64,000 nt of DNA from Sulfurimonas sp. HSL-1716 (GTDB lineage: Bacteria > Campylobacterota > Campylobacteria > Campylobacterales > Sulfurimonadaceae): positions 1,240,001 to 1,304,000 of the forward strand of contig NZ_CP147918.1 in NCBI RefSeq assembly GCF_039645975.1, written 5' to 3'. This document shows, one piece after another, positions 1 through 64,000 of this stretch (position 1 is the first letter of the stretch; each line of letters opens with the position of its first letter). A program made the position numbers and the translations under genes. Under the pieces are notes generated by a model. The model was not told where the DNA came from. It searched no databases and saw nothing but the letters and a program-made list of their open reading frames with translations.

Positions 1-127
1 TTTCTTTTTTCAAGTAGACCTCACAGCCCGATGCTTCACTTAAGTACGGAGCATATGAGAACGGCGTATTTACTACGACATCCCTTATACGTTCTCTTGC
101 TTCGTATATTTTATTTATATCTAACAA
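1..127 (-). CDS. ilvA: Threonine ammonia-lyase, N-terminal fragment
   Basis: Only the first 42 codons lie in the window; the rest continues past the left edge. The reading frame carries the conserved start of PLP-dependent threonine dehydratases: an ARERI helix, VNTPF, LSEASG and YLKKE, the last just before the PLP-lysine region. The enzyme would deaminate threonine to 2-oxobutyrate for isoleucine synthesis in the cytoplasm. I chose a TTG start at 127, because a purine-rich AGGAAAAGAG stretch lies just upstream and overlaps the stop codon of the CoA-binding gene. The two genes are therefore probably one transcript. The family call rests on the short N-terminal signature alone. Confidence 0.72.
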   Translation of the reverse strand, partial: MLDINKIYEARERIRDVVVNTPFSYAPYLSEASGCEVYLKKE

Positions 128-136
128 ACTCTTTTC

Positions 137-562
137 CTATAGATTGCGGTGGTCTACCATCGCACATTGATTTTGAACTACTTTCATACCGGCATCCTGC
201 GCTTTTTTAGCCGCGGCATTATTTACTATACCGATCTGCGACCAGAAAACCTTGACGTCGCCGCGCTCGATGCAGGCGTCTGCTATGGCGCCAAGAGCAT
301 CGGCTTTACGGAAAATATCGACCATATCGACTGCAAAAGGTATCTCTTTTAAAGATCTGTATACCGTTTCGCCGAGAATAGTCTCGCCCTTTGGATAAAC
401 GGGAATTATCTTGTATCCGCAATTTTGCAGATATGCCGCGACACGGTGGCTGTCTTTACCTGCATCGGGTGAAAGACCGATGACGGCGATATTTTTTACA
501 TTTGAAAAAATCTCTCTTATATCCTCTTGGCTTGAGTTTATACTCGGAAATTCACACTCCAT
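137..562 (-). CDS. CoA-binding domain protein (YccU-like)
   Basis: A 141-residue single-domain Rossmann protein of the CoA-binding family (YccU type). Family features seen are KNIAVIGLSPDAGKDSHRVA near residues 23-42 as the nucleotide loop, the PVYPKG strand, and a C-terminal NQCAMVDH motif. Length is normal for the family. The biochemical role of these small proteins is poorly defined; CoA binding is inferred from the fold. The start at 562 has a good AGAAGGA ribosome site. It precedes the ilvA-like gene with a 9-base gap, so it is probably the first gene of that operon. It is divergent from the P-type ATPase. Confidence 0.85.
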   Translation of the reverse strand: MECEFPSINSSQEDIREIFSNVKNIAVIGLSPDAGKDSHRVAAYLQNCGYKIIPVYPKGETILGETVYRSLKEIPFAVDMVDIFRKADALGAIADACIERGDVKVFWSQIGIVNNAAAKKAQDAGMKVVQNQCAMVDHRNL

Positions 563-661
563 ACCGCATCCTTCTTGTATATGTCATATAGTTTATTTTA
601 AAATGGATTGTATCCAAAAACGGCAAAGGAATCGATAAACTTTAAGAAAAATAGAGTTACA

Positions 662-682
662 CTTGTACTCTTGACATACAAG
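662..682 (+). promoter_or_regulatory. Small inverted repeat at the ATPase ribosome site
   Basis: CTTGTA and TACAAG form a 6-base inverted repeat with a 9-base spacer. The right arm touches the AAGGAAGG ribosome site of the ATPase gene. It could fold into a weak RNA hairpin or be an operator half-site pair. It is short, so chance occurrence is quite possible. Confidence 0.25.
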
Positions 683-691
683 GAAGGACGT

Positions 692-3232
692 ATGAGCGAA
701 AAGGTCAAAAATATCGGGCTTAGTTCGGCCGAAGCCGAATTGCGCTTAAAAAAATACGGTCCCAATATTTCTGCCCAAAGCAGTCCTAAAAGTCTACTCT
801 CCATTATCATCGGCGTACTGGGCGAGCCTATGTTCTTGATGCTGCTGAGTGCGGGCGGCATCTATCTTCTTCTAGGCGATCTTGCCGAAGCTCTATTTTT
901 ACTCGTTTTTGTGTTCGTGGTTATAGGCATTACCCTCATACAAGCGCATAAGACCGAACGCGCTTTGGAGTCTCTGCGAGATCTTTCGGCACCCAGAGCG
1001 TTAGTGATACGCGACGGCAAAGAGATACGCATTGCAGGTCAGAAGGTCGTTCCCGGCGACCTGCTCGTACTGCATGAAGGGGATCGCATTGCGGCTGACG
1101 GCAGGCTTGTTGAAGGACAGATCTTTGTAGATGAGTCGCTTCTTACCGGAGAGTCCATACCTCTTGGCAAAACGGCGGATACGGACGGTGAGAGTAAAAC
1201 GTCAAAGATCTTTGCAAGCACCGTCATAACAAAAGGCTGTGCAACGGCGATCGCAGAACTGACGGGAAACGATACGGCCGTAGGACAGATAGGCAAATCT
1301 CTTTTAACCACATACGATACGGCTTCCGGTCTACAGATATCCTCGCGTATCATCGTTAAAAATCTCGTAATGATCGCTTTTGCGACGGTATTTGTTTTGG
1401 TACTTGTCAACTGGCTTTTAAACCAGCATTCGTTTTTACAGAGCATCCTTTCGGGCATCACTTTGGCGATGGCGATACTTCCAGAAGAGATAACCGTCAT
1501 ACTCACGGTCTTTCTGGCGCTTGGCGCTTGGCGCATCTCTAAGATAAACGTACTTACCCGTGATATCGCCGCCGTCGAAGCTTTAGGCACCATCACGGTT
1601 CTTGCAGCGGATAAGACGGGAACATTGACACAAAACTCTATGCAGGTGGCGGAACTCTCCGTTGACGATGCATCTTTCATCTCCTCTTCGCAAAAAAAGC
1701 TCGAAGAAAAGTTTCACTCTCTGGTGGAATTCGCGATGCTCGCTACTCCTGCCAATCCTTTTGATCCTATGGAAAAGGCTATCCACTCTTTTGGACGCGA
1801 ACTTCTAAGCGGCACCGAACATATCCATGACAACAGCATCCCCGATTTTGAGTATGAGCTCTGTGCCGAAATACTTGCAATGACACGCGTACTCTCAACT
1901 TCAGATCCTTCGCTTTATATGCTTGCGACAAAAGGCGCACCCGAAGCCGTGGCTGATCTGTGCCACCTGCCAAAGGATGAGCTCGAAGATATCGAACAAA
2001 GAGTAGAAGCGATGGCGCAGCGCGGGCTTCGTGTGCTTGGAGTGGCCCGCGGAGAGTGGCGAAAAAAAGATCAAGACCAAAACTGGCCCAAAAGCCAGCA
2101 TGATTTCGATTTCACTTTTTTAGGTCTCATCGGCTTTATCGACCCGTTACGCGAAGAGGTGCCAAAAGCCGTTAAGACATGTCAAGACGCCGGCATAAAA
2201 GTACTTATGCTCACTGGCGATCACCCCATGACAGCAGGAGCAATAGCCGCGCAAGCCGGTTTATCTAAAGATAGCGGGATCATTCTGGGCGACGAGATAG
2301 AGACTCTTGATGACGATACTTTAAAAGAGCGCTTGAAAGAAACTGCGATCTGCGCACGCATGCGGCCCGAACATAAACTCAGACTTGTGCAGGTACTCCA
2401 AGATTCTGGCGAAATAGTCGCAATGACGGGTGACGGCGTCAACGATGCACCTGCACTTAAAGCCTCAAACGTAGGCATCGCCATGGGACAAAGAGGCACG
2501 GACGTCGCCAGAGAATCGGCATCGCTTGTCCTGCTCGACGACAGCTTTGCAAGCATTACCGACGCCGTTGCACAAGGAAGACGCATCTACGACAACATAA
2601 CAAAAGCCACGCGCTTCGCGTTTGCCGTGCACCTGCCTATCATCATGCTCACTCTTTTGCCGGCACTGCTTCAATGGCCCATCCTTTTGATGCCCGCACA
2701 TATCGTATTGCTACAGCTTCTCATCGACCCCGCCTGCTCTATCGTCTTTGAATCCGAACCCGCCGCCGCCGATATCATGAAACGTCCTCCGCGAAGGATC
2801 GGTGAAAGCCCTTTCTCAATAAAAAACGTAAAACATGCTCTGATGCAGGGAGGCGGTATCGCATTTATACTGATGGCGGGAGATGCTTTGCTTCAGCAGA
2901 TGCAGTGGAACGATGCGGCTATCCGCATGAGCATCTTCATCTCTTTTGTCTTAACGCTCTTTTTCTTGATATTGGCAAACCGTACACTGACATATACGGT
3001 AAAATCGTATGCAAGAGAGCACAATCCTTGGATGATCTTTATGTTCGGTGGCGTGGCACTCATCCTCGCGAGCATCATCTTTATACCGGCGCTCCGGGAG
3101 ATCATGCGCTTTTCGCCGATCGAAGCCTCCATACTTCTTGCTGCTCTTTTCCTTTTTTTGAGCAACGGAGCCTGGCTGTTTCTGCTGCATTTTTCAAACT
3201 CTTTAGGGTTAAAAAATACAAAAGGAGATTAG
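692..3232 (+). CDS. Cation-translocating P-type ATPase
   Basis: An 846-residue P-type ATPase. The cation N-terminal domain is followed by membrane helices, an actuator TGES (residues 152-155), the phosphorylation motif DKTGTLT (Asp307) and the hinge TGDGVNDAP (579-587). The fourth-helix ion motif reads PEE (in ILPEEITV), not the PEGLP of Ca2+ pumps or the CPC of heavy-metal pumps. The sixth-helix region has DPACSIVFESEP. This places it in the broad P2/P3-like class; the transported ion cannot be assigned. An upstream in-frame ATG exists at 608, but I prefer 692 because AAGGAAGG lies just before it. Its 3' end overlaps the convergent diguanylate cyclase gene by 4 bases, so no terminator fits between them. 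Confidence 0.9.
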   Translation: MSEKVKNIGLSSAEAELRLKKYGPNISAQSSPKSLLSIIIGVLGEPMFLMLLSAGGIYLLLGDLAEALFLLVFVFVVIGITLIQAHKTERALESLRDLSAPRALVIRDGKEIRIAGQKVVPGDLLVLHEGDRIAADGRLVEGQIFVDESLLTGESIPLGKTADTDGESKTSKIFASTVITKGCATAIAELTGNDTAVGQIGKSLLTTYDTASGLQISSRIIVKNLVMIAFATVFVLVLVNWLLNQHSFLQSILSGITLAMAILPEEITVILTVFLALGAWRISKINVLTRDIAAVEALGTITVLAADKTGTLTQNSMQVAELSVDDASFISSSQKKLEEKFHSLVEFAMLATPANPFDPMEKAIHSFGRELLSGTEHIHDNSIPDFEYELCAEILAMTRVLSTSDPSLYMLATKGAPEAVADLCHLPKDELEDIEQRVEAMAQRGLRVLGVARGEWRKKDQDQNWPKSQHDFDFTFLGLIGFIDPLREEVPKAVKTCQDAGIKVLMLTGDHPMTAGAIAAQAGLSKDSGIILGDEIETLDDDTLKERLKETAICARMRPEHKLRLVQVLQDSGEIVAMTGDGVNDAPALKASNVGIAMGQRGTDVARESASLVLLDDSFASITDAVAQGRRIYDNITKATRFAFAVHLPIIMLTLLPALLQWPILLMPAHIVLLQLLIDPACSIVFESEPAAADIMKRPPRRIGESPFSIKNVKHALMQGGGIAFILMAGDALLQQMQWNDAAIRMSIFISFVLTLFFLILANRTLTYTVKSYAREHNPWMIFMFGGVALILASIIFIPALREIMRFSPIEASILLAALFLFLSNGAWLFLLHFSNSLGLKNTKGD

Positions 3233-5574
3233 ATCATCTCCTCTATTACTACGTTGTTCTTTCCTTTTGCTTTCGCTCTGTAAAGCAGCTCGTCGACATG
3301 CTTGTAAAAGGCTGTTTTGTCACTGACGGTGTTTTTATTTTTACCGAAATCTATAAAGACGACCCCTATTGAAACGGTCACATGCGGTGCAGCCGTATTT
3401 GCCTTATGCTCGATGTTTTCACTCTCTATCGATCCGCGTATCTTTTCGGCAATATCATATACGCTCTTTTCGTCCTCGACGCTGTATATCGCGCCAAACT
3501 CTTCACCGCCTATTCTAAACGCATAATCGCCCGACCTTCTCATATCCTCTTTTAACACCCTGCCGATGCTGATAAGCACATCGTCTCCCATTTGGTGCCC
3601 GTACGTATCGTTATACATCTTGAAGCTGTCCACATCCAAAAAGAGCAGACAAAATATTTTTTTATCTCTTTTTACCCTTTTTATCTCTTTATCGAAGATA
3701 TCATCGAAATAGCGTCTGTTGTAAAGTTTTGTCAAAGGGTCCGTAATAGACAGCTCTTCTATCAGCTTTTTATTCGTAATATCCTGACGGATCGCGTTAT
3801 ACCCTATGATATCGCCCTCTTCGTCAAAATCGGGATATATATTTGTCTCGACCCAGTAAGCCATACCGTCTTTGCTTTTATTTTTTATCTCACCGCGCCA
3901 GACTTTGCCCTGTTGAATGGTGCTCCACATATTTTCATATATGGAAGCGGGCATATCCGGATGTCTTATGATGTTGTACTCTTTTCCTATCAGTTCTTTA
4001 GCCGAGTAGCCTGTTATCTTGCAAAACGCTTTACTTACGCTTGTGGTGATCCCTTTTACATCCGTATGGGATATAAGAACGTTCTCATCGACGAGTTTGA
4101 TATATTTGTCCAGCTCTTTTTGCGCCTTTTTAACTATCGTAACATCGTGCGAGAAGATAGATATCTGTTCTAGGTTCCCGTCATTGTCAAATATCGGATA
4201 GAGATGGTTTTTAAAAGTATTTTCTTCTAATTTTTCCTCATACATAACAGGCTTTTTGGTCACAATAAGTTTATTAATATATTCTCCTCTTATAAGCGAA
4301 CTCTTATCCGAAGTATAATCAAAGAGTTTTTTCCCTTTCAAGCTTTCCACCGTGTTCTTTAGGCGTTTAGCCGCTATTTCATTTATCTCCACGATGGTCT
4401 CGTTAATGGTTATAAGAATGATGGAAACGACAGGAGAGTTCAAAAGTGCTTTGATGGTCTGTTCTCTTTTATTTCTTTCGGTCATATCTATACCTACGGC
4501 TATGATATACTCTATATCTCCGTTTTCATCCGTAAGACAGGAGTTCGACCATGCAAAAGGTACATGTGCGCCGTCTTTTACGATCCAGACGTTCTCATGC
4601 GAGTTGGGAAAATCACCTGCGACAAGGTTATTGAACACCTCTTTGACCTTCGGACGGATATCTTGTGGTATGAACATCTCCCAAGCTACTTTTCCTTCAA
4701 TCTCTTTTTGCGTATATCCCGTCAAATCCTGTACGGCTTTGTTGCTGAGGACTATCTCACCCTTAGTGTTCATTACGATGATTATACTGCCGGCATGATC
4801 GAGCAGCGCCATATGAAAATCTCTCTCTTTTTGCAGCAATGCGGAGGAGTCTTGCACTTTGTTTAGCAGTTCCTTAAGATTGCCGTTTCTCTCGGCTATG
4901 CGTTGCTGCATGATATGCAGAGTGTTGGAGAGGATATATATCTCATCCCCTTTTCTTCCGACGTTGGGAATGATGATCTGATCGTCCTGAGCTATCTTTT
5001 CTGCGGATGCGGTCAATATATTTAACGAGCGGGTCAATCTGTGCCCTACCACATAGGCGATGATCATGCTCAGCAATATCTCTATAAAAACAAGAAAAAA
5101 GGTTAGGTTTCTGTTGTTTTCTATGGCTTCTATACTGTCCGTGACTTCAAATATGATCTTTGCGGTGCCGATATTCTTCTCGTTTATTTTGATCGGCAGG
5201 TTATCAAGTCTGAATGTTCTGTCGTCTATTTCTATATTTGAGATATTGTTTCTAAAAATATGTTTATACGTCGGGATATCATCATGCAGATGTGAGATGA
5301 GTCTGCCTTGACCATCAAAGATTTTGACCGCAACGATATCTTTAATTTCAGCAAAACTTTCAACCGCATTATCAAGGGTCGCAAGATCATATACTACGAG
5401 CGGTGTTTTGACCAGTTCTGTAAAGAGCCGGCTGGAAGCTTCTATCTTGTCTTTGATCAAAGATTTCGAAAGATAATCCAACGTCGAAAAGTTAAAAGAA
5501 ACGATCAATGAGATAAATATCGCTTCTATCGTTACAAAAGAGAGGATGAACCTGTATTTAAAAGACAATTTCAT
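3229..5574 (-). CDS. Membrane PAS-GGDEF diguanylate cyclase
   Basis: A 781-residue sensor enzyme that should make c-di-GMP from two GTP. Order of parts: membrane segment (about 8-30), periplasmic sensor (about 31-155), second membrane segment (about 156-176), HAMP-like linker, three PAS domains (about 245-365, 370-485, 490-605), and a GGDEF domain (about 610-781). The active site is intact (GGEEF at 689-693). An RSGD inhibitory-site motif lies five residues upstream, so product inhibition is expected. The third PAS contains GYSAKELIGKEYNIIRHPDM, the Aer-like FAD-binding type, which suggests redox input. No EAL domain. It starts one base after the stop of the PhnD-like gene (TGATATG), so the pair is translationally linked. 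Confidence 0.9.
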   Translation of the reverse strand: MKLSFKYRFILSFVTIEAIFISLIVSFNFSTLDYLSKSLIKDKIEASSRLFTELVKTPLVVYDLATLDNAVESFAEIKDIVAVKIFDGQGRLISHLHDDIPTYKHIFRNNISNIEIDDRTFRLDNLPIKINEKNIGTAKIIFEVTDSIEAIENNRNLTFFLVFIEILLSMIIAYVVGHRLTRSLNILTASAEKIAQDDQIIIPNVGRKGDEIYILSNTLHIMQQRIAERNGNLKELLNKVQDSSALLQKERDFHMALLDHAGSIIIVMNTKGEIVLSNKAVQDLTGYTQKEIEGKVAWEMFIPQDIRPKVKEVFNNLVAGDFPNSHENVWIVKDGAHVPFAWSNSCLTDENGDIEYIIAVGIDMTERNKREQTIKALLNSPVVSIILITINETIVEINEIAAKRLKNTVESLKGKKLFDYTSDKSSLIRGEYINKLIVTKKPVMYEEKLEENTFKNHLYPIFDNDGNLEQISIFSHDVTIVKKAQKELDKYIKLVDENVLISHTDVKGITTSVSKAFCKITGYSAKELIGKEYNIIRHPDMPASIYENMWSTIQQGKVWRGEIKNKSKDGMAYWVETNIYPDFDEEGDIIGYNAIRQDITNKKLIEELSITDPLTKLYNRRYFDDIFDKEIKRVKRDKKIFCLLFLDVDSFKMYNDTYGHQMGDDVLISIGRVLKEDMRRSGDYAFRIGGEEFGAIYSVEDEKSVYDIAEKIRGSIESENIEHKANTAAPHVTVSIGVVFIDFGKNKNTVSDKTAFYKHVDELLYRAKAKGKNNVVIEEMI

Positions 5575-5575
5575 A

Positions 5576-6409
5576 TCAATTTTTCTCTAATCTTAATTTT
5601 TTGATCACGTCTCTTACGACGTCATACTCGGCATCATCCGTTTTTATCATTTTTTTCATACTAAGCGAATCCAGAAGCTTTTTGGGCATGCCAAGCAGTG
5701 CCGATACAAACTTTTTTCTTACTTTTTTGGACATCGAAGGCTTGCAGGCAAAAGGATGGCTCGGATATTTCTTTGTCCTATACAATATCTTTAAAGAGTT
5801 TTTGGTCTCTTTATCGCCCAGATTGTTAAAAGTTCTCTCTATTCCGCCGCCGACATCACCGACACCGCGGGCCACACCTTTGTAAACGGAATCGTGAGAA
5901 TTAACATAACGGAATTTTCCTTGAGCGTCTACGTCGATATTATAGTTTTTGAGCAGCTCGTATTTGGTAAGCAAGGTAGAAGCAAAAGCATCGGAAGTCG
6001 GAAAGAGAAACGTTTTTTCATCTACCATCCAAACATCTTTTATCTTGCTCTTTTTATTAACTACCAAGATGCCGACGATATCTTTTGAATCCCTTATTAC
6101 CGCTTTATAGCTCTGTTTTTTATTGGCTTGAATGTAATGATACGGGCTCATATACGCCAGATCGTATCCGCCCTCATATAAAACTTTTTCAAATACAGGT
6201 ATCGAGCGTTCGATCTTCAAGATGACTTTTTCACCCGTTTTTTGCTCAAGATATCTGGCAACGGGAAGCCATACCTTCATGAGCTTAAAAGGGCTCTGCT
6301 GAGGCACTACTCCGAGTGTTAATGCTGAAAGATCGGTTATCAAAAACTGATTTGCTAAAAAAACGAAAAGGATATATTTCACCGTCAGGCTTTTTCTATC
6401 TTTTCTCAT
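5576..6409 (-). CDS. PhnD-like periplasmic substrate-binding protein
   Basis: A 277-residue protein with an N-terminal signal segment (about 10-28) followed by the fold of phosphate/phosphonate-type ABC binding proteins: LTLGVVPQQSPF, WLPVARYLEQKTG and YDLAYMSPYHYI are typical. No ABC permease or ATPase gene is adjacent. Instead it lies one base upstream of a membrane PAS-GGDEF protein. In other bacteria PhnD-like proteins often serve as ligand receptors for sensor kinases or cyclases, so a sensory role is a fair inference; the ligand is unknown. The ATG at 6409 has no strong ribosome site. Confidence 0.82.
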   Translation of the reverse strand: MRKDRKSLTVKYILFVFLANQFLITDLSALTLGVVPQQSPFKLMKVWLPVARYLEQKTGEKVILKIERSIPVFEKVLYEGGYDLAYMSPYHYIQANKKQSYKAVIRDSKDIVGILVVNKKSKIKDVWMVDEKTFLFPTSDAFASTLLTKYELLKNYNIDVDAQGKFRYVNSHDSVYKGVARGVGDVGGGIERTFNNLGDKETKNSLKILYRTKKYPSHPFACKPSMSKKVRKKFVSALLGMPKKLLDSLSMKKMIKTDDAEYDVVRDVIKKLRLEKN

Positions 6410-6570
6410 AAATCAAACATCTTTAAATTTTTTTTCATAAATATCTTCAACTCCTCTATTAACGGGGATATAGAGTAAACATACCCTTATATATCATCGC
6501 AATATTTATCTTTAAAGAACTTTAATTGCCCGTTATTTTCGGTTATTTTCTTATTTACGTTATTTGTACT

Positions 6571-6582
6571 CTTTGCGCAAAG
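6571..6582. promoter_or_regulatory. Perfect 12-bp palindrome with outer inverted repeat
   Basis: CTTTGCGCAAAG is a perfect palindrome in the gap between the divergent PhnD-like and EAL genes. It lies inside a wider inverted repeat, TTATTTG (6560-6566) and CAAATAA (6592-6598), whose centre is offset by about 2.5 bases. It lies 58 bases upstream of the EAL gene start and could be an operator. No known regulator is assigned. Confidence 0.35.
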
Positions 6583-6639
6583 CCGGATAACCAAATAATT
6601 TTGTTATCATGTAAACCATTTTTTAACCGGAAAAGTTAT

Positions 6640-7884
6640 ATGGACGATAAAAAGATCTCTTCTTTGCAAACAGACTCTCTTACCAATTTAAACAACAGAA
6701 CGTCTTTAGTGGAGAATATTAAAAATATGGGCATCGGGAACCTGATCCTCATAGATATAGACAACTTTAACTCGATCAATAACTTGTACGGAATAAAATC
6801 CGGAGATAAAGTACTCATCGAAATGGCAGAGTATTTAAGCAAGATCGCTAAAACCAGAGGCTATGAGGTGTACAGAGTCACATCCGACGAGTTCGCCCTG
6901 CTGGACTATAAAGCCAAAATGGATATTACGGATATCTACGACGATATACAATCCATCATCGACGACTGTGCCTATCATGATCTTTATCTGGAAAGCATAA
7001 ACGATACTATAAACATCCATGTGACCATCGGATTTGCAACATCTGACCATATGCTTCTTGAACAAGCCGGCAGCGCTCTGCAATACGCAAAAAAGAATTA
7101 TCTCAAGTTTTCCGCCTACTCCAATATCACAAACAACATCCAAACCCTCTCAAGCTATATTTACTGGAACAATGAGATCAAAAAAGCGATCCAAAGCAAA
7201 AATATAACCCCATTTTTTCAGCCTATCGTCGACAAGAGCGGAAAGATCATAAAACATGAAGTTTTGATGCGTCTCGTTCAAAACAAAGACGGAAATCTTA
7301 TCTACGTATCACCTACGGAATTTCTAGATATCTCTGTACGGACAAAAAGATATGATGAGTTATCCAGGATCATCATCTTTAAAGCATTGGAGATGTTAAA
7401 AAACAGCCAAAAGCGGTTTTCCATAAACTTTGCATACCATGACATAAAAAATAAAGAGCTGATGCATGATCTTTACAAGTTTTTACAAAATAATCCCGAT
7501 GTGGCAAAACGGTGTACGTTCGAGATTTTGGAAAATGAGCTTGTCGAAGATACACAGCTGCTGCTCTCGTTTGTCAATAAAGTGAAAAAATACGGCGTAC
7601 AGATAGCCATTGACGATTTTGGAAGCGGATTCTCGAATTTTGAGATGATCCTTTTAAGCCAGCCAGATATCATAAAGATAGACGGGAGCCTGATTAAAAA
7701 AGTGGATGTCGACAACAAATCTCTTACCCTGGTAGAAGCAATAATCGCATTTTCCCATAAAATGGGCATCAAAGTGGTTGCAGAATTCGTCCACAGCAAA
7801 GAGGTGTACGATATTCTCAAAAACACAGATATAGATATGTTTCAAGGGTATTACTTTTCTAAACCGGTGTTTACCCCGAATTAG
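6640..7884 (+). CDS. EAL phosphodiesterase with degenerate GGDEF
   Basis: A 414-residue cytoplasmic protein with no membrane segment. The N-terminal half is a GGDEF domain whose signature has decayed to TSDEF and which lacks the RxxD inhibitory site, so cyclase activity is unlikely. The C-terminal EAL domain keeps the catalytic set: HEVLMR in place of EAL, the Asn of SINFA, the Glu of EILENE, IDDFGSG, the Lys of KIDGSL, AEF and FQGYYFSKP. It should hydrolyse c-di-GMP. I chose the ATG at 6640 (CCGGAAAAG just upstream) over an ATG 38 codons earlier, whose extra residues look non-coding. The ABC operon begins 35 bases downstream and may be read through. Confidence 0.88.
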   Translation: MDDKKISSLQTDSLTNLNNRTSLVENIKNMGIGNLILIDIDNFNSINNLYGIKSGDKVLIEMAEYLSKIAKTRGYEVYRVTSDEFALLDYKAKMDITDIYDDIQSIIDDCAYHDLYLESINDTINIHVTIGFATSDHMLLEQAGSALQYAKKNYLKFSAYSNITNNIQTLSSYIYWNNEIKKAIQSKNITPFFQPIVDKSGKIIKHEVLMRLVQNKDGNLIYVSPTEFLDISVRTKRYDELSRIIIFKALEMLKNSQKRFSINFAYHDIKNKELMHDLYKFLQNNPDVAKRCTFEILENELVEDTQLLLSFVNKVKKYGVQIAIDDFGSGFSNFEMILLSQPDIIKIDGSLIKKVDVDNKSLTLVEAIIAFSHKMGIKVVAEFVHSKEVYDILKNTDIDMFQGYYFSKPVFTPN

Positions 7885-7919
7885 ATACAATTTGCGTATC
7901 ACAAAACGAAGAAAAGCGA

Positions 7920-8603
7920 TTGAACAATATTATAGAGATAGCATCTTGTGTATTTAAGTATCCGCAAAATGAAAAAAACACCTTGGATATAATGCCCTTG
8001 CATATAAAGAGCGGCGAGCATATATTTATACATGGACAAAGCGGAAGCGGGAAAACCACTTTTTTAAACGTCTTGTGCGGAATAATCGAACCCGATCACA
8101 GTGATATAAAAATACTTCAGACCGATTTTTCAAAACTAAAAGCATCGCAAAAAGACAGATTTCGCGCCGACAACTACGGAACCGTTTTTCAGCAATTCAA
8201 CCTTATGCCCTATCTGAACGTCAAGCAGAACATCGCCCTCTCATGCGGATTTTCTAAACAAAAAAACCTGCATGTAAAAGATCTCGACGGCGAGATCAAA
8301 AGACTGCTTGATGCGCTTAATCTCTCCAGTGCACTGCTCAACACCCCGGCTATGAACCTGAGCGTGGGTGAACAGCAGCGGGTAGCCGTCGCGCGCGCAC
8401 TTATCGGAAACCCGAAGATCATCATTGCCGACGAACCTACCTCCGCACTTGATAGCAGCAGCAAAGAAAAGTTTATGGAACTGCTCTTTGCACAGGTGGA
8501 AGCACAAGGTTCTACACTTCTTTTTGTAAGCCATGACAGATCGCTTTCATCCTACTTTAAAACGCACTATGATTTTTCCCATATCAACAGGGCACTAAAA
8601 TGA
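7920..8603 (+). CDS. ABC transporter ATPase (MacB/LolD type)
   Basis: A 227-residue ABC ATPase. Walker A is GQSGSGKTT, the signature is LSVGEQQRVAVARAL, and Walker B with D-loop is [11 protein letters not shown]. The LolD/MacB subfamily is indicated by YGTVFQQFNLMPYLNV and by the FtsX-type permease that follows. The start is TTG at 7920 with a weak GAAGAAAAG site. The stop overlaps the permease start (ATGA). It would power a membrane complex that moves a substrate or lipoprotein across or out of the inner membrane, not a classical importer. Confidence 0.88.
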   Translation: MNNIIEIASCVFKYPQNEKNTLDIMPLHIKSGEHIFIHGQSGSGKTTFLNVLCGIIEPDHSDIKILQTDFSKLKASQKDRFRADNYGTVFQQFNLMPYLNVKQNIALSCGFSKQKNLHVKDLDGEIKRLLDALNLSSALLNTPAMNLSVGEQQRVAVARALIGNPKIIIADEPTSALDSSSKEKFMELLFAQVEAQGSTLLFVSHDRSLSSYFKTHYDFSHINRALK

Positions 8604-9847
8604 AAACATTATGGCTTCTCACTTTTAAAAGTATTCTCAACAGAAAAACGGCGGTCTTTCTTTCCATCGTCTCGATCGCTATTAGCGTCGTACTTCTTTT
8701 GGGTATAGACAGGGTGACAAAAGCCTCAAAAGAACACTTTTTAAACACGATAAACCAGACCGATCTCATAGTCGCCGCGCCCAACGGCTCTTTGGACATA
8801 CTATTAAACCTTGTCTTTCACTTGGGAGACCCTTTAAAAGAGGTTGATTACACTTCGTATCAGGCCATCTCGAAATTTGACGAAGTAAAATGGGCAGTAC
8901 CTCTTTCTGTCGGCGACTCGTTTAAAGGCTATGATGCCGTATCCACCACGAACGATTACTTCAAATACTACAGATACTCTTCGTCACAAGAGCTTGAATT
9001 TGCAAAAGGCGGCGAGTTTAAAGATTTTTACGACGTGGTCGTCGGCAGTGACGTGGCAAAAGAGTTAAGGTTGCATCTAAGAGAGACGATCCATCTCTCA
9101 CACTCAAGCGGCAAACACGCACACGCGCATAAAAACCGCGATTTTCATATATGCGGCATACTAAAACCCACAGGCACACCTAACGATCAAAGCGTGTTCT
9201 TTCAGTTAAAAGCGGATGAAGCGATCCATATAGAGTGGCAGAGCGGGCATTTCGTAGATATGCACATCTCTTCAAAAGAGCTTGAAAATATGCACATACA
9301 GCCCAAACATATCAGCGGGATACTCATAGGCTTAAAAAACCGCACCGACATCTTAAACACGGCGGACAAAATAGAACACTATAAGGGAGAAAATCTAAAA
9401 GCAGCCATCCCGGCAAAAGCGCTTTCTAAGCTTTACAGACTGATGAAGAACATACAGGAGATGCTAAGTGTGATATCGGGCATGGTGTTTTTAGCCGCGA
9501 TTTTTGGGATGATATCCACGATGCTCGCGACACTCAACGACAGAAGACGCGAAATAGCGATACTAAGAAGTCTTGGAGCCAACATCAAAGCGATCTTCTC
9601 TCTTTTTGCCATGGAAGCCTTTATCATCGTCACAAGCGGAATAATCGCCGGCAATATGCTTCTAGCGGCACTGATACTTATAAACAACTCCTTCTTGAAC
9701 GAAATCCTGCAGATCGCTTATCTGCCCGATATGTACGAGATCTCTTTGCTGTTTGTCATGATAGTCTCCGCCGTTGCCGTCAGTGTGGTCCCCGCCGTTA
9801 GATCTTACAAAAACTCGCTTCAAGACGGGCTGATGGTGAAGATATGA
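8600..9847 (+). CDS. FtsX-like ABC permease with His-rich loop
   Basis: A 415-residue permease of the MacB/FtsX type: one N-terminal membrane helix (about 18-36), a large periplasmic domain, then three C-terminal helices (about 290-410) with the family signature RRREIAILRSLGA. The periplasmic domain contains six histidines between residues 165 and 183 (H165, H168, H173, H175, H177, H183), a likely metal-binding patch. It overlaps the ATPase gene and the DUF3299 lipoprotein gene by 4 bases on each side, so the three products are made together. A metal link, perhaps zinc, is an inference from the histidines and from my recollection of similar clusters. Confidence 0.87.
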   Translation: MKTLWLLTFKSILNRKTAVFLSIVSIAISVVLLLGIDRVTKASKEHFLNTINQTDLIVAAPNGSLDILLNLVFHLGDPLKEVDYTSYQAISKFDEVKWAVPLSVGDSFKGYDAVSTTNDYFKYYRYSSSQELEFAKGGEFKDFYDVVVGSDVAKELRLHLRETIHLSHSSGKHAHAHKNRDFHICGILKPTGTPNDQSVFFQLKADEAIHIEWQSGHFVDMHISSKELENMHIQPKHISGILIGLKNRTDILNTADKIEHYKGENLKAAIPAKALSKLYRLMKNIQEMLSVISGMVFLAAIFGMISTMLATLNDRRREIAILRSLGANIKAIFSLFAMEAFIIVTSGIIAGNMLLAALILINNSFLNEILQIAYLPDMYEISLLFVMIVSAVAVSVVPAVRSYKNSLQDGLMVKI

Positions 9848-10374
9848 TAAAAAAATTCCTGCTTGCCTCTTTGATCGTCATCCTTAGTGCATGTTCGAGT
9901 GAGCCAGGATATGAACTAAGCGACTGGTCAAAACTTATCGATCCCAATTTTGATCAGGCTAAGATCGTCAGTTTTTATAAACAGAAGGTCTCAAAAGTAA
10001 AAGAGGGAAGCAAAGAGGAAAAGGCTATTTACGCACAAATGCAAAAAGCGCTTAAACAAGCCGGGAATAACAAGGCCGTAGACGGCAAGACGGTAAAACT
10101 CTCCGGCTACATCGTTCCCATCGACATAGACGGCGAAACGGTGAACAAGTTTCTGTTCTTTCCCAATCAGGCGGCATGCATACATGTCCCTGCATCTCCT
10201 GCAAACCAGACTATCTTTGTGACGACGAAAAAAGACAAAGGAGTCCTTATGGAAGATGCTTATGAGAATATTACCGTTTGGGGTACTATCAGGCTAAAAC
10301 ATACAAAAGTCGCAAACGGAACCGCTTCGTTTATCATAAACGACGGCATCACGAAAGTCCGTCCGCGGCTTTAG
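9844..10374 (+). CDS. DUF3299 lipoprotein
   Basis: A 176-residue lipoprotein. The lipobox LSAC is at about residues 14-17, so the mature chain is anchored in a membrane facing the periplasm. The body matches DUF3299 proteins: VKLSGYIVPIDIDGE, FLFFPNQAACIHVPASPANQ and ITVWGTI. One Cys-x-His pair (ACIH) and few other candidate ligands are visible. It is the last gene of the ABC operon, translationally coupled to the permease. Its function is not known; the fixed association with MacB-like transporters suggests a substrate-handling or assembly partner. Confidence 0.85.
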   Translation: MIKKFLLASLIVILSACSSEPGYELSDWSKLIDPNFDQAKIVSFYKQKVSKVKEGSKEEKAIYAQMQKALKQAGNNKAVDGKTVKLSGYIVPIDIDGETVNKFLFFPNQAACIHVPASPANQTIFVTTKKDKGVLMEDAYENITVWGTIRLKHTKVANGTASFIINDGITKVRPRL

Positions 10375-10391
10375 GAAAAAACTCTTTTATA

Positions 10392-11804
10392 TCACGATTC
10401 TTCGTTTTTATCTTCATCTTTGGGATCTGATTTTACTTTCCACTCAAAAGGCTTGTAGCGCAGTCTGCTTCGGATATGTTTTATCTTGTCAATATCTTTC
10501 ATATTGATACTGATGGAGGTGTGTTCTATATCCTCGCCCTCTTCTATGTTTATGTTATCGGCCTTTTTAAATGCAAGTTTTTGAGACTGGAACACACTTC
10601 TGTGTCCCGTGATCAAAAAGGCTATGACCACGCTGAGCGCCGCGTAGTTTGCCATGTTCGTACCAAAAAGCTCGACCGCCATGATGATGGAAGCTATAGG
10701 TGTGTTCGTCGTTCCTGCAAGTACACTGACAAACCCAAGCGCCGCAAAAAGAGCAACGTTGTCCCCCATGACATGTCCGAATGCGACACCGCTTGTAGCA
10801 CCTACGTAAAAGATAGGCGTAATGATTCCTCCGCTTCCTCCGACGCCGAGCGTCACGGCAGTGAAGAATGTCTTTAAGATAAAGTCGTACCAGTGGATAC
10901 CGCCTGATACCATTAGATGAGGGTCAAGAGCATTGTTTATTATATTTAAGCCCAGTCCGAGATATCTGTCGGATATCAAAAAAGATATCAATACCATGGC
11001 AAGACCTGCCACTAATGCTTTTAAATAACGGTTATAAGGTATTTTTTCTATAAAAGCTTCCGTTTTGTTTACCGTGGTAATAAAAGTATCCGAGACGATC
11101 CCGAAAAATATACCCGCGATCACAACCTGACCGATGAGAGTCAGATCCAGATTGATAGAGCGGTAGAAGTTTATATCATAATAAGGATATTTGACTCCGA
11201 AGAACTGTGCGGTCGTAAACGCTGCGAATCCGGCGATAAAAGAGGGCAGAAGAACATCATACATGATTACACCGACAATGAGCACCTCTATACCGAAGAT
11301 AGCCCCAGCGATAGGCGTACCGAAAACAGAGGCGAATCCGGCACTGATCCCGCAGATAACGATCTTTTTTCTGTCTTTTTTAGAAAATTTAAGCAGGGTC
11401 GCAACAAAAGATGCAGCGCCGCCCCCAATTTGAGCACCCGGCCCCTCTTTACCGACTGAACCGCCTGAAAAGATGGTGAGCACCGTGGCGACCAGCTTGA
11501 CGGGAATAACCTTGGCATTGATATAACCGTCCTCTTTATGCACGGCCTCTATAACCTTTTCGGTTCCATGCCCCGTAGCGTTCTTATCAAACGTCCTGAT
11601 GATCCAAATAGTAAGCATAAGACCTACGGGAAGAGTAAAATAGTAGGGAAAAGGGAGTGTACCCTGCGTATGTTCGGCTATCAGCAGGGTTTTTAAGAAA
11701 ATTGACATCAAATAGCCGATCATAACACCTGTTACAGAAGAGAGTATCAACCATTTGAAAACGCTAAAAAAGATGACGGTCTGTTCTGTAATATGCTTTT
11801 TCAA
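10392..11804 (-). CDS. ClC-family chloride channel or H+/Cl- antiporter
   Basis: A 470-residue ClC protein with about ten or more membrane helices. Selectivity-filter motifs are GSVGKEGPGAQIG (GSxGxEGP; the gating glutamate is present), FGTPIAGAIFGIEV and GSGGIITPIFYVGA. No CBS pair; the tail is charged and about 70 residues long. Retention of the gating glutamate is compatible with either a channel or an antiporter. The start is TTG at 11804 with a weak site. It is a single gene, convergent with the DUF3299 operon 17 bases away. Confidence 0.92.
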   Translation of the reverse strand: MKKHITEQTVIFFSVFKWLILSSVTGVMIGYLMSIFLKTLLIAEHTQGTLPFPYYFTLPVGLMLTIWIIRTFDKNATGHGTEKVIEAVHKEDGYINAKVIPVKLVATVLTIFSGGSVGKEGPGAQIGGGAASFVATLLKFSKKDRKKIVICGISAGFASVFGTPIAGAIFGIEVLIVGVIMYDVLLPSFIAGFAAFTTAQFFGVKYPYYDINFYRSINLDLTLIGQVVIAGIFFGIVSDTFITTVNKTEAFIEKIPYNRYLKALVAGLAMVLISFLISDRYLGLGLNIINNALDPHLMVSGGIHWYDFILKTFFTAVTLGVGGSGGIITPIFYVGATSGVAFGHVMGDNVALFAALGFVSVLAGTTNTPIASIIMAVELFGTNMANYAALSVVIAFLITGHRSVFQSQKLAFKKADNINIEEGEDIEHTSISINMKDIDKIKHIRSRLRYKPFEWKVKSDPKDEDKNEES

Positions 11805-12068
11805 AATAATTCTTTAATATAAAATATTTTTATTCAACTTTCGCACATGGATTTCATCAAGTCCATGAACTAAAATTGAATAGGAAATCCGCACAAATAC
11901 TTTTGATATCTTCCTTCGCACTTCTAAAGACAATATCGACAATTTTTTGTAAGGATGTACAGATTATATACAAACTGCTTTGAATTGTATATTAAAAAAA
12001 TAAAGAATTTCAAAATTTTTTTCGAGCCGTGAAATATAAAATTGGATACAATTTTGCAAAGGTTGTAA

Positions 12069-13304
12069 ATGAAGAGATATGATGTGATCGTGATCGGTTC
12101 GGGAGCTGCCGGAATGATAGCCGCCATAAAAGCTGCAAGAGAGAAAAAAAGGGTTCTTCTCTTAGAAAAGCTCTCAAAACTCGGAAGCAAGCTCAAAGCT
12201 ACCGGCGGAGGAAGATGCAATCTCACCAATACTCTCGGCAACGAAGATTTTATGGCGAAGTTCGGACGCAACGGACGTTTTATGCAAGATGCACTCAATC
12301 TTTTCGGCCACAAAGAGCTCATAGAGTTTTTTAACGATATCGGTGTCAAAACCCATGCACCTGACGGATTTCGGGTCTTTCCCGTCGGACATGATTCCCA
12401 GACCGTGCTTTTTGCTTTGCAAAATGAACTAGAACATCTGCATGTAGAAGTAAGAACTTCGCAAAAAGTTATCGAGATACTCAGCGAAGACTTACAAATA
12501 AAAGGTGTAAAGAGCCGGAGCGATATATACTTTTCGCCAAACGTCATAATCGCGACGGGAGGACTCGGATATCCCGTACTTGGAGCCGAGGGCGACGGCT
12601 ACGCTCTTGCTTCGTCGCTCGGACATAAAACGACCGAGCTCTATCCCGCGATGATGCCACTTACCACTAAAGAGAAATGGACGAATAACTGCAGAGCCGA
12701 TACTCTGGCAAAAGTCGAACTCCGCGTCGATCTCAAAAAATATAAGAACCTCAAAGCCCTAGGCGATCTTATCTTCACAAAAAACGGCATACGTGGACCC
12801 GTAGTTCTTGACTTTGCACGCGAGATCACGCCTATCTTGAGCAAACTCGGCGAAGTTCCTATCGTCGCAAATTTTACAAAAGGGATGAATGAGGATGAGA
12901 TCCTCCGTCATTTTAAAAATGAGAGCGTAAAAGATCCTGATTCAACCATAGAACAAAACCTTCTGTCGATCCTGCCGAGTTCGGTCATCCATGAACTCTG
13001 CCGCTTGGCAGATGTAGACCCTTCTATGAGATTTAACAAAACAGAAGGAAAAAACCGCGCACGACTCATAAAGATACTCGCTGCTACACCGCTGACCGTA
13101 AACGGGCATGAGGGATTTAAAACGGCAATGATCACAAGAGGCGGAATCTCTCTCAAAGAGATAGATCCCCGCACTATGCAAAGCAGACTCGTAAAAGGCC
13201 TGTATTTCTGCGGAGAGGTGATAGACATAGACGGTCCATGCGGAGGATATAATCTGCAGTGGTCTTTTTCAAGCGGATATCTGGCGGGTTCTCTTTTATC
13301 CTAA
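12069..13304 (+). CDS. HI0933/BaiN-family flavoprotein
   Basis: A 411-residue FAD-dependent oxidoreductase of the HI0933 (YhiN, BaiN) family. The N-terminal dinucleotide loop is VIGSGAAGMIAAI, followed by the family hallmark TGGGRCNLTN and a C-terminal FAD-binding stretch GLYFCGEVIDIDGPCGGYN. Length is normal. The physiological substrate of most family members is unknown. The ATG at 12069 is preceded by AAAGG. The 264 bases upstream, shared with the divergent ClC gene, are AT-rich and show no convincing operator. Confidence 0.88.
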   Translation: MKRYDVIVIGSGAAGMIAAIKAAREKKRVLLLEKLSKLGSKLKATGGGRCNLTNTLGNEDFMAKFGRNGRFMQDALNLFGHKELIEFFNDIGVKTHAPDGFRVFPVGHDSQTVLFALQNELEHLHVEVRTSQKVIEILSEDLQIKGVKSRSDIYFSPNVIIATGGLGYPVLGAEGDGYALASSLGHKTTELYPAMMPLTTKEKWTNNCRADTLAKVELRVDLKKYKNLKALGDLIFTKNGIRGPVVLDFAREITPILSKLGEVPIVANFTKGMNEDEILRHFKNESVKDPDSTIEQNLLSILPSSVIHELCRLADVDPSMRFNKTEGKNRARLIKILAATPLTVNGHEGFKTAMITRGGISLKEIDPRTMQSRLVKGLYFCGEVIDIDGPCGGYNLQWSFSSGYLAGSLLS

Positions 13305-13332
13305 TAAATACTTTTTAATACCCGCTCCGTCC

Positions 13333-13357
13333 GGTTTTAAAGTTATAAAACCATTTT
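13333..13357 (+). terminator. Weak terminator-like hairpin after flavoprotein
   Basis: GGTTTTA and TAAAACC pair around a 6-base loop and are followed by ATTTT, 29 bases after the stop of the HI0933-type gene. The stem is AT-rich and the T tract short, so it is a weak intrinsic terminator at best. Confidence 0.4.
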
Positions 13358-13572
13358 ACTCTTAGTAAACCTACAATCGTAATCCTCACGCTAAAAACTG
13401 TATATTTTTTATACTTTGCAAAGGCTGTTTTTTAAATCTAAAAATATAATAAAAATTAAGACAAAAAGATATTATTCTTTTGTTTAGTGCCTATTTATTC
13501 TACAAAAGAACCAATTTGCATCATTTGATTGTATTTTTTTTAATCAATTTTATGTCAAAATAAATACAATTC

Positions 13573-13588
13573 ATTGATATATATCAAT
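13573..13588 (+). promoter_or_regulatory. FNR/CRP-type binding site of NO reductase operon
   Basis: A 16-bp perfect palindrome, ATTGAT-ATAT-ATCAAT, contains the exact FNR consensus TTGAT-N4-ATCAA. A -10-like TACAAT at 13611-13616 would start transcription near 13622, which puts the palindrome centre about 41.5 bases upstream. That is the class II activator position of CRP/FNR proteins. The subunit II gene starts at 13647. The regulator is probably an FNR/NssR-like protein encoded elsewhere; its signal (low O2 or NO) is inferred. Confidence 0.7.
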
Positions 13589-13646
13589 ACAGCTTCACTT
13601 TAACAAATATTACAATTAGTCCGTAAACTTTTTAAAAGGAAAAAAC

Positions 13647-14237
13647 ATGTCATTTGCCAATTCAATGGAGTTACTGGCTTTTCACAAGGTGGCTTATACC
13701 GCCTATTCGCTCTTGATCATTTCGGTCATAGCGTGGTTTGGCTACAACCTTACGCGAAAGCATAAAGCCAATTCATTAATACGCGTATCGTTTTATACGT
13801 ATATAGCGTTTTTAGTCGCAGCAGGTGTGGGCCATCATATCTTCACCTACAATGTCGTACCATGGGTATCTGAAGATATCACGCGTAACGAGACCGTGCC
13901 CGATAAGAGCTATCACATCACCGTTAAAGATCACCATTTCATCCTTCCAAAAGAGAAGATGGTCGTCAACTGCGGCGAAAAAGTACTTTTTGACGTAAAA
14001 AGCAAAGATCTTGTCTACGGTTTTGGTCTTTTTAGAAAAGATCACTCCATGGTTACACAGATGCAGGTCAATCCCGGAACGAAAAACGATATCCTCTGGA
14101 CGTTCAACGAATCGGGTGTTTTTGATCTTATGTCTACGGAGTATTCTGGTCCAAAGGGTAACGGCATGTTCGTTCCCGATGTCTTAAAAGTACAGTGTAC
14201 GCAAAAAATCGCAATGGTCGACGGAGGTAAAGTATGA
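13647..14237 (+). CDS. Haem-copper reductase subunit II lacking CuA
   Basis: A 196-residue protein with two N-terminal membrane helices (about 15-33 and 46-66) and a periplasmic cupredoxin-like domain (about 85-185), as in oxidase subunit II. The CuA loop, normally CxExCxxxHxxM, reads S163-T-E-Y-S167 and ends at M174: both cysteines are serine and the histidine is missing. It should therefore not bind CuA or take electrons from cytochrome c by that route; a quinol donor or another entry point is implied. AAAAGGA precedes the ATG. The stop overlaps the start of the subunit I gene, so the two are coupled. Confidence 0.82.
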   Translation: MSFANSMELLAFHKVAYTAYSLLIISVIAWFGYNLTRKHKANSLIRVSFYTYIAFLVAAGVGHHIFTYNVVPWVSEDITRNETVPDKSYHITVKDHHFILPKEKMVVNCGEKVLFDVKSKDLVYGFGLFRKDHSMVTQMQVNPGTKNDILWTFNESGVFDLMSTEYSGPKGNGMFVPDVLKVQCTQKIAMVDGGKV

Positions 14238-15907
14238 GTTTCATGAATGATCTAATCAACGGCGCGGACAACAGGTTTGACGTAAACAGTCTTAATGCTC
14301 TGCAAAAAGTGACGCTTCGCGCGGTAGTGGTAGCGTTTTTATTTTACGGTCTTGCGGCACTGGAGGGAATGATCATGCGCACCGCCGCGGTCATCCCCGA
14401 CATTCCTCCCGTATACGGTTCTGTCGACCACTATTTTGCCATCATGACGGCTCATCCGATCGTCGGCATCTTCGGTTCTACTTATCAGCTGGTCTTTGCG
14501 GCTTTTATGTTTCTGGTACCCTATCTGACAAAAAAACCGCTTTACAGCGTTAAGCTTGCAAACGCGGTCTGGGTTCTTATCACACTGGGTACGGCACTTG
14601 CATGGATCGCCGCGTTCATCTGGCATTATGCGCCGTTATATACGCTTTATTGGCCGCTTCCCGCAGACACGACACAATTCAAGATCATAGGCGGCATCAC
14701 TTTTATCGCGGGTGTAGCTATCATCATGGTAGGGACACTCGGATTTATTTACAATATCTATGCAACGATTTTCGCACGTGTCGGTATCCACAAGAACAAA
14801 ACGACCAAAGAACTTCTGATCTCCGGATTCGGTATCGACGGTATGCTTAACCTTGTACATAAACTGACGGGTAAACCGCCTTATACCAAAGAGCCTGCGC
14901 TCTCGCTTCCCGTCGTTGCTATCTTTCGAGGAACCGTCGATACTTTTCTTGACGCGCTTGTGATCCTGAGTGCCGGTATCCTCGTACTGGTGTATCTCAT
15001 CGCAAACGCGGACGGGATCAGCCTCAACGTCGCATCGGTGGATGCCCTTCTTTACAAAAACTGGTTTTGGTGGGGTCTGGATCTCGTAGCAGACGGATTG
15101 GTACTCATCTATGTAGCGGGCTCTTGGTATCTGCTGGCTACGCTTATCACGGGGAAAAAACTCTTTATGGAAAACGTCGCCCGTGCCGCGCTTATGCTCG
15201 AACTGCTCGTCTCATGGATGGTCTGGTCTCATCACCTGCTCGCAGATCAGGCGCAGCCGGAGATAATGAAACTTGTCTCGGGAGAGATGGTCACGGCGTT
15301 TGAACTGCTCACGCAGGGACTTGCACTCTTTATTACGCTTGTTACGCTGTGGAAAGCAAGACCGCTGAAAATGACGATGGAGCTCAAATATCTGCTGGGC
15401 GGTCTGGTAGGATTCGGTCTGGCCGTTCCCGCAGGGATCATTCAAGCGGACATGGCGATGAACAGAGTCCTTCACAATACGCAGTGGATCATCGGCGCAC
15501 ATGTGCATGTCGCAGTCATCGTGGGGCTTTATATGACGCTTTACAGTGCGGTCTACGTGCTTTGGCCGCTTGTGACGAACAATGCAAAACTGTGGAGTAT
15601 GAAGCTGGCAAACGCACATTTCTGGCTGCATCTCATCGGCGGTATCGGTATGGGCGCATTCATGGGAATGGCGGGACTTGACGGTATGCTCAGACGCCAT
15701 ATGTATTTTCACGGAGAGTACAACACCTACATGATCTTAGCCGGAATATGCGGAGCGATGCTGCTATTGGCATGGGTGCTCTTTCTCTTTAACATCATCA
15801 TGTCCGTCGGACTCAAAGGTCTCATCGGGATCTTCTTGCCATCAGCAGATAAAACTGCGAGTTTCGGTGTTGAACCCGAAGCGGTGCCAGAGACTCTAAA
15901 GGCATAG
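14234..15907 (+). CDS. Haem-copper NO reductase-like catalytic subunit I
   Basis: A 557-residue membrane protein with about 12-14 helices. Haem ligands of the superfamily are visible: H74 in helix II, and H423 and H425 in the AHVHV motif of helix X. The helix VII pair H333-H334 fits two metal-site histidines. Helix VI reads WWGLDLVADG, which aligns with WWVVHLWVEG of cNorB; the third metal-site histidine is therefore Asp283, and the cNOR glutamate is Asp287. An Asp ligand plus the absence of the oxidase Tyr-His motif argues for NO reduction, and fits the gNOR family that I recall from Sulfurimonas-type bacteria. An oxygen reductase role is less likely. It lies between the CuA-less subunit II gene and a small membrane protein gene. 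Confidence 0.78.
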   Translation: MSFMNDLINGADNRFDVNSLNALQKVTLRAVVVAFLFYGLAALEGMIMRTAAVIPDIPPVYGSVDHYFAIMTAHPIVGIFGSTYQLVFAAFMFLVPYLTKKPLYSVKLANAVWVLITLGTALAWIAAFIWHYAPLYTLYWPLPADTTQFKIIGGITFIAGVAIIMVGTLGFIYNIYATIFARVGIHKNKTTKELLISGFGIDGMLNLVHKLTGKPPYTKEPALSLPVVAIFRGTVDTFLDALVILSAGILVLVYLIANADGISLNVASVDALLYKNWFWWGLDLVADGLVLIYVAGSWYLLATLITGKKLFMENVARAALMLELLVSWMVWSHHLLADQAQPEIMKLVSGEMVTAFELLTQGLALFITLVTLWKARPLKMTMELKYLLGGLVGFGLAVPAGIIQADMAMNRVLHNTQWIIGAHVHVAVIVGLYMTLYSAVYVLWPLVTNNAKLWSMKLANAHFWLHLIGGIGMGAFMGMAGLDGMLRRHMYFHGEYNTYMILAGICGAMLLLAWVLFLFNIIMSVGLKGLIGIFLPSADKTASFGVEPEAVPETLKA

Positions 15908-15909
15908 AG

Positions 15910-16515
15910 ATGATCTGTATGAGCCGAGCCGCTGCGGAGATACAGACCGTCGGTCTGTATGATCTTATTTTTCAGGATGTACAAAAGATCGCTGGCAAAC
16001 AGGATCTCAGCGAATCGGAGGTGTTGCGTATCATAGAAGAAAATCCTGCGATCCTGGAGGAATATAAGCAGATCAATGTCGAATACAATCTCTCAAATAT
16101 CCATCTGCGAGATATTTTACCGGGTGAGATGGACGAATCGTTCCTCAAAGAGGCTCAAGCGATCAACAAAAATCTGAACACGCTGCGAAAACTGGAAAAA
16201 TACACACTGGATTTCGAGCAGAGTTCGACATTGATCATCATCTTCTCGGTGGAGTTCTTTGTACTCTTTTCGGTTCAGTATTTCATCGTGCTGCTCAATC
16301 TTAAAGAGTGGCAGTTGGAGATCTACGGGGTATTTGCCCTTTCGATCTTCATCGCATGGCGTTATGCCCAAAAAGAGAAACGAAAGTACTTCAAGAACAA
16401 TAATATTTTCCAAAAGGTCTACGATGAGACGCTAAAGATGCTAAACGTTCTTCAAACAAAAGGATGCATCGATATCTCCGATATGACCATCCGTGAATGC
16501 CAAGAGCACGTCTGA
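15910..16515 (+). CDS. Small membrane protein of the NO reductase operon
   Basis: A 201-residue protein that I do not recognise. It has a charged N-terminal half with predicted helices (about 1-95), two adjacent membrane helices (about 103-127 and 134-150), and a charged C-terminal tail with two cysteines (in KGCIDIS and RECQEHV). It starts 2 bases after subunit I, on the same strand, so co-expression is nearly certain. An accessory, assembly or third-subunit role is inferred from position only. A second ATG at 15919 is also possible. Confidence 0.75.
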   Translation: MICMSRAAAEIQTVGLYDLIFQDVQKIAGKQDLSESEVLRIIEENPAILEEYKQINVEYNLSNIHLRDILPGEMDESFLKEAQAINKNLNTLRKLEKYTLDFEQSSTLIIIFSVEFFVLFSVQYFIVLLNLKEWQLEIYGVFALSIFIAWRYAQKEKRKYFKNNNIFQKVYDETLKMLNVLQTKGCIDISDMTIRECQEHV

Positions 16516-16528
16516 GGATTGTTTATCT

Positions 16529-17428
16529 TCAGCCGATGATCCCGTAAAGGATATGCACCGTCACGAAGGAGAACAATATTCCGTACCCGACTATTGCCGA
16601 GCTTAGTTTCGGTGCGAGTCCGGTCATGGATGCTATCGCTCCCGCCGTTATCATCGGTGCCATTCCCGCTTCCATGATAGCGACCTGCGAGGCTTGATTG
16701 TCCCAGCCAAAAGATTTTGCCACTAAAATGGCGATAAGCGGAGCCAAGATCAATTTTATCATCAACGATATGCTAAAAGGTATTAACTCATCGCGCGTCA
16801 GGCGTAGTTTCAATTGCAGTCCTACGGCCACAAGCGCAACAGGGACAATGGTGTTAGCCAAAGAGGAAAGTACCTTTGTTATGTTTGCGTCAAATTTCGT
16901 TCCCATCAGTAAAAACGCAATGATTAAAACAAGAAAAGGCGGAAAAGTAAAAACCTTTGCGGCAATGATCTTGAAACTTACTTCGCTTTTATGCGAATAG
17001 TATGAGGCTATGAACGTCCCGTAGACAGAAAGAGCGATAAAACTCCCGAGCTGATCGTAGACCATGACATAAGGCAGAGCCTCCTGCCCCATATATGCAC
17101 TTATGAGCGGAATACCTAAAAATGAAGAGTTCGTAAGGACTGTGACAAGCATCAAAGCACCCGTGACCTCTTTGCTAAAAGCGAGCCATCTGCTTACATA
17201 CAAAGTCAGCAGAGCCGTTGTTCCCATAACCGCCCATGCGATGACTACGGGGATAACAAGCTCGACCGAAAAAGTGAGTTTTGGAACCTGCAAAAGCACC
17301 ATCGCCGGAAGCGAAATATAGATGACAAACTGGTTTAAAGTGATGGCGGCATTATCAGAAAACACCTTGGATTTTTGAATAGCATAGCCCAAAACTATGC
17401 AGAGTATGATAAGAATAAAATTTTCCAT
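16529..17428 (-). CDS. AEC-family membrane transporter
   Basis: A 299-residue auxin-efflux-carrier family protein with about ten membrane helices in two halves. Typical segments are LNQFVIYISLPAMVLLQVP near residue 31, NSSFLGIPL near 100 and AIMEAGMAPMITAGAIA near 250. Bacterial relatives move organic acids such as malate or malonate; the substrate here is not determinable. It is convergent with the NO reductase operon and lies 6 bases downstream of the lipoprotein gene, so it may share that transcript. Confidence 0.88.
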   Translation of the reverse strand: MENFILIILCIVLGYAIQKSKVFSDNAAITLNQFVIYISLPAMVLLQVPKLTFSVELVIPVVIAWAVMGTTALLTLYVSRWLAFSKEVTGALMLVTVLTNSSFLGIPLISAYMGQEALPYVMVYDQLGSFIALSVYGTFIASYYSHKSEVSFKIIAAKVFTFPPFLVLIIAFLLMGTKFDANITKVLSSLANTIVPVALVAVGLQLKLRLTRDELIPFSISLMIKLILAPLIAILVAKSFGWDNQASQVAIMEAGMAPMITAGAIASMTGLAPKLSSAIVGYGILFSFVTVHILYGIIG

Positions 17429-17434
17429 TATTTC

Positions 17435-18001
17435 CTAATAATCAGCCAGTCTTGAGACGATATCGTTTATGCTCTGTGCGAACATAGTGTATAAAAACGG
17501 CTCGATATCTCTTGAATCATACGACGGTGCGATCCATTTTCCCTTTCTCTCTTTAAAGTCCAAAGTCGTTGTTTTTGCATCTTTTTTTACGATGACCTGC
17601 AAATCTATCTCGCCTTTGAGATTTTCATCAAAAGTTTTGTCTTCATAGACTATCTTGATGTTTTTTATATAGACTTCTATTGTTAAAGATGCATCTTTAC
17701 CAGAGACATCCGTGTTAAATCCTGCCATTGCAAGCGCACGCCCCAATCCGTATCTGTATTTTTGCACAAAATCCACGTCGCTGCGAAACGTCACGTCTTT
17801 TTTACCTTTTACTTCGGCATAACCGATATCACGTTTATCCGCTCTTATATCCTTTAGCGCTTCTATATAGATTCCTCTTTTGTTTTTTTGAACCGTTCCC
17901 GTATAATCGGATTCATATGATTTGAGAGAAACGGCTCCGTTTTTGTATGAACAACCGCCCAAGAACAGTGCAATGGCAATGACGTACACTAGATATTTCA
18001 T
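17435..18001 (-). CDS. Lipoprotein, possibly YajG-like
   Basis: A 188-residue lipoprotein: a short hydrophobic leader with the lipobox LGGC near residues 14-17, then a mostly beta-strand body of about 170 residues (for example YIEALKDIRADKRDIGYAEV). It resembles the YajG class of envelope lipoproteins in size and layout, but I am not certain. The ATG at 18001 has GAGGAGG just upstream, so I prefer it over an in-frame ATG at 18037 whose extra residues would spoil the leader. It follows the TIGR02757 gene closely. Confidence 0.75.
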   Translation of the reverse strand: MKYLVYVIAIALFLGGCSYKNGAVSLKSYESDYTGTVQKNKRGIYIEALKDIRADKRDIGYAEVKGKKDVTFRSDVDFVQKYRYGLGRALAMAGFNTDVSGKDASLTIEVYIKNIKIVYEDKTFDENLKGEIDLQVIVKKDAKTTTLDFKERKGKWIAPSYDSRDIEPFLYTMFAQSINDIVSRLADY

Positions 18002-18026
18002 AATAGACCTCCTCTTTATTTTTGGA

Positions 18027-18836
18027 TTATACATCATGGATGTTTAACTCTCCGCTTAAGTACGGTTGTAGTTTAGCCATGCCAACATCCTCTAAGAGTT
18101 TTTCCTGTCCTATGCGGTAAAAGGCAAAATCATACTTGAGAGGATCGCTTTCATCGAATTCCCGCAGCCTGCATGTCAGCTCTATTGCCGCTTGCAGATC
18201 GTATGTTTTGCGCTTGAGGAGTCCCAGCCTGCGCGATACGTTGAAAGTATGCGTGTCAAGCGGGATTATCAGATCTTTTTTATCTACCCTGTTCCAAAGT
18301 CCTATATCGATGTTGTCATCTCTCACCATCCATCTGAGATACAGCATCCAGCGTTTTAACGCTCCCGCGCCTTTTGTTTTTGCCGTTACTCTGGAAAGTA
18401 AAAATTCGTATCCTTTGGAACTATGAGGATAAAACGAATTTATCTTTTTGACAATTTCATCTATCCCCTCTATAACACTGTTTTGTCTGCCGTATCCACG
18501 CACGAATACATCTTCAAGAGTGCTCTGCTCTTTTAGTCGTTTGAGGGCGATAAAAAGTGCAGCGACATCTTCGCTTTTTTGAAATCTATAATAATGGCTT
18601 TTTAGAGCCTCTTTTATCTCGTCTACATCCGCATCCAGCAGCGAAAAATCAAGCGAATCCAAGAACGAGACTATCTGTTTTACTCCTCCGTACGCAAACA
18701 GCGCACAGATGAGAGAGACGATCTCGTCATTATGGCGGCGTGCGACCATGACCGGGTCCAGTCTCTCAGCACAGATCTCTGTTTGAGAATCTCTTTTTAA
18801 GACTTCGGCATCTAGCAGCCGCTTTACATCAGACAT
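18027..18836 (-). CDS. TIGR02757 family protein
   Basis: About 269 residues, matching the TIGR02757 family (small all-helical proteins, function unknown). Recognisable stretches are VARRHNDEIVSLICALFAYG near residues 34-53, and IPLDTHTFNVSRRLGLL and YDFAFYRIGQ in the C-terminal third. The HTFNVSRRLGL part recalls DNA-glycosylase-like helix-hairpin-helix proteins; this is only a resemblance. The ATG at 18836 overlaps the rpoN stop by 8 bases; a GTG at 18863 is an alternative. It is co-transcribed with rpoN. Confidence 0.82.
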   Translation of the reverse strand: MSDVKRLLDAEVLKRDSQTEICAERLDPVMVARRHNDEIVSLICALFAYGGVKQIVSFLDSLDFSLLDADVDEIKEALKSHYYRFQKSEDVAALFIALKRLKEQSTLEDVFVRGYGRQNSVIEGIDEIVKKINSFYPHSSKGYEFLLSRVTAKTKGAGALKRWMLYLRWMVRDDNIDIGLWNRVDKKDLIIPLDTHTFNVSRRLGLLKRKTYDLQAAIELTCRLREFDESDPLKYDFAFYRIGQEKLLEDVGMAKLQPYLSGELNIHDV

Positions 18837-20100
18837 TGAGATGGTAAAGTTTTTTTCTTTCACTTGAACCCGCGATATTAAGCTGTTTTCTATACTTTGC
18901 GATGGTACGGCGAACCATCGTGACTTTGAATTTCTCTTGGATCATCTCAAGAAGTTTCATATCGCTCAGAGGTTTCTGCGGCGGCTCGTCTTTGACTATC
19001 TGAAGCAGAAAGTCTTTGATAGCGGAGTTTGAAACATCCTCGTCGATCGCAGTGGTAAAGAACTCTTTCATAGCAAAGATCCCCCGGTCGCAGGCTATGT
19101 ATTTGTTAGCTATGGCACGCGAAATGGTCGAGGGATTGTGCCCGAACTCATCGGCCAGGGTCTTTAGGGTAAGTGGCATGATGTTTCCGCCCGTAAAGAA
19201 TTCGTACTGATACTCCACTATCATCAGCCCTACTTTATAAAGCGTAGCTTTTCTCATGTCAAGGGCGTCCACGAGGCTTTTGGCCTCTTTTATCTTTTGG
19301 GAAATGAACTCATGTTCGACGGCGTACTCGGTATTGATGTTAATGGTCGGATAATACGCATCGTTGAGCTTTACTTCGATACCGCTCTCTTCATCAAAAA
19401 ATATCATCAGATCGGGAATGACTTGCGCCGAATCTTCAAGATACTCGATGGCTGGAGGGTTCTTAAAGCTTCCAATCACCTTCATCGCCTCTTCGAAATG
19501 CTCATTTTCGCTATATGTATGCATCTCTTGAAGATCCTCTATCAGCTTGACGGCAAGTTCATACCCTTCGTCGCTGATCTCGGAGTTCTCCAGCTGAAAC
19601 AAAAACGACTCCGAAAGGTTTTTTGCACCTATACCGAGCGGTTCTACATGGATAAATCTTCTTCTGACGCGTTCAAATTCATCTATCGAAATATCGTTTT
19701 CTTTGCAGAACTCTTCGCTTTCTCCCTCATAGTATCCGTTTTCATCGAGATTTGAAGCTACGAACTGCGCAATACGTTGAGAGATCGGTGTCGGAAAAAG
19801 CGGAGCTTCAAGCTGTTCGTCAAGCACGTCGTAAAGAGATTTCGTTTGTACCGTCAGAGCCTCAATCTGCTCTGTTCTTGAGTTTGTGACGCTTCCCGAT
19901 ATTATTCTTTTTGGTATCTTGCTTTCAAAACTCTCCTCAAATCCCGAACTTACTTCGACAACGGGATTTGATTCGACAAAGGGAGACATGGCTTCACCGA
20001 GTTCGCTCAGACTCGAGTGCAGTATCGGCAGCCAGTTACGCAGAGTGTTTGAGAGCTTATTCTTGGTCTCGACACTTTGACTGACTCTTAAAGTTGCCAT
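18829..20100 (-). CDS. rpoN: RNA polymerase sigma-54 factor
   Basis: A 423-residue sigma-54. Region I at the N terminus is glutamine-poor but has the expected helical start; the core-binding domain covers about 90-250. A helix-turn-helix with TLADEFGHNPSTISRA lies near 310-340. The RpoN box VRRTIAKYRK (396-405) reads the -24 promoter element. In Campylobacterota sigma-54 drives middle flagellar genes with the FlgS-FlgR pair; an FlgS-like kinase gene lies at 57.6 kb here. The gene sits 22 bases after lptB in the order S4-trpD-tsaE-lptB-rpoN-TIGR02757. Confidence 0.95.
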   Translation of the reverse strand: MATLRVSQSVETKNKLSNTLRNWLPILHSSLSELGEAMSPFVESNPVVEVSSGFEESFESKIPKRIISGSVTNSRTEQIEALTVQTKSLYDVLDEQLEAPLFPTPISQRIAQFVASNLDENGYYEGESEEFCKENDISIDEFERVRRRFIHVEPLGIGAKNLSESFLFQLENSEISDEGYELAVKLIEDLQEMHTYSENEHFEEAMKVIGSFKNPPAIEYLEDSAQVIPDLMIFFDEESGIEVKLNDAYYPTININTEYAVEHEFISQKIKEAKSLVDALDMRKATLYKVGLMIVEYQYEFFTGGNIMPLTLKTLADEFGHNPSTISRAIANKYIACDRGIFAMKEFFTTAIDEDVSNSAIKDFLLQIVKDEPPQKPLSDMKLLEMIQEKFKVTMVRRTIAKYRKQLNIAGSSERKKLYHLNV

Positions 20101-20122
20101 ATACCGCCATTCATTTCAAGTT

Positions 20123-20845
20123 CTAAAACTTGAAATCCTCCCCTAGGTAATGCGTCCTTACATCGGCATTCCTGCCTATCTCATCGCTGGTACCGCTTGC
20201 CAGCAGGGTACCTGATTTGATGACATACGCTCTGTCGCAGACCGCGAGCGTCTCACGGACGTTATGATCGGTTATCAGTACGCCTATGCCGTATTCGACA
20301 AGCTGTTTTATGACGTTTTGAATATCAAGTACCGCAATGGGATCGACCCCCGCAAAAGGTTCATCCAGAAGCAGAAATTTCGGTTTGTTCACCAAGGCTC
20401 TGGCTATCTCCACCCGGCGCCGTTCTCCGCCGCTCAGGCTAATCCCTTTTCTGTATCGGATAGGCTCGATATTGAACATATCCAAAAGTTCCAGTAAACG
20501 GCTTTCCTGCTCCTCTTTGCTCATGTTGGAAGCCTGTGCGGCAACAAGAAGGTTATCCTCGACACTTAAGTCTTTAAAGATAGAAGCTTCCTGCGGAAGA
20601 TACCCTATCCCTTTTACCGCCCGCTTATGAAGAGGAAGTTTTGAAAGGTTCTCTCCATCAAAGAACACATCGCCGCTGGTACTTTCAATAAGTCCGCATA
20701 TCATATAAAACGTCGTGGTCTTCCCTGCACCGTTAGGCCCTAAAAGTCCGACGACTTCGCCGCTTTTTACCTCTAAAGAGATACCTTTTACGATCTCCAG
20801 CGATTTTATCTTTTTTATCAGTTTTTCAGCTCTTAACGTGTGCAT
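20123..20845 (-). CDS. lptB: LPS export ABC transporter ATPase
   Basis: A 240-residue cytoplasmic ATPase of the LptB2FG complex that lifts lipopolysaccharide from the inner membrane toward the outer membrane. Walker A is GPNGAGKTT near 36-44, the signature is LSGGERRRVEIARAL and Walker B is FLLLDEPFAGVDP. The linker YLPQEASIFKDLSV is typical of LptB. It overlaps tsaE by 20 bases and precedes rpoN, an arrangement common in Gram-negative genomes. Confidence 0.95.
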   Translation of the reverse strand: MHTLRAEKLIKKIKSLEIVKGISLEVKSGEVVGLLGPNGAGKTTTFYMICGLIESTSGDVFFDGENLSKLPLHKRAVKGIGYLPQEASIFKDLSVEDNLLVAAQASNMSKEEQESRLLELLDMFNIEPIRYRKGISLSGGERRRVEIARALVNKPKFLLLDEPFAGVDPIAVLDIQNVIKQLVEYGIGVLITDHNVRETLAVCDRAYVIKSGTLLASGTSDEIGRNADVRTHYLGEDFKF

Positions 20846-21251
20846 CGTCTACCCTATATAATCTTTTATCGTCAAGTTTTTCTATACTTATCACCACAAA
20901 CGGTATCTCGGCGCTACGAAGTATCTCTATGAGCGTATTGTCGCCCCACTCTACAAAATGATACCCCTCTCGCTCCAGTTCTTCAAGCATTCCCAAAGCC
21001 ATGAAGTGCTCTATACCGTGGTTATAGATATCGTAATGGAAAATATTCTCTCCGTAACACTGCTGAAGAGAAAACGTAGGAGAGGTGACCGCCTCTTCTA
21101 TGCCGAACTCTTTAGCAAATGCAGAAACAAAAGTCGTCTTTCCTGCTGCCAGCGCACCGCGCAAAATAATGACGCCTCCTCCGGGAAGAAGCGACATCAC
21201 CTCTTTGGTAAGTTCTGATAGGTTCTCTTTTTCTAATATAAACTCTTTCAC
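20826..21251 (-). CDS. tsaE: tRNA t6A synthesis ATPase TsaE
   Basis: A 141-residue P-loop protein of the TsaE (YjeE) family, needed with TsaB and TsaD to make t6A37 on ANN-decoding tRNAs. The Walker A motif GALAAGKTT is near residues 32-40, followed by TSPTFSLQQCY and, further on, FVEWGDN, all family hallmarks. It overlaps trpD by 4 bases and lptB by 20, so translation is coupled in this operon. Confidence 0.93.
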   Translation of the reverse strand: MKEFILEKENLSELTKEVMSLLPGGGVIILRGALAAGKTTFVSAFAKEFGIEEAVTSPTFSLQQCYGENIFHYDIYNHGIEHFMALGMLEELEREGYHFVEWGDNTLIEILRSAEIPFVVISIEKLDDKRLYRVDDAHVKS

Positions 21252-22234
21252 AGCTTTGACGATACCTCTATAATCTGTTGTAATTTTACTTTGGCACGGT
21301 CTGAGAGCAAAGCCTCTTTTGCTATATCGATACCGTCTTGAAGATCTCTTGCCATACCCTCCACGACAAATGCGGCTGCTGCGTTTATGAGCACTATATC
21401 TCTTTGTGCATCGGTCGCACGGTTGTCAAATATATTTGTAAGTATCTTTGCATTTTCCTCTCCGTCACCGCCCATAATCGCACTTAAAGGCACTCTTTTG
21501 ATGCCGTATGTCAAAGGATCGATGACAAACTCTTCTATACTGCCGTTTTTCAATCTTGCCGCATACGTAATATCGGAGATGCTTATTTCATCCATTCTCT
21601 CTTTTGAAGATACGACCATCGCATCACTCGATCCGTTCATTTTTAAAGCGTCGGCAAGTTTTTTCACAAACGATTTGTCAAAAACGCCCAGCAGCGTCTT
21701 TTTTACGCCTGCAGGGTTTGTAAGAGGTCCTAAAATATTGAAGATCGTTTTGTCGGGGATACTTTTTCTAATGGGCATAATAAATTTCATGGCAGGATGA
21801 TAGTTCTGTGCAAACATAAACGTAAATCCAGTCTCTTCCAGAAGTCTTGCGCTGTTGTCTATGCTGAGATCGAGCCTGACTCCCAATTTTTCGAACATAT
21901 CCGCACTTCCCGATTTTGAAGTAACCGAACGGCTGCCGTGTTTTGCGACATAAGCACCCGCAGAAGCGACAAGCAAAGCGACCGTCGAAGAGATATTGAA
22001 ACTTCCTATCTTATCTCCTCCCGTTCCCACTATATCTATGATCTTCTCTTTTAATTCTTCTTGTACCGGCAGACATAAAGAGTGCGCTTTCATCACATGC
22101 GCAGCAGCAGCTATCGTATCTACGTTCGTGGATTCATTCAGACGCAGACCTATCAAAAAATCACGCATCTGTTCATCATTCATCTTATGGTCAAAAAGAA
22201 GCTCGAATTTCTTCAACGATTCCTGATAGGTCAC
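21248..22234 (-). CDS. trpD: Anthranilate phosphoribosyltransferase
   Basis: A 328-residue enzyme that joins PRPP to anthranilate in tryptophan synthesis. The PRPP loop GTGGD is near residues 70-74, followed by NISSTVALLVASAG, KHGSRSVTSKSGSAD and NILGPLTNPA. It is a stand-alone TrpD without a fused glutaminase. No other trp genes are nearby; it is embedded in a tsaE-lptB-rpoN operon, 4 bases overlapping the S4 gene upstream and tsaE downstream. Confidence 0.95.
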   Translation of the reverse strand: MTYQESLKKFELLFDHKMNDEQMRDFLIGLRLNESTNVDTIAAAAHVMKAHSLCLPVQEELKEKIIDIVGTGGDKIGSFNISSTVALLVASAGAYVAKHGSRSVTSKSGSADMFEKLGVRLDLSIDNSARLLEETGFTFMFAQNYHPAMKFIMPIRKSIPDKTIFNILGPLTNPAGVKKTLLGVFDKSFVKKLADALKMNGSSDAMVVSSKERMDEISISDITYAARLKNGSIEEFVIDPLTYGIKRVPLSAIMGGDGEENAKILTNIFDNRATDAQRDIVLINAAAAFVVEGMARDLQDGIDIAKEALLSDRAKVKLQQIIEVSSKL

Positions 22235-22479
22235 TCTATCTCCTTCACGTATTTGTCTTGTTCGGATTTGGGAGTCGATTTGACGCTTGGGATGCCCACG
22301 ACGCTGTATTTTTTTTCTCCGTTTAAGTAAGCTATACCGATCACATCGCCTACAGATACGTCTTTGCTTGGTTTCACTACTTTGCCGTTGATGCTTACGA
22401 CGCCGTTTGCTATCATATCCTGAGCGACGGAGCGGCGTTTTGTTATATTTACGCTGTTTAAAAATTTATCGATTCTCAT
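22231..22479 (-). CDS. S4-domain RNA-binding protein
   Basis: An 82-residue protein made almost entirely of an S4 RNA-binding fold (MRIDKFLNSVNITKRRSVAQ, then NGVVSINGKVVKPSKDVSVGD). Small S4 proteins of this type include Hsp15 and RqcP, which act on stalled ribosomes or 50S subunits; I cannot decide which applies. It is the first gene of the trpD-tsaE-lptB-rpoN operon. Confidence 0.88.
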   Translation of the reverse strand: MRIDKFLNSVNITKRRSVAQDMIANGVVSINGKVVKPSKDVSVGDVIGIAYLNGEKKYSVVGIPSVKSTPKSEQDKYVKEIE

Positions 22480-22628
22480 ATATATATTGTTCCGGACTTG
22501 ATTTTCTCTATTTTAGACAAAAGAACCTAAAACAGATGTAAAATATGGAACAATTTTTGCATTATTTTTCAATAGATGAATATTATAGACAAGAAGACAG
22601 AAAGTTAAAAGCAAACGAGCCGTTTTAT

Positions 22629-24212
22629 CTAGCTCATTATACCTTTTATCATAAAGAAGACGGCGGCACTCAGTACTGCTGCTGCAGGAACCGTGATGAT
22701 CCAGGCGGCAATGATTTTTTTAACCGCATCTCTTTTTACGTACTTGATCTTTTTAGCACCTTTGTACTCTTTTTTCTCCATTTTAACCTGCTCCTCTTTT
22801 TCGTCGATGCTTTTGAAGAGTTCTACGATTCTTTCATAGTCCTGCTGGTTTTTATTTTGGAGTTTGTCAAGCTTTTTCAGCTCTTCGCGCATCTCATCAA
22901 GCGCTTTTTTATCGGATTTGAACTTTTCTCTGACGCTCTCTAAAAATTTGGATTCGCCGCGGTCGAGATATTCTCTTAAGAACCCGACACCAAAAACACC
23001 GCCGACGGCTATATGCGTGGATGAAACGGGAAGACCCAGCTGAGAAGCGACGATCACTGTCAGTGCAGCCGCCATAGCGATACTGAATGCTCTCATCTGG
23101 TCAAGCTCTGTTATCTCATGTCCGACGGTTTTGATAAGCTTTGGCCCGTAAAGCGCAAGACCTATGACTATACCGATAGCACCCACGCTCATAACCCAAA
23201 ACGGAATACCCACGGCTTTTTTGATCGCGCCTCCCATGACGGCATCGTTGATCGCCGCCAAAGGTCCGATGGCGTTTGCCACGTCGTTCGCGCCGTGTGC
23301 AAAACTAAGAAGAGCCGCCGCAAAGATGAGAGGGATTGTAAAGAGCGTGTTTACGCCCGTTCTGTTTTTTTCCACTTTGTCCGCGGCTTTGACGATAAGC
23401 GGTTTGACAACAAAAAACATTATGATCGAAGATACGACGCCTATACCAAGTGCAGTAATAAAGTTCACTTTTATAAGATGTTTGACGCCTTTTAGCATCA
23501 AGTAAGTGACAAAGGCCATCGCCATGACTGAGATAAGAAGAGGCACCACCTTTTTTGCGCTTTGTATCATATCTTCTTTATAAACGATATTTTTCTTTAT
23601 ATAAAACAGGAACAGAGCGGCGATGATCCCTCCCAAAATAGGAGATATTATCCAACTGGCGACGATACTTCCCATCGTACCCCATGAGACTATCTTAAAT
23701 CCCGCAGCAGCTATCCCCGCACCCATAACACCGCCGACTATCGAGTGGGTCGTAGAGACCGGTGCACCCAGATACGTCGCAAGGTTCAGCCACAAAGCAC
23801 CGCTTAAAAGCGCTGCGCTCATCGCCCAAATAAAGATATCCGGATTAGCGATCAGATCGGGATCGATTATCCCTTTTTGTATCGTTTTTACAACGTCGCC
23901 GCCCGCTATAAAAGAACCGCTCGCTTCAAAGATAGCCGCAATGACAATGGCGCCCATCATCGTGAGCGCTTTTGAGCCTACCGCAGGTCCCACGTTGTTT
24001 GCAACGTCATTAGCACCGATGTTCATAGCCATATATGCGCCAAATACCGCACCGATAACTAAAAATGGATTATCATGATTCCCGCTGTGTGAAAAAGTTG
24101 TCCAAAAAAACACTAACGCTATAAATAAAAATGCAAGTGCGAGTCTTGCATAACCGCTCGGTTGTGTCTGAACAGTGACCTTTTCCATACTTCTGATAGT
24201 TTTAATATCCAT
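22629..24212 (-). CDS. PiT-family phosphate transporter with charged C-terminal loop
   Basis: A 527-residue inorganic phosphate transporter. Both inverted PiT signatures are present: GANDVANNVGPAVGSKALT near residue 47 and GANDVANAIGPLAA near 305, with SSTHIAVGGVFGVG in the second half. Compared with short PiTs it has a long charged cytoplasmic loop (about 415-495, rich in Lys and Glu, likely coiled coil) before a last membrane helix. It lies 87 bases downstream of phoU on the same strand and has its own possible promoter there. It should import phosphate with H+ or Na+, or as a metal-phosphate. Confidence 0.92.
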   Translation of the reverse strand: MDIKTIRSMEKVTVQTQPSGYARLALAFLFIALVFFWTTFSHSGNHDNPFLVIGAVFGAYMAMNIGANDVANNVGPAVGSKALTMMGAIVIAAIFEASGSFIAGGDVVKTIQKGIIDPDLIANPDIFIWAMSAALLSGALWLNLATYLGAPVSTTHSIVGGVMGAGIAAAGFKIVSWGTMGSIVASWIISPILGGIIAALFLFYIKKNIVYKEDMIQSAKKVVPLLISVMAMAFVTYLMLKGVKHLIKVNFITALGIGVVSSIIMFFVVKPLIVKAADKVEKNRTGVNTLFTIPLIFAAALLSFAHGANDVANAIGPLAAINDAVMGGAIKKAVGIPFWVMSVGAIGIVIGLALYGPKLIKTVGHEITELDQMRAFSIAMAAALTVIVASQLGLPVSSTHIAVGGVFGVGFLREYLDRGESKFLESVREKFKSDKKALDEMREELKKLDKLQNKNQQDYERIVELFKSIDEKEEQVKMEKKEYKGAKKIKYVKRDAVKKIIAAWIITVPAAAVLSAAVFFMIKGIMS

Positions 24213-24245
24213 TTTTTCTCTGCCCCAATTTTATAATAATCGCAG

Positions 24246-24251
24246 ATTATA
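24246..24251 (-). promoter_or_regulatory. Possible -10 element of the PiT gene
   Basis: TATAAT on the minus strand lies 34 bases upstream of the PiT start, in the short gap after phoU. This leaves room for a leader of about 27 bases with a GGGGCAGAG ribosome site. No clear -35 is seen, which is normal for Campylobacterota sigma-70 promoters. Confidence 0.4.
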
Positions 24252-24299
24252 TATAAAGTGCCGTGAAAAACAGATTAAAGAAGGAAATATAACTATCTT

Positions 24300-24965
24300 T
24301 TACTCGACGAACCCCAGTTCACCGCCGATCCTTGCAAAAAGAAGCAGGCTTCCTACATCTAAAGCGCGGTCGGCTATCTTTTCACTTTTTCTCAAAGCGC
24401 TGAGTATCTTGGTAAATTTACCGAAATCCTCGATATTTGGAGCCTGTTTGAAGATGTTGTCCTGCAGAAGTTCGTACAGATCGTCCGTCTTGCTTTCGGA
24501 GATAAGAACTTTATTGAAAAGCTCCTGCGTTTCGTCGGTACATGTGGTTTTTATCATGTTCACTACCGCCGTCAGACACTCTACGGTCGATTTTTGCATA
24601 GGCACCGCGAACTCTTTTACCGTAGTCTCGTCAAGCTCTTTGCAGTAATTGCTAAGTCCCGATATAAAGCTTCTCGTATTTGAAGAAGCACGCAGAAGTT
24701 CATTCGTGATCTTAAAAAACGAGACGATGAGACGCAGATCTCTTGCTTCTGGAGAGTATAACGCCAGTATCTTGACAATGGTGTTGTCCAGCTCAATCGT
24801 TTTTGAGCTCATGTTTTTTAAGCTCTCCTTGGCTTTACTCAAGATATCTTTATCGCACTCCTGCAATCCCGTAAGAATCGCCATGTTGGCTTCCAAGATG
24901 TTTTCGGCAATTGTAGCGATCTTTTCGTTTATATCATCTAACTGGTTGCTGTAAGTCTTTAACAT
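24300..24965 (-). CDS. phoU: Phosphate signalling regulator PhoU
   Basis: A 221-residue all-helical protein with two PhoU repeats (about 10-95 and 115-205), including YSPEARDLRLIVSFFKI near residues 70-86, the metal-binding type helix. It would link the Pst transporter to the phosphate-sensing kinase and limit uptake. The start overlaps the pstB stop by 1 base, which supports co-translation. A second, distant PhoU-class protein (DUF47) is encoded at 30.7 kb. Confidence 0.93.
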   Translation of the reverse strand: MLKTYSNQLDDINEKIATIAENILEANMAILTGLQECDKDILSKAKESLKNMSSKTIELDNTIVKILALYSPEARDLRLIVSFFKITNELLRASSNTRSFISGLSNYCKELDETTVKEFAVPMQKSTVECLTAVVNMIKTTCTDETQELFNKVLISESKTDDLYELLQDNIFKQAPNIEDFGKFTKILSALRKSEKIADRALDVGSLLLFARIGGELGFVE

Positions 24966-25747
24966 TATCCGAATCTCCCCGTAATATAATCTTCTGTTTT
25001 TTTCTCTTTAGGATTTAAAAATATTTTCTCCGTCTCGCCGTATTCTATCAGGTCGCCGAGATACATGAATGCGGTATAGTCGCTTATGCGGCTTGCCTGC
25101 TGCATATTATGCGTGACTATGGCAATGCTGACATCTTTTTTAAGTTCTACGATCAGCTCTTCGATAGCTGCTGTAGAGATGGGGTCAAGCGCGGACGTCG
25201 GCTCGTCAAACAGCAGAAGTTCGGGTTTGAGCGCGACCGCTCTTGCTATACACAGACGCTGCTGCTGACCGCCGGAAAGTCCCATTGCGCTTTTGTTCAG
25301 ACGGTCGCTCACCTCGCCGAAAAGCGCACTGCCTTTTAAAGCTGCCTCTACTCTGTCGGCAAGTTCAGTTTTATTTTTGATCCCCGCGATACGCAGACCG
25401 TAGGCGACGTTGTCGAATATGCTCATAGGAAACGGCGTCGGTTTTTGAAAGATCATCCCGACACGCTGGCGCAAAGCGATGAATTCGTTCTCTTTTTTAA
25501 TGTTAAGAATATTTTCCATCTCACCCGTTGCTTCGTTTAGCAGCATAAGCCTGCCCTCGTAATCGTTACCGGGATAAAGGTCATGGATTCTGTTTAAAGA
25601 TCTTAACAGCGTGGATTTTCCGCATCCGCTTGGACCGATCAGCGCGGTTATAGAGTTTTTCATTATCGGAAGATTGATACCGTTTAGTGATCTTGTCTGC
25701 GCCGAAGCGTATGTAAAACTAAAATCTTCTATACTCATTATTGGCAT
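24965..25747 (-). CDS. pstB: Phosphate ABC transporter ATPase
   Basis: A 260-residue ATPase of the high-affinity phosphate importer. Walker [10 protein letters not shown] is at 38-46, the signature [15 protein letters not shown] follows, then Walker [14 protein letters not shown], and [20 protein letters not shown] is the PstB-specific stretch. I chose ATG 25747, which has AAAGGA upstream and lies 5 bases after pstA; the frame stays open for 29 more codons but these overlap pstA and do not look like PstB. Confidence 0.95.
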
Positions 25748-25752
25748 AAATA

Positions 25753-26559
25753 TTATCCTTTGTGTCTTGTAATATATCTTCCGATAAGGTTTATAAATAA
25801 AACTAACATCGTAAGTATGAATGATGCAGCCCAAGCCAGATCACGGCTAGCCTGCGTCGGATCGTTTGCTAGATTATAAATACTTACCGTAAGCGATGGA
25901 TAAGATTCCGTAAGATCCAGGCTGAAATAGTTACTTGTTTCGCTTGTAAAAAGAAGCGGCGCGGTCTCACCGATGATTCTCGCAAAAGCAAGAAGCAGAC
26001 CTGTCATGATCCCTACTTTTGCGGCTTTTATGATGATATCCAGGATCACGCGGTATTTGCTGGCACCCAAGGCTATCCCTGCTTCACGCAGTTCTCTGGG
26101 AACGAGAGAAAGCATATTGTCCGTCGTGTTGATGACTATGGGAATCATCATGATCGCAAGAGCGATACTTCCGGCAAAGCCGCTTGTTCCGCCTGTTGGA
26201 GCAACTACTACGGCATATACGAAAGCACCGATAACGATGGAGGGAGCACTCATCATGATATCGCTGAGATCCCGTATAAGTCTGACAAATTTGCCTCGTC
26301 CGTACTCTTGAATATATATACCTGCAAGCATTCCGATAGGGATACCTATGAGTGAAGCCAGCCCCGCTATGATAAACTGTCCGATGATCAGATTTCTCAG
26401 TCCTTTGTCTATCAAATCTTTAAAAAACAGTGAAAGATGAAAAGAGGAAAGTCCTTTCATAATCAGCGTTATAAGAATCCATCCTAAAAACGCCAGACCG
26501 ATTAATGCAGAAATCGTGGATAATAACAAAACGATCTTATTTATTGTCAAACGCATCAA
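25753..26559 (-). CDS. pstA: Phosphate ABC transporter permease PstA
   Basis: A 268-residue inner-membrane permease with six predicted helices and the binding-protein-dependent transport loop ([21 protein letters not shown] near residues 158-178). It pairs with PstC to form the phosphate channel. Two ATG codons at 26559 and 26556 are possible; both overlap the pstC stop. Length is normal. Confidence 0.95.
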
Positions 26560-27518
26560 TCAGCCTTTCTTAAAAAGTAAAATTTTGCAACCGATATAAC
26601 CACAAAACTTATGATAAAAAGTAAAAATGCAAGATAAAAAAGCGATGAAAGCGTAAGACCCGTTGCTTCGCCGAAGTTATTTGCCATAGCGACAGGAATC
26701 GATATTGTCGGGTCGCTAAGTTTTTTGGGCATCATAAATACAGAACCGATCAAAAACGCCACGGCCATCGTCTCGCCCAAAGCACGTCCTAAAGCCAAAA
26801 TTATGGAACCGATGATACCTTTTTTGGAGTATGGAAAGATCACGTCTTTGATAACTTCGAATTTCGTGGCACCTAGAGCGTAGGCCGATTCTTTGAGTAC
26901 GTCCGGCGTCGTTCTCATACTGTCTCTGGTGATGGCTGCCATAAACGGAAGTATCATAACGCCAAGTACGAGCCCCGCCGTTAAAAGGGAAACCTGATAT
27001 CCCCCTACTACTTTTTGTATGATGGGAGCAAAATAAAAAAGTCCCCACATCCCGAATATGATACTAGGAATGGCAGCAAGAAGTTCAATGGCGATTCCGA
27101 CTACATATGAAAGGTTTTTTGGAGCAATTTCTGCCAAAAAAACCGCAATTCCCATAGCGATGGGCAAAGCAAAGACCATAGCGATCAAGGTAGAGAGCAG
27201 AGTCCCCACTATCGGGATCCAGCCGCCAAAGACCGTTTTGGTCAGCGGTTCATCCTCATCCTCGTATGCCGCAAGAATATCGTCTTCGTCGCTAGAAGCT
27301 TTTACCTCTTTTTTTATCGGTTTTGCATCGTTTGCCAAGCTTGATACGCTGTTTTCTATAGGAACCTCTTTATCCCATGCCGATTCTGTCACGAATCCTA
27401 GCCCGTACTCGTCGATAGAAGGCTTGGCGGAGTTGAACAGACTGATAAATATAGATACCAGCAGCACCAATACGAAAGTAGCACTTATGAGTGAGAGGTT
27501 CTTAAAGATTTTTTCCAT
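26556..27518 (-). CDS. pstC: Phosphate ABC transporter permease PstC, acidic insert
   Basis: A 320-residue permease partner of PstA. The transport loop is KESAYALGATKFEVIKDVIF near residues 215-234. Between the first helix (about 8-28) and the second (about 100-125) is a hydrophilic segment of about 45 residues (51-95), Lys-rich and then strongly acidic (SDEDD, YEDEDE), predicted to be periplasmic. I do not recall it in enterobacterial PstC. It follows pstS after a 172-base gap that contains a UUCG hairpin. Confidence 0.94.
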   Translation of the reverse strand: MEKIFKNLSLISATFVLVLLVSIFISLFNSAKPSIDEYGLGFVTESAWDKEVPIENSVSSLANDAKPIKKEVKASSDEDDILAAYEDEDEPLTKTVFGGWIPIVGTLLSTLIAMVFALPIAMGIAVFLAEIAPKNLSYVVGIAIELLAAIPSIIFGMWGLFYFAPIIQKVVGGYQVSLLTAGLVLGVMILPFMAAITRDSMRTTPDVLKESAYALGATKFEVIKDVIFPYSKKGIIGSIILALGRALGETMAVAFLIGSVFMMPKKLSDPTISIPVAMANNFGEATGLTLSSLFYLAFLLFIISFVVISVAKFYFLRKAD

Positions 27519-27649
27519 ACATATACCGATATTTCATAAATTCTAAAAAATGCAATGTATGCACTTTTAAAAATCTATCACTATTATTTGAAATGAAATT
27601 ATAAACTAGTTAAGATACAAGCTTTATTAAACGAGGAGTTTTTTTACAA

Positions 27650-27667
27650 CTTGAACCGAAGTTCAAG
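27650..27667 (-). terminator. cUUCGg hairpin between pstS and pstC
   Basis: On the minus strand, CTTGAAC-TTCG-GTTCAAG folds as a perfect 7-bp stem capped by the very stable C(UUCG)G tetraloop, 24 bases after the pstS stop. No T tract follows (TTGTAAAAAAAC), so it is more likely an mRNA 3'-end stabiliser or partial terminator that keeps pstS transcripts more abundant than pstCAB than a strong terminator. Confidence 0.6.
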
Positions 27668-27690
27668 CTGTTCTTTGAAAAGAAAAGGTC

Positions 27691-28698
27691 TTAGTTGATA
27701 CCTTTTTCCGCCCAGTATTTTCTGATCTTGTTTGTTAATGCATCCGGAAGCGGAACATACCCTAGGTCGCTCGCAAGAGATTGACCGTTTTTGAAAGACC
27801 AGTCGTAAAATGCAGTGACTTTTTTATCCATATCCGCTTTTTCTTTCGGTAAAAGAATGAACGTAGCAGCTACGATCGGATAAGCGCCTTTTCCTTTAGG
27901 ATCTGCGATTACAGCATAAAAATCTTTTCTAGGATCAAGACTTGCTTTTGCCGCCGCTGCTTGGAATGCTTTTAGTTCAGGAGCTATGAACTCACCAACT
28001 TTGTTTTGAACGACAGCCATTTGAAGATTGTTGTTTTTAGCATCTGCATAATCAACATAACCTATAGAGTACGGAGTTTGTTTGATAAGTGCAGCTACAC
28101 CAGTGTTTCCTTTACCGCCGACATGGTGGTCACCCGGCCAGTTAAGAGCTTTTTTAGCACCGTAAGTTTCTTTCCACTTGTTTGATATCTTGCTTAGGTA
28201 GTAAGTAAAGTTAAACGTAGTTCCAGAACCGTCTGCACGGTGAACGAAAGTGATTTTTTCGTGTGGAAGCTTTACGCCATGGTTTGCAGCAGTAATAGTT
28301 TTGTTATCCCAGTATTTGATCTCACCAAGAGCTATTCCTGAAATAGCCGCACGACTTAATCTCAATTTAGGAGTGTTTGGCATATTGTAACTCATAGTGA
28401 TTGCACCGACGACACCCGGGAACTGGTACAGTTTGTCTTTTGCAAGTTTGTTTGGATTTAAAGGCGCATCTGAACCTGCAAAATCAACAGTTCTGGCTTC
28501 TGCATCTTTTATACCTGCAGAACTACCTTTTCCGATATAATCGATCTCGGTTCCAGTCGCTTTATGATAAGCACCTATCCATGCCTGATAAACACTGTAT
28601 GGGAAAGTAGCTCCGCTACCTTTTAGATCTGCAGCAGATACTGAACTAGTTGTAACCATTAACGCAGCTAATGGTGCTAATAACGCAAGTTTTTTCAT
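27691..28698 (-). CDS. pstS: Phosphate-binding protein PstS
   Basis: A 335-residue periplasmic protein with a cleavable signal peptide (about 1-22, ending VSA-A). Phosphate-binding motifs are LKGSGATFPYSVYQAW near residues 25-40, GKGSSAGI near 56-63, and DGSGTTFNFTYYL near 155-167. It delivers phosphate to PstCA. It is the first gene of pstSCAB-phoU. The upstream region holds an 11-bp spaced direct repeat that is a candidate operator. Codon use is rich in favoured codons, consistent with high expression. Confidence 0.96.
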   Translation of the reverse strand: MKKLALLAPLAALMVTTSSVSAADLKGSGATFPYSVYQAWIGAYHKATGTEIDYIGKGSSAGIKDAEARTVDFAGSDAPLNPNKLAKDKLYQFPGVVGAITMSYNMPNTPKLRLSRAAISGIALGEIKYWDNKTITAANHGVKLPHEKITFVHRADGSGTTFNFTYYLSKISNKWKETYGAKKALNWPGDHHVGGKGNTGVAALIKQTPYSIGYVDYADAKNNNLQMAVVQNKVGEFIAPELKAFQAAAAKASLDPRKDFYAVIADPKGKGAYPIVAATFILLPKEKADMDKKVTAFYDWSFKNGQSLASDLGYVPLPDALTNKIRKYWAEKGIN

Positions 28699-28744
28699 TT
28701 GATGTTACCTTTGTTTAATTTTGATAGCGGTATCTTAAACTGTT

Positions 28745-28765
28745 TTGATTACAAGTTGATTACAA
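28745..28765. promoter_or_regulatory. 11-bp-period direct repeat, candidate phosphate operator
   Basis: TTGATTACAA occurs twice (28745-28754 and 28756-28765) with an 11-bp period, between divergent pstS and the small-ORF pair. Tandem 11-bp repeats are the layout of PhoB-class binding sites, although the bases differ from the E. coli box. On the minus strand a -10-like TAAGAT lies 7 bases downstream for pstS. On the plus strand the second repeat is itself a -35-like TTGATT spaced 17 from TATAGT. Confidence 0.55.
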
Positions 28766-28784
28766 AGAGAGTAAATGATATAGT
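28756..28784 (+). promoter_or_regulatory. Promoter of small-ORF pair
   Basis: TTGATT (28756-28761) and TATAGT (28779-28784), 17 bases apart, form a near-standard sigma-70 promoter reading toward the 31-residue membrane protein at 28809. The -35 lies inside the direct repeat upstream of pstS, so one regulator could affect both directions. Confidence 0.5.
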
Positions 28785-28808
28785 TAGAGTAAAAAATCAG
28801 GAGTTCCT

Positions 28809-28904
28809 ATGGATGAAGCATCTGCTGTAGGTGAAAATATTATACTTTTTTTGGTAATACTGGGCATTGTCGGTATAATACTCACTAGAAAAAAAGACAA
28901 ATAA
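28809..28904 (+). CDS. 31-residue single-helix membrane protein
   Basis: ATG GAT GAA starts a 31-codon frame with a CAGGAG ribosome site, ending in TAA at 28902-28904. The product has an acidic N terminus (MDEASAVGEN), one hydrophobic helix (about 11-25) and a basic tail (TRKKDK), a typical small inner-membrane protein that would follow the positive-inside rule with its C terminus in the cytoplasm. It is followed after 1 base by a 69-codon gene, and it diverges from pstS. No function is known to me; the pairing suggests a two-gene operon. Confidence 0.6.
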   Translation: MDEASAVGENIILFLVILGIVGIILTRKKDK

Positions 28905-28905
28905 G

Positions 28906-29115
28906 GTGACAACAGTGAAACAAAGTCAGATAGATAAAAACTGGTTTATTGTATTTAGCGTAATGTTCATATTCGGCATCGTCTGGGCTATGATCGGTGA
29001 CAGCAGTGCAAAAATAGTATTTGCGGCTCTTTCGTTCGGGCTTTTCCTGCATTCGGGTATAAAAATGGAGCTAAACGCGCGTCATGCGGCTCATAGTGAG
29101 GGTGCACACCACTAA
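28906..29115 (+). CDS. 69-residue two-helix membrane protein
   Basis: A small protein with two predicted membrane helices (about 12-30 and 33-50) and a His-rich tail (ARHAAHSEGAHH). It starts with GTG at 28906; a second GTG at 28915 is better spaced from AAGGTG and may be the true start. It directly follows the 31-residue membrane protein. I do not recognise the family. Its place between pstS and a second Pit transporter hints at, but does not show, a phosphate link. Confidence 0.65.
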   Translation: MTTVKQSQIDKNWFIVFSVMFIFGIVWAMIGDSSAKIVFAALSFGLFLHSGIKMELNARHAAHSEGAHH

Positions 29116-29139
29116 GGACATCTTCTTCTAATGATCTTC

Positions 29140-29162
29140 GTTCCTAACTTTTGGTTGGGAAC
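29140..29162. terminator. Bidirectional hairpin between convergent genes
   Basis: GTTCCTAAC-TTTTG-GTTGGGAAC pairs over 9 positions with one G-U wobble, between the convergent 69-residue membrane protein and the HIT gene. It has no long T tract on either side, so termination strength is uncertain. Confidence 0.5.
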
Positions 29163-29164
29163 AT

Positions 29165-29659
29165 CTATCTAATGTACTCTGCCACTAACTCTTTTATACG
29201 CTTGTATATCTTCTCAAAATCGGTCGAATAGACTCTCGTATTTGCGATCGATGTAATAAAATTGGTATCTCTTTGCCATCTTGGAACAAGATGCATATGG
29301 ATATGCTCGGCTATTCCCGCTCCCCCGCTCTCGCCAAGATTCATCCCTATATTTACGCCTTGGGCATTAAATCCCTCTTTTAAAAGTCTTACCGATTTTT
29401 GAGCCAGATCACTCATATGCAGCCATGTTTCGCCGGGCAGGTCTTCGAGTTTGTCCGTATGAAGATGGGGAATGATCATAAAGTGCCCCGGAGTGTAAGG
29501 ATATTTGTTCATGACCATGAAGCAGTGCTCATCGCGGTGCAGAACATGCAGATCGGCATCATTTCGTTCATGCTCGCTTATATGGCAGAACACGCAGCCT
29601 TCTATGCGTTTGCCGCTGATATATTCGCTTCTCCATGGCGCATAGATTATATCTTTCAA
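29165..29659 (-). CDS. HIT-family nucleotide hydrolase/phosphorylase
   Basis: A 164-residue histidine-triad protein. The catalytic motif is H119-I-H121-M-H123 within AEHIHMHLVPRW, and an N-terminal CVFC pair may bind zinc. NKYPYTPGHFMIIPHLH is the central beta-hairpin of Ap4A-phosphorylase-like members. It probably cleaves AMP from dinucleoside polyphosphates or other AMP conjugates. The start is TTG at 29659 with a clear AAAGGAG site. It is transcribed alone and diverges from the second Pit gene. Confidence 0.9.
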   Translation of the reverse strand: MKDIIYAPWRSEYISGKRIEGCVFCHISEHERNDADLHVLHRDEHCFMVMNKYPYTPGHFMIIPHLHTDKLEDLPGETWLHMSDLAQKSVRLLKEGFNAQGVNIGMNLGESGGAGIAEHIHMHLVPRWQRDTNFITSIANTRVYSTDFEKIYKRIKELVAEYIR

Positions 29660-29703
29660 AAAAACTCCTTTTCTACTAAGTTATTTCTGAGTAAAATAAC
29701 CAA

Positions 29704-30747
29704 ATGGATTTAACAACTTCTCTTTTAGCTTTGACAATTATAGCCGTTTTTGTTTTTGATTTCACAAACGGCTTCCATGACGCTGCAGATATGGTGGCGA
29801 CAGCCATCGCCTCGCGCGCGATGAAAAGCAGCGTCGCCATTTTCATAGTAAGCCTCTTTACGTTTTTGGGACCACTTTTGGCGGGCCTTGCCGTTGCGGA
29901 CACTATCGGGACATTTGTAGATATCTCGCATACCGACATCAAGGACGCCCAGTCGCTCGTCATCGCCGCACTTTTTGCCGCCATCACCTACAACATAACC
30001 ACTTGGAAGTTCGGTCTTCCCTCCTCTTCTTCCAACTCGCTCGCAGGCGGACTTGTAGGAGCCGGCTTGTTCATGGTCGACAGCGACAGGATAAACTGGG
30101 GGATCGACTCTTTGCAAAACGGTCATCTCGAGGGCGTCATGAAAGTCGTGACGGGGCTTTTTGCATCTCCTTTTTTAGGCTTTATAGTAGGATTTATGAT
30201 GATGAAGCTTATATTTTTGATTTTTAAAAGGTTTACGATCAAGATAAGAGCACTGTTTGTGGTATCGCAATACTTCAGTGTTGCCTGGCTCGGTTTTTCC
30301 CATGGTGCCAACGATGCGCAAAAAGGAATGGCCATAATCGGTATGATGCTGCTGGCATCCGGCGATACGACACATTTTTTCATCCCTTTATGGGTCGTTT
30401 TACTTTGTACGACCGCCATTACGCTCGGGACGGTGTTTGGAGGATGGAACATCATAAAAACACTTGGTTTTGAACTCTACCGCATCCGTGTCATCCACTC
30501 CGTGGCAAATCAGATGAGCGCAGCAGCCGTCAATACGATAGCGACCGCCATTGGAGCGCCGACCTCGACGACACAGGTGGTGACAGCTACGCTGCTGGGC
30601 AACGGCGCGGCGGAAAAGCCCTCTCATGTCGGCTGGAAAAAAGCCTCGCAGATAATTGCCGGATGGTTCGTGAACGTTCCCGTCTCAATGTCGCTGGGCG
30701 CACTTTACGCATATATCTTAACCCATATTCTAGGAGCTTTTTCATGA
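29704..30747 (+). CDS. pit: PiT-family phosphate transporter (short type)
   Basis: A 347-residue low-affinity phosphate transporter. PiT signatures in the two halves are DFTNGFHDAADMVATAIAS near residue 19 and GFSHGANDAQKGMAIIG near 197, the second with the standard GANDAQ. It lacks the long charged loop of the other Pit in this window. Its stop overlaps the start of a DUF47 PhoU-like gene (ATGA), the usual pit-regulator pair. No clear ribosome site is seen before ATG 29704. Confidence 0.92.
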   Translation: MDLTTSLLALTIIAVFVFDFTNGFHDAADMVATAIASRAMKSSVAIFIVSLFTFLGPLLAGLAVADTIGTFVDISHTDIKDAQSLVIAALFAAITYNITTWKFGLPSSSSNSLAGGLVGAGLFMVDSDRINWGIDSLQNGHLEGVMKVVTGLFASPFLGFIVGFMMMKLIFLIFKRFTIKIRALFVVSQYFSVAWLGFSHGANDAQKGMAIIGMMLLASGDTTHFFIPLWVVLLCTTAITLGTVFGGWNIIKTLGFELYRIRVIHSVANQMSAAAVNTIATAIGAPTSTTQVVTATLLGNGAAEKPSHVGWKKASQIIAGWFVNVPVSMSLGALYAYILTHILGAFS

Positions 30748-31373
30748 TCGGATCTTTCATAAAAAAATACATTTTGCCAAAAGAGGTCGATTTTGTCGCG
30801 TCACTGCAGGAACACTCGGCGATCATACACGACATAATCTCGGATCTGCACCGATGTTTTGTAGATATGGATGCAAAAAGCTGCAGCGCCATCTTGCAAG
30901 ACGAGCATAAAGCGCAGGAGATACGTGAAAAAAATATGAACGAACTTTTAAATGCGTTTATCACTCCCATAGACAGAGAATCCATATACCGTATCATCTC
31001 CCAGCTCGACTGGATCGCGGTGAGCATTAAACATTTTGTACTTGAAGCAAAAGCCTACGATACCCCGCCCTCGAACAATGAATACATAGAGCTTATAAAA
31101 CATATAAAAGAGCAGTCCAACATGCTGAATCTTGGATTTACAAACCTGAGGACTGAAAAGCCTTTCGTGGTCGCTTCAAACGCACAAAGCGTAAGAGACG
31201 GATACGAAGAGCTTGTCGAAGTATACATACAAAAGATGGCGGAACTTTCAAAAAGCAATGACATGAAACGCATATTTACGCAAAGAGAACTGCTCAGTCA
31301 GCTCAAAGAGATCGCCAAACGGCTGCAGATCTGCGCAAACTCTTTAGAAGATATCGTCATCAAGATGAGCTGA
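30744..31373 (+). CDS. DUF47 PhoU-like Pit accessory protein
   Basis: A 209-residue all-helical protein of the DUF47 family (distant PhoU relatives), which regulate the adjacent Pit transporter. It starts MIGSFIKKYILPKEVDFV and contains VDMDAKSC, LNAFITPIDRESIYRIISQLDWI and a final VIKMS, all usual for this family. It is translationally coupled to pit by ATGA. It ends 2 bases from the convergent TRAP gene. Confidence 0.9.
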   Translation: MIGSFIKKYILPKEVDFVASLQEHSAIIHDIISDLHRCFVDMDAKSCSAILQDEHKAQEIREKNMNELLNAFITPIDRESIYRIISQLDWIAVSIKHFVLEAKAYDTPPSNNEYIELIKHIKEQSNMLNLGFTNLRTEKPFVVASNAQSVRDGYEELVEVYIQKMAELSKSNDMKRIFTQRELLSQLKEIAKRLQICANSLEDIVIKMS

Positions 31374-31375
31374 TG

Positions 31376-32656
31376 CTATAAGAACGCAAACACCAGATCA
31401 GGGAAAAATATCACGATACAAAGAGCCGCCAGCTGCAAAAGGATGAAGGGGATGATCCCCTTATATATCTGCAGCGTCGTTATATCTTTTGACGCGCCTT
31501 TTAAAAAGAAAAGTGCAAGCCCAAACGGAGGCGTCAAAAACGATGCCTGAAGGTTAAGCGCTATCAAAACGGCAAACCAGATCGGATCTATGCCAAACGC
31601 ATTCATAATCGGAACGAGAATGGGCACAATAATGAAAGATATCTCGATAAAATCGATAAAGAAGCCGAGAATGAACACGGCGAACATAGATACGGCGATA
31701 AATACCCAAACATTGCCGATATCGTTGCTGAAAAAATCCAGGATCATATCCGTTCCGCCGAGCTCGTTAAAGACGAGACTAAAAGCCGTAGCACCGAAAA
31801 GTATCATAAAGATCATACCTGTCAGCTTTACCGTCTCTAAAGAAGCGTACTTTATCATCTGAGCGTCAAGCGAACGGTTCACGTAGCTTAAAAGCAGCGC
31901 ACCCATCACCCCAAATGCAGCCGATTCTGTCGGTGAAGCGATACCCGCAAAGATGGAACCAAGAACACTCACCATCAAAAGCAAAGGCGGAAACAAGGAA
32001 AAAAGAAGCTCTTTTGGCGAAACTTTTTCATCCGCTTCGTAAACGGGAGCGACTTCGGGCTTGATATAGGAGATAAAGAGGATATACGCCACATAAAGTC
32101 CCACAAGCACAAGCCCGGGAAGTACGGCTGCTTTAAAAAGATCTCCTACGCTCACACTCATCACATCACCCAAGATGATAAGTATGATGGAGGGCGGAAT
32201 GATCTGCCCGAGCGTTCCGCTTGCCGCTACAGTTCCAGCGGCCAGACTTTTATCATACCCCGCTTTTAGCATCAAAGGCAGAGCGATGACGCTCATCATC
32301 ACCACCGATGCGCTGACGATTCCGGTAGACGCGGCAAGCATAGCACCCACAAGTACCACACTTACACCAAGTCCGCCTCTAACACCACGGAAAAGAAGGC
32401 TCATAGAACTAAGCAGTTTCTCTGCCATCATCGACTTTTCTAAGATAAGTCCCATCGCAATGAAAAGAGGAACTGCCATAAGAGTCATATTGTTCATAAT
32501 CCCGTAGATGCGAAACGGAAGGATGTCAAACACTTCAAAGCCCAGCGTAGGGATAAATGCCGCAAAAACGATAGCGACCGTACCGAAAACAAATGCGACG
32601 GGTATACCCAAAAGAAGCAAAACAAGTACGACGGCAAACATCAAAAGCGCTATCAT
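31376..32656 (-). CDS. dctM: TRAP transporter large permease
   Basis: A 426-residue membrane protein with about 12 helices, of the DctM type. Signatures are FVFGTVAIVFAAFIP near the N terminus, ASTGIVSASVVMMSVIALP near 110-130 and GQIIPPSIILIILGD near 150-165. It should use a Na+ or H+ gradient to import an organic acid or similar solute. It overlaps dctQ by 4 bases. The matching DctP binding protein gene is not in the window. Confidence 0.93.
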   Translation of the reverse strand: MIALLMFAVVLVLLLLGIPVAFVFGTVAIVFAAFIPTLGFEVFDILPFRIYGIMNNMTLMAVPLFIAMGLILEKSMMAEKLLSSMSLLFRGVRGGLGVSVVLVGAMLAASTGIVSASVVMMSVIALPLMLKAGYDKSLAAGTVAASGTLGQIIPPSIILIILGDVMSVSVGDLFKAAVLPGLVLVGLYVAYILFISYIKPEVAPVYEADEKVSPKELLFSLFPPLLLMVSVLGSIFAGIASPTESAAFGVMGALLLSYVNRSLDAQMIKYASLETVKLTGMIFMILFGATAFSLVFNELGGTDMILDFFSNDIGNVWVFIAVSMFAVFILGFFIDFIEISFIIVPILVPIMNAFGIDPIWFAVLIALNLQASFLTPPFGLALFFLKGASKDITTLQIYKGIIPFILLQLAALCIVIFFPDLVFAFL

Positions 32657-33138
32657 CTGCTTAGTTCCTCTTTACACACAAGCACCTCTTTGACAGCCTG
32701 CATGATCAAAAAGATAAAACCAAGAGGCATAAGCGATTTGACGATAAAACGGTATGGAAGCCCGCCGGGATCGGATGAACCTTCCATCTGCAAGAAACTC
32801 AGCTCCACAAAATGAAGCCCCTCGTAAACGATCAAAACGGAAAAAGGGATAACGAACAAAAGCGCGGCGATCAGATTGATGATCGTCTTTGTTCTATGGG
32901 AAAAGGAGTTATAAAAGATATCGACTCTGACATGCGCACTTTTTTTAAGGGTGTACGCGATGGAAAAAAGCATGATAAGATCGAAAAGATGCCATTCAAG
33001 TTCCTGCAACGCCGTAGAGCCTTCGGAAAACATATATCTTGCCGTTGCATCATAGACGATCAAAAGCACGAGCAGCGAAAGTACGAATGCTGCAAAATAG
33101 CCTATGTAGAGCGTAAACTTATCTATCTTTTTTATCAT
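32653..33138 (-). CDS. dctQ: TRAP transporter small permease
   Basis: A 161-residue DctQ protein with four membrane helices (about 10-30, 45-60, 85-105, 130-150). The family motif ALQELEWHLFDLIMLFSIAYTLKKSAHVRVDIF lies across residues 40-73. It forms a complex with the DctM permease gene that overlaps it. It lies 9 bases after murF, in the same direction, which makes it part of a long mixed operon. Confidence 0.92.
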   Translation of the reverse strand: MIKKIDKFTLYIGYFAAFVLSLLVLLIVYDATARYMFSEGSTALQELEWHLFDLIMLFSIAYTLKKSAHVRVDIFYNSFSHRTKTIINLIAALLFVIPFSVLIVYEGLHFVELSFLQMEGSSDPGGLPYRFIVKSLMPLGFIFLIMQAVKEVLVCKEELSR

Positions 33139-33147
33139 CGGTTTCTC

Positions 33148-34593
33148 TTATATAAAATTCGGTGCGTCGTTGGCAAACAGGATGATGTCGCCCGCTTTGG
33201 TCTGTGAGCCCAAAAGTTCCTGAAGCTTCATCTTGTCTTTTAATATTATCTTATTGTCGACATCAAGATGTTTGTCGAACAATTTTGCATTGAGAGAACT
33301 TGTGACTATGACGATGTCAAAAACTTTGTTTACCGCTTCGATAAACTTCAAGTTGAGCTCGTCGCTGCTCTCGATGAGTCCCGGTGTTATTATAACCTTT
33401 CTGCCCTGATGCAAAGAGCAAAGACGCACTGCTTCAAGCATTCCGTCAATGTTGCCGTTGTAGCCGTCGTCAAGGATGATCTTTCCGCCCGCGTCTATGC
33501 GCTGGAGTCTATGCTCTACGGGTTGCAGATTTTCTACGGCTTTGACTATCTCCTGGGTACTTAGACCAAGATGCATAGCCACAAGTACTGCCGCATCGAT
33601 ATTGATGGTCTGAAACTCACCGAGTATCTTTGTATGAAGGTTTAAATTTTTCTCATTTGGAGTGTGCAGGACAAATGATGTTCCATCCAGCGTAGCTTCC
33701 ACGTTTGAGATGTTTTCTCCAAAAAATGTCACTTTTTCATGTGCCTCGTCCGTTACGGAGTTATGGATGAAAGCTTTTTGAAGTCTCGGAGATTTCATGA
33801 TCTGCAGTTTTGTGATGATAATGTTTTTCATCGTCTTAAAATACTCCAGATGCTGCGGACCGACCTTGCCTACCACTACCGTCTGAGGTTCCAAAAACTC
33901 CGAGATCACACGGATATCGTCCATCTCTCTTGCCCCTGCTTCGCATACATAGACTTCCGTATCGACCGGTAGAGATTCGTTTATATCTCTTACGATCCCG
34001 CCGATCGTGTTTACACTTCTTGGAGTCGCGTATACCTTGTATTTTTCCGCCAAAATGCTCGCAGTAAAATTTTTTATACTGGTCTTCCCGTAGCTTCCCG
34101 TAATACAGACTATCTGTAGTTTCTCGAGTGATTTGAGCTTATTTTTGGCTTCTTTTTTATACGCGGCGAACAAAAACTTTTCAATAAGCGTAGAGCCGAT
34201 GTATGCCACGGCCAAAGGCATCAAGACGCCGTAAACCTCGCATCCGTGTTTAAGCGTACAAAGAATATCCTGAAACAGCGTCAGCGAGACCAAAAGGATC
34301 AAAAACCTCTTGACTCTCCATGTAAGAACAAGCTTTTTATCAAGACCTCTATGCCACATAAAGATGGACGGCAAAACGGCAAAATAGAAAAATATCGCAA
34401 AAAATTTATCCGTTGCATAGTAGGCGACAAAAGGGATGATGAAATATACCAGATGCCACCAAGTCTTATGGTGATTGAGCACTACTCTTTGGATCTTGTA
34501 GTCGTACCACTGCAGATTTGTTATAAGATACCAGCCAAGTGCCGTCACAAAAAGGACATTTGTTACAAACATGACCAAAACCGTATAATCCAT
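33148..34593 (-). CDS. murF: MurF-type Mur ligase with membrane N terminus
   Basis: A 481-residue Mur ligase that would add D-Ala-D-Ala to UDP-MurNAc-tripeptide. The ATP loop GSYGKTS is at residues 166-172, later DDGYNGNIDGM marks the third domain. The first 150 residues are strongly hydrophobic with four to five likely membrane helices, in place of the usual soluble uridine-binding domain, so the enzyme is membrane-bound. It lies next to ddl, whose product supplies the dipeptide. ATG 34593 follows the hydrolase stop by 1 base. Confidence 0.85.
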   Translation of the reverse strand: MDYTVLVMFVTNVLFVTALGWYLITNLQWYDYKIQRVVLNHHKTWWHLVYFIIPFVAYYATDKFFAIFFYFAVLPSIFMWHRGLDKKLVLTWRVKRFLILLVSLTLFQDILCTLKHGCEVYGVLMPLAVAYIGSTLIEKFLFAAYKKEAKNKLKSLEKLQIVCITGSYGKTSIKNFTASILAEKYKVYATPRSVNTIGGIVRDINESLPVDTEVYVCEAGAREMDDIRVISEFLEPQTVVVGKVGPQHLEYFKTMKNIIITKLQIMKSPRLQKAFIHNSVTDEAHEKVTFFGENISNVEATLDGTSFVLHTPNEKNLNLHTKILGEFQTINIDAAVLVAMHLGLSTQEIVKAVENLQPVEHRLQRIDAGGKIILDDGYNGNIDGMLEAVRLCSLHQGRKVIITPGLIESSDELNLKFIEAVNKVFDIVIVTSSLNAKLFDKHLDVDNKIILKDKMKLQELLGSQTKAGDIILFANDAPNFI

Positions 34594-34594
34594 A

Positions 34595-35329
34595 CTATCT
34601 CTCCAATCTTTTTATAAATGTGTCTTCTATAAGCGCTGATATAGATTTTGCATTTTGCGTAAAAAAGTAGTGATCGCCGGGGTAGACCACAAGTTTTGAA
34701 TCTTTCATCAGCGCATCTATCTTTTGTCCGCTGCTAAGCGGCGTAGCCGTATCGTTTTCTCCCCAGCAGAGAAGCGCTTTTGATTTCGATTCTCTAAACT
34801 GAACGGAAAAATCCTCGTTCACCACGTTTTTAAAAGTCTCGTACATATGCGAGCTCAGCGATTTTGCGTCTTCGGCCACAAAATATTTCCTTATCTTTGA
34901 AAAGCCGAAAACTTTTAGCATTTTGAACAAAGCGATCTTTGTTCTCACTTTCAGGCTTTTCTTCGTATATATACCGGCGCTTGAAAGCAATACCAAAACG
35001 TCAGGTTCGAGCAAAACTGCTACCTTGCCGCCGAACGAATGTCCTACTATGATGTCTTTAGATGCATTTATATGCACCATTAAAAGTTCTACGATGCGCG
35101 CATAATCCGATGTCTTTAAAGCCGTGTTACATGTGGAGTTCCCAAAACCGGGAAGATCTATATAGATATGACGGAATCCCTTCAAATAGGGAGAAAAAGC
35201 CTGTTTCATGATATTTTTATTCGAACCCCATCCATGCAGAACTATCACATCCGCCTTTGCATCGGGATTTATGATCTCGTAGCTGATATCAAAAGTATAT
35301 CTATCGTATTGGATCGATTTGACCGCCAC
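34595..35329 (-). CDS. Alpha/beta hydrolase
   Basis: A 244-residue alpha/beta hydrolase. The nucleophile elbow GHSFGG (Ser near residue 98) follows VLHGWGSNKNIMKQAF, the oxyanion strand; a likely catalytic Asp lies in GENDTATP and the His in YPGDHYF. No signal peptide, so it is cytoplasmic. It starts with GTG directly after the ddl stop and ends next to murF. As I recall, the same gene occurs between ddl and murF in C. jejuni, so a cell-wall link is possible but unproven. Confidence 0.87.
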   Translation of the reverse strand: MAVKSIQYDRYTFDISYEIINPDAKADVIVLHGWGSNKNIMKQAFSPYLKGFRHIYIDLPGFGNSTCNTALKTSDYARIVELLMVHINASKDIIVGHSFGGKVAVLLEPDVLVLLSSAGIYTKKSLKVRTKIALFKMLKVFGFSKIRKYFVAEDAKSLSSHMYETFKNVVNEDFSVQFRESKSKALLCWGENDTATPLSSGQKIDALMKDSKLVVYPGDHYFFTQNAKSISALIEDTFIKRLER

Positions 35330-36367
35330 TTACTTGCCTTTTGCACTTGAGATCGAGTGAATATACTGATAGCTTACCTTTGCCCTGTTAGCTTGAGGCA
35401 GCGAGTTCAACAGTCTGCCTATGGTCGTTGAAAAATCATCAAAAAGATAGTTTGCCATAGAACCCGGAATGGGATTTATCTCATTAAGATAGATCTCATC
35501 TTCGATCACAAAAAAATCACACCTGATAAGTGCACCTTCAAAAAGATTCGTATATATCTTTGCAAAGGTGCTTTGGAGTTCTGCAACCAGTTTGTCGTCT
35601 ATCTCGGCGGACGATACCGTAGCCGATCGCGAAAAGTCCATATACTTTTTCTCAAAATCCAAAAATTCATTTTTCTGAGGCTCTTCGACGATGGAAAATT
35701 TGATCTTGCCTTCTACCATACAGCCTGCAAGGTTGTACTCCTTTACGCCCGTTATGAACGGTTCTATGATGACGTTCTCGTCAAACTCGAAAGCAACGTC
35801 AAGCGCATAATCCAGCTCTTTTTCCTCTTTGACCACGCTTACTCCGATACTGCTTCCAAGACGTGCCGGTTTGATGATAAAAGGATAGGCGATATCCACT
35901 TTACGCTCGTCGTTTTTACTGAGCGTGCGGTATGCCACGCTTTTAACGCCCAGAGCATCGCAGAGATATTTTGTATAGCGCTTGTCAAAACTGAACACGC
36001 AGGCAGAAGTACGGGGACCGATGAACGGTATAGAGTAAAAATCTAGCAGGGAAGCTATGACGCCGTCCTCTCCGTCGGCTCCATGAACGAGATTTAAAAC
36101 CTTTGTTCCTACAAGCTCTTTTGAAAAAAGCGATTTTTTGACGAATCCGCCGTTCTCAAGGGTAAGAGAAGGCATCTTTTTGTATTCGCCTTTTGAGAAA
36201 GTGACCGCTTTCATGCGTGAGGGTTCTATGAGATAAAACGTATGATCCTGATCGCAAAATATAAACTCCAACTCAAATCCGACCAACTTCTCTTTCACCG
36301 TAACAGCGCTTACGATACTTATCTCATGTTCAAAACTTGCTCCGCCGAATAATATAGCTAACTTCAA
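35330..36367 (-). CDS. ddl: D-alanine-D-alanine ligase
   Basis: A 345-residue ATP-grasp enzyme that makes the D-Ala-D-Ala dipeptide for peptidoglycan. Typical stretches are LFGGASFEHEISIVSAVTV at the N terminus, VLNLVHGADGEDGVIASLLD, IIKPARLGSSIGVSVV near 165-180, and YLNEINPIPGSMANYLF near the C terminus with the metal ligands. It is embedded in the ruvA-ddl-hydrolase-murF operon. Confidence 0.95.
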   Translation of the reverse strand: MKLAILFGGASFEHEISIVSAVTVKEKLVGFELEFIFCDQDHTFYLIEPSRMKAVTFSKGEYKKMPSLTLENGGFVKKSLFSKELVGTKVLNLVHGADGEDGVIASLLDFYSIPFIGPRTSACVFSFDKRYTKYLCDALGVKSVAYRTLSKNDERKVDIAYPFIIKPARLGSSIGVSVVKEEKELDYALDVAFEFDENVIIEPFITGVKEYNLAGCMVEGKIKFSIVEEPQKNEFLDFEKKYMDFSRSATVSSAEIDDKLVAELQSTFAKIYTNLFEGALIRCDFFVIEDEIYLNEINPIPGSMANYLFDDFSTTIGRLLNSLPQANRAKVSYQYIHSISSAKGK

Positions 36368-36385
36368 TCTTTTCCTTTAAATCTG

Positions 36386-36952
36386 TTATAGTTTTTGTAA
36401 TTTTTTTAGTGCTTCTTTTACCAATGAAGCCGTATCTTCGCTCGCACAGCCGCTAAGCGTTTTTGAAATATCCTCTTTTTTAAACCCGAGGCTTTCAAGC
36501 GCAAGAGAAGCATCCTTGAGTGCCGTAGAGCTTGCCGTCGATTCGCTTGAGGCAAGCACGGCATCGAACCCGCTGAGTTCGACCAGAATCCGTCCTGCGC
36601 TTTTAGGCCCTATGCCCGGTACTTTTTTCAGACCCGCAACGTCATTGTTGTTGATGACGGTCGCAAATGCCGACGCCGAAAAGGTCGAACATATCGCCAT
36701 GGCAACCTTGGGGCCTACTCCGTTGATCTTTATCAGCCTTTCGAACATCACCTTTTCGGATCTGTCGATAAAACCGAAAAGAAGCTGGGCGTCTTCACGG
36801 ATGATGTGGGAAGTAAAAAGTTTCACCCTCTCTTTTTGAAGCGCGGAGTATGACTGAAGAGAGATAAACACCTCATAAATCACACCGTTTACATTCACAT
36901 GTACGACACTCGGATCTTTATATTCTATCGTTCCTTCTACCCCTACGATCAT
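36386..36952 (-). CDS. ruvA: Holliday junction DNA-binding protein RuvA
   Basis: A 188-residue RuvA. It has an N-terminal OB fold (about 1-65, with VGVEGTIEYKDPSVVHVNVNG), two helix-hairpin-helix motifs (INGVGPKVAMAI near 75-86 and VPGIGPKSAGRILVEL near 110-125), and a C-terminal three-helix domain (about 140-188) that contacts RuvB. It targets RuvB to crossover junctions. It overlaps the DUF342 gene by 4 bases. Confidence 0.95.
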   Translation of the reverse strand: MIVGVEGTIEYKDPSVVHVNVNGVIYEVFISLQSYSALQKERVKLFTSHIIREDAQLLFGFIDRSEKVMFERLIKINGVGPKVAMAICSTFSASAFATVINNNDVAGLKKVPGIGPKSAGRILVELSGFDAVLASSESTASSTALKDASLALESLGFKKEDISKTLSGCASEDTASLVKEALKKLQKL

Positions 36953-38853
36953 CCTTTTATGGCCTTTATCACGTATTCGTTATCATCTGTCTGAAACAGA
37001 GCGTAAACAGTGTCGTATGAACCTTCTATAGGCGTATAGACGACATCTATAGGAGGATCGATGAGCTTAAAGCGTATCTCGTTGTATCCGATCCATCTGT
37101 CTTTGTTTATGATCCTTGCAGCGAAAATATTTTCCTGTACGGATTTTATGGACGTATTCAATTTATCTTTTCTTATACCTTGCTCGTTAAGGCTGTTTTT
37201 CAGTTCTTCCAGATGCGCCTGCACTTTTTGAAACTGCTTATACTGCTTTACAAAAGCTTCTGGCATCTTTATATCGTTTTTCTTATAATGCAGCAATCTT
37301 CTTTTGATCTCTAAAAAACTCTTTTCATTTTTTTGGATCAGCTCCGTATATTTTTCTATGTCTTTTTTGATGGCGCGTGTCTGTATCTCCACATTATCCA
37401 GTTCGTTCTCTTTTTCATCTACGTCCCTGTCGATACTATCCACGGCGAGAGGATCGATTATAAACCTGTTTTCGCTGCCCTGCATTTTATGTATCTCTAT
37501 CGTTTTGCTGGCAGTCATGGTCACGTTCGAGCCGATGAGATCGATCGTGATCTCTTTTGCTTTGATATTTCCGCCTATCGCCTGTGCGACATCGATCGTA
37601 TTTGCCTTGACGACGCCCTGTTCGAGCCTTGTGATATGTACGGCATCTCCCTCCGCAGTGCCTTTATGCACGTTGATGGTCAGATCATCCGCTTTTACGA
37701 AAGAGGTTTTATGGGTCTGTCCGTCTATTTTCGCGCGTTTTGCAAGAACCTTGGCTTTTGGACCTATATTGCCCTCGACGTCAAGCTCGCTGACTTCGAC
37801 CTCCATTCCCATACCGACGGCGTCTTTAAACACGTCGGCTTCTTTAACCTTTAAACTTACATCGGCATCGAGGCGCGTCTCGATAGAGCCCGTGGTCTTG
37901 AAACTGATCTCATTGATATCCATTTCGTCTCTGATATCGTACGTCTCGTTCTCATAGACGATATAACCGTTTTTCTTTGCCCTGTACTCGATCGATTCTT
38001 TCGTCTCGATAGTGGCGATATTGTCACTTACTTTAAAAGTCGGAACTTTATCGGCAACCGGTTCTCTCGCCACTATAAACTCGCCTCTGCAGTTTCTTCC
38101 CGACGAGCCTTTTTTCGGCTTTATATACTCTATCAAGAGTTCATCTTTTACGACGCTGAGAATATAATTTCGCTTTGAATAATCGATTTTATCGATATCG
38201 TTCTTACTGTTTTTTTCTCTAAAATGCATGATTATCTGATCATCGAAGGTAGGTATAGGTTCTATCCCTTCTGCGACCAAAATGGCATCGGTCTTTTCAA
38301 AGGTCATGGTCTCGTTTACCATTAGCGACGCATTAAGCTTTGAGACCACTTCGGGCACCATGTCATCGAAGATCCCCACTAAAATATTCGCACGAATCTT
38401 TTTCTTGTTTATCAACTCCAGAAAATCTTCTTCAAAACTCTCGCTGTATTCTAAAAAAGAGCCGTCTTTTATGGTTAAAAAGACTTTACACATCGTAGCA
38501 TTTACGCCTATGGAGAAATGAAATTTATCATACTGGGGTCTTGGTTTTTTGGTAAAGACCTCTATCTCGTAAATTTGCTTGATCTCAAAGCTCTGATCCA
38601 TCAAGAGCTTGCTCTTTTTCAACGCTTCGAGCTCTTGATCGTTTATCTCTTTAAACTGATCTTCTCTCGAAGATGCCTTCTTGCGCGTCAGCGTTTCGAT
38701 CTCCAAAAGATTAAAATCTAAAGAAGCGACTTCAACCCTGTTCGAGATCGCGATATTAAGAAGTTCTTTTGCTACGTTCTCCGTTCTTTTTACGACCGGA
38801 CGTATAGGATTTTGTTTAGTATCTGTCTCTTTTTTTGAACCAAAGATAGCCAT
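36949..38853 (-). CDS. DUF342/FapA-like polymer-forming protein
   Basis: A 634-residue protein. The N-terminal 230 residues are charged and unique; the middle (about 235-440) is the FapA (DUF342) repeat, a beta-helix-like scaffold with DADVSLKVKEADVFKDAV and similar turns; residues about 460-570 form a long coiled coil; the end is a short beta domain. Relatives are called flagellar assembly protein A, but the function is poorly defined. A polar or cytoskeletal scaffold is plausible. It is the first gene of the ruvA-ddl-murF operon and diverges from murJ. Confidence 0.85.
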   Translation of the reverse strand: MAIFGSKKETDTKQNPIRPVVKRTENVAKELLNIAISNRVEVASLDFNLLEIETLTRKKASSREDQFKEINDQELEALKKSKLLMDQSFEIKQIYEIEVFTKKPRPQYDKFHFSIGVNATMCKVFLTIKDGSFLEYSESFEEDFLELINKKKIRANILVGIFDDMVPEVVSKLNASLMVNETMTFEKTDAILVAEGIEPIPTFDDQIIMHFREKNSKNDIDKIDYSKRNYILSVVKDELLIEYIKPKKGSSGRNCRGEFIVAREPVADKVPTFKVSDNIATIETKESIEYRAKKNGYIVYENETYDIRDEMDINEISFKTTGSIETRLDADVSLKVKEADVFKDAVGMGMEVEVSELDVEGNIGPKAKVLAKRAKIDGQTHKTSFVKADDLTINVHKGTAEGDAVHITRLEQGVVKANTIDVAQAIGGNIKAKEITIDLIGSNVTMTASKTIEIHKMQGSENRFIIDPLAVDSIDRDVDEKENELDNVEIQTRAIKKDIEKYTELIQKNEKSFLEIKRRLLHYKKNDIKMPEAFVKQYKQFQKVQAHLEELKNSLNEQGIRKDKLNTSIKSVQENIFAARIINKDRWIGYNEIRFKLIDPPIDVVYTPIEGSYDTVYALFQTDDNEYVIKAIKG

Positions 38854-38939
38854 AATAATCCCTCTTTTTAATTAAGAGTTCTATTTTAGTATCATATTTG
38901 TTAAACTATTGTAAAATTTGTAAAAAATTAAAGAATATT

Positions 38940-40346
38940 ATGTTTAAAGCAATCTTTACAAATAGTTTCGGGATACTTTTCTCCAGAATACTAGGGTTGA
39001 TCAGGGATCTCCTGACCGCTTCGATCCTTGGAGCCAACGTTTACAGCGATATTTTTTTTATTGCTTTTAAACTCCCTAACCTTTTTCGCAGAATATTTGC
39101 CGAAGGCGCATTTACCCAGGTCTTTTTGCCGTCGTTTACCCGTTCGACGAAAAAAAGCCTTTTTTCGATCCATATTTTTGTTATATTTTTATCAATAATC
39201 CTGTTTATTACGCTGCTTGTAAATCTGTTTCCCCAACTCGCGACAAAAGCCCTTGCAATTGGATTCGACACAAAAACAATCGAACTTGCCGCACCCTATG
39301 TAACTATAAACTTTTATTATCTTACATTTATCTTTGCGGTCACTTTTTTAAGTACGCTTTTACAATATAAGCACCATTTTGCCACGACCGCTTTTGCGAC
39401 GGGATTTTTAAATCTTTCTCTTATCGGCGCACTCCTTCTCTCCAAAGGTTCATCCGATGACGTGATAGTCTACTATCTCAGCTGGGGAGTCGTCATCGGC
39501 GGAGCTTTACAGCTTCTGGTACATCTTATGGCGATCTGGAAGATCGGTCTTTTAAAGATCGTTATCGGCGGCTTTAAGTACTTTAACAAAAAAGCTCTGC
39601 TGGTAAAAGAGGAGACCAAAGTTTTTCGCAAGCAGTTCTTCCCGGCCATCTGGGGAAACTCGACCGCTCAGCTTTCGGCATTTTTAGACACTTGGCTGGC
39701 CTCTTTTTTGGCTGCAGGATCCATCAGTTATCTTTACTATTCAAACCGTGTCTTTCAGCTTCCTCTTGCACTTTTTGCCATTGCCACTTCCACGGCGATC
39801 TTTCCGCGTATCGCAAGATTTTTAAGAAACAATGATCATACAAACGCCCTGAACTATCTGCAAAAAGCGTTTTGGTTCTTGGCAACCATATTGATGCTGA
39901 GCACGCTTGGAGGCTTTATCCTCTCAGACGAGATAGTCAAGCTTTTGTTTCAGCGCGGTGCATTCAGCCAGACAGATGCCGTTCATACCTCTTTTGTCTT
40001 AAAGATGTATCTCATAGGTCTTCTTCCTTTTGGGCTTAACAAGCTTTTTTCACTTTGGCTTTACGCTTCACAGTTGCAATTAAAAGCGGCTAAAATAGCT
40101 TCTTATTCATTGATATCCAATGTGATCCTCTCTCTTGCTTTGATCTCTCCCATGGGAGCGGGCGGACTTGCCCTTGCAAGCACTATAAGCGGTTTTTTAA
40201 GCTTCATTTTGACGATCAAAGTGTTTGGCACGCAGCAGTTTTTAGATATAATCTCATCGAAAAAAGCACTTTACTGGCTTTTATCTGCCCTGCTTTTCAC
40301 TTTTTTCTTACTATGGTTCAAGGATTTTATAGATGGTTATATTTGA
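38940..40346 (+). CDS. murJ: Lipid II flippase MurJ
   Basis: A 468-residue MOP-family flippase with about 14 membrane helices. It starts MFKAIFTNSFGILFSRILGL and has RIFAEGAFTQVFLPSF near residues 54-69, the MurJ signature with the essential Arg and Glu, plus LFQRGAFSQTDA in the second half. It moves lipid II across the inner membrane for peptidoglycan growth. ATG 38940 is preferred over an upstream ATG at 38898 because it matches the family start. It overlaps cysS by 14 bases. Confidence 0.94.
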   Translation: MFKAIFTNSFGILFSRILGLIRDLLTASILGANVYSDIFFIAFKLPNLFRRIFAEGAFTQVFLPSFTRSTKKSLFSIHIFVIFLSIILFITLLVNLFPQLATKALAIGFDTKTIELAAPYVTINFYYLTFIFAVTFLSTLLQYKHHFATTAFATGFLNLSLIGALLLSKGSSDDVIVYYLSWGVVIGGALQLLVHLMAIWKIGLLKIVIGGFKYFNKKALLVKEETKVFRKQFFPAIWGNSTAQLSAFLDTWLASFLAAGSISYLYYSNRVFQLPLALFAIATSTAIFPRIARFLRNNDHTNALNYLQKAFWFLATILMLSTLGGFILSDEIVKLLFQRGAFSQTDAVHTSFVLKMYLIGLLPFGLNKLFSLWLYASQLQLKAAKIASYSLISNVILSLALISPMGAGGLALASTISGFLSFILTIKVFGTQQFLDIISSKKALYWLLSALLFTFFLLWFKDFIDGYI

Positions 40347-41739
40347 CAGCGTCACCAAATCAAAAAGAGAGTTCATTCCTTTAAAAGAGAAAGAGGTGTC
40401 TTTGTACGTCTGCGGACCTACGGTTTATGATGACGCTCACCTGGGACATGCCAAAAGTGCGCTTGTTTTCGACCTGCTCTCTCGCGTCTTAAAAGCCGAG
40501 GGATATCATGTAAAATATGCCAGAAACATCACCGACATCGATGACAAGATCATAAAAAAAGCAAAAGAACTCGGCGTAGGCATCAAAGAGATTACGGACA
40601 AGTATACCGAAGCTTACCATGCGGATATGGCGCGACTCGGCGTCAAAAGACCCGATATCGAACCAAAAGCCACCGAATCACTCGATGCGATGTTTGCCAT
40701 GATACAAAAGCTGATAGACAATGAACACGCATATAAGATAAGCGACGGAGATATCTATTTCGATACGCAAAGCGACAGCAAATATCTCAGTATCTCGCAC
40801 AGAATCCAGGATGAAGAGGAAAAGCAAAACCGCGTAGCCAATTCCCAAGAGAAAAGACACAGCGCCGATTTTGCACTTTGGAAAAGTGTAAATGAGGGCG
40901 ATGTCAGTTTTGACTCTCCCTTTGGCAAGGGACGTCCCGGATGGCACTTGGAATGTTCGGCGATGATAGAGAAGCATCTGGCAGGCGAAAATACGTCTAA
41001 ATATGCCGTAGATATCCATGGAGGCGGAGCCGATCTGCTCTTTCCCCATCATGAAAACGAAGCTGCGCAGACACGATGTTCCACAGACCATGAGATAGCC
41101 GCATACTGGATGCATAACGGCTTTGTAAACATAGACGGCGAAAAGATGAGCAAAAGTCTTGGCAACAGCTTTTTTATCAAAGACGCTCTTAAGGCGTATG
41201 ACGGAGAAGTACTTCGTTTTTACCTGCTCTCGACACACTACAGAAGCAACTTTAATTTCAACGAAGAGGATCTCATAGCCTCAAAAAAACGTCTTGATAG
41301 ACTCTACAGACTAAAAAAACGTCTTTTCGGTTTAGAGGTGCACTTGGATTCGGAGACGGTCTTTAAGAGCAAGCTGCTTGAAGCACTCAAAGACGATCTC
41401 AATATCTCACAGGCTCTATCAATCATAGACGAGATGATCTCGGCCGTAAACGAAACGCTTGATACCCCGGGCAAACATAAAGAGCTTAAACGTGAAACCG
41501 TCATAGATTTAGCCTATATCGAGGAAATTTTGGGATTTGGTATAAAAAATCCGTTTGAGTATTTTCAGACAGGCGTCGACGCCGATACGAAAAAGAAAAT
41601 AAAAGAGCTTATAGAAAAACGCGACGAAGCCAAAAAAGCAAAAGATTTCGAAGCTTCAGACAGGCTAAGAGACGAGATACTCGCCTTTGGTGTAAATATA
41701 ATGGATACGCCGCAGGGGACTTTCTGGGAAAAAAGATAA
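40333..41739 (+). CDS. cysS: Cysteinyl-tRNA synthetase
   Basis: A 468-residue class I synthetase. The HIGH-like motif is HLGHAKS (residues about 36-42), the KMSKS loop is KMSKSLGN (about 272-279), and zinc ligands include the Cys in YVCGPTVYDDAHLGH and the Cys/His set around GWHLECSAM and DLLFPHHENE. It charges tRNA-Cys. The start codon lies inside the end of murJ, so the two are translationally coupled. Confidence 0.96.
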   Translation: MVIFDSVTKSKREFIPLKEKEVSLYVCGPTVYDDAHLGHAKSALVFDLLSRVLKAEGYHVKYARNITDIDDKIIKKAKELGVGIKEITDKYTEAYHADMARLGVKRPDIEPKATESLDAMFAMIQKLIDNEHAYKISDGDIYFDTQSDSKYLSISHRIQDEEEKQNRVANSQEKRHSADFALWKSVNEGDVSFDSPFGKGRPGWHLECSAMIEKHLAGENTSKYAVDIHGGGADLLFPHHENEAAQTRCSTDHEIAAYWMHNGFVNIDGEKMSKSLGNSFFIKDALKAYDGEVLRFYLLSTHYRSNFNFNEEDLIASKKRLDRLYRLKKRLFGLEVHLDSETVFKSKLLEALKDDLNISQALSIIDEMISAVNETLDTPGKHKELKRETVIDLAYIEEILGFGIKNPFEYFQTGVDADTKKKIKELIEKRDEAKKAKDFEASDRLRDEILAFGVNIMDTPQGTFWEKR

Positions 41740-41762
41740 CAAAAGAGTTCCCGCAGGCTTTT

Positions 41763-43637
41763 TCATTGTAAAAAAGATCTCTTGATATCTTCGGCAGAAA
41801 CAGGCTTTGAATACAAATAACCTTGAATGCTGTCACAGTCCTCTTTTATCAGGAACTCTTTTTGTTCGTTATCTTCCACACCTTCGGCGATGAGTTTGAG
41901 GTTGAGACCTTTTGCAAGTCCGATTATAGCTCTTGTAATACTGACATCCTCTTCATTATGAGGCAGGTCCTTTATAAACGATTTATCAATCTTCAGCTTA
42001 TCTATAGGCAGACGTTTGAGATACGACAAAGAAGAGTGTCCCGTTCCAAAATCATCGACGGCAAGTTCGATTCCCATATCGCTGATCTGCTGCAGAACCC
42101 TTATGGACTCTTCGGGGTTTTGCATAATCTGACTCTCCGTTATTTCAAGCTCTATCCATTGCGCCTTGCATTTTGTCTGCTCAAGGGTCATTTTAAGAAA
42201 ATCGATAAAATCTTTCTGTTCGATCTGTTTCATCGACAGGTTCAATGCCAATATGCCAGGAGCTAATCCGTCATCATGCCATTGAACCATCTGTTTCATA
42301 GCGGTCTTCATGACCCATCTGTCTATCTCTACGATGAGTCCCGTCTCTTCGGCGATAGGCAAGAAAATGTCCGGAAAAATGAGACCGTTTTTCGGATGCT
42401 GCCACCGCACCAAGGCTTCTATGCCGACAATTTTATCCGTTTTTGCATTCATCTGAGGCTGATAATATATAACAAATTCGTTATTCTCAAGCGCCTGACG
42501 CAGACTCGTATCAAGAGCGACATGCTCAAGCGCCATATCCGTCATCTTCGCAGAATAAAACTGAAAAGTGCTTCTTCCTTCATCTTTTGCCTTGTACATG
42601 GCGGCATCGGCGAATTTTAAAAGATCATGAGGATCATCGCTATCCTGAGGAAAAAGACTGATTCCGATACTTCCCGAAATATAAAAAGTATATTCGTCGA
42701 CATAGAGGGGTTTTGAGAGGACGTTGAGTATTTTTTGAGATAAAAGCGAGGCGTCCTGCGGTTTTTTTATCCCGCTCATCAATATGGTGAATTCGTCACC
42801 TCCCAAACGGCATAAGGTATCTTCCGCCCGGATAGCGGATTTTATCCTCAAAGAGATCGTTTTTAATACTTCATCACCTATCCTGTGTCCTAAGGAGTCG
42901 TTTATCTTTTTAAATCTGTCAAGATCGATAAAAAACAATGCAAAGCTCTCTTTGTTGCGTTTTCCTTTTTCGATCAACTGGTTGAGCCTATCGTTGAAAA
43001 GGACTCTGTTTGGCAGTCCGGTGAGAAAATCATGGTGCGCCTGATGCTGCAAGATACTTTTTTGCTCACGCAGTTCATCCTGGACTTCCAGATACTCCGT
43101 GATATCTCTGGCCGATTCGATGATCCCTATACATTTTTTTTCGCTGTCAAAAAGCGGCGAAGCAGCCAGCTCTACATAATATTTATTGCCCGAAAGGCCG
43201 CAATGCTGGTGCACTACGGTCGTAAACTTGTTCGTCTTTATGACCTCTTTTAACGGACAGGGATGTTCCTTTCCGTCGCAGGGCGTCGAACGCCGATGCG
43301 ATATCTCGTAGCACTTGGGATTCTCTTTGTCTGCCACCATGGACTGGTCTATACTTTTTTCCAAAACGCTGTTCATTATCTCAACGGAGAAATCTCTTTT
43401 TATCATCATTATGGGGTAATCGACACCGTCTATGACCGCCCGCAGATATTCATGCTGCTCTTTTATCTTTTTTGTACGCTCTTCGACTCTCTCTTCGAGC
43501 GAAGCGTTTAATTTTTGCAGATTTTCTCTTGCGGTCTCATACTTCTTTTTGATAGCGTCAAACTGGCTTAAAGCTTCTTGTGATAATTTCAGCCGTCTCT
43601 CTAATATCTTTATTTTCTTTTTCAAATCTTCTGCCAT
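41763..43637 (-). CDS. PAS-GGDEF-EAL bifunctional c-di-GMP protein
   Basis: A 624-residue cytoplasmic protein. It starts with a coiled coil (about 1-65), then a PAS domain (about 70-185) with a CDGKEHPCPL cysteine pair and VVHQHCGLSG that could bind a metal or redox cofactor, then GGDEF (about 205-365) with an intact GGDEF and an RAED inhibitory site, then EAL (about 375-620) with EALVRW, NLSMKQ, EITESQ, DDFGTG, KIDKSF, AEGVED and QGYLYSKP. Both activities look possible; in such proteins one is often regulatory. It follows the di-iron protein gene by 10 bases, so the two probably act together. Confidence 0.9.
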   Translation of the reverse strand: MAEDLKKKIKILERRLKLSQEALSQFDAIKKKYETARENLQKLNASLEERVEERTKKIKEQHEYLRAVIDGVDYPIMMIKRDFSVEIMNSVLEKSIDQSMVADKENPKCYEISHRRSTPCDGKEHPCPLKEVIKTNKFTTVVHQHCGLSGNKYYVELAASPLFDSEKKCIGIIESARDITEYLEVQDELREQKSILQHQAHHDFLTGLPNRVLFNDRLNQLIEKGKRNKESFALFFIDLDRFKKINDSLGHRIGDEVLKTISLRIKSAIRAEDTLCRLGGDEFTILMSGIKKPQDASLLSQKILNVLSKPLYVDEYTFYISGSIGISLFPQDSDDPHDLLKFADAAMYKAKDEGRSTFQFYSAKMTDMALEHVALDTSLRQALENNEFVIYYQPQMNAKTDKIVGIEALVRWQHPKNGLIFPDIFLPIAEETGLIVEIDRWVMKTAMKQMVQWHDDGLAPGILALNLSMKQIEQKDFIDFLKMTLEQTKCKAQWIELEITESQIMQNPEESIRVLQQISDMGIELAVDDFGTGHSSLSYLKRLPIDKLKIDKSFIKDLPHNEEDVSITRAIIGLAKGLNLKLIAEGVEDNEQKEFLIKEDCDSIQGYLYSKPVSAEDIKRSFLQ

Positions 43638-43647
43638 AGATTCGCCC

Positions 43648-44433
43648 TTAGTGCAATTCGCTGTAAATTATATCTAAACCGCATTTTAAGTTTTTTAAAT
43701 ATTCCATCGCATCCGATATATTTTTATTACTTATAATGGAACCGTGTTGGGGAAGGATCGCTTCTATGTGTTCATTCTCGATTTTTTTTGCATATCCTCT
43801 TGAAGCGATATTGGATGCCATATAGTCTATGTGAAAAAGATCCATATTGGATTTATGCGCTTCAAAATCATTGACGACCAGGTTCCAGTCGGTGTCGAGC
43901 GCCGCCCAGATATCTCCGGAAAACAGCATATGCGAAGTGATATCCAATGTTGTAAACGCACCGGGAAAGTGCAAAAAAGGAGATTCTATGAATTTTAAGG
44001 TTCTTCCGCTTTTAAAGCGGTACTCGTTTTGCAGGGAAATATTGTAAAAGTCGTATTCTTTTTTGCCATGATAGGGAAGCAGAACGTTCGTACGGGTCGA
44101 AGTATAAATGAGCATCCGGGGGTTTACTCCCAGCCAGTCCACCATGGAAGCCGCTACGTCGGGATCCTGATGAGACAAGATCAATCCCGTTACTTTTTCA
44201 GGTTCGATGATATCTGCAACCCTTCTTCTAAGCTCTTCGTGATATATTCTGCTTCCTGGGTCTACCAAAAGATACTCATCGCCGTCTTGTATTAGGTAAA
44301 CATTGCATCGAAATGCGGTCTCTTCTTCTATACCCATCCAGTATATCTTATGGTCAGGAGAATCAAAAAGTAAAATATTTCCGTCACATTCAATGTTTTT
44401 GTTTTTGTTACTATCTATTAAACCGTAACTCAT
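43648..44433 (-). CDS. FDP-like di-iron (ODP-type) MBL-fold protein
   Basis: A 261-residue metallo-beta-lactamase-fold protein of the flavodiiron class without flavodoxin. The ligand set is H88-x-D90-x-D92 in LSHQDPD, H155 in FLHFPGAF, D174 in FSGDIW and H230 in LPQHGS; spacing agrees closely with flavodiiron proteins, with Glu changed to Asp at the second position. Such stand-alone ODP proteins reversibly bind O2 in a chemotaxis setting in Treponema. Here it precedes a PAS-GGDEF-EAL gene by 10 bases, so an O2- or NO-sensing input to c-di-GMP is likely. Without a flavin domain, a catalytic reductase role is less likely. Confidence 0.82.
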   Translation of the reverse strand: MSYGLIDSNKNKNIECDGNILLFDSPDHKIYWMGIEEETAFRCNVYLIQDGDEYLLVDPGSRIYHEELRRRVADIIEPEKVTGLILSHQDPDVAASMVDWLGVNPRMLIYTSTRTNVLLPYHGKKEYDFYNISLQNEYRFKSGRTLKFIESPFLHFPGAFTTLDITSHMLFSGDIWAALDTDWNLVVNDFEAHKSNMDLFHIDYMASNIASRGYAKKIENEHIEAILPQHGSIISNKNISDAMEYLKNLKCGLDIIYSELH

Positions 44434-44576
44434 ATTTTAAAACCTATTTTTATATCTTTTGTGATAATAACCAATTTTAGTCGATCTTACGCTTAAACAA
44501 CGGTAAAATGTTTTATCAAATATTTACCTATATTTCAGTAAAATAACAAAATTTTTAATATTGGATCGCTTATAAT

Positions 44577-45635
44577 ATGTTGAATTACGAAACCCTAAAA
44601 CCATGGCTTTTTAAGCTTCAACCGGAAAATGCACACCATCTGGCGGAGTGTTTTTTAAGAATGCCCAATATCTGTCCAAACCTTTTTAACGGATTTTTAA
44701 ACGATCATTTTATAACCAGTCCCATACTGCAGCAAAAGCTTTTTGGCGTAGACTTCTTGAATCCCGTGGGACTTGGCGCCGGATTTGACAAAAATGCGAC
44801 GATGATACGCGGTATTCAGGCGCTTGGATTTGGGTTTACGGAGATAGGAACACTAACGCCAAAACCGCAGCCGGGAAATCCAAAACCGAGGATGTTCCGC
44901 CATATAGAAGAGGAATCGATCCAGAACGCCATGGGCTTTAACAACGACGGTCTCTTAAAAGCGCAAAAAAGACTACAGCAGAGATATCCGTTCTCAACCC
45001 CTATCGGTATCAACATCGGAAAGAACAAAACGACATCCGAACGCGATGCCATCAGCGACTATACAACACTGATCAAAGCGCTTCACACCCTTGGAGACTA
45101 CATCGTTATAAACATCTCTTCTCCAAATACGCCCGGTCTTAGAGACCTGCAAAACGAAGAGTTTATCTCGTCGCTTTTTGCCGAATCTAAAGAACTTACG
45201 TCCAAACCTATTTTGCTAAAGATCGCTCCCGATATGAGCGAAGCGCAGGCGGTCGATCTGACAAGTCTTGCAGTCGAAAAAGGAGCAGACGGTATCATTG
45301 CGACAAATACGACGATCGACTACTCTTTGGTTAAACATCCAAAAGAGATAGGTGGACTCAGCGGCGCCGTCTTGAAAGAAAAAAGTTTTGAGATATTTGA
45401 AGCCGTCGCAAAAGAGCTGTTCAATAAAACAACGCTTATATCCGTAGGCGGAATAAACTCGGCGCAAGAAGCGTACAGGCGCATAAAAGCGGGAGCTTCT
45501 TTGGTTCAGATCTACAGCGGACTGATCTTTGGCGGCCCGGATATGATCAGAGATATAAATCTTGAGCTTATCAATCTGATTCAAGCCGACAAGTATACGA
45601 ACATAACTCAAGCCATCGGTGCCGACAGACGATGA
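44577..45635 (+). CDS. pyrD: Dihydroorotate dehydrogenase (quinone), class 2
   Basis: A 352-residue class 2 enzyme that oxidises dihydroorotate to orotate with FMN and passes electrons to quinone at the inner membrane. It has the N-terminal quinone-tunnel helices (residues 1-45), then NPVGLGAGFDKNA, FNNDGL, INISSPNTPG and GGINSAQEAYRRIKAGASLVQIYSG. TATAAT lies directly before the ATG (44571-44576) and there is no strong ribosome site. It overlaps the M16 peptidase gene by 4 bases. Confidence 0.95.
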   Translation: MLNYETLKPWLFKLQPENAHHLAECFLRMPNICPNLFNGFLNDHFITSPILQQKLFGVDFLNPVGLGAGFDKNATMIRGIQALGFGFTEIGTLTPKPQPGNPKPRMFRHIEEESIQNAMGFNNDGLLKAQKRLQQRYPFSTPIGINIGKNKTTSERDAISDYTTLIKALHTLGDYIVINISSPNTPGLRDLQNEEFISSLFAESKELTSKPILLKIAPDMSEAQAVDLTSLAVEKGADGIIATNTTIDYSLVKHPKEIGGLSGAVLKEKSFEIFEAVAKELFNKTTLISVGGINSAQEAYRRIKAGASLVQIYSGLIFGGPDMIRDINLELINLIQADKYTNITQAIGADRR

Positions 45636-47011
45636 AAACCATATTTGCAATTATTGCAGTACTGGCGATAGCCATGGGTATAGCATATAACCTAAAAGAT
45701 ATCAAACCACCAATAAAAGAGAGCAAAGTGAATAAACAACATATGAATTCATCACTTCCCGAGTATGAGACAAAAACGCTGGAAAACGGTTTACAGATAG
45801 TCGTGATCCCGATGCACAACGATTCAAACGTCATCTCTACCGATATCTTTTATAAAGTCGGCAGCAGAAATGAAGTCATGGGTAAAACAGGCATCGCGCA
45901 TATGCTTGAACATATGAACTTCAAATCAACTAAACATCTTGCTGCGGGCGAGTTTGACAAAGAGGTAAAAAGCATAGGCGGCGTCAACAATGCATCGACA
46001 GGATTTGATTTTACGCATTATTACATCAAATCAAGCACGCAGAACCTCGATAAATCGCTCTCTCTTTTTGCCGAGCTTATGAAAAACCTGAACCTCAAAG
46101 ACGACGAGTTTCAACCCGAGCGCAATGTCGTAGCCGAAGAGAGACGCTGGAGAACGGATAACAATCCTATCGGATATCTGTATTTCAGACTGTTTAACAA
46201 CGCTTTTGTCTATCATCCGTATCACTGGACTCCGATAGGTTTTATGAATGATATTCAGACTTGGACACTCAAAGATATCCAGGATTTTCACAAAACCTAC
46301 TATCAGCCCAAAAATGCTATACTCATTGTGACAGGAGACGTCGATCCAAACAACGTCTTTGCCGCCGCAAAAAAAGAGTTCGAACAGATCAAAAACTCTA
46401 CCGCCATTCCCGAAGTCAAGTTCGTAGAACCTGAACAAGACGGTCCAAAAAGAGTGACTATCTATAAAGAGAGCGAAGTGGAGATGATTGCCATCGCGTT
46501 TCATATCCCCAACTTCCAGGATCCCGATCAGATAAAGCTTTCGGCGATCAGCGAAATGCTCAGCAGCGGAAAAAGCTCCAGGCTTTATTCCGAACTCGTA
46601 GATAAAAAACATCTCGTCAATCAGATCTACGCTTACAACATGGAGCAAAAAGATCCGGGAATATTTCTTTTCATGGCTTCATGCAATCCCGGCGTAAAAG
46701 CAGAAGATGTCGAAAAAGAGATAAAAGAGCAGATAGAGCTTATGAAGACGCAGAAGGTTTCTCAAGCCGAACTCGACAAAGTGAAGATAAATACAAAATC
46801 CGAATTTATCTACTCACTGGAGAGTTCGACGTCGGTAGCGAACCTTTTTGGGAGCTATCTGGCGCGCGGAGATATAAAACCGCTTGAAGAGTATGAAGAA
46901 GCGATAAACAAACTCACTGTCGACGATGTGCAAAAAACCGCACAAAAATATTTTGATTTTTCAAAATCGACGACCGTCATTCTTAGAAAAAAACCTCAAG
47001 GAGAGAAATAG
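45632..47011 (+). CDS. M16-family zinc metallopeptidase
   Basis: A 459-residue M16 peptidase with an N-terminal hydrophobic anchor or signal (about 3-20). The inverted zinc motif HMLEH (HxxEH) is intact, and the third ligand is the Glu in VVAEERRWR about 75 residues downstream. Its substrate is unknown; periplasmic peptide turnover is inferred. It sits between pyrD and dapA, all on one strand with tight spacing; the C. jejuni pyrD region shows the same order as I recall it. Confidence 0.9.
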   Translation: MKTIFAIIAVLAIAMGIAYNLKDIKPPIKESKVNKQHMNSSLPEYETKTLENGLQIVVIPMHNDSNVISTDIFYKVGSRNEVMGKTGIAHMLEHMNFKSTKHLAAGEFDKEVKSIGGVNNASTGFDFTHYYIKSSTQNLDKSLSLFAELMKNLNLKDDEFQPERNVVAEERRWRTDNNPIGYLYFRLFNNAFVYHPYHWTPIGFMNDIQTWTLKDIQDFHKTYYQPKNAILIVTGDVDPNNVFAAAKKEFEQIKNSTAIPEVKFVEPEQDGPKRVTIYKESEVEMIAIAFHIPNFQDPDQIKLSAISEMLSSGKSSRLYSELVDKKHLVNQIYAYNMEQKDPGIFLFMASCNPGVKAEDVEKEIKEQIELMKTQKVSQAELDKVKINTKSEFIYSLESSTSVANLFGSYLARGDIKPLEEYEEAINKLTVDDVQKTAQKYFDFSKSTTVILRKKPQGEK

Positions 47012-47012
47012 T

Positions 47013-47906
47013 ATGAAACTTGTAACCGGTGCTACGACGGCACTTATCACTCCGTTTAAAAACGGAAAACTCGACGAACAGTCATTTGCCGCTCTTATCA
47101 AACGCCAAATAGACCACGGAATCGACGCAGTTTGTCCGGTCGGAACTACAGGAGAGAGTGCTACGTTGACCCACGATGAAGACAAAAGATGTATGGAGAT
47201 CGCAGTAGAGATATGTAAAGGCACAAATACCAAAGTCCTTGCAGGTGCGGGAAGCAACTCCACCGCAGAAGCGATACAGACGGCGAAAACAGCACAAAAC
47301 TGCGGAGTGGATGCAATATTTTCCGTAAGTCCCTACTACAATAAACCTTCTCAGGAGGGATTGTACCAGCACTATAAAGCCATAGCCGAATCGGTACCCG
47401 AACTTCCTTTCATGCTTTATAATGTTCCGGGACGTACGGGAGTGGACATACAAGCAGATACGGTCATAAGACTTTTTGATGATGTAAATAACATCTACGG
47501 CATCAAAGAAGCGACGGGAAGCATCGAAAGAACGATAGAACTTCTTTCAAGAAGACCCGACCTCAAAGTCTTCAGCGGCGACGATGCGATCGACTACCCT
47601 ATTTTGGCAAACGGAGGCACGGGAGTGACTTCTGTCACGAGCAACCTGCTGCCGGATCTAAAAAGCGAACTTGTAAAACGTGCGCTTAGCGGAGATCATG
47701 CAGGTTCAAAAGCCATAAACGACCTGCTCTATCCGATAAACAAGATCCTGTTCGTCGAATCCAATCCGATCATGATAAAAGCGGCTATGTATATAGCCGG
47801 ACTTATCGAAACGTTAGAGTACAGACTGCCTCTTGTGGCACCGAGTACAGAAAACATGAAAAAACTTGAAACCGTTATGAAAAATTACACGATAAAAGGA
47901 TTGTAA
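47013..47906 (+). CDS. dapA: 4-hydroxy-tetrahydrodipicolinate synthase
   Basis: A 297-residue aldolase that condenses pyruvate with aspartate semialdehyde in lysine and meso-diaminopimelate synthesis. Key residues are in VGTTGESATL near 43-52, LYNVPGRTG (catalytic Tyr) and YGIKEATG (Schiff-base Lys). ATG 47013 is chosen because it matches the family start MKLVTGATTALITPF and follows AAGGAGAG. Only 1 base separates it from the M16 gene stop. Confidence 0.96.
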   Translation: MKLVTGATTALITPFKNGKLDEQSFAALIKRQIDHGIDAVCPVGTTGESATLTHDEDKRCMEIAVEICKGTNTKVLAGAGSNSTAEAIQTAKTAQNCGVDAIFSVSPYYNKPSQEGLYQHYKAIAESVPELPFMLYNVPGRTGVDIQADTVIRLFDDVNNIYGIKEATGSIERTIELLSRRPDLKVFSGDDAIDYPILANGGTGVTSVTSNLLPDLKSELVKRALSGDHAGSKAINDLLYPINKILFVESNPIMIKAAMYIAGLIETLEYRLPLVAPSTENMKKLETVMKNYTIKGL

Positions 47907-47908
47907 TT

Positions 47909-48676
47909 ATGAAGGGAAAAACTCTATTTGTCAGCGGCGGAACCCGCGGTATCGGAAAAGCTATCGTCTATGCCTTTGCAAAAAACGGCTGTGACGTTGC
48001 GTTTACTTATGCTTCGAGTACGGATGCAGCCGATGAGATAATCGCCGATGTAGAATCGAAATTCGGCATAAAAGCAAAAGCGTACAAGCTCAATATCTTA
48101 GAACCCGAAACATACAAAGAGGTTTATGAGCTCTTCGATCAAGATTTTGAAAGACTGGATTTTTTCATTTCCAATGCTATCATCTCGGGACGTGCGGTCG
48201 TAGGCGGATTTGGCCCGTTTATGAGATTAAAGCCAAAAGGTCTCAATAACATCTATATAGCAACTGTCGATGCTTTTGTAGTAGGTGCACAGGAAGCCGC
48301 AAAAAGAATGGAAAAAACGGGAGGCGGAAGCATCATAAGCATGAGCTCGACAGGCAATCTTGTCTATACGCCGAACTATGCAGGACATGGAACGAATAAA
48401 GCGGCAGTCGAAGCGATGGTGCGCTATGCGGCTGCCGAGCTCGGTGAAAAAGGGATCCGCGTTAATGCCGTAAGCGGCGGTCCTATAGATACCGATGCCC
48501 TCAAAGCGTTTCCAAACTACGAAGAGGTTAAAAGCGAGGTCGTATCGCGTTCTCCTCTCAGCCGTATGGGCGAAGCCGAAGACCTTACGGGTGCATGTCT
48601 GTTTCTGTGTTCGGACGCCGCATCTTGGATGACGGGTCAAACCGTGGTCATAGACGGCGGAACTACGTTTCAATAA
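47909..48676 (+). CDS. fabL: FabL-like enoyl-ACP reductase
   Basis: A 255-residue short-chain dehydrogenase. The cofactor loop is GGTRGIGKA. The active site is Y157-x6-K164, the Tyr-x6-Lys spacing of enoyl-ACP reductases and not the Tyr-x3-Lys of ketoacyl reductases. AVSGGPIDTDALKAFPN near residues 190-206 closely matches what I recall of B. subtilis FabL. It would catalyse the last step of fatty-acid elongation. It lies 2 bases after dapA and ends the pyrD operon, followed by a hairpin. Confidence 0.85.
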   Translation: MKGKTLFVSGGTRGIGKAIVYAFAKNGCDVAFTYASSTDAADEIIADVESKFGIKAKAYKLNILEPETYKEVYELFDQDFERLDFFISNAIISGRAVVGGFGPFMRLKPKGLNNIYIATVDAFVVGAQEAAKRMEKTGGGSIISMSSTGNLVYTPNYAGHGTNKAAVEAMVRYAAAELGEKGIRVNAVSGGPIDTDALKAFPNYEEVKSEVVSRSPLSRMGEAEDLTGACLFLCSDAASWMTGQTVVIDGGTTFQ

Positions 48677-48683
48677 ATGAAAA

Positions 48684-48710
48684 CGGGTAAAGAGCAAAAC
48701 TCCTTGCCCG
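48684..48710 (+). terminator. Hairpin after fabL
   Basis: CGGGTAAAGAG and CTCCTTGCCCG pair over 11 positions with one mismatch and one G-U, around a CAAAA loop, 8 bases after the fabL stop. No T tract follows. It probably marks the end of the pyrD-M16-dapA-fabL transcript. Confidence 0.5.
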
Positions 48711-48828
48711 CATTGACGATAAGGCACAAAAGTCTGTTCCTTTAAAGACAGATTTGTCGAGCTTTCTTTATATGTAAAAAATTTGAAAAATAACCTAAAA
48801 ATCTACTGCATATCTGAAAGATTTACGG

Positions 48829-48834
48829 TATAAT
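48829..48834 (+). promoter_or_regulatory. -10 element of tRNA-Ala gene
   Basis: TATAAT lies 15 bases upstream of the first base of tRNA-Ala. No -35 match is seen at the standard position, as is usual for Campylobacterota vegetative promoters. Confidence 0.6.
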
Positions 48835-48848
48835 TTCCACTCTTTACC

Positions 48849-48924
48849 GGGGATATAGCTCAGCTGGGAGAGCGCGACGCTGGCAGCGTCGAGGTCAGGG
48901 GTTCGAGCCCCCTTATCTCCACCA
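48849..48924 (+). tRNA. tRNA-Ala (anticodon GGC)
   Basis: A 76-base cloverleaf with encoded CCA. The acceptor stem GGGGATA/TATCTCC contains the G3-U70 pair that identifies alanine tRNAs. The anticodon stem CGACG/CGTCG holds the loop CTGGCAG with anticodon GGC, reading GCC and GCU. The T arm AGGGG-TTCGAGC-CCCCT is standard. It is a single gene; its 3' end lies 2 bases from the convergent deacetylase stop. Confidence 0.96.
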
Positions 48925-48926
48925 CT

Positions 48927-49985
48927 TTATCTTTGTCTAAATACCCACAAATGACTATACCAATACCACTTATTATCATCTGCTTTTGCCGTACAGGTAT
49001 AATGATCTCTCGGAAGTTTCAGACGCGTTTTTGATTGTATGACGACCTCTTTGTCGTCGATCCACTGCATCTTGATCTTATCTCCGTCGGATTTATAGCA
49101 CTGCAGGTTTTTTATCGGTTCTTTAAGCTTAATGCGGAGTTTTGGAGGGTTCTTTCCGTTTAGCATGGTATCTACCGGCTCTTCATAAACGATCGGCAAA
49201 GGAACCGTATTGAGTTTTAATAAAAAGCCTTTTGGCGTTGCATAAGTTTCCGACATTGGAAAACGGGGCACACGGGTTAAGTCCGTATCTTGCCCAAAAG
49301 GTCCTGAAAGCTGCGATATACCCGCATACTCGAGCTCTTTTATAAGTGCTTCTGTCTGCACACTATACTCGCCAAACGGATATGCAAGCATTTTCGGTGT
49401 TTCGCACAAAGCATCTCCAAGCTCTTTACGCAGTTTTTCTTCAGCTTTTTCGATCTCGGCAGTCGCTCTTTTTTTCCACTGCTCTTTGTTCTCGGACTTT
49501 TTTTGCGTAAGATAATCATGTGAGTACGTATGATTTGCAAACGAAGCGCCATGCTTACCCATCTCCCGCATCTCGTCCCAGCTCATGTAGCGTTTTGATT
49601 TATGGATAACGGGCATCGTATTGACAAAAACGGTAAAGGGAAAATCTTTTTGTTTTAAAAGCGGATAAGCCTTTGTATAAACGCTTTTGTAGGCATCATC
49701 CATACAGATCGCAACCGTTTTTGGAGGGATGGGCCTGTTTTCTCTCATATAGTTGACGATCTTGGATAAAGGCCAGACATTGTAATGGTTGTCTTTTAAA
49801 TAGTTTAGCTGATACTTGAACTGTTCAAGGCGGATATTGGTCGAGGGATATCTTGTCTCTCCGAACCTGTGATAGGTAAAAACAATAGCATAGTTCGTAT
49901 CATCGGCTTTATTTTTGATATTTTCGGCAGACAAAAGGCTCTCAAACAGGTATATAAAAAACAAAAAAAATACAACGATTTTCAT
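48927..49985 (-). CDS. Polysaccharide deacetylase family protein
   Basis: A 352-residue exported protein with a signal segment (about 2-19). The NodB-homology domain (about 35-230) has the metal and catalytic motifs ICMDDAYKSVY (DD) and NHTYSHDYL (HxxxH). The C-terminal 120 residues look like a small beta domain. It probably removes acetyl groups from a periplasmic or surface polysaccharide; the substrate is unknown. It is transcribed alone toward tRNA-Ala. Confidence 0.88.
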   Translation of the reverse strand: MKIVVFFLFFIYLFESLLSAENIKNKADDTNYAIVFTYHRFGETRYPSTNIRLEQFKYQLNYLKDNHYNVWPLSKIVNYMRENRPIPPKTVAICMDDAYKSVYTKAYPLLKQKDFPFTVFVNTMPVIHKSKRYMSWDEMREMGKHGASFANHTYSHDYLTQKKSENKEQWKKRATAEIEKAEEKLRKELGDALCETPKMLAYPFGEYSVQTEALIKELEYAGISQLSGPFGQDTDLTRVPRFPMSETYATPKGFLLKLNTVPLPIVYEEPVDTMLNGKNPPKLRIKLKEPIKNLQCYKSDGDKIKMQWIDDKEVVIQSKTRLKLPRDHYTCTAKADDNKWYWYSHLWVFRQR

Positions 49986-50095
49986 ATATAAACCCTTCCC
50001 TATAAAATTATGACTACAATAGTATCATATTAAAAGCGAAGATATTTTATAAAAGAGTATTTATTATATATTTTTATATGCAGATTCAAGAAGAG

Positions 50096-50118
50096 GACCT
50101 CCGAAAAAATCGGAGATC
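50096..50118 (-). terminator. Hairpin after cytochrome gene
   Basis: On the minus strand GATCTCCGA-TTTTT-TCGGAGGTC forms a 9-position stem with one mismatch, 9 bases after the cytochrome stop, followed by a T-rich CCTCTTCTTG. It is a likely intrinsic terminator. Confidence 0.6.
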
Positions 50119-50127
50119 AAATATTTA

Positions 50128-50520
50128 CTACCAGCCTCTTGTTATGGCATGACAGTGTGTACAGCTGTGAACAACTCCCGAATAAGCGTCAGAAGCATTG
50201 ACGATACTGCCCGCTTTTACATACTCTTTCATCGTATCAAGATAAAAGTTCAGATTTTTTACGTTTATATAAGCGACCTTTGAAAATCTTTTTTTATCCT
50301 GCGGTAAAAAAGACGCGGAAGATTTTGCATCATGAAAAGCGCTGTTGGCTTTTTTTATTTTATCGATACCCTTTAGTATCGAATCTTTATTGTTATATAA
50401 AAAACCGTCTTGGACCTGCAACAGTCCGTCTCTCATATTTTTCATACTTCCTTGAATATTATCATCTGCATGTAATCCAAGCGCAGCCAACAAACTTAAA
50501 CCGATCAATACCTTTTTCAT
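50128..50520 (-). CDS. Periplasmic c-type cytochrome, one haem (c'-like layout)
   Basis: A 130-residue protein with a signal peptide (about 1-18). The single haem-binding motif is C120-T-H-C123-H124, only six residues from the C terminus. The rest is helical and charged, as in four-helix-bundle cytochromes c', where the CxxCH is also near the C terminus. No methionine axial ligand is obvious, so the iron may be five-coordinate; binding of NO or other small molecules is possible but not shown. It diverges from the chemoreceptor pair. Confidence 0.8.
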   Translation of the reverse strand: MKKVLIGLSLLAALGLHADDNIQGSMKNMRDGLLQVQDGFLYNNKDSILKGIDKIKKANSAFHDAKSSASFLPQDKKRFSKVAYINVKNLNFYLDTMKEYVKAGSIVNASDAYSGVVHSCTHCHAITRGW

Positions 50521-50752
50521 TCACTCATCCTTATGTTTTTATATTAACTGTGTTCTCAAACATTATATTAAAAATAAAACGTTTTCTTGAACATAAATTA
50601 AGAAAAACTTATCTTTTTAGCGTAATAATAGCGGTTTTAACAATTTGAGATTACAAAAAGTAACATTTAACAAAAAACACCCAATTCGTTTTATCACATA
50701 ATAATTCGTGAATAGTAATAGAGTTAAGATAACTATGCAACAAGGAGTAACT

Positions 50753-51262
50753 ATGCATAGACCGAATCCGACTCAAACGGAACATACATTAAAGAATGAA
50801 GATTTTATAGTTTCGAAGACAGATACGAAAGGAAAAATCATATATGGAAACAAAATTTTTATCAAAATATCAGGTTATGCCGAATCAGAACTAATGGGAC
50901 AACCCCACTCGATCATAAGACATCCGGATATGCCGAAAATAGTTTTTAAACTGCTGTGGGAACGTGTTCAAAGTAAAAAAGAGATATTTGCTTATGTTAA
51001 AAACCTATGTAAAGACGGGGGTTATTACTGGGTTTTTGCAAATGTGACGGCTACACTTGACGGAAGCGGCAATATCAGGGATTTCCATTCGGTAAGACGC
51101 AAACCGAGTGCAAAAGCGATGGCAGTGATTCCTGATCTTTATAAAGAACTTCTCTCCGCCGAAAAATCGGGAGGAATGGAAGCTTCAAAAAATCTGCTTG
51201 ATAAAATATTAGACGAAAAAGGAGTCGACTATGACGGGTTTATCCTCAGCCTTCAACAATAA
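50753..51262 (+). CDS. Aer/CetB-like PAS redox sensor
   Basis: A 169-residue soluble protein consisting of one PAS domain of the Aer type (about 20-130) plus a short helical tail. Family residues around the FAD pocket are present: [20 protein letters not shown] and [19 protein letters not shown], then [11 protein letters not shown]. It is therefore likely an FAD redox sensor. Like C. jejuni CetB it has no membrane part and is paired with a separate receptor. The ATG at 50753 has AAGGAG. It overlaps the receptor gene by 32 bases, so stoichiometry is probably fixed. Confidence 0.86.
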
Positions 51263-52688
51263 ACAAACTTTATTTTTTATTTTACTTTCACTGATCGGAG
51301 CGGTCGTGGCGGCTATCTTTGCCTCATACATTGCTGCGGTGATTTTACTAATTATGATTCCGATAGGGTTGTTCATTCCCGAACAATCGGTATGCGATAA
51401 AATATTTCAAGACGACCTTGTCCGTCAGATCCGCGATGTCCTCATAAAAGCGGGAAGCGGCAATATCTCCGACCGCGTAACGAACATAGATGACAAACAC
51501 GTGCTGCAGGGAGTGGCATGGGGGATCAACGATATGCTGGATCAAACAGAACAGATCATGCGCGATATCCGTTCGGGTATCTCCGAAGCAAATACAGGCA
51601 ATCCGAAAAGAATAGTGTTTAAAGAAGGATACAAAGGTGATTATGCATCGATATGCCCGGATATAAACGCCGCCATCGCTTCCGTCGTAGCTACATTCAA
51701 AAGCAAAATGAGAGTAGAACTCTCAAATAAATTTGAAAAAGAGAGCGGCGGCATCTCAAGCGGTCTGGTCGTCATCCAAGACGCTATCATCAAAAATACC
51801 GGCTATACGCAGATCATCAATGATTCTGCTACCCAAAGTGCTCAAAAGGTTCAAAACTCTCAAGAAAGCGTCGCAAACATTGTCGAAAACATTGAACATC
51901 TGCTGCAGCTTATCGGTCATTCGAACACGGCGATAACCTCGCTAAACGAAAGAACGAACGAGATCAGCGCTATTGCCAGCCTGATCAAAGATATTGCAGA
52001 TCAGACAAATCTTCTCGCACTAAATGCAGCCATAGAAGCAGCCCGTGCAGGCGAGCACGGACGCGGATTCGCCGTTGTTGCGGATGAAGTGAGAAAACTT
52101 GCCGAACGTACGCAAAAAGCGACTCAGGAGATATCGATGACGCTTCAAACGCTCCAGCAGGAAGCAAACGATATTCTCTCGGGTTCTGAAGATATGAACA
52201 GGCTTGCTTCCGATTCTCAAGAGAGCGTCAGCAATTTCGAAGAGGTCATAAACGATTTCTCTCATACCGTATCTGAAACCGCAACCATGTCCCAGCTCAT
52301 AAACAGTTCGCTTTTTGCAACACTGGTGAAAGTGGATCATATCGTATTTAAACATAATGCTTACACAGCTATTTTCAATGAAGATGCACAAAAAGCGGCT
52401 GCCTTTTCCAACCATCACGAATGTAGAATGGGCAAATGGTATTATGAAGGCAACGGCAAGAAGATGTTCTCCCATACACCGGCTTATAAAAAAATGGAAG
52501 CTCCGCACGCGAGCGTGCACAGTCATGTCATTAAAGCCGTTCAATGCGCCATTAAAGGTGATTGTCTCTCTCCTAAGAACTTCGATAACCTTATTACCGA
52601 GATGTTCGCTATGGAAAACAACAGCAAAGAACTCTTCTTATATCTCGACGATATGGTCAAAGAAGCCAATCCTGATCTAAAAGTCTGA
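51231..52688 (+). CDS. CetA-like chemoreceptor with C-terminal CZB domain
   Basis: A 485-residue methyl-accepting protein. Two close N-terminal membrane helices (about 10-45) leave no real periplasmic sensor. A HAMP-like linker leads into the signalling hairpin, whose conserved tip reads [19 protein letters not shown] at about 258-276. The C terminus (about 365-450) is a CZB zinc-binding domain: VDHIVFKH and [13 protein letters not shown] carry the conserved His and Cys. It should signal to CheA using the Aer-like PAS partner and zinc or thiol state as inputs. AAGGAG lies before ATG 51231. Confidence 0.87.
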
Positions 52689-52700
52689 CACTGACACAAA

Positions 52701-52741
52701 CAAAGTTCTTCAAAATATAGATTAAATATTTTGAAACTTTG
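52701..52741 (+). terminator. Long AT-rich hairpin after chemoreceptor
   Basis: CAAAGTT and AACTTTG, then TCAAAATAT and ATATTTTGA, pair with a 2-base bulge (16 bp in all) around a 7-base loop, 12 bases after the receptor stop. It is the likely end of the PAS-receptor transcript and may also separate it from pgsA. Confidence 0.55.
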
Positions 52742-52815
52742 TTATCATATCTCTTTACATTAAGTCCCAATAAGTAATAACAAGCTAAAATTTCAAATAA
52801 AAAATAAGGATTTTT

Positions 52816-53367
52816 TTGTTAAATCTACCGAATCTTTTAGCCTCTTTACGAATACTTATCGCTCCTGTCATGTTTTGGATAATACTAAATCAGCAAGCCT
52901 TTATACAAAACGGTTATGACATAACTTGGAACTATTATACGGCATCTTTGCTTTTCGTGCTTGCTTCGGTCACAGATTTTTTTGACGGATATATAGCAAG
53001 AGAATGGAACCAATCGACGCTTTTGGGCGCTATATTGGACCCTCTTGCCGACAAGATGCTGACACTGGCGGCTTTTTTGGGTCTTATGATGACGGGCGTT
53101 GCTTCTGTGTGGGCAATATATATCATCATCATCCGTGAACTTTTCATTACAGCGCTCAGAACGGTCGCCGTAGGGGAACAGATAAGCGTAAAAGCTTCGT
53201 TTGCGGGGAAAGTAAAGACCGTTTCGCAGATGTTTGCGATAGGTTTTTTGCTGATGCATTGGCCATACGGTACCCTGCTTTTATGGATCGCCGTTGCCAT
53301 GACCGTCTATTCGGGAGCCGAGTATGTCTGGAGTTTTAGAAGAGCAATATTAAAGGATAGTATATAA
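52816..53367 (+). CDS. pgsA: CDP-diacylglycerol-glycerol-3-P phosphatidyltransferase
   Basis: A 183-residue membrane enzyme that makes phosphatidylglycerol-phosphate. The CDP-alcohol motif is complete: DFFDGYIAR, eight residues, then GAILDPLAD. About five membrane helices. The start is TTG at 52816 with AAGGA upstream. It is followed 1 base later by rseP, a pairing common in Campylobacterota. Confidence 0.93.
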   Translation: MLNLPNLLASLRILIAPVMFWIILNQQAFIQNGYDITWNYYTASLLFVLASVTDFFDGYIAREWNQSTLLGAILDPLADKMLTLAAFLGLMMTGVASVWAIYIIIIRELFITALRTVAVGEQISVKASFAGKVKTVSQMFAIGFLLMHWPYGTLLLWIAVAMTVYSGAEYVWSFRRAILKDSI

Positions 53368-53368
53368 A

Positions 53369-54424
53369 ATGAGTTGGTTGGTTTCATTATTAGTCTTATC
53401 GGCGCTTATCTTCTTTCATGAGCTCGGTCACTATGCGATGGCTAGATTTTTTGGCGTATATATAGAGATATTCAGTATCGGGTTCGGGAAAAAAATAGCC
53501 TCTTTTAGGATGTTTAATACCGAATGGAGGATAGCGATGATCCCTCTTGGCGGCTACGTGAAGATGAAAGGACAAGACGACAGCGATCCGACCGTAAAAA
53601 GCTATGACAAGGACAGTTATAACTCAAAAACGCCTCTTCAAAGGATTTTGATCCTCTTTGCAGGTCCCGCAGCAAACTTTGTATTGGCATTTTTTCTTTA
53701 TATCTTTATCGGTCTTGGCTCACCTGCGATACTCTCGCCCGTCATCGGAAAGATATCTCCGAATTCTCCCGCTTTTATTGCCGGACTTGAATCAAACGAT
53801 ACGATCACGGCGATAGACGGCAAAAGCATAACCACCTGGGAAGAGATGTCGGACATCATCTCTCACAATAAGGGAGAATCTCTTGATCTTAAGGTAAAAA
53901 GAGCCGACAAGATTTTGCATATAAGTCTGACTCCGAAGATCACGAAGACAAAAAGCATGTTCAATGAAGATATCTATAAACCGATGATAGGAGTAGGAAG
54001 CGCGGGTGTCACGCACAAGCTTGACCTCACACCCGGTGAAGTCATAAAATACGCGGCCGATCAGACCGCCTTTGCTTCGACCATGATATTTAAAAGCGTA
54101 GAAAAACTGATAATGGGCGACGTACCTGCAAAAGAGATGGGCGGTGTGATCTCCATCATGAAAATAACCTCGGATGCAACTGCGCAGGGCTGGATGGCGG
54201 TTTTATTCTTTGCCGCGCTTATCTCGGTCAATCTCGGCGTGTTGAACATCCTGCCGATCCCCGCACTTGACGGCGGACATATTATGTTCAATCTCTACGA
54301 GATGGTGACAAGACGCGCACCGAGCGAAGCGATGCTTGTCAGACTCACGATCGCCGGATGGGTGATATTGTTCAGTCTGATGGGACTTGGACTCTATAAT
54401 GACATTAACAGACTGATAGGATAG
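53369..54424 (+). CDS. rseP: Site-2 membrane protease RseP
   Basis: A 351-residue intramembrane zinc protease. The active site FFHELGHYA (HExxH) is in the first helix, GKKIASFRMFNTEWRIAMIPLGGYVKM follows as the MRE loop, one PDZ domain spans about 120-200, and the third ligand lies in LPIPALDGGH. It has one PDZ where E. coli RseP has two. It cuts membrane-bound regulators or leftover signal peptides; the substrate here is unknown. It is co-transcribed with pgsA and yggS. Confidence 0.94.
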   Translation: MSWLVSLLVLSALIFFHELGHYAMARFFGVYIEIFSIGFGKKIASFRMFNTEWRIAMIPLGGYVKMKGQDDSDPTVKSYDKDSYNSKTPLQRILILFAGPAANFVLAFFLYIFIGLGSPAILSPVIGKISPNSPAFIAGLESNDTITAIDGKSITTWEEMSDIISHNKGESLDLKVKRADKILHISLTPKITKTKSMFNEDIYKPMIGVGSAGVTHKLDLTPGEVIKYAADQTAFASTMIFKSVEKLIMGDVPAKEMGGVISIMKITSDATAQGWMAVLFFAALISVNLGVLNILPIPALDGGHIMFNLYEMVTRRAPSEAMLVRLTIAGWVILFSLMGLGLYNDINRLIG

Positions 54425-54428
54425 AAAA

Positions 54429-55103
54429 ATGACGCAATTAGAATACAAACTTCATATCGATTCCATAATAGAAAGAGTAGAAAAAGCAAGACTGAGTCTC
54501 AGTGCACATCATATCGTAAAGATCGTCGCTGTGAGCAAATACTCTACGAGCGAAGAGATAAAAGCACTTTACGAGATAGGTCAGCGCGCTTTTGGAGAGA
54601 ACAGGGTTCAAGACCTTGCAAAAAAGAGCGAAGAACTGGAAGATCTTCCTTTGGAATGGCACTTTATCGGTAATTTGCAAAAGAACAAGATAAATCAACT
54701 TATAAAGACAAACCCGTTTCTTTTTCAATCCCTTGATTCTCTGGAACTTGCCCTTGAACTGGACAAACGCCTTGAAGCGCACGGCGTTAAGATGGAGGCT
54801 CTTTTGCAGATAAACTCTGCATACGAAGAGACAAAATCGGGGGTTATGCCCGAAGCTGCTATCGACATCTATGAAGAGATAGCCTCTTTATGCAAAAACA
54901 TACACCTAAAAGGCGTCATGAGTATCGGTGCACATACCGACGAGAGAGAGAAGATAAAAAAAAGTTTTGAGGCGACTCATGATATCTACTCACGTCTAAA
55001 AGGTGCGACGATCTGCTCTATGGGAATGAGCACAGACTTTGAACTTGCGATCGCATGCGGTTCAAACATGGTCCGCATAGGCTCGCTTATGTTCAATAAA
55101 TAG
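54429..55103 (+). CDS. yggS: PLP homeostasis protein (YggS/PLPBP)
   Basis: A 224-residue single-domain TIM-barrel protein of the YggS family. The PLP lysine is in VAVSKYS near residue 35, GENRVQDLAKK follows, then WHFIGNLQKNK and LKGVMSIGAHT, and MGMSTDFELAIACGSNMVRIG near the C terminus. It binds PLP without known catalysis and buffers vitamin B6. It is the last gene after pgsA-rseP. Confidence 0.94.
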   Translation: MTQLEYKLHIDSIIERVEKARLSLSAHHIVKIVAVSKYSTSEEIKALYEIGQRAFGENRVQDLAKKSEELEDLPLEWHFIGNLQKNKINQLIKTNPFLFQSLDSLELALELDKRLEAHGVKMEALLQINSAYEETKSGVMPEAAIDIYEEIASLCKNIHLKGVMSIGAHTDEREKIKKSFEATHDIYSRLKGATICSMGMSTDFELAIACGSNMVRIGSLMFNK

Positions 55104-55107
55104 ATAC

Positions 55108-55446
55108 TTACTTTTGAACGTTTTTTAAGATCAGCGTCCCGTTTTTACAGTCGAACTTGTCTTCTATGAGAGCAAACGCCTTTTGAACTATCGTTTCCTG
55201 GTTATCCGGAGAGTAGATAGTGATGGGAGTGTGGTAGTACCTCTCCCATGACCTAAAAGGATGAAGCAGGACATCTTTATAGGAAAACACCATCTTTCCC
55301 TCATAAGGTTCAAAAGGGATCGTTGAGAGGATATGCCTGACTCTGTCCCTTTCATCTTTACAGGTAAAGTAACAATACACATTGAATTTGTCCACATGCA
55401 CACGCTCGACATAATTTAGAATCTGCTCGTAAGGTATACAGCCCAT
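55108..55446 (-). CDS. Hypothetical 112-residue protein
   Basis: A soluble alpha/beta-looking protein that I do not recognise. It is rich in aromatic residues (for example YCYFTCKDERDRV, FRSWERYYHTPITIY) and has no signal peptide, membrane helix or clear catalytic motif. It begins 42 bases after the methyltransferase gene on the same strand and ends 4 bases from the convergent yggS. The regular codon use and tight fit make it likely a real gene. Confidence 0.65.
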   Translation of the reverse strand: MGCIPYEQILNYVERVHVDKFNVYCYFTCKDERDRVRHILSTIPFEPYEGKMVFSYKDVLLHPFRSWERYYHTPITIYSPDNQETIVQKAFALIEDKFDCKNGTLILKNVQK

Positions 55447-55487
55447 GTTATCATCCCTTTCAAGATATTTTGCATGTTCTGAGCAAA

Positions 55488-56369
55488 TTATATTCCAATT
55501 TTTTTTGCCGTTAAAAATAGGTAGTCTTTTCCCGTAACGATAACCCTGTATTTTTTTTGCTGCAGATATTTTTTACAAAAATGGATATCCTTTAATACCA
55601 GACTCATCTCGTTGAAGGAGTAGTTCGGGGCTTTTGCACCGTAGATCATCTCGCTCTCTATCCATCTGCAGTTTGGAAAACCGAGTATGATCGAACCGCC
55701 TTTTTCCAGATACTCCTGATATAGCTTCATGAAAACGGGCTTGAACTCTATACTGCTGCTTTGAAGAGTGCCTATGGAGATTATCAGATCAAATCTTCCG
55801 AGTTCAAGCTCATCGAGTTTGTTTATATCATGGCAGATGAACTCGGTGTTGGGATGCGCAAAGCTTTCTTTTGCGTACGCTATGGCACTGCTTGAGTGAT
55901 CTATACCGACGAACTTTTTGGCTTTGAATTCATCCTCTTGAAGCATCTCTTTTATGACGAAAAATTCATCGGCTTTGTTTATACCGAGATTCAATATCCT
56001 TTTTTTCTCTTTTATATCTGCAAACCTTAAAGCCTGCCTATAGTAATACAAAAAGCCAAACTGAGCGGTCTTGTCTATTTTAAAAAACTCGCTCATAGTG
56101 CCGTACTTTTCACTGCTCTGTCCACTTTTGTGAAACGAGCTTTCCTGATGAAGTCTGTAAAACTTCAAAACGACCGTATCGTCTTTTACATAGGGTGTAA
56201 GCATCCTCATAAAAAAGAGCTGTGCAAGATCCACGAATGCTTTATAGCCGATCCTGTCAATATCGGTATTTGAGAGTTCGATTTCCAGCGTATCGCCCTC
56301 TTTTATGGGATTATTTTCAAACCATTTCAGTATTTCAGATGAACTTTTTGCTTTTAGATCGATCTTCAT
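55488..56369 (-). CDS. SAM-dependent methyltransferase with extra N-terminal domain
   Basis: A 293-residue protein. Residues about 110-290 form a class I methyltransferase: RILNLGINKADEF as motif I (a degenerate glycine loop), FVGIDHSS, and IGTLQSSS. Residues 1-95 are a separate alpha/beta region (LEIELSNTDIDRIGYKAFVDLAQLFF) that resembles a small regulatory or substrate-binding fold I cannot name. The substrate is unknown. It overlaps the upp stop by 4 bases, so the two are translated together. Confidence 0.78.
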   Translation of the reverse strand: MKIDLKAKSSSEILKWFENNPIKEGDTLEIELSNTDIDRIGYKAFVDLAQLFFMRMLTPYVKDDTVVLKFYRLHQESSFHKSGQSSEKYGTMSEFFKIDKTAQFGFLYYYRQALRFADIKEKKRILNLGINKADEFFVIKEMLQEDEFKAKKFVGIDHSSSAIAYAKESFAHPNTEFICHDINKLDELELGRFDLIISIGTLQSSSIEFKPVFMKLYQEYLEKGGSIILGFPNCRWIESEMIYGAKAPNYSFNEMSLVLKDIHFCKKYLQQKKYRVIVTGKDYLFLTAKKIGI

Positions 56370-56986
56370 AAAGTGTTGTACGAACGGTCTCCCGCATCTC
56401 CGAGGCCGGGAAGAATGAACTTGTCGTCACTCAGTTTTTCATCTATCTGGCTAATGTATATGTCCACGTCTTCATGTGCAGATTCTACCGCTTTGACACC
56501 TTCCGGCGAGCCGATGATATTTAGGGCAATGATCTTTTTTGGAGCTCTGCTTTTTATCAACGCTATCGCATCTTTCATCGAACCGCCTGTCGCAAGCATA
56601 GGATCGACCAAGAGCACCGTCTTGCCTTTACAATCGGGGAGCCTGTCGTAATACAGCACGCTTTTATGCGTCGTCTCGTCTCTTTTCATGGCCAAAAAGC
56701 CTGCAACGGCACCGGGTAAAAGCTCCATCGCGCTCTCAAGCATCGGCATGCCGGCTCTTAGCACCGTTACGACGATGATCTCTTTCTCGTCTAAAGCATT
56801 AAAAGCGCCTTCGCCCTGCCAGGTTGTTATCTCTTTTTTTACCAGCGGAAAATCTTTCAGTGCCTCATATACCAGCTGTTTTGTCAGCTCGGCTATCGTA
56901 TGCCTGAAACCGACAGCGCCTGTTTTTTGATCTCTAAGATATGTTATAAGGGTTTTTGTAAGAGGATTTTTCAGTTCATAAACCAT
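56366..56986 (-). CDS. upp: Uracil phosphoribosyltransferase
   Basis: A 206-residue salvage enzyme that makes UMP from uracil and PRPP. The PRPP loop LVDPMLATGGSM is near residues 125-136, VTVLRAGMPMLESAMELLPGA near 70-90 and the uracil site NIIGSPEGV near 155. Length is normal. It starts just after pcm and is followed, with overlap, by the methyltransferase. Confidence 0.95.
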   Translation of the reverse strand: MVYELKNPLTKTLITYLRDQKTGAVGFRHTIAELTKQLVYEALKDFPLVKKEITTWQGEGAFNALDEKEIIVVTVLRAGMPMLESAMELLPGAVAGFLAMKRDETTHKSVLYYDRLPDCKGKTVLLVDPMLATGGSMKDAIALIKSRAPKKIIALNIIGSPEGVKAVESAHEDVDIYISQIDEKLSDDKFILPGLGDAGDRSYNTL

Positions 56987-57004
56987 TTTTTGCCTTTTAT
57001 ATAG

Positions 57005-57634
57005 TTATTTTTCTAAGATAAGCGGAACGAATGAAAATCCGTAATGCTTAAATATCTCTAGCTCGCCGTTCTCTTTTTTTGCGACCTCAAAGATAAAACT
57101 GCCAACGGGGATCACCAATCTTCCCCCTGTTTTTAGCTGATCGGCCAGTTCATAGGGAAACTCTTCCGCGGCTGCAGATACAAGGATGCGGTCAAATCTC
57201 TCACCGGGCATCCCGAGTTTTGCACCGGCTTTTATGATTTTTGCATTTGAGAAGCGGTATCTTTTAAGATTATCATTGCCAAACTCCACAAGAGGATCGA
57301 TACGCTCGAGTCCCGTGACAAAACCTCTCTCTCCCGCGATATATGCCAAAAGCGCCGTCGTCCATCCCGAACCGCTGCCGATATCAAGTATCTTCTGTCC
57401 TTGCCTTGGCTGAAGCATCTCAAGCATTATGGCAACCGTTGTTGGTTGAGAGATAGTCTGGCTGTATCCTATCTGCAGCGGATAATCGCCGTAGATGTCA
57501 GAGATAACGGTATTCCCCACAAAATCGCCTCTATCGACGTTTTCAAACGCTTTGATAATATCGGGCGTACGTAAAACACCGGAATTAACAAGATGATAGA
57601 CCAGACTTTTATTGTCAGAAAAACCGTATATCAT
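57005..57634 (-). CDS. pcm: Protein-L-isoaspartate O-methyltransferase
   Basis: A 209-residue repair enzyme that methylates isoaspartyl residues in aged proteins. Motif I is ILDIGSGSGWTTALLAYI near residues 82-99, preceded by the family motif GYSQTISQPTTVAIMLEML. Length is normal. It lies between the FlgS-like kinase and upp on the same strand, with 13 and 18 base gaps. Confidence 0.93.
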   Translation of the reverse strand: MIYGFSDNKSLVYHLVNSGVLRTPDIIKAFENVDRGDFVGNTVISDIYGDYPLQIGYSQTISQPTTVAIMLEMLQPRQGQKILDIGSGSGWTTALLAYIAGERGFVTGLERIDPLVEFGNDNLKRYRFSNAKIIKAGAKLGMPGERFDRILVSAAAEEFPYELADQLKTGGRLVIPVGSFIFEVAKKENGELEIFKHYGFSFVPLILEK

Positions 57635-57647
57635 CTCAATCCCTTTT

Positions 57648-58625
57648 TCAGACCTTTATTTTTATCTCAAAAAGCTTTTTCTCACCCTCGATCAAAAAAA
57701 CGTCGCCGTCATGCGCAGTAGCTATCTGCTTTGCAAGTATGAGGCCAAGGCCGTTGCCTTTTACCTTTGTGCTTTTAAAAGCTTCGAACAGCGTGCGCTT
57801 GTTCTCGATGGGTACGCCAGAATCGTAGATATAAAAGCTGTGGAACTCTCCGTCGTTCTTATAGCTCAGCTCTATCTCGCCCTCTTCTTCATCGTCGAGT
57901 TCTATGGCGTCTATGGCGTTGATGATGAAGTTTGAGAACATCATCAAAAGCAGGTCAGCATCACCGTTTATGGTAAAATCATCTTCGATAAAGCCAAAAC
58001 GTATCTCTTTTGAGTAGCTGTAATAACCGATGATCTCTTTGAGCGCATCTTGAAGCTGGCTCCATTTTAAAAGTTTTTTGTCCGCCTGTACCCCTTTTGA
58101 GAACATAAGCGTAGCTTTTATGATCCTCTCTATACGGAAGATAGATTTTTCTATCTCGCTTACTATGGCGATATTTTCAGGTTTTACCCGTTTTTTGAGC
58201 GTAGAGGTCAAAAGAGAGATGGAACCTATTGGATTTCTTATCTCATGAGAGAGATGCGCCGCCATCTGTCCCATGGTCGCAAGGTTCTCTTTTCTTTTCT
58301 GCTCCGTGATATCCGTAGCGCTCACAAGAAATTTATCCTGATAATTGCTTATCTTTACGAGATACGATCTGTCTTTGAAGTTTATTTCGTAATCATTCGT
58401 ATCGAGCCTCAATATCACCAAAAGTTCGGACAGCTCTTTTGCTTGTGAGTTCTGCAAGAACACCTTGCCGTCGTTCTCCAATATCCAGATGGCGTTTGGC
58501 AGGAACTCCACGACTTTTTCTATCGTGTTTTGAAGATGATTATAAGAATCCTTAAGATCCTTAAAATCGTTTTCTATTTTATACGTCTGCTCTATTAAGT
58601 GTTGCAGCTCTTCTGATGTTATCAT
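57648..58625 (-). CDS. flgS: FlgS-like cytoplasmic sensor histidine kinase
   Basis: A 325-residue soluble kinase. It has an N-terminal coiled coil (about 1-35), a PAS-like domain (about 38-100), a HisKA domain with H-box LSHEIRNPIGS (about 127-137) and an ATPase domain with N-box NFIINAID, DSGVP and GNGLGLIL. With no membrane helix and this layout it matches FlgS of Campylobacter, which reads the flagellar export apparatus and activates FlgR with sigma-54. The response regulator gene is not in the window. The name is a homology inference. Confidence 0.75.
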   Translation of the reverse strand: MITSEELQHLIEQTYKIENDFKDLKDSYNHLQNTIEKVVEFLPNAIWILENDGKVFLQNSQAKELSELLVILRLDTNDYEINFKDRSYLVKISNYQDKFLVSATDITEQKRKENLATMGQMAAHLSHEIRNPIGSISLLTSTLKKRVKPENIAIVSEIEKSIFRIERIIKATLMFSKGVQADKKLLKWSQLQDALKEIIGYYSYSKEIRFGFIEDDFTINGDADLLLMMFSNFIINAIDAIELDDEEEGEIELSYKNDGEFHSFYIYDSGVPIENKRTLFEAFKSTKVKGNGLGLILAKQIATAHDGDVFLIEGEKKLFEIKIKV

Positions 58626-58627
58626 AA

Positions 58628-59860
58628 CTAAACGCCTAAGAGGATTTTATACAGATCGTAAGCATCGTCTACGCCTGCTGTTTCACGGATAGAGTGCATT
58701 GCATAGGTCGGTATACCGATATCTATGGTATCGATGCCTATTTTTGCCGCCGTCATGGGACCTATGGTAGAACCGCATCCCATGTCGCTTCTTGTAACAA
58801 ACATCTGTGTCGGTGCATCCACGCTTTGCGCCGCATCTATGAATCTTGCTATCGTCTCAGAGTTTGAAGCGTAACGCTGGTTAGAGTTGACCTTCACGAC
58901 GACGCCTCTGTTTAGTTTTGGTGCATGAGAGGGTTCATGTTTGTCTGCATAATTAGGGTGGATTGCATGAGCATTGTCGGCTGAGATAAGCAGCGAACTT
59001 CTTGCAAACCTTACTTTCTCATCAGGCGTGGCAAACATCCTCTCGATCACGCTTGTCAGAAACGATCCACCCGCCCCTGCAGTACTCACGCTTCCGACCT
59101 CTTCATGATCGGAACAAACGATCATCATCGGTTTGTCGGTCGAACAAATAGTAATAAGAGCGATATAACAGCTCAGCAGATTGTCAAGTCTCGCACTTGT
59201 GATAAACTCATCGTTAAAGCCGACAAACGAAGCCTTTTGCGTATCATAAAGGCTAAGATCGTACGAAAGTACCTCTTCGCAGTCGTCTATCATCTCTTTT
59301 AGCTCGTCTTTTAATGAAAAATTTTTGCTCATCGAGACTATCGGCGGCAGATGGTTCTGCTCGTTTATCGTCTTTGAAGCATTCGCGTCTCTGTCGAGAT
59401 GAATCGCCAAGGAGGGTATGACGGCTACGGGTTTTTGCATATCGAGTATCGCGGATGTCAAACTTCTGTTCTTGGCTCTGTAGCTCACACGTCCCGCGAT
59501 ACCGAGATCCCTGTCAAACCATGTGTGCAAGAGCACTCCGCCGTAAGGCTCAACGCCGAGCTGGTTCACCCCCTCTTTTTTTACGTCGGCATTTGGCTTT
59601 ATCTTCAGGTTCGGTGAATCCGTATGTGCACCTACAAGAAGATACTCATACCCTTCGTAGTAGTTAAACGCGATGATAGAACTGTCATTTCTCGTGATGT
59701 AATACTTCTCTCCTGGAACAAGATCAAACTCTTCTCTCTCGTCTATTCTTGTAAACCCCGCATTATCAAGCATCCCCGCCATATTGAGCACCGCATGAAA
59801 GGGTGTCGGCGAAGCGTCCAAAAATCCTAAAAGCGCATCGTTAAAACTATTTTTGTCCAT
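58628..59860 (-). CDS. M18-family aminopeptidase
   Basis: A 410-residue metal aminopeptidase of the M18 type. Metal ligands are in VGAHTDSPNLKIKP (His, Asp) near residues 76-89, CSDHEEVGS (His, Glu-Glu) near 253, and SDMGCGSTIGPM near 355. Length is typical. It trims acidic or neutral N-terminal residues from peptides in the cytoplasm. Its start overlaps the stop of the ankyrin gene by 14 bases. Confidence 0.92.
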   Translation of the reverse strand: MDKNSFNDALLGFLDASPTPFHAVLNMAGMLDNAGFTRIDEREEFDLVPGEKYYITRNDSSIIAFNYYEGYEYLLVGAHTDSPNLKIKPNADVKKEGVNQLGVEPYGGVLLHTWFDRDLGIAGRVSYRAKNRSLTSAILDMQKPVAVIPSLAIHLDRDANASKTINEQNHLPPIVSMSKNFSLKDELKEMIDDCEEVLSYDLSLYDTQKASFVGFNDEFITSARLDNLLSCYIALITICSTDKPMMIVCSDHEEVGSVSTAGAGGSFLTSVIERMFATPDEKVRFARSSLLISADNAHAIHPNYADKHEPSHAPKLNRGVVVKVNSNQRYASNSETIARFIDAAQSVDAPTQMFVTRSDMGCGSTIGPMTAAKIGIDTIDIGIPTYAMHSIRETAGVDDAYDLYKILLGV

Positions 59861-60467
59861 TTAAATCTTTCCTTATCATCTTTATGATCTCCTTGTCTCC
59901 GCCGTAGATAGCATAATAAAGCGCATCTCTGTACTCTTTGTCCTTTACTTTTACGTCCGCTCCGTTTTGCAACAGGAATCTTACAATCTTTTTTGCTCTA
60001 TATTTTGCGGCTGTGTGCAGAAGCGTCACTCCGTTCTTATCTTTTATGTTTATGCTATGAATTTTTTTTATCAAGACCTTAAAAGTCTTGATATCGTCTT
60101 TCATTATCGCATTGTACATATCCGATCTCTGCTTTTTCTGCTTTAAAACGCTCTTTTTGTAATCGAGTATCAGATTTACCGAGCTGATCTGGTTTTTTGC
60201 TATGGCTATGGCAAGCGGAGTATCGCCTTTTTTATTCTTTATATCTGCATCAGGCTTGCAGAGCAGTAGCTCTTCTATGATCTTGAGTCGTCCTACTTTA
60301 GCGGCAATATGCAGAGGCGTATCGCCGTTTTTATCCTGCAAGTCGATATCTTTACACTCTTTTAAGAGCTCTTTTACTCTTTTTTCATTTACCTCTTTAA
60401 CGGCGCGGTTGAGAGGAGTAGCACTCAGTGTCAAAACTAACAAAAAGACAAATGCTACGGCTCTCAT
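59847..60467 (-). CDS. Exported ankyrin-repeat protein
   Basis: A 206-residue protein with a signal peptide (about 1-20) and four to five ankyrin repeats: NGDTPLHIAAKVGRLKIIEE near 48-67, GDTPLAIAIAKNQ, and a pair near the C terminus around GVTLLHTAAKYRAKKIVRFL. It probably binds another periplasmic protein; the partner is unknown. It lies 10 bases after dnaE and overlaps the M18 gene. Confidence 0.88.
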   Translation of the reverse strand: MRAVAFVFLLVLTLSATPLNRAVKEVNEKRVKELLKECKDIDLQDKNGDTPLHIAAKVGRLKIIEELLLCKPDADIKNKKGDTPLAIAIAKNQISSVNLILDYKKSVLKQKKQRSDMYNAIMKDDIKTFKVLIKKIHSINIKDKNGVTLLHTAAKYRAKKIVRFLLQNGADVKVKDKEYRDALYYAIYGGDKEIIKMIRKDLNGQK

Positions 60468-60477
60468 TGGACGCTCC

Positions 60478-63400
60478 TTACAAGATGTTTATATATTCAA
60501 GCTTCTGCAGCTCTTCTAATATACTATTATCGACTCTGATAGCCGATTCGATGACGACGTTTTGCAGCTTGGAAACTATGGTCAGTTTCAAAGCGCGTTT
60601 TCCATGATGACGTCTTACAAGCGTATAGAGCTCTTCAAGCTCCTTTGTCTCTGAGTTGAGATGGATACTGACGTTTAACGGTTCCTGAGGTTTTTCCATG
60701 ATGGTCGTCTTCACTTTTTTTGACTCTTTTTTTACATCTTTTAGTGTAAGCACTTTTAGTACCGCAATGCGGGTAAACATCTCGGTATGGGTAACTTTTA
60801 CCTTAAAAGCGACAGGTTCTTCGAGATCCAGGGCATTTAACTCTTCGAGTTTGTCCGAAAAGAGCATCATTTCGATATTTCCGTGAAAGTCCATAAGCGT
60901 CACGATACCGAATGCGTTGCCTTTTTTTGAGACTTTTTTCTGTATCTCTTCGACTTTGCCGATAAAGATCGCCGTCGAACCGTCTTCGATATTCTCGATA
61001 TCCGAAGAGAGCGTATAAGTCAGTTCGTCCATCTCTTTGCGGTAGGTGTCAAGCGGATGCCCGGATACGTAAAAGCCCAGTGTATTTTTTTCAAATTCGA
61101 GTATCTCTCTTAGCTCATATTCTGGAGAATTTTTTAGATCTAGCTTGACCTGCGTTATTTCAGAGTCGTCTCCAAAAAGACTGCCCATAGCGTTTTTCTT
61201 TGCATCACTCGCTTTTTTTGCCGTATCCACAAGCAGATCAATCTGATCGAGCAGCGCTTTTCTGGAATATCCGAACCTGTCGAATCCGCCTGATTTTATG
61301 ATCGATTCTATAACCCGTTTGTTCACTTTTTGCGGTTCTATACGGTTTACGAAATCTTCCATAGAGATGAACTCTCCGCCCTCTTTGATAACATCGAGTA
61401 TCGAGATGACCGCAGCTTTTCCGACCCCTTTGATGGCTCCAAGCCCAAAAAGAATGAGATCTTGATCATCTTTTGTGATCGCAGAAAACTCCAGCTGCGA
61501 GTCGTTTATGTCGGGAGGCGAAAGCGTGATGCCCATATGCTTGACCTCGTCTATATACTTAACGACTTTGTCGGTGTTGTCTTTTTCGCTTGTTAGAAGT
61601 GCGGCCATGAACTCGTTTGGATAGTAGGTTTTCAGCCACGCCGTTTGAAAAGTAACCATCGCATAAGCTGCGGAGTGGGATTTGTTAAAACCGTACCCGG
61701 CAAACTTTTCGATAAGATCGAAGAGTTTTGAAGCTTTGTCATAGTCATGACCCTGCTTTTTTGCTCCTTGAGAAAATTCGTCGTTATAGACCGCCATATC
61801 TTTCTTTTTTCCCATGGCACGACGGATGATATCCGAGTATCCCAAAGAGAAGCCGCCTATGGTCTGAACGATCTGCATGACCTGTTCTTGATAAACGATG
61901 ACCCCGTAGGTCGGTTTTAAGATAGGCTCCATCTCGGCAAAAGTGTACTCGATCGCCTCACGTCCGTGTTTACGCTCGATAAAACTGTCAAGCATCCCAG
62001 ACTCCATCGGTCCCGGACGATACAGCGCCAAGACCGCGATCAGGTCTTCGAAACTGTCAGGCATCAGACGACGGTTAAGATCCTGCATACCCGATGACTC
62101 TATCTGAAACATCCCGATCGTGTCTCCGCCGCGTATGACATCATAAACTTTCGGATCGTTCTCGTCGATCTCATGCCAGTTGATCTCTTTGTTGTAGCGC
62201 GCTTTTACAAGCTTGATGGCATTGTCGATAACGTCAAGGGTTTTAAGTCCCAAGAAGTCGAACTTGATAAGATCGACGTCTTCGAGATAGTTAAGAGAAT
62301 ACTGCGTGACAAATGTCTCTTCGCCTGATGGTTTATAGATAGGCGTCTTTTTCCAAAGCTCTTCGTTGGAGATGACAACGCCCGCGGCATGCATACCCGA
62401 GTTGCGTTTGAGTCCTTCAAGTTTTTTGGAAAACTCCCAGACGCGTGCGGCCTGAGGATCCGTTTCAATGAGTTCCGCAAGCTTAGGCTCTTTTTGGTAC
62501 GCACCGTCGATGAATTCGCCCTTTTTGCTTTTACCGTTTAGCGTGATACCAAGCTCGTCGGGGATCAGTTTTGCCATATTGTCGGCTTGACTTAGCGGCA
62601 TGTCTAATACACGCGCAACATCGCGAATGACCCCTTTTGCCAAAAGTGAACCAAAAGTGATGATCTGTGCGACCTGATTGCGTCCGTATTTTTTTACGAC
62701 GTAGTCGATGATCTCGCCGCGGCGCGCCTGCATGAAGTCCATATCGATATCGGGCATACTTACACGCTCAGGATTCAAAAAACGCTCGAAAAGCAGGTCA
62801 TATTTCATAGGATCGATATCGGTTATCTCCAGACTGTAAGCCACCAGACTCCCTGCCGCCGAACCGCGTCCCGGCCCTACGGCGATACCCATATTTTTGG
62901 CTTCCTTGACGAAATCCCAGACTATAAGCATATACCCCGGAAATTTCATACCGTTGATGACCTCTATCTCGAACTCAAGTCTGTCTCTATACTCCTGATG
63001 ACGCTCTTGGGGTACGTGTACCAGTCTATTTTCCAGCCCTGCACGGCAGCGGTGGATAAAATACTCGGCATCGTTTTTATCCATAGCGCTTCTGCGCTCT
63101 TTCTCAGGCACGCTTTCATCATCATCCGTATTGTCTATTCCCAACCCCTCTTTTTGCGCATACTCTTTGGTGAACTTAAAGTTCGGCGGAGTCGGGTTTC
63201 CCAGATTGAGCTCAAGCTGACACTTTTCGACTATCTCCTGTGTGTGTTCGAGCGCTTCGGGGATATCGGCAAAAAGACGCGCCATCTGCTCGGGAGATTT
63301 CAGGTAGAATTCGTGTACCGAGTGGCGCATACGGTTGGGATCGTCATAGAGTTTGTTCATTCCGATACACATAAACGCTTCATGGTACTGCGCATCGTCT

Positions 63401-64000
63401 GGATATGTGTAGTGCGTATCGTTTGTAGCCACTACTTTGATGTCTAGTTCTTTAGCCAGAGAAAGTACCTGCTCGTCTATAAACATCTGGTCGCTTATCC
63501 CGTGACGCATAAGCTCAAGATAAAAATCCTCGCCAAACATCTCTTTGTATTCAAGTGCGGCTTTTTTAGCACCTTCATACCCAAGAGCACCGTTTTTAAC
63601 GTTGCGCTCGCTTTGGGTGTTCAAATGCCAGTTCACTTCGCCCTGCAGACATGCAGAGGTACAGATCAGCCCCTCGGAGTGTTCACGGAGCTCTTTTTTG
63701 TTGATGCGCGGAAAATAGTAAAAGCCGTCTATGAACGCTTTTGAGGAGAGATACATAAGATTTTTGTATCCTACCTCGTTCTTTGCAAAAAGACAGATAT
63801 GAAAACGCTGCTTTGTGGACTTGTCGTCTATCTCTTCGCCGTTATGGATGTAGCCCTCCATACCGATGATGGGTTTTAATCCCGCACCCTTTGCTTGATG
63901 ATAAAAATCTATGGCTCCGAACATATTGCCGTGATCGGTCATAGCCACGGAACTCATACCGAGCTCTTTTGTACGCTCTACTAGATTTGATATTTTGTTC
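60478..64000 (-). CDS. dnaE: DNA polymerase III alpha subunit, 5' end outside window
   Basis: 1173 residues are visible and the start lies beyond the right edge; the frame stays open through NLVERTKELGMSSVAMTDHG to the window end. The PHP domain comes first (MTDHGNMFGAIDFY), then the polymerase core with GPGRGSAAGSLVAYSL and the catalytic PDIDMDF (Asp pair), the helix-hairpin-helix near AIKGVGKAAVISIL, and a C-terminal OB fold (AIFIGKVEEIQKKVSKKGN). It is the replicative DNA polymerase. The stop at 60478 is followed closely by the ankyrin gene. Confidence 0.97.
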   Translation of the reverse strand, partial: NKISNLVERTKELGMSSVAMTDHGNMFGAIDFYHQAKGAGLKPIIGMEGYIHNGEEIDDKSTKQRFHICLFAKNEVGYKNLMYLSSKAFIDGFYYFPRINKKELREHSEGLICTSACLQGEVNWHLNTQSERNVKNGALGYEGAKKAALEYKEMFGEDFYLELMRHGISDQMFIDEQVLSLAKELDIKVVATNDTHYTYPDDAQYHEAFMCIGMNKLYDDPNRMRHSVHEFYLKSPEQMARLFADIPEALEHTQEIVEKCQLELNLGNPTPPNFKFTKEYAQKEGLGIDNTDDDESVPEKERRSAMDKNDAEYFIHRCRAGLENRLVHVPQERHQEYRDRLEFEIEVINGMKFPGYMLIVWDFVKEAKNMGIAVGPGRGSAAGSLVAYSLEITDIDPMKYDLLFERFLNPERVSMPDIDMDFMQARRGEIIDYVVKKYGRNQVAQIITFGSLLAKGVIRDVARVLDMPLSQADNMAKLIPDELGITLNGKSKKGEFIDGAYQKEPKLAELIETDPQAARVWEFSKKLEGLKRNSGMHAAGVVISNEELWKKTPIYKPSGEETFVTQYSLNYLEDVDLIKFDFLGLKTLDVIDNAIKLVKARYNKEINWHEIDENDPKVYDVIRGGDTIGMFQIESSGMQDLNRRLMPDSFEDLIAVLALYRPGPMESGMLDSFIERKHGREAIEYTFAEMEPILKPTYGVIVYQEQVMQIVQTIGGFSLGYSDIIRRAMGKKKDMAVYNDEFSQGAKKQGHDYDKASKLFDLIEKFAGYGFNKSHSAAYAMVTFQTAWLKTYYPNEFMAALLTSEKDNTDKVVKYIDEVKHMGITLSPPDINDSQLEFSAITKDDQDLILFGLGAIKGVGKAAVISILDVIKEGGEFISMEDFVNRIEPQKVNKRVIESIIKSGGFDRFGYSRKALLDQIDLLVDTAKKASDAKKNAMGSLFGDDSEITQVKLDLKNSPEYELREILEFEKNTLGFYVSGHPLDTYRKEMDELTYTLSSDIENIEDGSTAIFIGKVEEIQKKVSKKGNAFGIVTLMDFHGNIEMMLFSDKLEELNALDLEEPVAFKVKVTHTEMFTRIAVLKVLTLKDVKKESKKVKTTIMEKPQEPLNVSIHLNSETKELEELYTLVRRHHGKRALKLTIVSKLQNVVIESAIRVDNSILEELQKLEYINIL

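Follow-up and report, generated by a model that had tools for sequence, protein, structure and literature searches.

What chemistry is to be expected of a haem-copper catalytic subunit whose helix VI carries aspartate where the oxidases and cNOR have a metal-binding histidine? The question arose at a locus of Sulfurimonas sp. HSL-1716, in a stretch of 64,000 nucleotides of contig NZ_CP147918.1 (positions 1,240,001 to 1,304,000, hereafter the window). An earlier reading made from the letters of the window (the sequence-only reading) had proposed an NO reductase candidate of the gNOR type. That proposal fits everything that we tested, and NO reduction itself is what we infer from the fit. We consider it highly probable that the product of this locus is an NO reductase of the gNOR type that is fed by quinol and holds a non-haem metal beside haem b3 with histidine and carboxylate ligands.

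The family has been listed with D as its active-site residue and with members in Sulfurimonas, Sulfurovum and Persephonella (PMC8756737, table A4), and the same source describes a complex of two subunits, the second a cupredoxin-type protein and not one with haem c (PMC8756737). It has also been reported in Methylomirabilis (PMC6094997) and is described as a quinone-oxidising NO reductase (PMC8906906). As of 2024 it was a proposed NO reductase, related to the B-family oxidases and outside the biochemically characterised NO reductases (PMC11388526). Two statements of the sequence-only reading, that a gNOR family of Sulfurimonas-type bacteria has an aspartate ligand and that few members have been studied biochemically, agree with these descriptions. 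We read the D of PMC8756737 as the residue at the Tyr/Glu position, i.e., Asp287.

The window protein fits as a member of this already named family (NorGH), with which it shares the active-site aspartate (Asp287 is invariant), the cupredoxin-type second subunit (a CoxB-like protein encoded at 13647-14237, beside the catalytic gene) and the taxonomic range (homologues of about 80% identity in Sulfurimonas and Sulfurovum). Neither has a cytochrome c partner, and we found no difference between the two. What is added here to the description of the family is the invariance of Asp283 (for which we claim no priority), the loss of CuA ligands from the second subunit, and a third gene. The features of the locus are collected in Table 1.

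Table 1. Features of the gNOR locus, in window coordinates
Feature	Position	Strand	Remarks
Second subunit	13647..14237	+	196 aa; N-terminal membrane helices and cupredoxin-like domain without CuA ligands
Former CuA loop of second subunit	14133..14168	+	Residues 163-174, STEYSGPKGNGM
gNOR catalytic subunit, haem-copper superfamily	14234..15907	+	Open ORF, 557 aa
His74, predicted low-spin haem b ligand	14453..14455	+	Invariant; aligns with helix-II His of CoxA and CcoN
Asp283, replaces first helix-VI metal histidine	15080..15082	+	Invariant; pairs with His of ba3, NorB and CoxA
Asp287, at oxidase Tyr / cNOR Glu position	15092..15094	+	Invariant
His333-His334, remaining two metal histidines (predicted)	15230..15235	+	Invariant
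HxH motif, with His423 and His425 as predicted ligands of haem b3 and haem b, respectively	15500..15508	+	Invariant
Conserved third gene	15910..16515	+	201 aa, helical, with hydrophobic stretch; directly downstream of catalytic gene

Helix VI and the metal ligands of the catalytic subunit

The product of 14234-15907 matched Pfam COX1 (PF00115) with E = 8.7e-51, which upholds its earlier assignment as a haem-copper superfamily catalytic subunit. When it was searched against NCBIfam every model fell below its cut-off, so a standard pipeline would probably label it just an oxidase-like subunit I. The best phmmer matches in the PDB include chains of ba3 oxidase, and the top profile match among solved structures was 7deg_A, with cbb3 chains scoring close. 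Little was gained by aligning the gNOR profile with single sequences in hhalign, and searches of plasmids and phages found no relative spanning the catalytic subunit. The AlphaFold2 model (mean pLDDT 79.6, weak at residues 134-144, about 271-290 and 408-419) has the haem-copper fold, and oxidases and cNORs match it at VIA Z 31-35; values were Z 31.2, rmsd 3.0 and 417 aligned residues for the cNOR 3o0r_B, and Z 32.2, rmsd 3.1 and 424 aligned residues for 4xyd_A.

The other ligands of the superfamily (H74, H333-H334, H423 and H425) are all present, as the sequence-only reading had stated. In three MAFFT modes, His333-His334 align with the His-His pair of NorB, CoxA and CcoN; MAFFT also aligns His423/His425 with the HxH motif of the same proteins. 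All five histidines were invariant in 88 sequences (one row being gapped at the last two positions) and in 22 further rows, down to 61% identity; some rows are duplicates of one another or of the window sequence, and the count amounts to about 105 distinct homologues.

Residues 279-288, in helix VI, read WWGLDLVADG, just as had been claimed. A phmmer alignment with the Thermus ba3 oxidase chain 4n4y runs through helix VI without gaps, and pairing with its WWTVHPIVY sets Asp283 opposite the metal histidine and Asp287 opposite the cross-linked tyrosine. The best ungapped registers against the organism's own NorB (WWVIHLWVEA) and CoxA (FWIYSHPAVY) also pair Asp283 with histidine, and they pair Asp287 with glutamate and tyrosine, respectively. 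The pairing of both aspartates proposed earlier from an ungapped alignment with cNorB is the same as in this register; the motif quoted for it, WWVVHLWVEG, reads WWVIHLWVEA in this genome.

The scores of the ungapped segments against NorB and CoxA did not rise above those of composition shuffles, the segment being short and hydrophobic, and against CcoN the same scoring gave no sensible register. Gapped MAFFT alignments of the mixed families placed gaps in helix VI that shifted with the mode. Because segment scores did not exceed those of shuffles and gapped alignments were variable, we rest the position on three other observations. First, a tryptophan lies four residues ahead of the metal histidine in NorB (WWVIH), CcoN (WWYGH), CoxA (WIYSH) and ba3 (WWTVH), and likewise four residues ahead of Asp283 (WWGLD). 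Second, no gNOR homologue has a histidine between columns 268 and 332, which rules out a misalignment hiding a real histidine; a histidine at the third metal-ligand position was what the sequence-only reading had named as fatal to it, and these columns hold no candidate. Third, Asp283 and Asp287 were themselves invariant in the 88 sequences and 22 further rows, divergent clades of 61-69% identity included, a sample drawn from within Campylobacterota. Invariance in about 105 distinct homologues rules out that the site reflects an error of sequencing or the decay of one gene copy and, with the agreeing registers against ba3, NorB and CoxA, bears out the claim of an aspartate at the helix-VI position of the metal histidine. 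Judged from the aligned homologues, the conservation of the two aspartates is far beyond chance. Counting against our preferred explanation, helix VI lies in a low-confidence part of the model (pLDDT 58-66 around residues 271-290).

A variant of that explanation, compatible with its other steps, would keep Asp283 off the metal, which would then be held by two histidines and Asp287 only, or by an unexpected histidine elsewhere, e.g., His414. The latter is invariant, and the model is weak around residues 408-419. Asp283, however, occupies the ligand position and varies no more than the metal histidines do, and we regard the variant as unlikely.

The non-haem metal is bound by three histidines and a glutamate in cNOR and by three histidines in oxidases. 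With cNOR (NorBC) the window protein shares the fold, two metal histidines and the HxH haem ligands, but cNOR has the third metal histidine and the glutamate together with a cytochrome c subunit, NorC; here Asp283 and Asp287 replace the FeB histidine and glutamate, and the partner is cupredoxin-like. With the B-family (ba3) oxygen reductases, which are among its best PDB sequence matches, it shares aligned haem and metal histidines, but it has no helix-VI ligand histidine or tyrosine, and its second subunit has very probably lost CuA. The His-Tyr pair that marks helix VI of A- and B-family oxygen reductases is absent, as had been noted from the sequence: the helix contains neither a His-(x3)-Tyr pair nor a tyrosine at 287.

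These matches raise the question of whether gNOR might instead reduce oxygen, as a specialised enzyme or one of low activity whose catalytic tyrosine has been lost, since the solved structures closest to it in sequence are those of ba3 and other cytochrome c oxidases. The lack of a tyrosine at 287 disfavours such a role, however, the cross-link position being taken by an invariant carboxylate; in addition, gNOR co-occurs with NirS (see below), and oxidases of the cbb3 and A types are already encoded in the source genome. We therefore think an oxygen reductase very unlikely indeed.

The second subunit and the third gene

The ORF of the second subunit overlaps the catalytic gene by 4 bases, and in essentially all homologous loci the two genes are neighbours in this order, that of the second subunit directly upstream. 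Its product gave weak matches to CoxB (TIGR02866, 1.1e-4) and to the cupredoxin end of NosZ (1e-3), and its sequence has no CxxCH motif. As a control we used the CoxB encoded in the same genome, in which the stretch corresponding to the former CuA loop is an intact CuA motif, CAEYCGTGHSRM. The A-type oxidase operon (L125, 3945-9558) encodes a CoxB that has, besides an intact CuA motif, two C-terminal c-type haem (CxxCH) segments.

Across 103 homologues of the second subunit, the positions of the CuA cysteines and histidines (C, C, H, H) correspond to S163, S167 or alanine, G/Q171 and Y124. Both cysteines are replaced by serine (or alanine, rarely threonine or proline), the histidine of the loop is mostly glutamine or glycine, and the upstream histidine is an invariant Tyr124. 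Four of the six CuA ligands are absent in this set, E165 is kept and M174 is nearly always kept. Because the cysteine and histidine ligands are replaced across all 103 proteins, the CuA centre is very probably gone, and we judge CuA-fed electron entry to be unlikely. From the loss of these four ligands, quinol appears to be the likely electron donor to gNOR. The loss also agrees with the published account of gNOR as quinone-oxidising (PMC8906906).

A homologue of the third gene was present in 89 of the 100 gNOR loci first fetched; diverged copies follow gNOR in the clade of 67-69% identity, and none was detected in loci of the clade of 61-63% identity. The product had no Pfam match, and a fold search against the PDB ended without a match. 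Its model (pLDDT 88) consists of long helices, and the hydrophobic stretch, at about residues 105-142, is strongly conserved. The interval 15910-16515 is unannotated; in most of the Campylobacterota that carry gNOR, this gene comes next. Its product may plausibly have an accessory function or one in assembly.

Distribution and genome context

Close relatives of gNOR are common in Campylobacterota (Sulfurimonas, Sulfurovum, Sulfuricurvum, Nitratifractor and Aliarcobacter), and homologues of about 80% identity occur in Sulfurimonas indica (L058) and in Sulfurovum MAGs. In seven further genomes of the source organism's own genus no relative turned up, so the distribution is patchy. Among 249 near-complete Campylobacterota genomes, 27 had gNOR, 37 had NirS and 24 had both, i.e., NirS was present in 24 of the 27 gNOR genomes (Fisher p = 5e-21). 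When kinship was treated, by a tally of genera only, NirS was present in 12 of 13 gNOR genera (p = 4e-8). The link was weaker in a smaller set of 60 relatives (11 of 15 gNOR genomes, p = 0.005). In the phylum set of 249, cNOR was found in every NirS genome except one (G172, 99% complete), which has NirS and gNOR; cNOR was not detected there, and no qNOR was found. Three genomes of this set (G058, G186 and G265) carry gNOR with no cNOR, no NirS and no full-scoring NirK; the lack of NirS and of such a NirK counts against our preferred explanation.

Carriers of this kind, which have gNOR and no NirS, favour an NO-handling enzyme of some other chemistry (an NO dismutase, or an NO sensor or scavenger) over a respiratory NO reductase. 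So does the active site, which differs from that of every characterised NO reductase known to us. NO dismutases, however, are relatives of qNOR, and the relatives that we detected for gNOR are of the oxidase type; moreover, many carriers, the source genome included, have NirS and NosZ, which fits N2O as the product. Another NO chemistry is, in our estimation, very unlikely.

The source genome encodes NirS, cNOR, clade II NosZ, cbb3 and an A-type oxidase, so gNOR is probably a second NO sink in this organism. That it is the organism's only NO reductase is ruled out by norCB, which adjoins nirS at 118.5-122.5 kb of the contig (cNOR at L124:6530-8609). This canonical cNOR cluster (L124, 6163-10840) comprises an ORF of 107 aa, norC, norB, then nirS and a small ORF resembling a c-type cytochrome. 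The gNOR gene is distant from nir, nor and nos, which counts against the explanation that we prefer, and we counted in the same way its position beside a molybdenum oxidoreductase in some relatives. In the relatives L126 (291-12001) and L127, the neighbours of gNOR are an MFS transporter, a fusion of PP2C and protein kinase, and a molybdopterin oxidoreductase, the last with an Fe-S (ferredoxin)/DmsC-like partner; this oxidoreductase may be a nitrate reductase.

A proposed mechanism and its meaning

In the quinol-fed NO reductase that we propose, electrons would pass from the membrane quinol pool into the catalytic subunit itself, since the second subunit keeps a cupredoxin-like shell and has very probably lost the CuA centre. 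From haem b (His74/His425) they would reach a binuclear site in which haem b3 (His423) is paired with a non-haem metal, most likely iron, bound by His333, His334 and at least one of the two aspartates. Of these, Asp287 would stand in for the ligand glutamate of cNOR, and Asp283 would replace the histidine that is missing. Two NO molecules would be coupled and reduced to N2O at this site, and gNOR would probably serve as a second, quinol-fed NO sink beside the canonical cNOR (norCB next to nirS).

A site of two histidines and two carboxylates is akin in principle to those that non-haem iron enzymes build from two histidines and a carboxylate, and this resemblance of the predicted 2-His/2-Asp site favours iron over copper. 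The likeness to 2-His-1-carboxylate enzymes (two predicted histidines with one or two carboxylates) is one of working principle only: their fold is unrelated, and in gNOR the metal pairs with a haem. More tentatively, and with rather less confidence than doubt, we suggest a fuller picture in which gNOR, fed by quinol, would work with a third, hitherto undescribed component (15910-16515), either a subunit or an assembly factor, and would have beside its haem a 2-His/2-Asp, facial-triad-like iron site, unlike those of all characterised members of the superfamily.

Among the haem-copper NO reductase families still without biochemistry is gNOR (PMC11388526). Its invariant aspartate, standing where a metal histidine would be expected, could show how much a binuclear site can change and remain compatible with NO reduction. 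A possible natural test, in which gNOR alone would have to remove NO, is offered by genomes like G172, which have NirS and gNOR and no detected cNOR. Carriers of gNOR are widespread among the Campylobacterota, a phylum with many representatives in vents and sediments, and the family may shape N2O production there.
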